Positions 1 to 25,927 of a DNA stretch of 25,927 nt are shown piece after piece. Under the pieces are notes generated by a model. That model did not search any database. It was given only the letters and a program-made list of their open reading frames with translations, and was not told the DNA's origin. The position numbers and the translations under genes were made by a program. Position 1 is the stretch's first letter. Each line of letters begins with the position of its first letter. The DNA is from a virus: positions 1-25,927 of the IMG/VR virus record IMGVR_UViG_3300042471_000501; one strand, 5' to 3'.

Positions 1-46
1 AAACACCACTTCACTGACGCTTGAGAAGTTCAACACGGAGCCTGTG

Positions 47-337
47 ATGACGATTCATCCTGATGGCCGTGTAACTGTCAGCGACAAGTTCAAACCGGAT
101 GAAGCGGCAGCGAAGGTTGTCGAGGCTTTCAAGACGCGATGGATGGCCGACACACAGGCCACCAAGATCCGTAATCAACAAGAACGTATCAAGATCCTTG
201 AGGATGCGTTGAAAGAAACAGTTGGCTGGATAGTAGATCTGGCTAACAGCGGAGACGCTGGATACTTGGATGCTGAAATCATGCCTGAAGTAATCCAAGC
301 AAGAGCAGCACTCAAATCCAAGGAGGCCAAGCCATGA
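47..337 (+). CDS. Small conserved-type phage hypothetical protein, possibly 5'-partial
   Basis: Encodes about 96 aa, beginning MTIHPDGRVTVSDKF and followed by a PDEAAAKVVEAF segment. This 'DGR..., PDEAA..., VxEA' layout is common in small phage proteins of unknown function. The C-terminal half is a probable helix or coiled coil. A GGAG at 37-40 lies six bases before ATG 47, which favours this start. However, the frame stays open to the left edge (from base 2) and GTG 44 is also in frame, so the gene may begin before the window. Its stop overlaps the next start as ATGA at 334-337, indicating translational coupling. No function is assigned. Confidence 0.7.
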   Translation: MTIHPDGRVTVSDKFKPDEAAAKVVEAFKTRWMADTQATKIRNQQERIKILEDALKETVGWIVDLANSGDAGYLDAEIMPEVIQARAALKSKEAKP

Positions 338-675
338 ACCATCTTGTTAACGCCAACAAAAAGGTCGGAAGCAAAACCCCGCGCACAGATCGACAGCATA
401 TTCTTAATTTCGGTCCAAATCTATACGTCAAAATCGGATTCGCCCGTCAGCTAGAGCGGCAACTCAGAGGTGCGAACAGTCGTGTACTTGAGCTGGAATT
501 GGACGTCGAAGCCTACAAGGTCAGGCTCATCGAGGACGGCGAGCGCATCTACACGCTTGGCACTAGATCAGACAACTATCGCGCCGCGCTGATCAAAGCC
601 CGTGAGCGGATCAAGAAGCTAGAAGCGAAAATGGACGAACTGAACGACCTCAAGAAATGGTTGGAGGGACGATGA
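334..675 (+). CDS. Coiled-coil phage hypothetical protein
   Basis: Encodes 113 aa. The N-terminus has a TPRTD motif, and an FARQLERQL segment follows at about residues 36-44. The rest is charged and helical (LELELDVEAYK, KARERIKKLEAKMDEL), which suggests a coiled coil. Proteins with 'TPRTD ... FARQLERE' recur as unknown small genes in many environmental phages; that is recollection of a pattern, not a search result. It overlaps its upstream neighbour by four bases (ATGA) and its downstream neighbour by four bases. No catalytic motif is visible. It belongs to the early operon of small genes ahead of the replication proteins. Confidence 0.7.
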   Translation: MNHLVNANKKVGSKTPRTDRQHILNFGPNLYVKIGFARQLERQLRGANSRVLELELDVEAYKVRLIEDGERIYTLGTRSDNYRAALIKARERIKKLEAKMDELNDLKKWLEGR

Positions 676-860
676 CATTAGAAATGAGAATACATCAAGT
701 TGTGGCCAGCCAAACCGGATGGTTTGACGGCATAGAGCTTCGAAGCATTGCCCGTGAGGTTGGCAAATTGGAGGATGAACTTGCTTTGGCCAAACGTCAG
801 ATCAAGCGTCTTGAGCGAGATTATCTTGAGCTATCTGAACAGAAGGAAGTGAATCCATGA
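672..860 (+). CDS. Small helical hypothetical protein
   Basis: Encodes 62 aa if translation starts at ATG 672 (MTLEMRIHQVV). That start has a strong GGAGGG at 663-668 and overlaps the upstream stop as ATGA. An in-frame ATG at 657 would add five residues but leaves no room for the ribosome site. The sequence is mostly helical and charged (LEDELALAKRQIKRLERDYLEL), with heptad-like leucine spacing that suggests a short coiled coil. No recognised domain. Its stop overlaps the next ATG. Confidence 0.65.
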   Translation: MTLEMRIHQVVASQTGWFDGIELRSIAREVGKLEDELALAKRQIKRLERDYLELSEQKEVNP

Positions 861-1054
861 ATCCATTCAAATGGTATCGCAACTGGAGAATACGCCGCAT
901 TGAAGAGCGTATCGCTTACCTTGAAAGGTACTGCGACTTTTTTAAGGTCGAAGGCGGCACTCCATACAAAATAGCCGTCTATCATGGATTGGAAGATAAG
1001 AAGGCCAAGATCGCGCAACTTCGCAAGCGGTTGTACCATCTCATTGAGTTCTGA
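857..1054 (+). CDS. Small basic hypothetical protein
   Basis: Encodes 65 aa, rich in Arg, Lys and aromatic residues near the N-terminus (MNPFKWYRNWRIRRIEERI) and ending with a second basic helix (KAKIAQLRKRLYHLIEF). The ribosome site is probably the AAGGAAG about eight bases before ATG 857, and the start overlaps the upstream stop as ATGA. The two helices could pair as a hairpin. No family recognised. It is a member of the early small-gene operon. Confidence 0.65.
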   Translation: MNPFKWYRNWRIRRIEERIAYLERYCDFFKVEGGTPYKIAVYHGLEDKKAKIAQLRKRLYHLIEF

Positions 1055-1056
1055 CG

Positions 1057-1275
1057 ATGAACGTTCCAATCGGACCTGCCGCATTCGTCTTCCGCCACAA
1101 GCGAACCAAACAAATCGTCGTCGTTTCCAACGAGCGATGGCATGAATTGTACGACAAGAAGGAGGACTGGGAACACACCGCAAGCCTAAACGCCTGTGGT
1201 GCTTTGCAGTACATGATCGACGCCAAACCGGCTGAGAGAAACCGATACATCAAGAGACTTACGGAATACCCATGA
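1057..1275 (+). CDS. Hypothetical protein
   Basis: Encodes 72 aa (MNVPIGPAAFVFRHKRTKQIVVVSNERW...). The N-terminal half looks like a small beta hairpin (AAFVFRHKRTKQIVVVS), followed by helices. The gene starts two bases after the upstream stop and ends overlapping the next start as ATGA at 1272-1275. No known domain or catalytic motif is visible. The tight packing and open frame support a real gene. Confidence 0.65.
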   Translation: MNVPIGPAAFVFRHKRTKQIVVVSNERWHELYDKKEDWEHTASLNACGALQYMIDAKPAERNRYIKRLTEYP

Positions 1276-1454
1276 GAAAAGAAAAGATGACGCGAGTCGT
1301 CACCATCGATACGCAGCTCCATGAAGACCTCAAGGAGTTCTGCAACCGCAACGGACTCAAGATCCAATTTGTCGCTCGGGAGGCGCTAAGGAAGTACATG
1401 GAAACTCAACATACGACGCAACCGTTGACTCCCTGCGCCGCTACCGCCCAGTAG
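1272..1454 (+). CDS. Ribbon-helix-helix-like small DNA-binding protein
   Basis: Encodes 60 aa. A short beta strand (TRVVTIDTQL, residues 7-16) is followed by helix one (HEDLKEFCNRNG), a turn, and helix two (QFVAREALRKYME). This order and spacing match the CopG/Arc-type ribbon-helix-helix fold, which binds DNA as a dimer through the strand. The C-terminal tail is Thr/Pro rich. An inner ATG at 1287 preceded by purine-rich sequence would remove five residues; the ATGA overlap at 1272 favours the longer form. It is the last gene before two palindromic elements (1458-1515) and the helicase, so a regulatory role is plausible but inferred. Confidence 0.6.
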   Translation: MRKEKMTRVVTIDTQLHEDLKEFCNRNGLKIQFVAREALRKYMETQHTTQPLTPCAATAQ

Positions 1455-1457
1455 CGA

Positions 1458-1477
1458 TTCGTACCGTGTGGTACGGA
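1458..1477 (+). promoter_or_regulatory. Perfect short palindrome/hairpin after the RHH gene
   Basis: GTACC (1461-1465), GTGT loop and GGTAC (1470-1474) form a perfect inverted repeat. In RNA it extends to eight pairs (1458-1465 with 1470-1477, one G-U). It sits four bases after the stop of the ribbon-helix-helix gene. Possible roles are an operator for a dimeric binder or part of an RNA leader for the helicase gene. The palindrome is seen directly; its role is not known. Confidence 0.55.
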
Positions 1478-1482
1478 CAAAC

Positions 1483-1515
1483 CCCTCCGGCTGTCATGAA
1501 GCGGCAGTCGGAGGG
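1483..1515 (+). promoter_or_regulatory. Strong GC-rich RNA hairpin before the helicase start
   Basis: The left arm 1483-1495 (CCCTCCGGCTGTC) pairs with the right arm 1503-1515 (GGCAGTCGGAGGG) over 13 positions, with two G-U wobbles and a seven-base loop (ATGAAGC). It lies in the 77-base gap between the ribbon-helix-helix gene and the chosen helicase start at 1532. No T-run follows on the plus strand (the next bases are CCAAATTTCC), so it is not a textbook terminator. An attenuator, RNA-stabilising structure or translational control element is possible. Both the possible upstream helicase starts (1466, 1496) would fall in or before this structure. Confidence 0.6.
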
Positions 1516-1531
1516 CCAAATTTCCAAAACT

Positions 1532-2611
1532 ATGAATCTGAGAGAATACCAACAGAAAGCAGTCGAGTGGGCCAAAACTAGAGATGGCCTGATCATATCA
1601 CCAGCAGGCAGTGGCAAGACATGGATTGCCGCGAGCATCATCAAACACTTCCACAAGAACGGTGCTGTCTTGCGATTCGGCTGGCTCGCTCCAACCCGAG
1701 AAACATGCCAGCAAGCGCGCACCTCGCTTCGTGTAGCCGGTGTGCCTGACGAGATTGTAGACATTCGTTGTCCACATGAGTCGGTGGACTTCAGCAAGAA
1801 GGACATGCTGATCGTTGACGAAGCCAAGCACAGTCCCGCTGCCGGATGGCGTCGCATTATCGAGTCCTGTGACGGCTCGCGTTATGGCTTCGATGCTACG
1901 CCTTGGTGCGATGATGAAGATCGAAATGCGGTGACGAAGATGCTCTTCAATTATCGCACATACGAAATCAAGCGCAGCGACATCGGTGATTCATTGGCCG
2001 ACGCTTACCTCGAAGTCAGCGATGCCACCGACCTCAACATCCAGCAAAAGATCGATGACAACATCGACCGACTCTTCAATGCGCGGCGTCGGTACATGCG
2101 GATAACTGACGAAGAATTGAAACGCATGTGCGCCTGGGAATCGCTCGTAGACATCGGCATCTGCCAGAACCGCGAGCGCAATCGGTACGCCATGAATTAC
2201 GCGCTGGAACACCTCGATATGCAGACTCTGATCCTCATCCCGCGCATCACGCTGGGCGAGGAGTACGAGAGCTGGATTCCGAATTCTCGGCTCGTCCATT
2301 CCAAGATTGGGAAGAAGGATCGGCGCGCCTACATGGAAGAATTCAAGGTTGGCAACCTTCGAACCATGATTGCGACAAGCCTGGCCGACGAAGGACTCGA
2401 TCTTCCGAATGTCGAACTGCTCATCATGGTGAGCGGCGGTCGGTCGTCGCAGAAGACGATTCAGAGGGCGAGTCGAGCATTGCGAAAAACAGAAACCAAA
2501 AACTGTGCGACAATCGTGGACTTCTCTGACAAGTTCCACCCCATCGGAGCGTTTCACGCGAAAAAGCGAATGAAATGCTACCGAGAACTAGGTTGCGTCT
2601 TCATCCAATGA
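1532..2611 (+). CDS. SF2 DEAD/DEAH-type DNA helicase
   Basis: Encodes a 359-aa ATP-dependent helicase with two RecA-like domains. Visible motifs are the Q-like start LREYQQKAVEW, Walker A SPAGSGKT (residues 23-30), DEAK box VDEAK (95-99), a motif III-like FDATPW, motif V (ATSLADEGLDLP), and motif VI QRASRALR (311-318) with its arginine fingers. It probably unwinds or remodels DNA during replication or recombination, given the SSB, resolvase and primase-helicase downstream. GTG 1466 and ATG 1496 are in frame upstream, but the conserved family region starts at ATG 1532 and the upstream DNA forms hairpins, so 1532 is preferred. There is no clear ribosome site. The stop overlaps the SSB start as ATGA. 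Confidence 0.9.
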   Translation: MNLREYQQKAVEWAKTRDGLIISPAGSGKTWIAASIIKHFHKNGAVLRFGWLAPTRETCQQARTSLRVAGVPDEIVDIRCPHESVDFSKKDMLIVDEAKHSPAAGWRRIIESCDGSRYGFDATPWCDDEDRNAVTKMLFNYRTYEIKRSDIGDSLADAYLEVSDATDLNIQQKIDDNIDRLFNARRRYMRITDEELKRMCAWESLVDIGICQNRERNRYAMNYALEHLDMQTLILIPRITLGEEYESWIPNSRLVHSKIGKKDRRAYMEEFKVGNLRTMIATSLADEGLDLPNVELLIMVSGGRSSQKTIQRASRALRKTETKNCATIVDFSDKFHPIGAFHAKKRMKCYRELGCVFIQ

Positions 2612-2952
2612 CAAACGAATCATCGCCAACACCCACTGAGAACACGGTACTTTTGATCGGAGAATTTCGAACGATCAGCCGCAAGACGGAGACGAAGACC
2701 GGAGCATTGATGGTCCGTCGCGTCATCTCAATCGCTCGCCACTGGACAGACGCCGATGGCCGTTTCCGCGAGGAGTACGACGAGTTTGAAGTGTCATCCT
2801 GGGGACAGGTTGCTGAGAAGATCCTGTCGATTGAGAGCGGCGCGCTGGTGCGAGTTAAGGGTCGTGTGAAAGTAGAGAAGTGGAGCGAGGGCGGTGAAAC
2901 CAAGAGCGCCGTGCGTATCGCGGCGGAAAATGTAACTCTCCTCTGTTATTGA
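2608..2952 (+). CDS. ssb: Single-stranded DNA-binding protein (OB fold)
   Basis: Encodes 114 aa. The sequence follows the SSB OB-fold pattern: an N-terminal strand (NTVLLIGEF), variable loop, VISIARHW strand, EYDEFEVSSWGQVAEKIL, then GALVRVKGRVKVEKW and the closing strand AVRIAAENVTLLCY. The family coats single-stranded DNA at replication forks. The usual acidic C-terminal tip is missing, so it may lack the normal protein-recruiting tail. ATG 2608 overlaps the helicase stop as ATGA; an upstream in-frame ATG at 2575 would add a poorly matching extension. The gene lies between the helicase and the resolvase. Confidence 0.88.
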   Translation: MTNESSPTPTENTVLLIGEFRTISRKTETKTGALMVRRVISIARHWTDADGRFREEYDEFEVSSWGQVAEKILSIESGALVRVKGRVKVEKWSEGGETKSAVRIAAENVTLLCY

Positions 2953-2955
2953 ATC

Positions 2956-3420
2956 ATGAGTAAAACAAACAAACCTATCGTTGCCGTTGACCCTGGTGTC
3001 GGCGGCGGATTCGCAGTCAACACACCGGACGGAATCGTCCTGTTCAAGATGCCGGAATCGTTGCCGGACATCTGCGCGCTGATCAATCAGCTCAAGGTGG
3101 CCAACTCAGAGTTGTGGATTGAGGAGCTTCCGAACTTTGTGTCTCCCATGACGAAAAGCTCGTCGATGGCCGTGCTTCACAGAAACCTCGGTCGTGTTGA
3201 AGCTGCTGCCTATGCTTACGGATACGCTCTTCACAGAGTTGCTCCCAAAGTGTGGCAGGCTCCTCTAGGCTTAGGCGGGAAATCATCGTGTAAGGATTAT
3301 TCCGAATGGAAACGCAAGCTCAAGGCCAAGGCGCAGGAGTTGTATCCTCACCTCGACGTTACACTTCGAAATTGCGACGCCCTTCTGATCCTCCATTACG
3401 CCATCGGAGGTGGACGATGA
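2956..3420 (+). CDS. RuvC-like Holliday junction resolvase (RNase H fold)
   Basis: Encodes 154 aa. The N-terminal strand IVAVDPGVGGGFAV carries the first catalytic Asp (D12) in the RuvC-type DPG motif. ELWIEELP gives the second acid (E56), and the C-terminal LRNCDALLILHYA gives D141 with H147, the expected third cluster. Length is near that of bacterial RuvC. The family cuts four-way DNA junctions, resolving replication and recombination intermediates before packaging. It follows SSB with three bases between stop and start. The end overlaps the next gene as ATGA, with GGAGG upstream of that start. Confidence 0.85.
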   Translation: MSKTNKPIVAVDPGVGGGFAVNTPDGIVLFKMPESLPDICALINQLKVANSELWIEELPNFVSPMTKSSSMAVLHRNLGRVEAAAYAYGYALHRVAPKVWQAPLGLGGKSSCKDYSEWKRKLKAKAQELYPHLDVTLRNCDALLILHYAIGGGR

Positions 3421-3536
3421 TTCACAAAATGCATCGCCCTCCGTCACCGGAGGAAATCAAGCAGCTCCTCATTGCCGCTTTCGCCGCTGGAGTTGTCATC
3501 ACAAGCGCGTACTTCATGCTCTTCGTTCTAAAGTAA
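3417..3536 (+). CDS. Small single-pass membrane protein
   Basis: Encodes 39 aa. A short polar N-terminus (MIHKMHRPPSPEEIKQ) is followed by one long hydrophobic helix (LLIAAFAAGVVITSAYFMLF) ending VLK. A good GGAGG at 3406-3410 precedes ATG 3417, and the start overlaps the resolvase stop. Small membrane proteins of this type in phages include holins, spanin parts and superinfection factors, but nothing here identifies which. The next gene starts on the same bases as its stop (TAATG). Confidence 0.6.
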   Translation: MIHKMHRPPSPEEIKQLLIAAFAAGVVITSAYFMLFVLK

Positions 3537-3748
3537 TGAACGCGCAAACCGAAGCCGACCTCCGCGAGGAGTTGGCTGAGTACAAATGGATTTCCAAGGA
3601 ATTGGCAAAATCTCTTGGATGCGGATGCACGGTTGGTGGAGAGTTCCTCGACCTGTGCATCAACTGCAAAGAAACACAACAAGCATACAAAAGCATACTG
3701 AAGACCTATGAACCTCAACAGCTCACACAGAATCGTCCGAGTCGCTGA
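3536..3748 (+). CDS. Small four-cysteine (putative zinc-binding) protein
   Basis: Encodes 70 aa, starting at ATG 3536 with TAATG coupling to the membrane protein gene. The N-terminus is helical (TEADLREELAEYKWISKELAKSL). The middle has the cysteine pattern C-G-C, then C-I-N-C (GCGCTVGGEFLDLCINC), which could bind one zinc ion. Function unknown. The 3' end overlaps the next gene by 41 bases, so the last residues are shared with another frame. Confidence 0.55.
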   Translation: MNAQTEADLREELAEYKWISKELAKSLGCGCTVGGEFLDLCINCKETQQAYKSILKTYEPQQLTQNRPSR

Positions 3749-3914
3749 TGCTGACGAATCGACGCCAAAGATCGACTTCGCCTACATCGACCGTAAGTAC
3801 AAGGAATGGCTGGTTCGCCGTGGATTCGCGTCCGAATCCGACAGCGGTGAACTCGGAATGCGCCGTTCGAAACTCCGTGGAGCAGCCAAACGATACGTCC
3901 ATGACAACGACTGA
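3708..3914 (+). CDS. Hypothetical protein
   Basis: Encodes 68 aa (MNLNSSHRIVRVADADE...), charged, with a central FAYIDRKYKEWLVRRG helix and a basic end (RRSKLRGAAKRYV). No domain recognised. It overlaps the upstream gene by 41 bases and the downstream gene by 14, in a run of short frames that alternate. The coding case rests on the open frame and on gap-free tiling with its neighbours, so it is less certain than the replication genes. Confidence 0.45.
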   Translation: MNLNSSHRIVRVADADESTPKIDFAYIDRKYKEWLVRRGFASESDSGELGMRRSKLRGAAKRYVHDND

Positions 3915-4104
3915 AATCTCCAGAGAACAGCTCTTGAAGGAAGCTCCGCAACTCGTCGAGTATGCTATCCTGCGGGGTTGGATGAGTAGGCCAAAGAAGC
4001 TCAAGTCACTTGATGCGCCATGGCACTCAAACGACGCCGGTCAGGTCCAGACGCTTACAGACGATGAAATACAAAAACTCAGGAAATCCGTCGGTATCGG
4101 TTGA
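3901..4104 (+). CDS. Hypothetical protein
   Basis: Encodes 67 aa if started at ATG 3901 (MTTTEISREQLLKEAPQLVEYAILRGWM). The same frame is open back to ATG 3748, but that extension would lie wholly over the upstream gene and is Ser/Thr/Asn rich like a shadow frame, so the shorter form is chosen. It is helical, with a Trp-containing middle and TLTDDEIQKLRKSVG at the end. No known domain. Confidence 0.45.
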   Translation: MTTTEISREQLLKEAPQLVEYAILRGWMSRPKKLKSLDAPWHSNDAGQVQTLTDDEIQKLRKSVGIG

Positions 4105-4252
4105 GGTCATCTCCGACGACGTAGAGATACGGATCGGAGAGACGAAGTGGGCAGGCGTGGTCTACACACGCGAGGGCAAATCGAAGGTGTACGTTCGAAC
4201 GAAAGCTGAATTCAAAGCCAAGTTCACACCAGCATCCGGTGATAAGCCCTGA
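4064..4252 (+). CDS. Hypothetical protein, beta-rich
   Basis: Encodes 62 aa from ATG 4064. After a short basic start, the protein shows alternating strands (SVSVEVISDDVEIRIGETKW, AGVVYTREGKSKVYV) and a lysine-rich end. An upstream in-frame ATG at 4010 is ignored because it would lie fully inside the previous gene. No ribosome site is clear. It overlaps 41 bases with the previous gene and 14 with the next. Function unknown. Confidence 0.45.
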   Translation: MKYKNSGNPSVSVEVISDDVEIRIGETKWAGVVYTREGKSKVYVRTKAEFKAKFTPASGDKP

Positions 4253-4460
4253 CCATTACATTGCCGCACAAGAGCAGCTCTTTGGGAAGTTTCAGAATCG
4301 CTCCATCAAGATCCAGCACTGGAGCAAGTACCTGATAACACCCAAAGAGCTGGCTCTCCTTTTCAAGAAGTTAGAGGAACACAAGTCGGTCATTCGCCAG
4401 ATTGCCACGACAGACATCGGCAAAAGCGGCGACATAGCGCGTAAACACCTTGGAATCTAA
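4239..4460 (+). CDS. Hypothetical protein with GTG start
   Basis: Encodes 73 aa, starting at GTG 4239 (MISPDHYIAAQEQLFGKF). It is mostly helical, with a TPKELALLFKKLEEHKSVIRQI middle and a basic end. No ATG is available near the start, and the ribosome site is weak or absent. It fills the space up to the primase-helicase gene, which begins two bases after its stop. No function assigned. Confidence 0.5.
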   Translation: MISPDHYIAAQEQLFGKFQNRSIKIQHWSKYLITPKELALLFKKLEEHKSVIRQIATTDIGKSGDIARKHLGI

Positions 4461-4462
4461 GC

Positions 4463-6301
4463 ATGAACCAATCGAAATTCGACCGTGCAAGAGCATGGGT
4501 CAAAGCCACGCCAGGAGCCATCGCAGGTCAGAACGGACACGGGGCAACATTCGCTGTTGCCACCGCTCTCGTTCACGGATTTGAGCTGACCAGAACGGAA
4601 GCTGAGACGCTTCTCTCTGAATACAACACGAAGTGCAATCCTCCGTGGAAACCGAATGAACTGGCCCACAAGCTGAATCAGGCGCAGATCGTTTCTCACG
4701 ACAAGCCGCGTGGTTGGCTTCTCGAATCGCATTCCGGCATCGGTCAGGGAGGTACTCCGGTGTCTCCAACCGGCAAGTTCGTGGTGCGAAAGATCCAAGC
4801 AATTCCGCAATCTGACTTCCGATTTTCAACCATAGATTTCTTAAAAGCCTGCTTTGAACCGGACGAAGTTGTCTGCATCTGCAACGACATCGTAAGTGAC
4901 GAGGAAGGTAGGAGTAGGCCAGCTTCCAAGGGTACGTTCCTCAAGCGCGAGGAATGGATTCAGAATCACTTCACGCCGCCAATTAGTTCCATGTGGAACG
5001 GTCCTGATAGTCACGGCGCTTACGTTCGCATCAACCCATGTCTCGACGAGAGCGGCTCAGACTCTGGTGTCTCCGCCTATCGCCATGTCCTCATCGAGAT
5101 GGATGAGAAGTCGAAGGACGAACAGTGGACAGCATTGAAGGAATCGAAGCTGCCGCTGTCGGTCGTCATCGATTCAGGCGGCAAGAGTTTGCACGGCTGG
5201 GTGCGTGTGGATGCGGCGAACAAGGAAGAATGGGCAGAGCGCCGTGACATCGTTTACCGGCATCTGGAGAGCATTGGAATCGATCCGAAGAACAAGAACG
5301 CGAGCAGGTTCAGCCGCCTTCCCGGCGTGATGCGTAATGGCGCTGAACAGAAGCTCATTGCGGTCAATGTCGGTGCGGTGAACTGGGAAGCGTTCAAGGA
5401 CGATCTGGATGCTTTAGATCTGCCGATGGAATTCACGCTCGATAGCATCATCGAGTACGATCCTAAGAACGATCCTGACAATCTGATCGGCGACAGATGG
5501 ATTCGACGCGGTTCATCGCTTCTCTTCGTAGGCCAGAGTGGTTGCGGCAAAAGCTCGATGGCGGCGTATCAGGGTCTGAAATGGGCGTCGGGTGAAGCTT
5601 GGTTTGGCGTCCGGCCCGTCCGTTCGCTAAAAGTGGTTTACATTCAGGCGGAAAATGACATCGCAGACCAGCATGACGCGCTCAAAGGGGCGGCTCAGAT
5701 GACGTTTGGCAAGGAGAACTGGGAGCGAGGATTGCGGAACGCGAACATGCTCTTCTTCCGCGAAACGGTTCGAACGGGTGCTGACTTCGCCACGATGCTG
5801 CGCCGACTCGTTCGGAAGACTAAGGCCGATCTTGTCTACATCGATCCGCTGCTTTCCTACATGGGCGGTAATCCATCGGACATCGAGGTCTGCGCGAACT
5901 TCACCCGACACCTGCTCCAGCCGATTATGATGGAGACAGGCGTTGTCCTGGTACTTGTTCATCACTTCCCGAAGCCGAAGGGTAAGGACGACAAGCCTGA
6001 GAGCGTGGCGGATATGGCCTACTCAGGATTCGGATCGTCGGATCTGACGAACTGGGCGCGCGAGGTCATCGTGATGAAGGAGGTGGGATTCAACAATCCG
6101 CGCCGCTTCATGCTCGGCATGGCGAAACGGGCTGACCGTTCCGGCATGACAGACAAAGACGGAAAAGTCACCGGATCGATTATGATCCAGCGTGGGTCGA
6201 ACGGCGATATCTCGTGGAACTACGCCGAGCCTGAGAAGTTCGTCGTTGATAAGGAGTCGGCGAAAAAGCCGTACTCCAAAGGACGATATCCTAAGCGTTA
6301 G
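4463..6301 (+). CDS. Primase-helicase fusion: PriCT-like, AEP-type primase and RepA-like AAA+ helicase
   Basis: Encodes 612 aa in three parts. Residues 1-90 (ARAWVKATPGAIAGQNGHGATF ... NPPWKPNELAHKL) resemble a PriCT-type primase-associated helical domain. Residues about 110-340 look like an archaeo-eukaryotic-type primase: acidic motif LIEMDE (E212, D214), SGGKSLH (238-244) with the S-x-H pair, and ASRFSRLPG. Residues about 340-560 form a RepA/RecA-like ATPase: Walker A GQSGCGKSS (357-365), Walker B LVYIDP (D461), and LVLVHHF. It would prime and unwind DNA at the replication fork. It is the last gene of the rightward early module, and its 3' end overlaps the convergent small gene by 11 bases. 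Confidence 0.85.
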   Translation: MNQSKFDRARAWVKATPGAIAGQNGHGATFAVATALVHGFELTRTEAETLLSEYNTKCNPPWKPNELAHKLNQAQIVSHDKPRGWLLESHSGIGQGGTPVSPTGKFVVRKIQAIPQSDFRFSTIDFLKACFEPDEVVCICNDIVSDEEGRSRPASKGTFLKREEWIQNHFTPPISSMWNGPDSHGAYVRINPCLDESGSDSGVSAYRHVLIEMDEKSKDEQWTALKESKLPLSVVIDSGGKSLHGWVRVDAANKEEWAERRDIVYRHLESIGIDPKNKNASRFSRLPGVMRNGAEQKLIAVNVGAVNWEAFKDDLDALDLPMEFTLDSIIEYDPKNDPDNLIGDRWIRRGSSLLFVGQSGCGKSSMAAYQGLKWASGEAWFGVRPVRSLKVVYIQAENDIADQHDALKGAAQMTFGKENWERGLRNANMLFFRETVRTGADFATMLRRLVRKTKADLVYIDPLLSYMGGNPSDIEVCANFTRHLLQPIMMETGVVLVLVHHFPKPKGKDDKPESVADMAYSGFGSSDLTNWAREVIVMKEVGFNNPRRFMLGMAKRADRSGMTDKDGKVTGSIMIQRGSNGDISWNYAEPEKFVVDKESAKKPYSKGRYPKR

Positions 6302-6482
6302 CTTTAGATTCACGCATGGCGCGGCGACGGCCTTTCGCAGCGAGAGACAAAAACTTTTTCTTGCCGTATTTTTTGAAACCAATTGAGGCGGCGAGAGCCT
6401 TCGGATCGCGCACACCCTTCTTCTCAAGCTGACCAACGAGCTTTTCGTAACGTCCGCCACCGCCAAGTCGCATCTTGTCCAT
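6291..6482 (-). CDS. Small basic conserved phage protein (MDKMRLGGGGR family)
   Basis: Encodes 63 aa, very basic. The N-terminus MDKMRLGGGGRYEKL is followed by GVRDPKALAASIGFKKYGKKKF and an Arg/Lys-rich end. Very similar short proteins (Gly-rich start, 'GVRDP.ALAA.IG..KYG') are frequent in phage genomes without known function; this is family memory, not a search. The high charge suggests DNA or RNA contact. ATG 6482 is preceded by TACATTTT with no Shine-Dalgarno site. It is the last gene of the leftward virion operon and overlaps the primase-helicase end by 11 bases. Confidence 0.75.
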   Translation of the reverse strand: MDKMRLGGGGRYEKLVGQLEKKGVRDPKALAASIGFKKYGKKKFLSLAAKGRRRAMRESKANA

Positions 6483-6513
6483 AAAATGTAGAGTTAGGTT
6501 TTACCGACGAAAT

Positions 6514-6783
6514 TTACCATGCTTTGCAACTCCAGTGCCGAGGAGTCGTTTTATCGGTTGCCGTAGCGCAGTTATGCCGCGCGCGGAAATTCTTACGACG
6601 CTCAGGATTGTCGCGTTTGATTTCCATGTTCGGATCGCCGAACCGAACGATGACAACCTTGCCAGCCGGATTCTTGACGTACACCGCGCTCTTCTTCCGC
6701 TCTCCAGGAGTGTAGAACGGCTTGTTGAGCGTCACCTTACGCCCCTTGTAGGTGTTACCTTTTTTGGAGAGGGAGGTTTTCAT
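6514..6783 (-). CDS. Conserved basic phage protein with FRARHNC / WSCKAW motifs
   Basis: Encodes 89 aa. The middle reads VVIVRFGDPNMEIKRDNP, then ERRKNFRARHNC, DKTTPRHWSCKAW at the end. This motif set is strongly conserved in a family found in phages and sometimes fused or adjacent to structural genes; function is not established. The two cysteines and histidines could bind a metal ion. The start overlaps the 912-aa gene stop as ATGA. It is expressed with virion genes, so a structural or packaging-related role is a reasonable guess only. Confidence 0.7.
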   Translation of the reverse strand: MKTSLSKKGNTYKGRKVTLNKPFYTPGERKKSAVYVKNPAGKVVIVRFGDPNMEIKRDNPERRKNFRARHNCATATDKTTPRHWSCKAW

Positions 6784-9518
6784 GGCAGTTCGTTTTCAAC
6801 CTCAAGCGCCTGTCTGTACTCTTCGGAGTTTTTCCCAAACTCTTGCCTGATGGATTTAACAGTTTGAGACGTAACGTCTCGAAACAGATCGAGTGTCTGA
6901 GGATTTGAAAAGGTGACAAACCTTCCGGCGTCGATGTCTTTGATCGGAGTCATCGCAATTTTTCGAAGCTCTGGGTTGGTCAAAAATTTTGACGCAAACT
7001 TGTACCTTACCGCTGGCGCGCTGGTAACCACACGGGACAAAAATGAAAGCGCAGCCGGAAGAGTTCCTTGAGCAATGTTTCCACCTTGATATCCGACAAA
7101 AATGTAATTGATCAGACCACGATTTACATCGGACGCAGTTTTGGCTGGAACAGGGGTTTCTGCTATTGCCCGAGCAACTTTTTCAAGCTCCTGCCGCCCG
7201 TTGGTTCCAAGCAGCGTGTTGGCAGTTTCAAAGAATGGGCTGGCCACTCTTCCTGCGGTTCCAGGGCCAGCAGGTACACCGGCAGAAACCAAATTCAACA
7301 GCTTTTGACCATCGATGATATCTCCCGTTTTCGACTGACTCAACAGATCATCAATGAAGAGCGATTGAACATCGCGCAGCACATCGGGCTTTCTGGAGGA
7401 AAGTCGTGAAACAAGATTTGCGATCTTTGGTTGATTGTTTGGATCTGAAACAAACTTTGAAATATCGAACGAATTCCTCTCTACAAGTTTGTCCAAACCG
7501 AGTTTTGAAAGCTCCGCCTTTACCGACGCATCTTCCTGAACAGCCCGTTTAGCAAGCTGCTGAAGAGCGTTTTTATCGGTCGTGCCAAGCATCTGCTCAA
7601 CAAATCTAGGATCAGCATTAACAGAAGAAAGATACGCTTCTGGAGATTTAACTGCATTTCTGATATCACCCAAACGCGATTCAGAAATGAACGCGCTTCT
7701 CAGGTTTGCATAGTTTGGAAACAGCTTGTTTCTAACCGGCTCCGGCAACCCGTTAATCTTGCTGAACATTTCTCCGACATTGATTCCAGCGCCTTTTCTT
7801 CCAGCTTGAGACGCGGTGCTTACAATCGCCTCTTTAACAAGGTCCAACCCTTTTTGTGCGTTTGATGAACCAAGAAGATCCGTCAACATACCAAGATTAG
7901 TCTCGGCATTTGATCCTGTTAGACGCGAGATAATCGCCTCGCCAGACAGCCCTCCGCCTTCTCCAATCTCCTTTAGGATACCCTCGCTAAGGTTTCCCCT
8001 AAAACGTGTGATGTTTTGAGCGTAGTTTTGATTTGCAGCTCCAAGCGCTTGCTGGAGAGCTGGCGTTTGAGAGACAGCCTGATTGATCTGATTGGCAGCA
8101 ATCTCAGCAAGCTGAGCTTTTGTCCTGACATCAACCCCCGGCAAAACGCCGGATTGCCGAATCTGTCGAGAAAGGTTGGAGGCAAGATTTCTGGCTTCTT
8201 CAAGCGTTGCGGTGCTGACAAGATCCTCAGCCGCTGCAAGTGCCGCACGTTGGCCAGCAGGAGCAGCAATTACCGAAATGTTTCCTCCGGTGGTTTTTGC
8301 GAGATTTAATCCTGCTGAGTTGGCGTAATCAATCAGCGGCTGAAGATCAACGGCAGTTTGAGAGTATTCTGGAAGCGATTTTGCCTTGGTGTACGCTGCA
8401 TTCCAAGATGTTCTGGCCGACTCAAGAGAGTTTTCAGCGAGGTCTTTAAGATCGTTTCCAATTGAAGCAACGCTTCTTCCAGGCGCAAAAAATGACTTTC
8501 CAACCTGAAGCACACGTTGTTCAGCGTTGTTTACAGAGTTTGCAGCTCTTGACGCAAAGTCGTTCACAGCCATTTCCGCTTGCTTGCCAAGCCCCTGACG
8601 CTGCGGATCAAGAACATCAAAAACCTGCCTGCTGATTTCTTGGGGGGTACGGTTTCCTCTCGGCGTGTTAGCAGCTCGATGCAACGCAAGTTCGTAAATC
8701 TGCGTCATCGCTTCAGGGTCAGGCTCTGCACCCTCAAGCGCCATTTTCCTAGAAATCGATTTAGAATTTATCGCCTCAGCAAGCGAGATTGGAACCTGTT
8801 GGCCACTTGCGCTTTCAATGGTCTGAACAGACCTCAATGTTTTGAGTTGATCTGGAGTCAAATCAACGGGTCGAAAAAGATTCGCAACAGTCTCGTTGAT
8901 CAACCCAAGTTTACCGCCAAAAGCCTTTAATCCTGCCATGCCAACCCGAAGCGGCTCTCCAATAACAGGGCCAAGCACACCTCCGATTGCGGTTTGTTTA
9001 GCAACTTCGCCAACCGCTTCCGCTGGCTTGCCTTCAGTTGCAAGTTCTGCGGCTTTTGGGATTGAAGCACCTGCACCGCTAATTCCACCAAGAGCAGCTT
9101 GACCGCCAGTTCTTTGGAGCAGTTTTCCAGCCATTGCTGCGCGAGCAAGAGCCGGGAATCTAGCAGCAGCCATTTCTGGAGCAGCAAAACCAAGGGCTAT
9201 TGATGCTGCACCTTCTGGAACCGTTTCGTCAAACATCGACGGAGCACCCGCCGCAGCAAGTCGAGCCTCTTCCTCCTGCATCGCCTGACCCATGCGAGCA
9301 GCATCGCTCATGGTGGCCTGTTTAACCTGTTCGGGTGTTAGTGCGGAAACAAGGCCCTGCTCTTCACGGCGGCGCATCTCGCCAATGGTTGCCGATTGAT
9401 TTACAGCTTTAGCAAGTTGAGCGGATGAACCAACAGCCGCAACAGTTTCAACAGCTTGGACTGGCTTTGCAGAAGCCTCGTCAAGCACCTCAAAAGGTTG
9501 ATTCGGATCGAATGGCAT
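6780..9518 (-). CDS. Large internal virion/ejection-type protein (912 aa)
   Basis: Encodes 912 aa, the largest protein in the window. It is Ala/Gly/Leu/Gln rich and mostly helical. Residues about 105-190 are hydrophobic and Gly/Ala rich (GAASIALGFAAPEM, AIGGVLGPVIGEP) and could insert in membranes. No lytic transglycosylase motif was found by eye. It follows the 463-aa and 270-aa genes in transcription order, the position of the largest ejection protein in T7-like and P22-like phages. The start has CTCAATAATT before the ATG and no ribosome site. Composition is A/T richer than the packaging genes (one counted 60-base line at 7441 is 38% G+C). Confidence 0.6.
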   Translation of the reverse strand: MPFDPNQPFEVLDEASAKPVQAVETVAAVGSSAQLAKAVNQSATIGEMRRREEQGLVSALTPEQVKQATMSDAARMGQAMQEEEARLAAAGAPSMFDETVPEGAASIALGFAAPEMAAARFPALARAAMAGKLLQRTGGQAALGGISGAGASIPKAAELATEGKPAEAVGEVAKQTAIGGVLGPVIGEPLRVGMAGLKAFGGKLGLINETVANLFRPVDLTPDQLKTLRSVQTIESASGQQVPISLAEAINSKSISRKMALEGAEPDPEAMTQIYELALHRAANTPRGNRTPQEISRQVFDVLDPQRQGLGKQAEMAVNDFASRAANSVNNAEQRVLQVGKSFFAPGRSVASIGNDLKDLAENSLESARTSWNAAYTKAKSLPEYSQTAVDLQPLIDYANSAGLNLAKTTGGNISVIAAPAGQRAALAAAEDLVSTATLEEARNLASNLSRQIRQSGVLPGVDVRTKAQLAEIAANQINQAVSQTPALQQALGAANQNYAQNITRFRGNLSEGILKEIGEGGGLSGEAIISRLTGSNAETNLGMLTDLLGSSNAQKGLDLVKEAIVSTASQAGRKGAGINVGEMFSKINGLPEPVRNKLFPNYANLRSAFISESRLGDIRNAVKSPEAYLSSVNADPRFVEQMLGTTDKNALQQLAKRAVQEDASVKAELSKLGLDKLVERNSFDISKFVSDPNNQPKIANLVSRLSSRKPDVLRDVQSLFIDDLLSQSKTGDIIDGQKLLNLVSAGVPAGPGTAGRVASPFFETANTLLGTNGRQELEKVARAIAETPVPAKTASDVNRGLINYIFVGYQGGNIAQGTLPAALSFLSRVVTSAPAVRYKFASKFLTNPELRKIAMTPIKDIDAGRFVTFSNPQTLDLFRDVTSQTVKSIRQEFGKNSEEYRQALEVENELP

Positions 9519-9520
9519 AA

Positions 9521-10912
9521 TTATTGAGCAACCTCAACGTAAGTGTCGGTCGATTCGTCTAACTGATAGATTTTTCCACCTTGCCTGACGCGCTTTGGCT
9601 TTTGAGGCGCGGAAGGTTTTGGCTGGCCTTCAATTTTCAAAACCTCCTGTTCTCCGATGATTCCAAGCGGAGATTTCATTCGATCTTTTGCGTCTAGGAA
9701 AAGCGAACGAATCTCTGAAAGCGCCTGTTTCACCTGATCTGGGCTGGAAGTCAAAAAGCTCTGATTGATCAGCTCTTTAGCCCTTCGAGCATCAGCGTCG
9801 GTGAGTCGTCCAGTTTCTGAAAGAAGACCTCTAGCAACCAGTGGCGTCAAAGCACCAAGAGTGCGGTTCAATTTTGTCTGCGACGGATTCAACCCAAGTC
9901 CAACTTTAGCTCCTCCAATTGCCTGTCCAGCTTGTCGCAAAGCCCCAGGAATGCTGAACGCTTCATCGATATCTTTTGGATTAACGCTGTCGATCAAATC
10001 AAGAGCCGTATTGGCCGACTTGATTCCATTGAACAACTGGGTCTGGACTTGCTGCGGAAGCGCCTTCTTGAACTCAAATTCTCCAGAAGGGCCGACAATG
10101 ATATCCTGACCACTCTTAGCTGCGGCAGCTTTCAGAATCTGGAACTTGGCATCTTTTTGGTCTTCAGAAGCTCGTTGCCAGTCGGCCAATGCGGCGGTCA
10201 GCGGAGACTTGGAAGCTTGCTTGCTGGCAGCAGCAGCCTTAGCTATTTCACCCTCTTGAGCCGTCATTTTACCGGCAGCAACCATCAAGTCGATAGCCTC
10301 CGGTCCGCTACTTGAAGCAGCCGAGATTTTTGCCGCCGTTTCAAGGCCAGCTTGTTGAGCGGCCTTCTCGGACATACGAGGCGAAACAACGTCGATAATC
10401 GCTTTCGCCTTTACCGGATCAATCTGCCCGTACTCGTTCAACCCGTTGTTGTTCTGCCAAACAACATCGTACAGTCCGTTTTTATTGGCGAAACTGATAG
10501 CGTCAGAAAGCTGGTTTCCGATGATTTGTTTTGTCTCGTTGACGCCATTCATCAATCGGCGGCGAGTCGAAAAGTCATCAAGCTGCTGACGATACTGATT
10601 CAAAATGCCAATGTTCTTGGCAGATTTGACAGGCTTGAAAGTGGGAAACGGAGCGTTCGGATTGACGAAGAATTCATCAACAGCTTGCACGTTGAACGCC
10701 ATGTTATCGGCGTCAGCAAGCTCGTCCTCCTGATTCTTCATGGCACGACCCAGCTCAAAGGCCCGAATCTTGTTCTGAAGCTCCATTCCTTGACGCTGAA
10801 GCAAAGACTCAGCCGTCTGTTGCTGGAACTGCTCCATCATCCGCTTTTGCGTCTGCGCGCGGTCGTAGAGGCTTGCGCCTAGCTGAAATGCTTGAAGGGT
10901 TTCGTCGGCCAT
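9521..10912 (-). CDS. Structural/internal virion protein, coiled coil (463 aa)
   Basis: Encodes 463 aa. The N-terminal ~75 residues form a Gln/Met-rich helix (QKRMMEQFQQQTAESLLQRQ) typical of coiled coils. The middle is Ala/Lys/Ser-rich helix. The C-terminus has a Pro/Lys linker and a short beta end (GGKIYQLDESTDTYVEV). No enzyme motif is seen. It is the second of three adjacent helical proteins in the virion operon and is interpreted as an ejection or core protein by position. The start context is GCGTAATTTATG, with no Shine-Dalgarno site. Confidence 0.55.
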   Translation of the reverse strand: MADETLQAFQLGASLYDRAQTQKRMMEQFQQQTAESLLQRQGMELQNKIRAFELGRAMKNQEDELADADNMAFNVQAVDEFFVNPNAPFPTFKPVKSAKNIGILNQYRQQLDDFSTRRRLMNGVNETKQIIGNQLSDAISFANKNGLYDVVWQNNNGLNEYGQIDPVKAKAIIDVVSPRMSEKAAQQAGLETAAKISAASSSGPEAIDLMVAAGKMTAQEGEIAKAAAASKQASKSPLTAALADWQRASEDQKDAKFQILKAAAAKSGQDIIVGPSGEFEFKKALPQQVQTQLFNGIKSANTALDLIDSVNPKDIDEAFSIPGALRQAGQAIGGAKVGLGLNPSQTKLNRTLGALTPLVARGLLSETGRLTDADARRAKELINQSFLTSSPDQVKQALSEIRSLFLDAKDRMKSPLGIIGEQEVLKIEGQPKPSAPQKPKRVRQGGKIYQLDESTDTYVEVAQ

Positions 10913-10915
10913 AAA

Positions 10916-11728
10916 TTACGCCCAGTTAGAGTAGTCCGTAGGTCCGCCAATGTTGGTGGGAGGCAAAGCGTAAATCTCAGGATCATTCTGAGGATTGTAC
11001 GAACCGGGTTGATACGATGACGGCATCTGCTGCATCAACCCACGCTGGGTGTACGCGCCACCAGCGAATCCGCCAGCCTGCGAAATCGCGCTTCCAATAG
11101 CGGCCATCGTAGGATCGGGCATCGCAGCCACCTGAGCGGCTTGCAGGTTGCGATTGTACATCGCTTGCTGCTGCTGCTGCATCACTCCAACGCGCTGAGC
11201 AGGCGTGATGAACATGCTGCTCACCGAGAACGGCTGAGTCATGCCGTACGCTCGCTGCTGCTGGATGAAGTTCTGAGCTTGAGCCAGACCTTGATTCTGA
11301 AGCTGCAACGAAGTCAGTCCCAAGTCGCGCGCGGTCAAAGCTCGACCAAATCCAGATGCTCCACCGAATCCACCGGCAAGAGCGCGTCCAGCGGTCGAGC
11401 GTTGAACCTGAGCGGCAACATCGGTCGGCAACTCACCTTTTAGCGCAGAGCCAATGTTCTTGCTGGCCTGCTGAACAATCTGGTCATAACCAGGAATCGC
11501 ACGACGAAGCTGAGCCTCAAGCTGAGACTGTTCGGCAGCGGTTGTCTTTTGAGCGAGTTCGGTGGCAGGTTCGAGCGATGCGATGTTCTGCTGAATCGCT
11601 TGCCTCTGCTCTTGAGCGAAATCAATCGGCTTCAGCTCTGGAATCTTCGGCTTGCTTCCCTTGCTAAGAAGACCGCCAAGCAGACTCGTTCCACCGATGA
11701 TTGCCGCACCACCTAGAATAGCTCCCAT
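10916..11728 (-). CDS. Gly-rich N-terminus, Gln-rich virion protein (270 aa)
   Basis: Encodes 270 aa. It begins with a Gly/Ala/Leu hydrophobic segment (MGAILGGAAIIGGTSLLGGL), then long helices rich in Gln and Ala, a Gly-rich spacer (ALAGGFGGASGFG), and a run of glutamines (VMQQQQQAMY) encoded by a short CTG-type triplet run near 11166-11180. The C-terminus is Pro/Asn/Tyr rich and disordered-looking. The small hydrophobic-start protein ahead of two larger helical ones mimics the gp14-15-16 order of T7-like ejectosomes. The start context is TATTTTAATTTATG. Role inferred from position. Confidence 0.55.
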   Translation of the reverse strand: MGAILGGAAIIGGTSLLGGLLSKGSKPKIPELKPIDFAQEQRQAIQQNIASLEPATELAQKTTAAEQSQLEAQLRRAIPGYDQIVQQASKNIGSALKGELPTDVAAQVQRSTAGRALAGGFGGASGFGRALTARDLGLTSLQLQNQGLAQAQNFIQQQRAYGMTQPFSVSSMFITPAQRVGVMQQQQQAMYNRNLQAAQVAAMPDPTMAAIGSAISQAGGFAGGAYTQRGLMQQMPSSYQPGSYNPQNDPEIYALPPTNIGGPTDYSNWA

Positions 11729-11731
11729 AAA

Positions 11732-12277
11732 TTAAAATACCTCCTTCACAAGACGGTTGCCGTTCTCAATCGAGAACACCTTTTCAGGTTCGTGACGTTG
11801 GATGTTCATGGTAACCAGTCGTGCAGCCTTTTCCTCGGGAAAAGCTCGTTCGTTCTGGAAGCAATGAACCCACACACGCCGCAAAGTATCCACCTTAAAA
11901 AGCTCGTTCTCCTCGATTGTCATCACACCGTGGAGTGACGCCCACGCATCCGCGTACTCACGAAGCGCCTGAACCGAAGGAAGGTGAACTTCGTATCCGA
12001 ATCGCTCGGTGCATTCTTTGGCTGACGACTCAGGGTTCTTTTTGACGTACACCTTGATCGAGTCCTCAACGACAGCCTTTGGCAGATATCCGTAAGTCGA
12101 GCAGTCAGCGACGTACTTGTAACGAGTCCGGTATTCTTCAATCGACTGCTTCCAATTCGGATCAGTCGCGCCCTGCTCATGTAGGCCAAGGCAGTCCGCT
12201 TCCAACGAGAAAAGGACCGACATGAATGCCGATCCGAATCGAGGCAGACCGCAAATCTGGAAGAGCTTACCTTTCAT
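11732..12277 (-). CDS. Sulfotransferase-like P-loop protein
   Basis: Encodes 181 aa. The start, MKGKLFQICGLPRFGSAFMSVLFSL, resembles the 5'-phosphosulfate-binding loop of sulfotransferases (GLPRSGSxxL), but residue 14 is Phe where Ser is usual. LHEQGA and YVADCSTYGYLP at about residues 32-65 resemble the strands after that loop. The rest is helical with no firm match. If active it would move a sulfate group from PAPS to a sugar or protein; that is family knowledge and not proven here. It overlaps the citrate-synthase-like gene by 11 bases and sits between tail and ejection genes. It could also be a nucleotide-kinase-like P-loop protein. Confidence 0.5.
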   Translation of the reverse strand: MKGKLFQICGLPRFGSAFMSVLFSLEADCLGLHEQGATDPNWKQSIEEYRTRYKYVADCSTYGYLPKAVVEDSIKVYVKKNPESSAKECTERFGYEVHLPSVQALREYADAWASLHGVMTIEENELFKVDTLRRVWVHCFQNERAFPEEKAARLVTMNIQRHEPEKVFSIENGNRLVKEVF

Positions 12278-12833
12278 TTTTTATGCACAAAGAAGTCCAC
12301 GCGGCAGTGCGCGCGAGGATGAAGATGGCCGACTCAGCGCCGGGGATTACACCCAGCTCACTGCAAACGACCGCAGTGTAGAGCGCGGCATTTGGATGGA
12401 CGTTTTTGCCAGCTTCTTTCATCCACCCATGAAGCTGCTCAATGCGAGCGTTCGCGTTCGGAAAGTTGGACTTGATCAGCTCGCTAACACGGCTCCAAGC
12501 CGGATCGATTTGATCCTTGAAGAATGAGTTTCCGAAACCAGGAATCTTCATCCCAGCCTCGATTGCCGACTTCAACGCTCGTCCGTCGAATCGTTCGTAA
12601 ACGAATCGAGCAGGCCCAATCGGGCCGTGTGCATCGCCCAAAGTCAGGATTGCCGAGGCGATTCCATTCGTAAGCTGCGCGCTTCCAAAGAAAGCGTTTA
12701 CAGCAGCGCCGGAGCTAGAGTTCTGGTTGTTCCGAGCCGCCATGTCATGCGCGTCAAAAACAGCCTGAAGCAACTCCAACTTTTGAGGAGTCGCATCAGC
12801 CAGCGCAAAGTCGATATTGAGGTTTAGAACCAT
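12267..12833 (-). CDS. Truncated citrate-synthase-like protein, catalytic residues altered
   Basis: Encodes 188 aa that match the C-terminal, catalytic half of citrate synthases. HDMAARNNQNSSS parallels the HADHExNxST region, LGDAHGPIGPA parallels GPLHGGANE (H69), IPGFGNSFFKDQIDP parallels PGFGHxxY...DP, and VHPNAALYTAVVCSELG ... ILARTAAW parallels the YPNVDFYSG ... IARxxGW end. Two of the three classical catalytic positions are changed: the second His is Asn102 and the Asp is Ala150. The N-terminal half of the enzyme (about 180 residues) is missing. Citrate synthesis is therefore unlikely, and a binding or structural role is inferred. It overlaps both neighbours by about ten bases inside the virion operon. 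Confidence 0.6.
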   Translation of the reverse strand: MVLNLNIDFALADATPQKLELLQAVFDAHDMAARNNQNSSSGAAVNAFFGSAQLTNGIASAILTLGDAHGPIGPARFVYERFDGRALKSAIEAGMKIPGFGNSFFKDQIDPAWSRVSELIKSNFPNANARIEQLHGWMKEAGKNVHPNAALYTAVVCSELGVIPGAESAIFILARTAAWTSLCIKNER

Positions 12834-13795
12834 TGCGAAAACCCACCGCCATTCAACCCGACTCCGACCATTCGGATCGTGTGAACAGCGTCGCCCAAAT
12901 ACTGCATCGTCTGCTCCTGCACAGCTTGAACAGCTTTGGCTTCGTAGGCCACTGCTTCCTGAATCAAATCGTTCTCTTCCTTCCGAATCGCCATGACCAT
13001 CAGCTTGATGGCATCAGGACACGGAGGAATGAGGTAGTCATTCACGCTCGTCGCGTTGATGTGGCGCATCTTCGCCATCACCGTTACAGGCTTGTCCTCC
13101 TCGTTGTTGCAACGGTCAGCAAGATAGCTGCGACGATACTGCGGCAAAGTTTCATCGGGGTCGTAAACTGCCAGATCCGTCTCCAGAGCAGTCGTCGCAT
13201 TGTACTCGTACAAACGACTGACCGTGTTCGTCGCCTCACGAATGACTCCGGTCAGTTCGGTGAATTTCTTGGTAGACTGAACGTACGGCAAAGCGAGCGT
13301 CAGCTTCTCGCCGTCGATCCAGACTCCACCGCTTTGGGTTCGAATCCACTGCCCGTTCTGATCGACGCCCTGCAAGGTGATGGTTTTGCCGACATCCGAA
13401 GCGTCGCCAGGGTAGACTCGAAGATAGCTGTTAGTACCGCCAGACATGTCGCGGTAAGAAACCACAGTGCCACGGTCAATAAGCTGTTTGCCGACACACA
13501 CTTGGTTTCCATTGAGAAGTCCGTATCCGGTTTCCTGAAACTCGAACCATTGATTGCGAACGGTTCCGACTCCGCAGCAATCGGCGACAGCCTCAATCGT
13601 CTCGATCTGACGCGGCCAAGTGATGCAGCCACCGACCGTGTGGATCGTGAAACGTCCGTACGCACCGGCCCACAGACCCTTGTGAAGCAGTCGGCGGCAA
13701 GCCTGATTGATGTAGTCGTAAACGCGCGCGTCATCGACGCAAACGCCGATAGCCCGAGCAATCGTTGACCTGATATCTTGGACGATCAGCTTCAT
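12824..13795 (-). CDS. Tail adaptor/tubular-type virion protein
   Basis: Encodes 323 aa. The N-terminus (IRSTIARAIGV.VDDARVYDYINQACRRLL) is a helical start followed by TWPRQIETIEAVADCC and beta-rich middle segments (VVSYRDM, LRVYPGDASDVGKTITLQG). The C-terminal third is helical (KLMVMAIRKEENDLIQEAVAYEAKAV). Proteins of this layout are frequent near podovirus tail nozzle genes and are best explained as head-tail adaptor or tail tube proteins. No catalytic motif. It shares four bases with the upstream collar gene and overlaps the citrate-synthase-like gene by ten bases. Confidence 0.55.
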   Translation of the reverse strand: MKLIVQDIRSTIARAIGVCVDDARVYDYINQACRRLLHKGLWAGAYGRFTIHTVGGCITWPRQIETIEAVADCCGVGTVRNQWFEFQETGYGLLNGNQVCVGKQLIDRGTVVSYRDMSGGTNSYLRVYPGDASDVGKTITLQGVDQNGQWIRTQSGGVWIDGEKLTLALPYVQSTKKFTELTGVIREATNTVSRLYEYNATTALETDLAVYDPDETLPQYRRSYLADRCNNEEDKPVTVMAKMRHINATSVNDYLIPPCPDAIKLMVMAIRKEENDLIQEAVAYEAKAVQAVQEQTMQYLGDAVHTIRMVGVGLNGGGFSQWF

Positions 13796-14508
13796 TTGGT
13801 GTAGTAGACTCGGGCGGTTCGCTTGATGAAGTAAACACCGTAGAACGGCGGGAGATTATTATGCGCCGCATCACCGCCGGACGAAGTGGTCGGCAGCAGG
13901 TTGGCCACGCCTTCCGATCGGTTCGTCGCGCTGAACACACTCGTATCAGCCGATCCGCGCTGAGTAAGGTTGATGTACTGGTCGAGAATCTGATGCGTGT
14001 GCGACGGCATCTCGGAGGTAACAAGCGTGTGCTTGTCCTCGCCAGCAACAGCGGTCGAGGTGGTCGTTCCGTTGACGCTAACAACTCCGCTCGAAGCGAA
14101 CGTGCCAGCGCCAACCGGGAATCGAGCTTCGAACAAAGTGTCAACTTGCCACATCGGTCCTGACCAGTTGCTAGGAGCGTTGGTATTTCCACCGTCGTAA
14201 GTCTGAAGATCGGTGGTGGTTCCGACGTAGATGCGTCGCTCAGCAGATCCAGCGGCAATCGGATGCTGCCTCAGCCAGTAGCCGTCTTTGTAAATCCACC
14301 AGTTGCCGTTCTCGTCCAACCACGGATAAACCTGATTGTTTAGCGTCGGAGTCGTCGGTCCAAAGTTGAAGAACGAGTTCCCAATCGAGCTGTTGAAGTT
14401 CGCCTGAGTGCCGCTGATGACATCGTTGGCCAACTGCTGGTAGTTGGTCGGGCAATACCCGATGGGCAAACTCGGGGGCGTCAGCGTGATGAGCGTAAGG
14501 TTTGGCAT
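13792..14508 (-). CDS. Tail-collar domain fibre protein
   Basis: Encodes 238 aa. The C-terminal part carries the tail-collar signature: GEDKHTLVTSEMPSHTHQI (residues 157-174, H170 and H172) and the end GGDAAHNNLPPFYGVYFIKRTA. This is the domain of T4 short tail fibre-like and MdpB-like proteins, and the two His residues commonly bind metal in the trimer. The N-terminal half is Asn/Thr/Trp-rich beta structure. It is likely part of the adsorption apparatus. The start lies six bases downstream of the nozzle gene stop, with TTAAAACAGC before ATG and no Shine-Dalgarno site. Confidence 0.75.
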   Translation of the reverse strand: MPNLTLITLTPPSLPIGYCPTNYQQLANDVISGTQANFNSSIGNSFFNFGPTTPTLNNQVYPWLDENGNWWIYKDGYWLRQHPIAAGSAERRIYVGTTTDLQTYDGGNTNAPSNWSGPMWQVDTLFEARFPVGAGTFASSGVVSVNGTTTSTAVAGEDKHTLVTSEMPSHTHQILDQYINLTQRGSADTSVFSATNRSEGVANLLPTTSSGGDAAHNNLPPFYGVYFIKRTARVYYTK

Positions 14509-14514
14509 GCTGTT

Positions 14515-16377
14515 TTAAGGGTTAACGGCTTCCGAGGTGTAGGTCAGCGGGTTGATATCACAGACATCAAGCGGTGTGCAGGCCGGATACACCGTCCGGC
14601 ATTCACCAACACTCGGTTCCTGAACATCGTAAGCGTGAACTCGCAAGCTCTTGATCCGGCAATACCCGATGATGCTGAGCATCACCTGAACCTCGTAAAG
14701 GTTGCGAGCCGGTGTGCTGATAGTCTCGTTGCACGGCAGATCCGAAGGCGTCGGAAAACGCATCTTCGGACGATACTGCGGCTTGAAGTTCGTAATCGGG
14801 CAAAGATCGAAGCACTGCGTCGTCGTAGCGCACTCGGCAAAATCTACCCAGTCAATCCAGCCAGGATACTGATCAGGCCGGTAAGTAACATTGAACGAGA
14901 CATCGCCCTCAAGGGAGTCGATGAACAAGTCACCGGAATCCAAACGCTTCAGGCCAAACGGAACCTCGAAGTTGTAGGCTCTGGTTTGAACCAGCCATTC
15001 GATTTCCTTCTTACCCTCAGCGACGTTGTTGTCGAACTTGTCGCCCTTGGTAATCTCCCAGATTTGAATCGTTCCGTCCGATCCGCGAGCGATACAGAAG
15101 CACTGATCGCCGTAAGCATTCTCGGTCTTAACAACCTGAAGCGCATCAAGTCCGGTCCAGATTCCAGACCAAGCAGGCGGAAACTTTTTCCTCATCGAGG
15201 TGATGAGGTCCATGTCGAGTACGGCCAGCGCCTTGTGAATGACACCCTCGGCATCGTACCGAGGCTGACAGGTCATCAGTAACCGATTGTCGAACACGAC
15301 CGCAGAACTGGCCCACAGGAGATTCGTCTGATCGTTCTCAATGACGTTGAGCATCTCGCTGCTGATCGGGGTATTGCCCCAATCGGTGAACGAGCGTCGA
15401 GCGATGATAAACGAGCGAACACCATCGACAGCGCGGTAGAACACATCGCCATTGATGGTGATGGCGGAACGAGCGCCGAGTGCGCCGCTAGTCAGCAAGC
15501 TGATGGCCTGAATGGGATAGTTCAGGTTCTTCCAAACATCACGATCAACAGGCGCTTGAACCGAGAAGACGTATCGAGGAGTAAAGACTAAGAGCGGACC
15601 TTGGCCGAGCGAGGTGTCAGGATCGCCGGGGACAGCCATCGCCGTGATGCCGCCTGAATCCGACGGAACCGCAAAGTCTCCGCCTTCATTAAGGAAGGTG
15701 TTCTCGGTTTCTTTGAGAACACTGGCTCGCGTTCCATCCCCATAAACGATGTCAGTCGCACGGAAAGAGAATCCGTTCGGCAGCGCGTACCAGATGCGGC
15801 CATTGACGTAGGCCATGACCTTGCCGCACTTGATTTCATCATCCGCAGCACGACGCAGATTCGTCCCGTTGAAGATCAGTGGCCTGCTGAACCCGTCCTG
15901 AATGACGACGAAGTTCTCAGCCTGAACCATCCAGCCATCGAGTAGATTCGACGGATTCTTCAGGTCATCGGAAACGCTCAGGTTCTGTGCCTTGTTCTGA
16001 GCAACGTCGTAGAACCAAACTTCGCCGCTGATCAGCATCAGGATGAACGTGCGTCCATCGTCGGCAATGTAGGGCAGCGCGCACTGGAATGTGCCGGTAA
16101 GCGACTGAGGTCCGTAACAGTCTTCTGACCATCCATCAGCGGTGACGTTCGTCTGATCAGCGGTAACCTGATCGTTGTCAGCCGTGATGGTGACGCACAA
16201 GTCGTAATCCTTCTGAACGAAACCGGGTCGGCATGAGACAAACCCCTGCCGGAAGTTGGCGTTGACCGCGAACGCAACCTGATTCTTGTCCACCTCAGAC
16301 GGCATCACGCCAGCGTCAATGCCACCCTCAAAGGTGACAGTTCCGTCCGTGTACCTCCGTGGCGCGCGTTCGCTCAT
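14515..16377 (-). CDS. Tail nozzle/hub-like beta-propeller protein (620 aa)
   Basis: Encodes 620 aa, rich in beta structure throughout: FEGGIDAGVMPSEVDKNQVAFAVNANF at the start, many WFYDV, GRIWYAL, LLVFTPRYVFSV and GTIQIWEI repeats, and a Cys-rich C-terminus (ECATTTQCFDLCP, VGECRTVYPACTPLDVC). Such long propeller-type proteins are found as tail nozzle or hub proteins in podoviruses (T7 gp12, P22 gp10 type). The N-terminal phrase and 'GGIDAG' start are typical of that group, but the assignment is by architecture only. It lies between the fibre and the collar gene. Confidence 0.55.
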   Translation of the reverse strand: MSERAPRRYTDGTVTFEGGIDAGVMPSEVDKNQVAFAVNANFRQGFVSCRPGFVQKDYDLCVTITADNDQVTADQTNVTADGWSEDCYGPQSLTGTFQCALPYIADDGRTFILMLISGEVWFYDVAQNKAQNLSVSDDLKNPSNLLDGWMVQAENFVVIQDGFSRPLIFNGTNLRRAADDEIKCGKVMAYVNGRIWYALPNGFSFRATDIVYGDGTRASVLKETENTFLNEGGDFAVPSDSGGITAMAVPGDPDTSLGQGPLLVFTPRYVFSVQAPVDRDVWKNLNYPIQAISLLTSGALGARSAITINGDVFYRAVDGVRSFIIARRSFTDWGNTPISSEMLNVIENDQTNLLWASSAVVFDNRLLMTCQPRYDAEGVIHKALAVLDMDLITSMRKKFPPAWSGIWTGLDALQVVKTENAYGDQCFCIARGSDGTIQIWEITKGDKFDNNVAEGKKEIEWLVQTRAYNFEVPFGLKRLDSGDLFIDSLEGDVSFNVTYRPDQYPGWIDWVDFAECATTTQCFDLCPITNFKPQYRPKMRFPTPSDLPCNETISTPARNLYEVQVMLSIIGYCRIKSLRVHAYDVQEPSVGECRTVYPACTPLDVCDINPLTYTSEAVNP

Positions 16378-16382
16378 GGTTT

Positions 16383-17585
16383 TTAAGCCTGAATCCGCTG
16401 AACAGAGAATGAGGAGCCGGTTTGGACGTCAAGATCGTGTCCGGTTGTCTGGATCAAGATATCGTAGTAATCGCTAGCCGACGCAGCTTGATCGATGTAA
16501 GAAAACGAAACAGGCGGTAACGCTTGGGAAGAGTTTGCGCTAACATTAAACGATAGGCTCTGAAAAATGTTAGACCCATTTTTCCTCAAGAAAACGACAA
16601 CCTGAGCGGTGTTGCCGTCCGCCAGCAAATTGAACAAGCCTTCAATTTTGTAGTATCCAGTGTATGGAACTGCAAATCGACCTGTAGCAGCGACAAAGCC
16701 TGAAGACGGATCTAGGTTTGTCCAAGATCCAGAGGGAAAGTCTCCAAGGCTAAACGGATTCTTGGTGGTTCCAGACGCAATGCGATTTGATCCGGTAGCC
16801 CTCCGCGTAAACGTGACATAGCTGAACGGAACAATCGACGGAGCCGACAGTGTGATGTTTCCTGCGCTGTTCGTAACGACAATCGGAAGCGTTCCGACAA
16901 TCTCCTTCTGGAGATAGGTCGAACCATCGCCCACCGGAATCTTATTCAGCGGAGCGGTCGTCAGGTTCGTGCCACCCTTGGCAATCGGAACCGTGCCGGT
17001 GACATCAGCAATCGGAATCGTGGCAACCGTTGAAACCGCACCAAAACCGCTCGACCCTTGAGTCTTGAGATATCCAGCCGACAGCGAATCAAGAGCAGTC
17101 TCATTCGTCAGCGTGGCATCAGCGGTGCGGCAAATGTAGGACGCGCCAACCGGAGCGCCACCCGATGCACCAGCAGCACCAGTCGCCCCAATCGCACCGG
17201 CCAGGGTAATGAGCGAACCAGTCGGAATCAGCGTAGTCGGAACAGCGTTGGCGATTCCAAGAACACCCGCAGCAGGGTTTTGAAGCGTCAGTTGCAGTCC
17301 ATCAACCGACAGCACCTGCATGTAGCCAAGACCCTGAATCGAGACGAAGAACTGGCCAGCAACCGATTCCGGTAGAAATTCGGTATTATCAACGAAAACG
17401 AGGACACTCGAACCGAGAGCAGGGACGAAAAACGGAGCGGTCGTGTAGGTAAACGAGTCAATTCCGTCCGTTCCATTGGTGCCGTTGGTTCCAGCCGGAC
17501 CTTGAGGGCCGGGGATATTCACGACAACCGGCTCGGAGTCGCAAGGCTGGCAACAGCCGGATGAAGAAACAAGTTGCGACGGCAT
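16383..17585 (-). CDS. Tail fibre with collagen-like repeats and C1q-like tip
   Basis: Encodes 400 aa from ATG 17585, which has AAGGA five to six bases upstream; ATG 17609 is in frame but lies before that site. An N-terminal Cys cluster (GCCQPCDSEP) is followed by Gly-X-Y repeats GPQGPAGTNGTNGTDG (residues 26-41) and a second set GAIGATGAAGASGG (130-143). A KGGTNL segment typical of fibre shafts follows. The last ~140 residues have the C1q/TNF-type jelly-roll pattern (AVPYTGYYKIEG, VVVFLRKNGSNI). It likely trimerises and binds the host. It is the first gene of the leftward operon and diverges from the terminase gene. Confidence 0.8.
   Translation of the reverse strand: MPSQLVSSSGCCQPCDSEPVVVNIPGPQGPAGTNGTNGTDGIDSFTYTTAPFFVPALGSSVLVFVDNTEFLPESVAGQFFVSIQGLGYMQVLSVDGLQLTLQNPAAGVLGIANAVPTTLIPTGSLITLAGAIGATGAAGASGGAPVGASYICRTADATLTNETALDSLSAGYLKTQGSSGFGAVSTVATIPIADVTGTVPIAKGGTNLTTAPLNKIPVGDGSTYLQKEIVGTLPIVVTNSAGNITLSAPSIVPFSYVTFTRRATGSNRIASGTTKNPFSLGDFPSGSWTNLDPSSGFVAATGRFAVPYTGYYKIEGLFNLLADGNTAQVVVFLRKNGSNIFQSLSFNVSANSSQALPPVSFSYIDQAASASDYYDILIQTTGHDLDVQTGSSFSVQRIQA
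17466..17510 (-). repeat. Collagen-like Gly-X-Y repeat, first block of the tail fibre
   Basis: This part of the fibre gene encodes GPQGPAGTNGTNGTDG, five consecutive Gly-X-Y triplets. Such repeats form a trimeric collagen-like stalk in phage and bacterial fibres. A second block (GAIGATGAAGASGG) lies further into the same gene, around 17155-17197. Confidence 0.75.
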
Positions 17586-17639
17586 ATTTTTCCTTTGCCA
17601 GACGGTCAAGTCCAGAGTGAACTATTGCAAGGCCAAACT
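17586..17639. promoter_or_regulatory. Divergent intergenic region between the fibre and terminase genes
   Basis: This 54-base gap is the only place where transcription diverges, so it should hold promoters for both the leftward virion operon and the rightward packaging operon, unless these lie within the flanking genes. It also contains the ribosome sites: AAGGA for the fibre (reverse strand) and CAAGG for the terminase. A TTGCCA at 17595-17600 resembles a -35 box, but no good -10 follows at proper spacing. No promoter is called. Confidence 0.4.
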
Positions 17640-19316
17640 ATGGCAGAGCAAGCGTCCGAGCATCCACTGATTCAGCATAAGTACGGGATACGTTCACCCG
17701 TCAAGATTCCAGACCTAGAACTGGAACTTTATGCATTCCGAAATCGACTTCAACCAAACGAGGGTGGTTTAGGCACTTTTGAGCATTTCCAGAACGCCAC
17801 CAAGATGCTCTGGCCCAAGCTGAGCTGGAATCCGTGGCTGGAAGCTCAGGTCGAAAGTCTCTGCGAACACGATTATGTCGGATGGGCTGGATGTGGTGCA
17901 TCCGGCAAGACATTCGGAGCGACTCTTTTCGCTACCGTCTGGTGGTTGGCCAATCCCTCCAAGTCCACCGTCGTCCTGACATCGACGACCGCGAAGATGA
18001 TCCGCAAGCGTATGTGGGCCAATCTTCAGGATCTGGTCCGTAAGTCGCGCGGATTCCCCGGCAACATGGTCGATTCCAAGATGGCGCTTCAGGCCATTAA
18101 AGGTGACGACCGACACTCGATATCGGCCATCGCTGTCGCGGAAGGAAACACGGCGAAGGCTGTGGCCAACATCCAAGGTATCCACGCCGAGCGGGTGATG
18201 GTCATCATCGACGAAGCGACGGATACGCCCGAAGCGGCTTTCGAGGCTTGCACGAACCTTTCCAAGGGTTGCCGCGAGTTCAAGATGCTGGTCATCGGAA
18301 ACCCCGCTTCGAAGTACGATCCGCACGGTCGATTCTGCACGCCGGCAAAGGGTTGGCGAAGTGTAACGATTGAGGATCAGCATTGGCTGACCGAGCGCGG
18401 CATGTGCCGACGGTTCGACGGCATGAAGTCGCCGAACATCAGCGAAGGGCGAACGAAGTATCCATACCTTATAACGCATGATCAGGTTTTATCCGCTATG
18501 CGACATGAGGGCGAACAAAGCCCTACGTTCTGGAAGTACACGCGCGGATTCTGGGCGCCGGACGGAATGGTCAAGACGGTGCTGTCCGAATCACTGATCG
18601 AGACGCACACACCTACAAGAAAGTTGACGTTCACAACCAATGTCGAGCAGGTGGCAGCTCTCGATCCTGGTTTCGGCGGTGACAGGTGTATCCTCCGCTT
18701 TGCCAAGGTTGGCACCGCAAACGACAAGCTGAGCATACTCTTTGGCGATGTCGTTCAAATCTCGCCGAATGCTGCGCTGACCGAGCCGGTTCATTACCAG
18801 ATTGCCAATCGGGTCAAAGAGGAGTGCAGAAACAGGAATGTTCCGCCCGACAAGTTCGCCCTCGATTCAAGCGGTGAGGGCGGCGGGTTGGCCGACATTC
18901 TGACCCGCGAATGGGGCGTTGTTCATCGCGTCGAATTCGGCGGCTCCCCGTCAACCATTCCGGTCAGCGACGAGGATAGTCGGCCATGCAATGAGGCGTA
19001 CGACCGTAAGGTGACGGAACTCTGGTTCTCGATGCGGAAATGGGTCGTCGAGGAGCGTGTTGGGGGCATGGACATCGAGACATTGCAGGAGTTCTGCTCG
19101 CGCATGTTCGATGATTCCAAGCGGAAGATATCGGTCGAATCGAAGACCGTGATGAAGCAGCGAACCGGAAAATCGCCTGACTTGGCCGACGCTGCTGTAG
19201 TCTTGCTTGATCTAGTCCGCAAAACCGCCGTCCTCGAACCGCGAGCAACCAAGATGGATAAAGTTTGGGAAAAGCTCGTTCGAGACGCTGACTCCATTTA
19301 CTACAGCGATCTATGA
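17640..19316 (+). CDS. terL: Terminase large subunit
   Basis: Encodes 558 aa from ATG 17640 (MAEQASEHP), preceded by CAAGG; the frame is open to ATG 17574 but that would overlap the divergent fibre gene. The ATPase domain shows Walker A GCGASGKT (84-91) and Walker B VMVIIDEATD (D191, E192). The C-terminal RNase H-type nuclease has AALDPGFGG (D342), FALDSSGEGG (D409) and SPDLADAAV (D514/D517). It cuts concatemeric phage DNA and drives it through the portal into the head. No small terminase was recognised in the window. The stop overlaps the next start as ATGA. Confidence 0.93.
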   Translation: MAEQASEHPLIQHKYGIRSPVKIPDLELELYAFRNRLQPNEGGLGTFEHFQNATKMLWPKLSWNPWLEAQVESLCEHDYVGWAGCGASGKTFGATLFATVWWLANPSKSTVVLTSTTAKMIRKRMWANLQDLVRKSRGFPGNMVDSKMALQAIKGDDRHSISAIAVAEGNTAKAVANIQGIHAERVMVIIDEATDTPEAAFEACTNLSKGCREFKMLVIGNPASKYDPHGRFCTPAKGWRSVTIEDQHWLTERGMCRRFDGMKSPNISEGRTKYPYLITHDQVLSAMRHEGEQSPTFWKYTRGFWAPDGMVKTVLSESLIETHTPTRKLTFTTNVEQVAALDPGFGGDRCILRFAKVGTANDKLSILFGDVVQISPNAALTEPVHYQIANRVKEECRNRNVPPDKFALDSSGEGGGLADILTREWGVVHRVEFGGSPSTIPVSDEDSRPCNEAYDRKVTELWFSMRKWVVEERVGGMDIETLQEFCSRMFDDSKRKISVESKTVMKQRTGKSPDLADAAVVLLDLVRKTAVLEPRATKMDKVWEKLVRDADSIYYSDL

Positions 19317-19942
19317 GCGCAAAGACAGGCTACAAAGTTCTGAACGAACACATGGTCATCCCTGGCGGATGGCATTATCGCGTCCCCGAGACTGGCATCG
19401 AAATCATGGGCGGATCATGGCCGCAGCTCCATGAGTTCGTTCGCAACCATTACACGGCCAACGCGATATCTATCCCGCCCAATCTCGACACATTAATCAC
19501 CGAGTATGCGTGTCATAACGGTGCTGACTGCATGTACAACGAGGTTGAGATTCGTAAGCCGGAAGGCCGAAAGTCGTTACAGATTGGCGATGTGGTCAGA
19601 TTCAGCATGAGTTTGCTTCATGGGCTGACCGTTGGCGGGGGCAAGGTCGATCAGGCTGAAGCGACTAGAAGGGCGACGATATGCTCGACCTGCATGTACA
19701 ACCGTAAACCGCTCGGATGCACCGGATGCAATGCCCGTGTGCTGAAGGAAGCGGTAAAAACTTTTTCTCAACACGGCAGCACTCCTCTGGACGAATCTCT
19801 GCAAAGCTGCGAATTTTGCGGTTGCTTTATCAGGAGCATGGTGTGGTTTCCCATTGAAACGCTCCATAAATTTACAGACGCTACAGAGAACAAAAACCTT
19901 CCGGCCCACTGCTGGAAAAAACGACCATGTACGGATCAATAG
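19313..19942 (+). CDS. Cys-rich, putative zinc-binding protein between terminase and portal
   Basis: Encodes 209 aa. The N-terminal half (PGGWHYRVPETGIEIMGGSWPQLHE ...) has no recognised domain. The C-terminal half has several metal-binding pairs: CSTC (124, 127), CTGC (136, 139), CEFCGC (166, 169, 171) and a final HCW. Eight Cys and one or two His could hold two zinc ions, as in zinc-ribbon or rubredoxin-like knuckles. Its place between the terminase and portal genes, with overlaps on both sides (4 and 16 bases), suggests a role in packaging or portal assembly, but that is inference. Confidence 0.65.
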   Translation: MSAKTGYKVLNEHMVIPGGWHYRVPETGIEIMGGSWPQLHEFVRNHYTANAISIPPNLDTLITEYACHNGADCMYNEVEIRKPEGRKSLQIGDVVRFSMSLLHGLTVGGGKVDQAEATRRATICSTCMYNRKPLGCTGCNARVLKEAVKTFSQHGSTPLDESLQSCEFCGCFIRSMVWFPIETLHKFTDATENKNLPAHCWKKRPCTDQ

Positions 19943-22176
19943 CCCAACTGCCGCTTGAAACCCTCAACGAAGACGGTAAAGCGCCAGAGACGCGCATAGC
20001 CGACGCGGCATCGGCGCGTGAAATCTTCCAGAAGCTCATCATGGCCGACGAGCTTCGCAACAACACTCGGGCAAAGCTGCGCGGCTTGGTCGATGGAAAT
20101 CCTCCGTACAACCCGTCCGAACTGCGCCGTAACAATCAGGCATTCCGAACCAATGTGAACTTCCGCGAGTCGGAAGCGTTCCTCACGTTGGCCATGTCTG
20201 CCTTCTACGATGTGTTCGCCGAGGTTCCGACCTACGCGAATGTCCGCACCGCTTACGGCAACGACATGGATAAGCGGGAGGAATGGTCGAAGATCATCAC
20301 CGAGGAGTTCGACCGGCTCCAGAAGCTCGACAAGGACTTCGATTACCTTGTCCAGCTCTCGCAGCGCGAGATGGTTCTTATTGGCGATGGTCCGCTGATC
20401 TTCGAAGACAGCACCAACTGGCGCTGTAAGGCCATCATGGCGACGGATCTTCTGGTTCCCGATGGCACGAAGTCGAATGTCAGCGACTGGAAGGTAGCCT
20501 GCGTTCGTACTCGGATGGGTGTCGATGACCTGTTCGAGAAGATTCAGGACGAGGAGGCTGCTCGCGCTGCTGGCTGGAACGTCGATTACGTCCGCGAGCG
20601 TATCCGCGCGGCGATGCCCGAGCCGTATCGCTCCGGTGTTCAGTACGATTGGGAGTTCTTCCAGCGCCAGCTTCGTTCGAACGACATCACCTTCTCGGCT
20701 CGTTCCGAGGTGGTGCTGATGTGCCACGTTTTCTACAAGGAGTTCGATGGTCAGATCAGCCACGCCATCATCGATGAGCGTGACAGCCAGGACTTCATGT
20801 ATCGCAAGCTCCGCCGCTTCAAGAAGTGGGAGCAGGTGATTCATCCGATGTATTACGACCGTGGTGATGGCGAGCATCACGGTGTCAAAGGCTTGGGCAT
20901 CAAGATGCTTCAGGCGATGGAGCTGAAGAATCGTCTGCGCTGCTCGATGGTCGATAGCGCGTTCGCTCGCACCCAGATCCTGTTCCGTCCGCTCAACCCC
21001 AATGCGCTCAGCAAGACGAGCGTCGTTCAGCAAGGACCGTATGCGATACTCCCGCCAGACTACGAAGTCATTCAGCAGAACATTGCTGGCGTTCTGGACG
21101 CTCCTATGGCGGTCAATCAAGACCTTGAAAATGTTCTTCAAGGCAATCTGTCTCAGTACCGCCAGACGCTCAACAAGCCGTCGGGCAATCCCCGAACTGC
21201 CACCGAAGTCCAAGCCATCGTGGCGCAGCAGTCAGCAATCGGTAAGACGCAGCTAAGCCGGTATTACACCCAGCTCGATTCTTTCTTCGAGGAACGGTAT
21301 CGCCGCGCTTCGAATCCGAATCTGAATCCGATTACCCGTTCGGATAAGGACGCGATTGAGTTCCAACGCCGCTGCCGTGAGCGCGGTGTTCCGCCTCAAG
21401 CAATGCTCGACATCGATTACGTCGAGGCGACTCGTACGGTTGGCCAAGGTTCTCAGTTCGCCAAGCAACAGCTTCTTGGTTCGCTTCTCGGTCTGCTCGG
21501 TTCGTTGCCCGAGGGTGGCAAGGTCAACCTCTTGCAGGATTACATCGCCGCTCAGGTTGGCCAGCAAATGGTTGATCGGTATCTGCCGAGTCAGATTCAG
21601 ACTTCGAAGATTCAGGATCAAACCGCTCTGGCCGTCCTCGAACACTCTTCGCTGCGCCAGGGCAATATGGCGGTGGTTACGGACACGCAGAACCACATCG
21701 TCCACATCGACACGCATTTGGCGGCTGCGAACGAAGCTGCTGCATCGCTCCAGCAGGGCGGCAATCCGCAGGAGATTGTCCTCTTCCTTCAGGGCATCGG
21801 TCAGCATGTTCAGGATCATCTCCAGCGCCTGTCCACCGATCCGACGCGCCGTCCGCAGGTTGAAGCTTACGCGCAGCAGCTCCAGATGCTTAGTCAGACC
21901 ATCGAGCAGCTTGGTCAGCTCATTCAGGAGCAAGCTCAAGCGATGGCGCAGCAGCAGCAGGCGATGGCGATTCAGCAGGGTGTCGATCCTCGCACCGCCG
22001 TGATGAATGCGGAGGTTCAGGCGAAAATCGCTCGCCAGAACGCCGAGACTATGGCCAACATTCAGCGTCAGAACACGAAGGCGATGGCCGACTTGGCTCG
22101 CCGGAATGCGAAGACGACGGCGGACATTCAACGAGCGAACGCAACTGCTGAGTCGAACTTGGCGCGTCAGGGTTAA
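19927..22176 (+). CDS. Portal protein with long coiled-coil C-terminus
   Basis: Encodes 749 aa. Residues 1-520 have features of podovirus portals: a helical start, ELRRNNQAFRTNVNFRESEAFLTLAMSAFYDVFAEVPTY, a beta-rich wing with WRCKAIMATDLLVPDG, then KGLGIKMLQAMELKNRLRCS and NIAGVLDAP. The C-terminal ~180 residues are Gln/Ala-rich helix ending in an 11-residue repeat (699-749). The portal is the dodecameric DNA gate at the head vertex, and a long C-terminal helix forms the barrel in P22-type portals. It starts 16 bases inside the Cys-rich gene, with no clear ribosome site. No scaffold or capsid gene follows within the window. Confidence 0.85.
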   Translation: MYGSIAQLPLETLNEDGKAPETRIADAASAREIFQKLIMADELRNNTRAKLRGLVDGNPPYNPSELRRNNQAFRTNVNFRESEAFLTLAMSAFYDVFAEVPTYANVRTAYGNDMDKREEWSKIITEEFDRLQKLDKDFDYLVQLSQREMVLIGDGPLIFEDSTNWRCKAIMATDLLVPDGTKSNVSDWKVACVRTRMGVDDLFEKIQDEEAARAAGWNVDYVRERIRAAMPEPYRSGVQYDWEFFQRQLRSNDITFSARSEVVLMCHVFYKEFDGQISHAIIDERDSQDFMYRKLRRFKKWEQVIHPMYYDRGDGEHHGVKGLGIKMLQAMELKNRLRCSMVDSAFARTQILFRPLNPNALSKTSVVQQGPYAILPPDYEVIQQNIAGVLDAPMAVNQDLENVLQGNLSQYRQTLNKPSGNPRTATEVQAIVAQQSAIGKTQLSRYYTQLDSFFEERYRRASNPNLNPITRSDKDAIEFQRRCRERGVPPQAMLDIDYVEATRTVGQGSQFAKQQLLGSLLGLLGSLPEGGKVNLLQDYIAAQVGQQMVDRYLPSQIQTSKIQDQTALAVLEHSSLRQGNMAVVTDTQNHIVHIDTHLAAANEAAASLQQGGNPQEIVLFLQGIGQHVQDHLQRLSTDPTRRPQVEAYAQQLQMLSQTIEQLGQLIQEQAQAMAQQQQAMAIQQGVDPRTAVMNAEVQAKIARQNAETMANIQRQNTKAMADLARRNAKTTADIQRANATAESNLARQG
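22021..22173 (+). repeat. Hendecad (11-residue) repeat at the portal C-terminus
   Basis: Four full 33-base units and one partial unit encode AKIARQNAETM, ANIQRQNTKAM, ADLARRNAKTT, ADIQRANATAE and SNLARQG. Positions 1, 3, 5 and 7 are near constant (A, I/L, R, N). Eleven-residue periodicity is typical of right-handed or straight coiled coils. The DNA units differ at many third positions, so this is an old repeat and not a recent slippage product. Confidence 0.8.
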
Positions 22177-22181
22177 AATTT

Positions 22182-22802
22182 ATGAGCCAGAACGAAGAAC
22201 TCGTTTCTCAATTCATCGCAGATCAGTTCCCCAAGATGGGCGGCTGGTGCGATCAACGCAAAGGCTTCGAAATTGCGAAGCTCGTCCTCGATACCAAGCC
22301 GCAGAAGATTGCCGAAGTCGGCGTCTTCGAAGGCAAGTCAACGCTCGCTCTGGCCTACGCCTGCAAGCTGAACGGCAGCGGAACCGTCTACGCCATCGAC
22401 TCTTGGAAGAAAGAGGATTGCATCGACGACGAATCCGCCGCGAATCAGGAATGGTGGGCGACGCTTGATCTGGACAAGCACTACGAATCGTTCGTCGAAC
22501 ACACGGTTCGCGCCAAAGTTGTCCGGCACATCCAATACTGCCGCATGTCGAGCTGGGACGCTTCACGCTCTCTGCCCGACATGGATATGGTTCACATCGA
22601 CGCCAACCACGCCGAATGGCCTTCTACGAGCGATGTCGTCAACTGGCTTCCGAAGCTCAAGGTTGGCGGATACATCGTCATGGATGATGTAAACTGGGAA
22701 TCGACTCAGACCGCTCTCAAGTTCGTTCTGAAGCGTTGCGAGTTTGTCGCTCGTTACGACCTCGCCGAGAGCTGCTTCGCGGTTTATCGGAAGCTCAAAT
22801 AA
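22182..22802 (+). CDS. Class I SAM-dependent methyltransferase (Methyltransf_24-like)
   Basis: Encodes 206 aa. The SAM-binding motif I is KIAEVGVFEGKSTLALA (residues 42-58), followed by the acidic end of strand two GTVYAIDSW (D73). MDMVHIDANHAEWPS (about 134-148) and GGYIVMDDVNW match the small-molecule O-methyltransferase group often found in sugar or antibiotic pathways. The substrate is unknown. The start lies five bases after the portal stop, with TTAAAATTT before ATG. It begins the glycan-type cassette, which suggests a sugar or lipid substrate. Confidence 0.8.
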   Translation: MSQNEELVSQFIADQFPKMGGWCDQRKGFEIAKLVLDTKPQKIAEVGVFEGKSTLALAYACKLNGSGTVYAIDSWKKEDCIDDESAANQEWWATLDLDKHYESFVEHTVRAKVVRHIQYCRMSSWDASRSLPDMDMVHIDANHAEWPSTSDVVNWLPKLKVGGYIVMDDVNWESTQTALKFVLKRCEFVARYDLAESCFAVYRKLK

Positions 22803-22809
22803 TCGAACC

Positions 22810-23412
22810 GTGGAAACGGTCGTCATCACGATGCGCGGTTCGCCGCGTATCCCGCGTCTAAAAGAAAATCTGAGTGCCGCTGGCATTTCGGATTATCGGA
22901 TCTTCTACGGCCTGAACGGAAAGAAGTCCGGTCTGAAGGCGAGCATTCCGTACGAGGTCGATAATCCCGGCTCTGGCTATCTGATCTGTCATAAGCATGT
23001 CGGATGCACGATGTCGCATTGGATGCTCTGGAACGCTCTGGAGTTCGACCCGAACACGCCCGACATGGTGATGGTGCTTGAGGACGACATCCTCTTCAGG
23101 CCGCACTGGCGCGAGACGGTTGAACGCGCGCTGGCCAAGCTGCCGGAGAACTGGGATTTGCTCTATCCAGGTTCCTGCTGCGCGCACGGAAAGATCAGCC
23201 GTGAGTACGATTCCAATCTCTTCGAGGGAATGCCGCTCTGCACCCACTGTTACATCGTCCGAAAGAAGGCGCTGAAGACGCTGATCGAAACGAACGAGGC
23301 GATTTACGCACCGATTGACTTGCAGATGTATTTCAACAGCAGACCGCACCTCAACTGCTTCACCATTTTCCCGCGTGTTGCCGATCAGGAGGGAATGACT
23401 CTAGCCGACTAA
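22810..23412 (+). CDS. Glycosyltransferase family 25-like protein (copy 1)
   Basis: Encodes 200 aa from GTG 22810. The first strand METVVITMRGSPRIPRLKENL and the sequence ISDYRIFYGLNG match the start of GT25-type transferases, and MVMVLEDDILF (E91, D92, D93) is the acidic nucleotide-sugar-binding site. Later CTHCYIVRKKALKTLI and PIDLQMYF match the family core. GT25 enzymes add galactose or related sugars to LPS or proteins. The frame is open upstream to ATG 22744, but that part lies over the methyltransferase gene. It is clearly related to the gene at 24003. The acceptor is unknown. Confidence 0.78.
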   Translation: METVVITMRGSPRIPRLKENLSAAGISDYRIFYGLNGKKSGLKASIPYEVDNPGSGYLICHKHVGCTMSHWMLWNALEFDPNTPDMVMVLEDDILFRPHWRETVERALAKLPENWDLLYPGSCCAHGKISREYDSNLFEGMPLCTHCYIVRKKALKTLIETNEAIYAPIDLQMYFNSRPHLNCFTIFPRVADQEGMTLAD

Positions 23413-23415
23413 ATC

Positions 23416-24006
23416 ATGGGTTCACCATTCAACGGAGACACGTTCATCGAGCAGGAGTTTCTTTACCTCAAAGAACGCTTCGAGCTTACAACTGCGGTCG
23501 AAACCGGAACGCACGAAGCCGACACGACAGTCTGGTTGGCCAAGAACTTCCTGAAGACAGTCTCATGCGAGCTTGACCATGATAAGGTCGAGAAGGCGAA
23601 GGAGCGGTTCAAGCGTGAGAAGCTCCATGTGGAGATGTTCGAAGGCAGCAGCGATGCCTGCATGAACTGGTTCATCCCGCATCACGGTGTTGGACACGAC
23701 ACGATCTTCTTCCTCGACGCGCACTGGAACGACTACCTGCCGCTGCTTGAGGAGCTTGAGGCAATCAATCGGTACGACCTGCATCCGGTCATTGCCATTC
23801 ACGACTTCAAGGAGCCGACCGGACAGCTTGGATTCGACAGCTACAACAACCACGACATCTGCTTTGGCTACATCAAGGAGAAGCTGGACGCGATTTATCG
23901 GGCGAAGACGCTGACCCAAAAGTACGGCTACAGCTACTACTACAACCACCCCAGCCGATGCACAGGCGCTCGGCGCGGCGTCATCTACATCCTCCCTAAC
24001 CGATGA
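23416..24006 (+). CDS. Class I SAM methyltransferase-like protein, second type
   Basis: Encodes 196 aa. LTTAVETGTHEADTTVWLAKNF (residues 24-45) is a motif I variant with E29-G31, and TVSCELDHDKVEKAKERF (48-65) holds the acidic residue (E52) that would hold the SAM ribose. IFFLDAHWNDYLPLLEELEAI (98-118) and VIAIHDF follow. The pattern fits a family of SAM-dependent enzymes often next to glycosyltransferases. It differs from the 22182 methyltransferase in its motifs, so the two are not simple copies. It starts three bases after the previous stop and overlaps the next gene by four. Confidence 0.72.
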   Translation: MGSPFNGDTFIEQEFLYLKERFELTTAVETGTHEADTTVWLAKNFLKTVSCELDHDKVEKAKERFKREKLHVEMFEGSSDACMNWFIPHHGVGHDTIFFLDAHWNDYLPLLEELEAINRYDLHPVIAIHDFKEPTGQLGFDSYNNHDICFGYIKEKLDAIYRAKTLTQKYGYSYYYNHPSRCTGARRGVIYILPNR

Positions 24007-24632
24007 GAGTCGATTTCGAGAACACCCCGACCTTCATCATCTCAAAGCCTGAGAGCGAGAAGGAGAATCGATGCATCCGGTACATGAAGTCGTTCGGAAT
24101 CGATGCGGTTCCGATCTATGGCTTTCGCGCTCACAACTGCGGCATCTCGACCGACTACTACCACACGCGAGAGAAGGAGAAGGCGAAGGTCAAAACCATC
24201 GTCGCCGGACTCAGCCACTTCGCCGCATGGTCGGCCATCAAATGGATGGTTGAGGCGAAGATAACCGATCATCGCACCTTCCTGATCGTTGAGGACGACG
24301 TTGAATTCCTTGATAAGAACTGGAAGTCGCTGGCCAACGACAACCTGCAATTCGTCCCGAGCGATTGGCATGTCGTCTATCTCGGAAGCTGCTGCGCCGA
24401 TCCGATTGAAGATCATGGCTACATCGCATCAAACCTGTACAAACTGGTTCGAGGCATGTGTACCCATGCATATCTTGTAAACTACGAGGGGGCTTGTAAG
24501 CTCCTCGAAACGAACCAAAAGGTTTGGGGTCCAATCGACATCCAGATGCTGATCGATTCGATGCCCAGGATGAATTTCTATGGAATTCTTCCGAGATTAG
24601 CGACGCAGGAGAACACAAACTTGTATCCATGA
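24003..24632 (+). CDS. Glycosyltransferase family 25-like protein (copy 2)
   Basis: Encodes 209 aa. The first part (PTFIISKPESEKENRCIRYM, GIDAVPIYGFRAHN) is the GT25-type start, and FLIVEDDVEF (E97, D98, D99) is the acidic site. It shares many landmarks with copy 1: GSCCA, M/L-CTHxY, LxETN, GPIDIQM versus APIDLQM, and PRLA/PRVA near the end. It therefore looks like an old duplicate, separated from copy 1 by a methyltransferase gene. The sugar and acceptor are unknown. It starts overlapping the methyltransferase stop as ATGA, and its own stop overlaps the next start (ATGATG at 24629). Confidence 0.77.
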   Translation: MRVDFENTPTFIISKPESEKENRCIRYMKSFGIDAVPIYGFRAHNCGISTDYYHTREKEKAKVKTIVAGLSHFAAWSAIKWMVEAKITDHRTFLIVEDDVEFLDKNWKSLANDNLQFVPSDWHVVYLGSCCADPIEDHGYIASNLYKLVRGMCTHAYLVNYEGACKLLETNQKVWGPIDIQMLIDSMPRMNFYGILPRLATQENTNLYP

Positions 24633-25927
24633 TGAGAGACATCATCCGAGACATCAGCCTCAAGGCTCTTAAACGCTTCGCCAATGGCGGCGATGGTCAT
24701 GCCGATCTTCTCATGCAGATCGAGGAACTCCGCAAAACGCTGGAGATTCGCACCAAAGAGCACGAGGAACATCTCACCGAGGTCCGCGAGGAGCGCGATC
24801 ATTGGCTTTCACTGTACGACGAACTCAAATTCGCAGCCGAGTTTCTAATGAGCTACGCCAAAAATGATGTACCCAAGCTGACCGAACAGACCGATTGGGA
24901 GGTTGGCAAAATCGTTCTTCCGGCTGAAACCGGGACGTACTACTTCAACCCAGCCATCATGCAAGAATCAGACGGTCGAATCCTGCTCTTCGCCCGTCGC
25001 TGCCGTAACAAGCGCGAGAAGGACGAGGACGTTTACACCGAGAAGAACGACATCGTTGCCTTCGAGCTGAGTAAAGATTTACGAGCCACAAAAAAGTCGA
25101 TCCTCCAGCTCACGGCAAACTACCCGAACGAGCAGTTCGAAGATCCGCGTGTCGTGAAGTTCGGCGACAAATACGGCGTGAGCTGCTGCACGTTCGTTCC
25201 GTTCAAGAGCTACGCGCATCAGGCGATGTTCCTGCTCGATAAGCAGTTCCTGAACGTGGGCCGGTTCGATCCGATCTACGGCAACAACTACGCGCAGGCC
25301 ATGATCAACGATGGCCATGAGAAGAACTGGCTCTACTTCGTCCACGACAACGCGCCGCACATGGTGTATTCGGCCAATCCCCATGTCGTTGTGCGCCTTA
25401 ATGGGCGGTTAGAGAAGGAAGCGGAGTACGTTACCGAGGAGTTCAATCCGCTCTGGAAATTTGGCGAGGTTCGTGGCGGCACAAACCCGATTCTCTGCGA
25501 CGGCCTTTACTGGACCTTCTTCCACAGCTCGCTGCCGTGGATCAATAACAAGCGTCGCTACTACATGGGTGCGTACGCCTTCGAAGCCAAGGCTCCGTTC
25601 CGCATCGTTCGCATGACGACGTTACCGCTTCTCACCGGCACGAATCAGCAGGACTGGTGGCCGGGATTGCCTGCGGTCGTGTTCCCGTGCGGTGCTTTCT
25701 TCGACAGCGCGAAGAACAACTTCGTCATCTCGTACGGCATCAACGATGTCGATTGCGGCTACATGAAGCTGCCACTGGCCGACCTGCTTGAGGTGACGAA
25801 GGTGATTCGACCGAAGCGCGATGTGGTCAACAAGGAGAACCCGCCTACCCTGGTGGACGTTCTCGATCCGATTCCCGAGCGGCACAAACTGAAACGAAAC
25901 AAGAAGTCTAAATACAATGAACTGGCT
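24629..25927 (+). CDS. GH130-like beta-propeller protein, 3'-partial
   Basis: From ATG 24629 the frame is open for 433 codons to the right edge, so the gene is cut. The first ~75 residues are charged helix with a likely coiled coil (LLMQIEELRKTLEIRTKEHEE). From about residue 90 the sequence looks like a five-bladed propeller of the GH130/GH43-type group: TYYFNPAIMQESDGRILLFAR, QFEDPRVV (D172), RGGTNPIL (282-289), YYMGAYAFE, FPCGAFFDSAKNNFVISYG. GH130 enzymes act on mannosides; whether this one is active is not clear. It is the last gene of the MT-GT-MT-GT cassette seen here and could alternatively be a glycan-binding protein. Confidence 0.7.
   Translation, partial: MMRDIIRDISLKALKRFANGGDGHADLLMQIEELRKTLEIRTKEHEEHLTEVREERDHWLSLYDELKFAAEFLMSYAKNDVPKLTEQTDWEVGKIVLPAETGTYYFNPAIMQESDGRILLFARRCRNKREKDEDVYTEKNDIVAFELSKDLRATKKSILQLTANYPNEQFEDPRVVKFGDKYGVSCCTFVPFKSYAHQAMFLLDKQFLNVGRFDPIYGNNYAQAMINDGHEKNWLYFVHDNAPHMVYSANPHVVVRLNGRLEKEAEYVTEEFNPLWKFGEVRGGTNPILCDGLYWTFFHSSLPWINNKRRYYMGAYAFEAKAPFRIVRMTTLPLLTGTNQQDWWPGLPAVVFPCGAFFDSAKNNFVISYGINDVDCGYMKLPLADLLEVTKVIRPKRDVVNKENPPTLVDVLDPIPERHKLKRNKKSKYNELA

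Follow-up and report, generated by a model that had tools for sequence, protein, structure and literature searches.

The window analyzed here is the whole of a 25,927-nucleotide stretch of viral DNA (IMG/VR record IMGVR_UViG_3300042471_000501). On its plus strand, an Arc-like ribbon–helix–helix (RHH) gene (1272–1454; phrog_3180 Arc-like repressor, E 6.2e-5; Pfam 56B_RHH, E 5.2e-4, below the cut-off) precedes a superfamily 2 helicase gene (1532–2611; phrog_16 DNA helicase, E 6.3e-44; Pfam ResIII and Helicase_C). The start of a single-strand binding protein (SSB) gene (2608–2952; Pfam SSB, E 4.7e-13 on the frame 2575–2949) overlaps the helicase stop by four bases, and a primase is also among the neighbors. 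Neighboring genes mostly overlap by four bases, as the preliminary description held, although only narrowly so: 5 of the 8 other assigned junctions between 334 and 3420 have this arrangement. Between the RHH stop (TAG, 1452–1454) and the helicase ATG at 1532 lies a gap of 77 bases.

This gap contains two hairpins on the plus strand. After a short 5′ flank (CGA, 1455–1457), hairpin 1 (1458–1477) pairs 1458–1465 with 1470–1477—eight pairs in RNA, including one G-U—around the loop GTGT (1466–1469). An ACAA tail (1477–1480) lies on its 3′ side and, across a five-base spacer from hairpin 1, hairpin 2 (1483–1515) pairs 1483–1495 with 1503–1515 through 13 pairs (11 Watson–Crick, two G-U) around the loop ATGAAGC (1496–1502). 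An A/U-rich open linker (1516–1531) runs from there to the helicase ATG. The tandem hairpins of the preliminary description, with their coordinates, pairs, loops, spacer, and gap, were all reproduced.

The predicted fold is stronger than that of shuffled controls, both for 1440–1560 (z-score −4.48) and for the element alone (1455–1534; z-score −5.14), with 0 of 200 shuffles as good in either case. Within the window, the double hairpin is the top nonoverlapping fold of both strands at 34, 60, and 80 bases. Among nonoverlapping 64-base folds of both strands, its rank is 8th, 4th, and 8th in three longer phage records; fold strength alone is therefore not distinctive, and conservation is the distinguishing mark.

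Pairing and strand across related phages

The best 80 of 118 viral relatives from a first helicase search yielded a full leader at 73 loci, which together with the window gave 74 sequences, 38 of them distinct. These 38 form the alignment used below, which omits one cut locus (L011) and six loci without hairpin 1; L001 and L002 are the same contig. Across the 38 distinct leaders, 96.4% of pair cells are kept and two-sided changes occur at 9 of 21 pairs. Cells changed on both sides number 70, against 19.2 in alignment shuffles, of which 0 of 500 reach 70; these shuffles ignore kinship, so this count is not a probability, and controls in which the structure was slid along the alignment agree, with just 35.8–59.1% paired. 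RNAalifold independently recovers both helices from the alignment. Along the helicase tree, we counted 37 double changes—a number that recombination between leader and helicase may inflate—along with 15 single changes that kept pairing and six to an unpaired state. Selection on the pairing of both hairpins, and with it a real functional RNA structure, is thus strongly supported by covariation among relatives, one of the checks named in the preliminary description.

The two hairpins contribute differently. Hairpin 2 has 99.0% of its cells paired and two-sided changes at 5 of 13 pairs; hairpin 1 has such changes at 4 of 8 pairs. Its outer, eighth pair is kept in only 19 of the 38 leaders, and one inner pair is broken in 5 of 38. 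The eight-pair stem that the preliminary description gave for hairpin 1 therefore holds in the window and not as a conserved unit, the conserved core being seven pairs (1459–1465 with 1470–1476). Two further pairings were set aside: a third helix, joining the 5′ flank to UUUCC, is seen in some individual folds and is absent from the RNAalifold prediction, and base pairs between UGU in the hairpin 1 loop and the ACA next to it were judged sterically impossible in cis.

Paired cells of the alignment include 139 G-T and 7 A-C combinations, which identifies the helicase-sense strand as the folding molecule. This bias argues against a structure on the other strand and against an operator in duplex DNA, such as one for the RHH protein, since a duplex would not distinguish the strands. 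Inverted repeats are usual for dimeric repressors and the RHH gene is the immediate upstream neighbor in 109 of 117 loci; the RHH gene and hairpin 1 nevertheless each occur without the other, and we regard an operator as barely credible. Single-stranded DNA hairpins on the plus strand, such as a replication or priming site, stay formally compatible with the bias because G-T pairs form in single-stranded DNA too, and the replication genes alongside would suit such a role. In three records, however, GC skew shows no prominent sign change at the element, and a DNA site offers no reason for the codon spacings described below, so that we hold this explanation to be very improbable.

A wider set was used for the anatomy of each hairpin. 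Its 117 loci, window included, pool three rounds of helicase search (the second taking the best 80 of 104 relatives) with contig repeats removed; nine loci were left out, seven truncated before the leader (L222 and L230–L235) together with L169 and L237. A scan for [GT]TGTG with at least six of seven pairs found hairpin 1 in 100 of the 117, as 24 distinct strings, and the loop counts hold for scan matches only. Among these strings, the closing C-G pair and the CG of the 5′ flank are kept in 24 of 24, the loop is GTGT in 18 and TTGT in 6, the 3′ arm is seven bases long, and the ACAA abutting that arm is present in 21. Hairpin 1 extends as far as L170 and L171, whose helicases are 72–73% identical to the second-round search query. 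The 17 loci missed by the scan were read by eye: two are cut, 11 have hairpin 2 only, and four have neither, so that neither hairpin is indispensable throughout the relatives.

Hairpin 2 retains about 13 pairs while its letters vary, and among the wider relatives L134, L136, L146, L148, and L170 have other loops in place of ATGAAGC. Set against this freedom, the fixed design of hairpin 1 leads us to infer a division of labor in which hairpin 1 would be the recognition part and hairpin 2 the structural part. At L170, the stop codon of the upstream frame (777–992) is a TGA within hairpin 1, its T being the final base of the loop and its GA the beginning of the 3′ arm; ribosomes translating that frame would traverse the hairpin 1 5′ arm.

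Gene context and a displaced leader

The gene order around the leader is largely constant. Besides the RHH gene upstream, an SSB gene follows the helicase in 113 of 117 loci and is missing from none with enough sequence. The RHH gene occurs without hairpin 1 at the 11 hairpin-2-only loci and at L236, and hairpin 1 occurs without an RHH match at L170–L172. Where the upstream frame overlaps the helicase start, the leader is absent. This is the case at L236, where the RHH frame extends over that start, and in the nearest isolate, Verrucomicrobia phage P8625 (helicase 34% identical), where the helicase overlaps the preceding gene by four bases.

One locus, L154, carries an insertion. There the entire leader runs up to the ATG of a queC-like gene (QueC, E 1.7e-50); next come a PTPS/queD-like gene (E 6.7e-34), a phrog_15826 gene of unknown function, and only then the helicase, which overlaps the preceding cassette gene by four bases. 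Because the cassette sits exactly between leader and helicase, the leader is a start unit that can be moved, distinct from the helicase gene itself, and it can serve a different gene that follows it. When the linker was sought ahead of genes other than this helicase, the L154 contig was the sole match. The cassette itself (L154:456–2004; IMGVR_UViG_3300011336_000466) points to deazaguanine synthesis.

We also searched 23 whole phage records, the L154 record not among them, with a covariance model of the leader. The best match lies before the helicase in each, strong in 19 and weak in 4, the weak ones being the hairpin-2-only group; in the records searched, the leader is thus a single-copy element, strong outside that group. 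Besides these best matches, whole records gave three more weak ones (E 0.011, 1.05, and 1.34). The first of them (G015:C1:29778–29859, minus strand; 17.4 bits) is far from the helicase. In genome contigs, 0 of 14 candidates was a relative of the helicase; five contigs with the linker pattern score 17.6–21.2 bits against the model, probably by chance.

Two observations concern other parts of these genomes. The helicase gene is split near residue 89 by an insert in L224, L225, L238, L228, and L229, and an Intein_splicing match was found in both proteins scanned (L224, E 1.6e-9, above the cut-off; L229, E 1.4e-7, below it). In the window, a long block of large minus-strand frames occupies 6780–17609; tail-like PHROG matches were found in one of the seven frames scanned, the other six having no match.

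Spacing to the stop and start codons

The element is closely tied to the codons on both sides. The upstream stop codon lies 4–8 bases 5′ of the hairpin 1 core in 92 of 97 loci (4 in the window), and the end of hairpin 2 lies 16–17 bases from the ATG in 49 of 59 distinct leaders. Outlying values of the latter distance (6, 11, and 13 nt) arise partly from extra outer pairs in single folds; one leader containing an N (L071) was excluded from the 59-leader counts of spacing, T-runs, and Shine–Dalgarno letters. Hairpin 2 leaves the start codon uncovered. The linker between them is conserved in the alignment of relatives and mostly open, with a median unpaired probability of 0.69 from −16 to +12 (70 distinct leaders). 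Within the helicase gene, synonymous variation is low in codons 2–12 (0.18, vs. 0.41 in codons 51–100).

These features suggest that the linker (1516–1531) is probably a start region without a Shine–Dalgarno motif. Such motifs are rare in this phage: GGAG, GAGG, or AGGA occurs within 25 bases upstream of 7 of the 31 listed starts in the window, a count that includes the helicase's own distant motif, 17–18 nt from its ATG. Neither GGAG nor GAGG is present in the hairpin arm examined in 17 of the 59 distinct leaders. A switch that sequesters the Shine–Dalgarno sequence is contradicted by this lack of conservation of the letters; among the three roles envisaged in the preliminary description (attenuator, RNase processing site, and translational switch), the anatomy favors an action on translation over attenuation.

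Other reading frames were considered across the gap. Initiation at GTG 1466, which the preliminary description had named as the case against its proposal, is unsupported: an in-frame stop occurs at most 16 codons upstream of the helicase ATG in 76 of 80 untruncated loci, and L002, L015, L025, and the window are the only ones whose frame stays open far upstream. ATG 1496 was rejected as the helicase start for the same reason, upstream starts being excluded in relatives. A small ORF beginning at the ATG of the hairpin 2 loop carries no coding sign: its stops differ (after 3 codons in L003 and after 10 in L029), and ATGAAGC is lost in L134, L136, L146, and L148.

An intrinsic terminator was rejected, in line with the earlier judgment that a plain terminator is unlikely: the eight bases after hairpin 2 contain 2–4 T in 58 of the 59 distinct leaders and five in one, which is no T-run, and the terminator scan did not report the site. 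The same lack of a T-run bears on the broader proposal that the element acts on the transcribing RNA polymerase, as an attenuator or as an antiterminator like put of phage HK022. The put RNA is reported to consist of two adjacent stem-loops over ~60–70 nt that act in cis in the phage early transcript (PMC9378689). The present element resembles it in outline, with two neighboring stem-loops within ~70 nt (over ~60 nt); it stands ahead of the remaining operon and holds that position even where a different gene follows, as in L154. However, put follows an early promoter and its stems have several bulges, a triplex, and conserved letters, whereas hairpin 2 here is a regular stem of 13 unbroken pairs with free letters and the element is tied to a start codon and not to a promoter. 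An action on RNA polymerase, which we rank second among the rivals, is therefore quite unlikely.

Known leaders and a proposed role

No Rfam 15 family matches the window at the gathering threshold, and a permissive search of 1380–1620 returned only P35, on the other strand (15.9 bits vs. a threshold of 70; E 4.3). The literature searched, with partial coverage, yielded no published account of the leader. Based on its sequence and conservation, the element is a previously unnamed structured phage mRNA leader.

The main rival to a role in translation is mRNA processing or stabilization, in which a nuclease would cut near the upstream stop or at a hairpin and the hairpins would protect RNA ends, either the 5′ end of the helicase–SSB message or the 3′ end of the upstream message. 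The Escherichia coli ompA leader has the order hairpin, spacer, hairpin, and open start region, which is the layout found here; it lies at an mRNA 5′ end, whereas the present element lies between genes, 4–8 nt after a stop codon. Stem-loops in 5′ leaders are reported to protect mRNAs, in a source that also mentions ompA mRNA stability (PMC7509114). The portability observed in L154 would fit processing as well, and the fixed flanks of hairpin 1 could form a nuclease site. Processing has no need, however, for the strict 16–17-nt spacing to the start codon or for a conserved linker, and the element is embedded within a series of co-directional genes, where a scan for sigma-70 types gave no promoter-like match immediately 5′ of it on the plus strand. 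On this balance we consider processing somewhat unlikely, ahead of action on RNA polymerase and of a DNA-strand role, which ranks third.

Among phage leaders, the operator of gene 32 (SSB) in T4 and RB69 offers a comparison, being somewhat alike in how it works: a folded part is followed by an open A/U-rich stretch where the ribosome starts (PMC535899). Our element shares the placement of folded RNA 5′ of an open A/U-rich start region before a replication gene, and a foreign gene can lie beside it (segG in T4, the L154 cassette here). The folded part in T4 is a pseudoknot; here, two nested, plain hairpins account for the covariation in the alignment and in RNAalifold, and no pseudoknot was seen in these nested folds. 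The open part measures 16–17 nt (49 of 59 leaders) against >40 nt in T4, the window linker has no UAAA in place of the UUAAA/UAAA repeats, and the helicase comes next with SSB second, whereas the T4 operator precedes SSB itself and is bound and repressed by that protein. Since at least one tested defining feature is absent, we do not file the leader under the T4 gene 32 type.

We propose, with a probability of roughly 45%, that the element acts in cis as an mRNA leader, keeping helicase initiation apart from translation of the upstream gene, with one of its hairpins serving for recognition. It would lie inside a polycistronic early mRNA, with hairpin 2 as a rigid block just beyond the footprint of a ribosome initiating at the helicase. 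Helicase initiation would thereby be kept separate from ribosomes finishing the upstream gene, while the overlapping genes nearby are presumably coupled. Hairpin 1—its seven-pair stem, G/U-UGU loop, and ACAA tail—would be recognized by a phage or host factor, and binding could raise or lower initiation and with it the dose of the helicase and of the SSB presumably coupled behind it.

Several lines of evidence are counted for this proposal: the covariation of both hairpins, the strand bias, the spacings to both codons, and the L154 leader before a queC-like gene, together with the fixed hairpin 1 loop, arm length, and ACAA, the open A/U-rich linker, the low synonymous variation in codons 2–12, and the missing leader in L236 and P8625, in which the preceding gene reaches over the helicase start. 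Counted against it are the 11 loci that retain hairpin 2 alone, the four with neither hairpin, and the position of hairpin 2, which does not cover the start codon. A ribosome covers about 15 bases on each side of its P site, a general figure not taken from this host; combined with the observed spacings, it implies that the hairpins would fill the remainder between a terminating and an initiating ribosome. According to a review, predicted structure directly after an upstream stop correlates negatively with coupling (PMC12548453), which fits the separation of the helicase from upstream translation.

A more specific version of this proposal would make the element a dedicated ribosome-spacer RNA, its hairpins sized to the gap between ribosomes so as to cut coupling inside an otherwise coupled operon, with hairpin 1 as an adjustable gate that would respond either to termination upstream or to a specific ligand. 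We know of no described class of ribosome-spacer RNA, and rate this version as unlikely.

Gene control in uncultured phages of this kind is little known, and the leader gives them a structured RNA with good support, for which there are a covariance model and dozens of naturally occurring variants. If the separation of helicase initiation holds, it would represent one independently controlled gene within a coupled run, achieved without a promoter, a Shine–Dalgarno motif, or a terminator. In hairpin 1, the fixed loop and tail form a concrete bait for a candidate binding partner, and the L154 insertion offers a leader naturally moved before another gene.

A further group of loci with the same helicase family (L169, L239–L293, and L296; the L169 type) also has a strong GC hairpin before the helicase start. 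Its leader differs in sequence and order, with one GC hairpin and then a short AGCG/CGCT hairpin that abuts the ATG; a z-score of −2.04 was obtained for the single stretch folded, and our leader model matches it weakly (L239, 18.5 bits, E 0.03; L169, 11.7 bits, E 2.8). AAACAAAAG, which on the opposite strand resembles a terminator tail, precedes the L169-type GC hairpin, GCCCCCGG..CCGGGGG.
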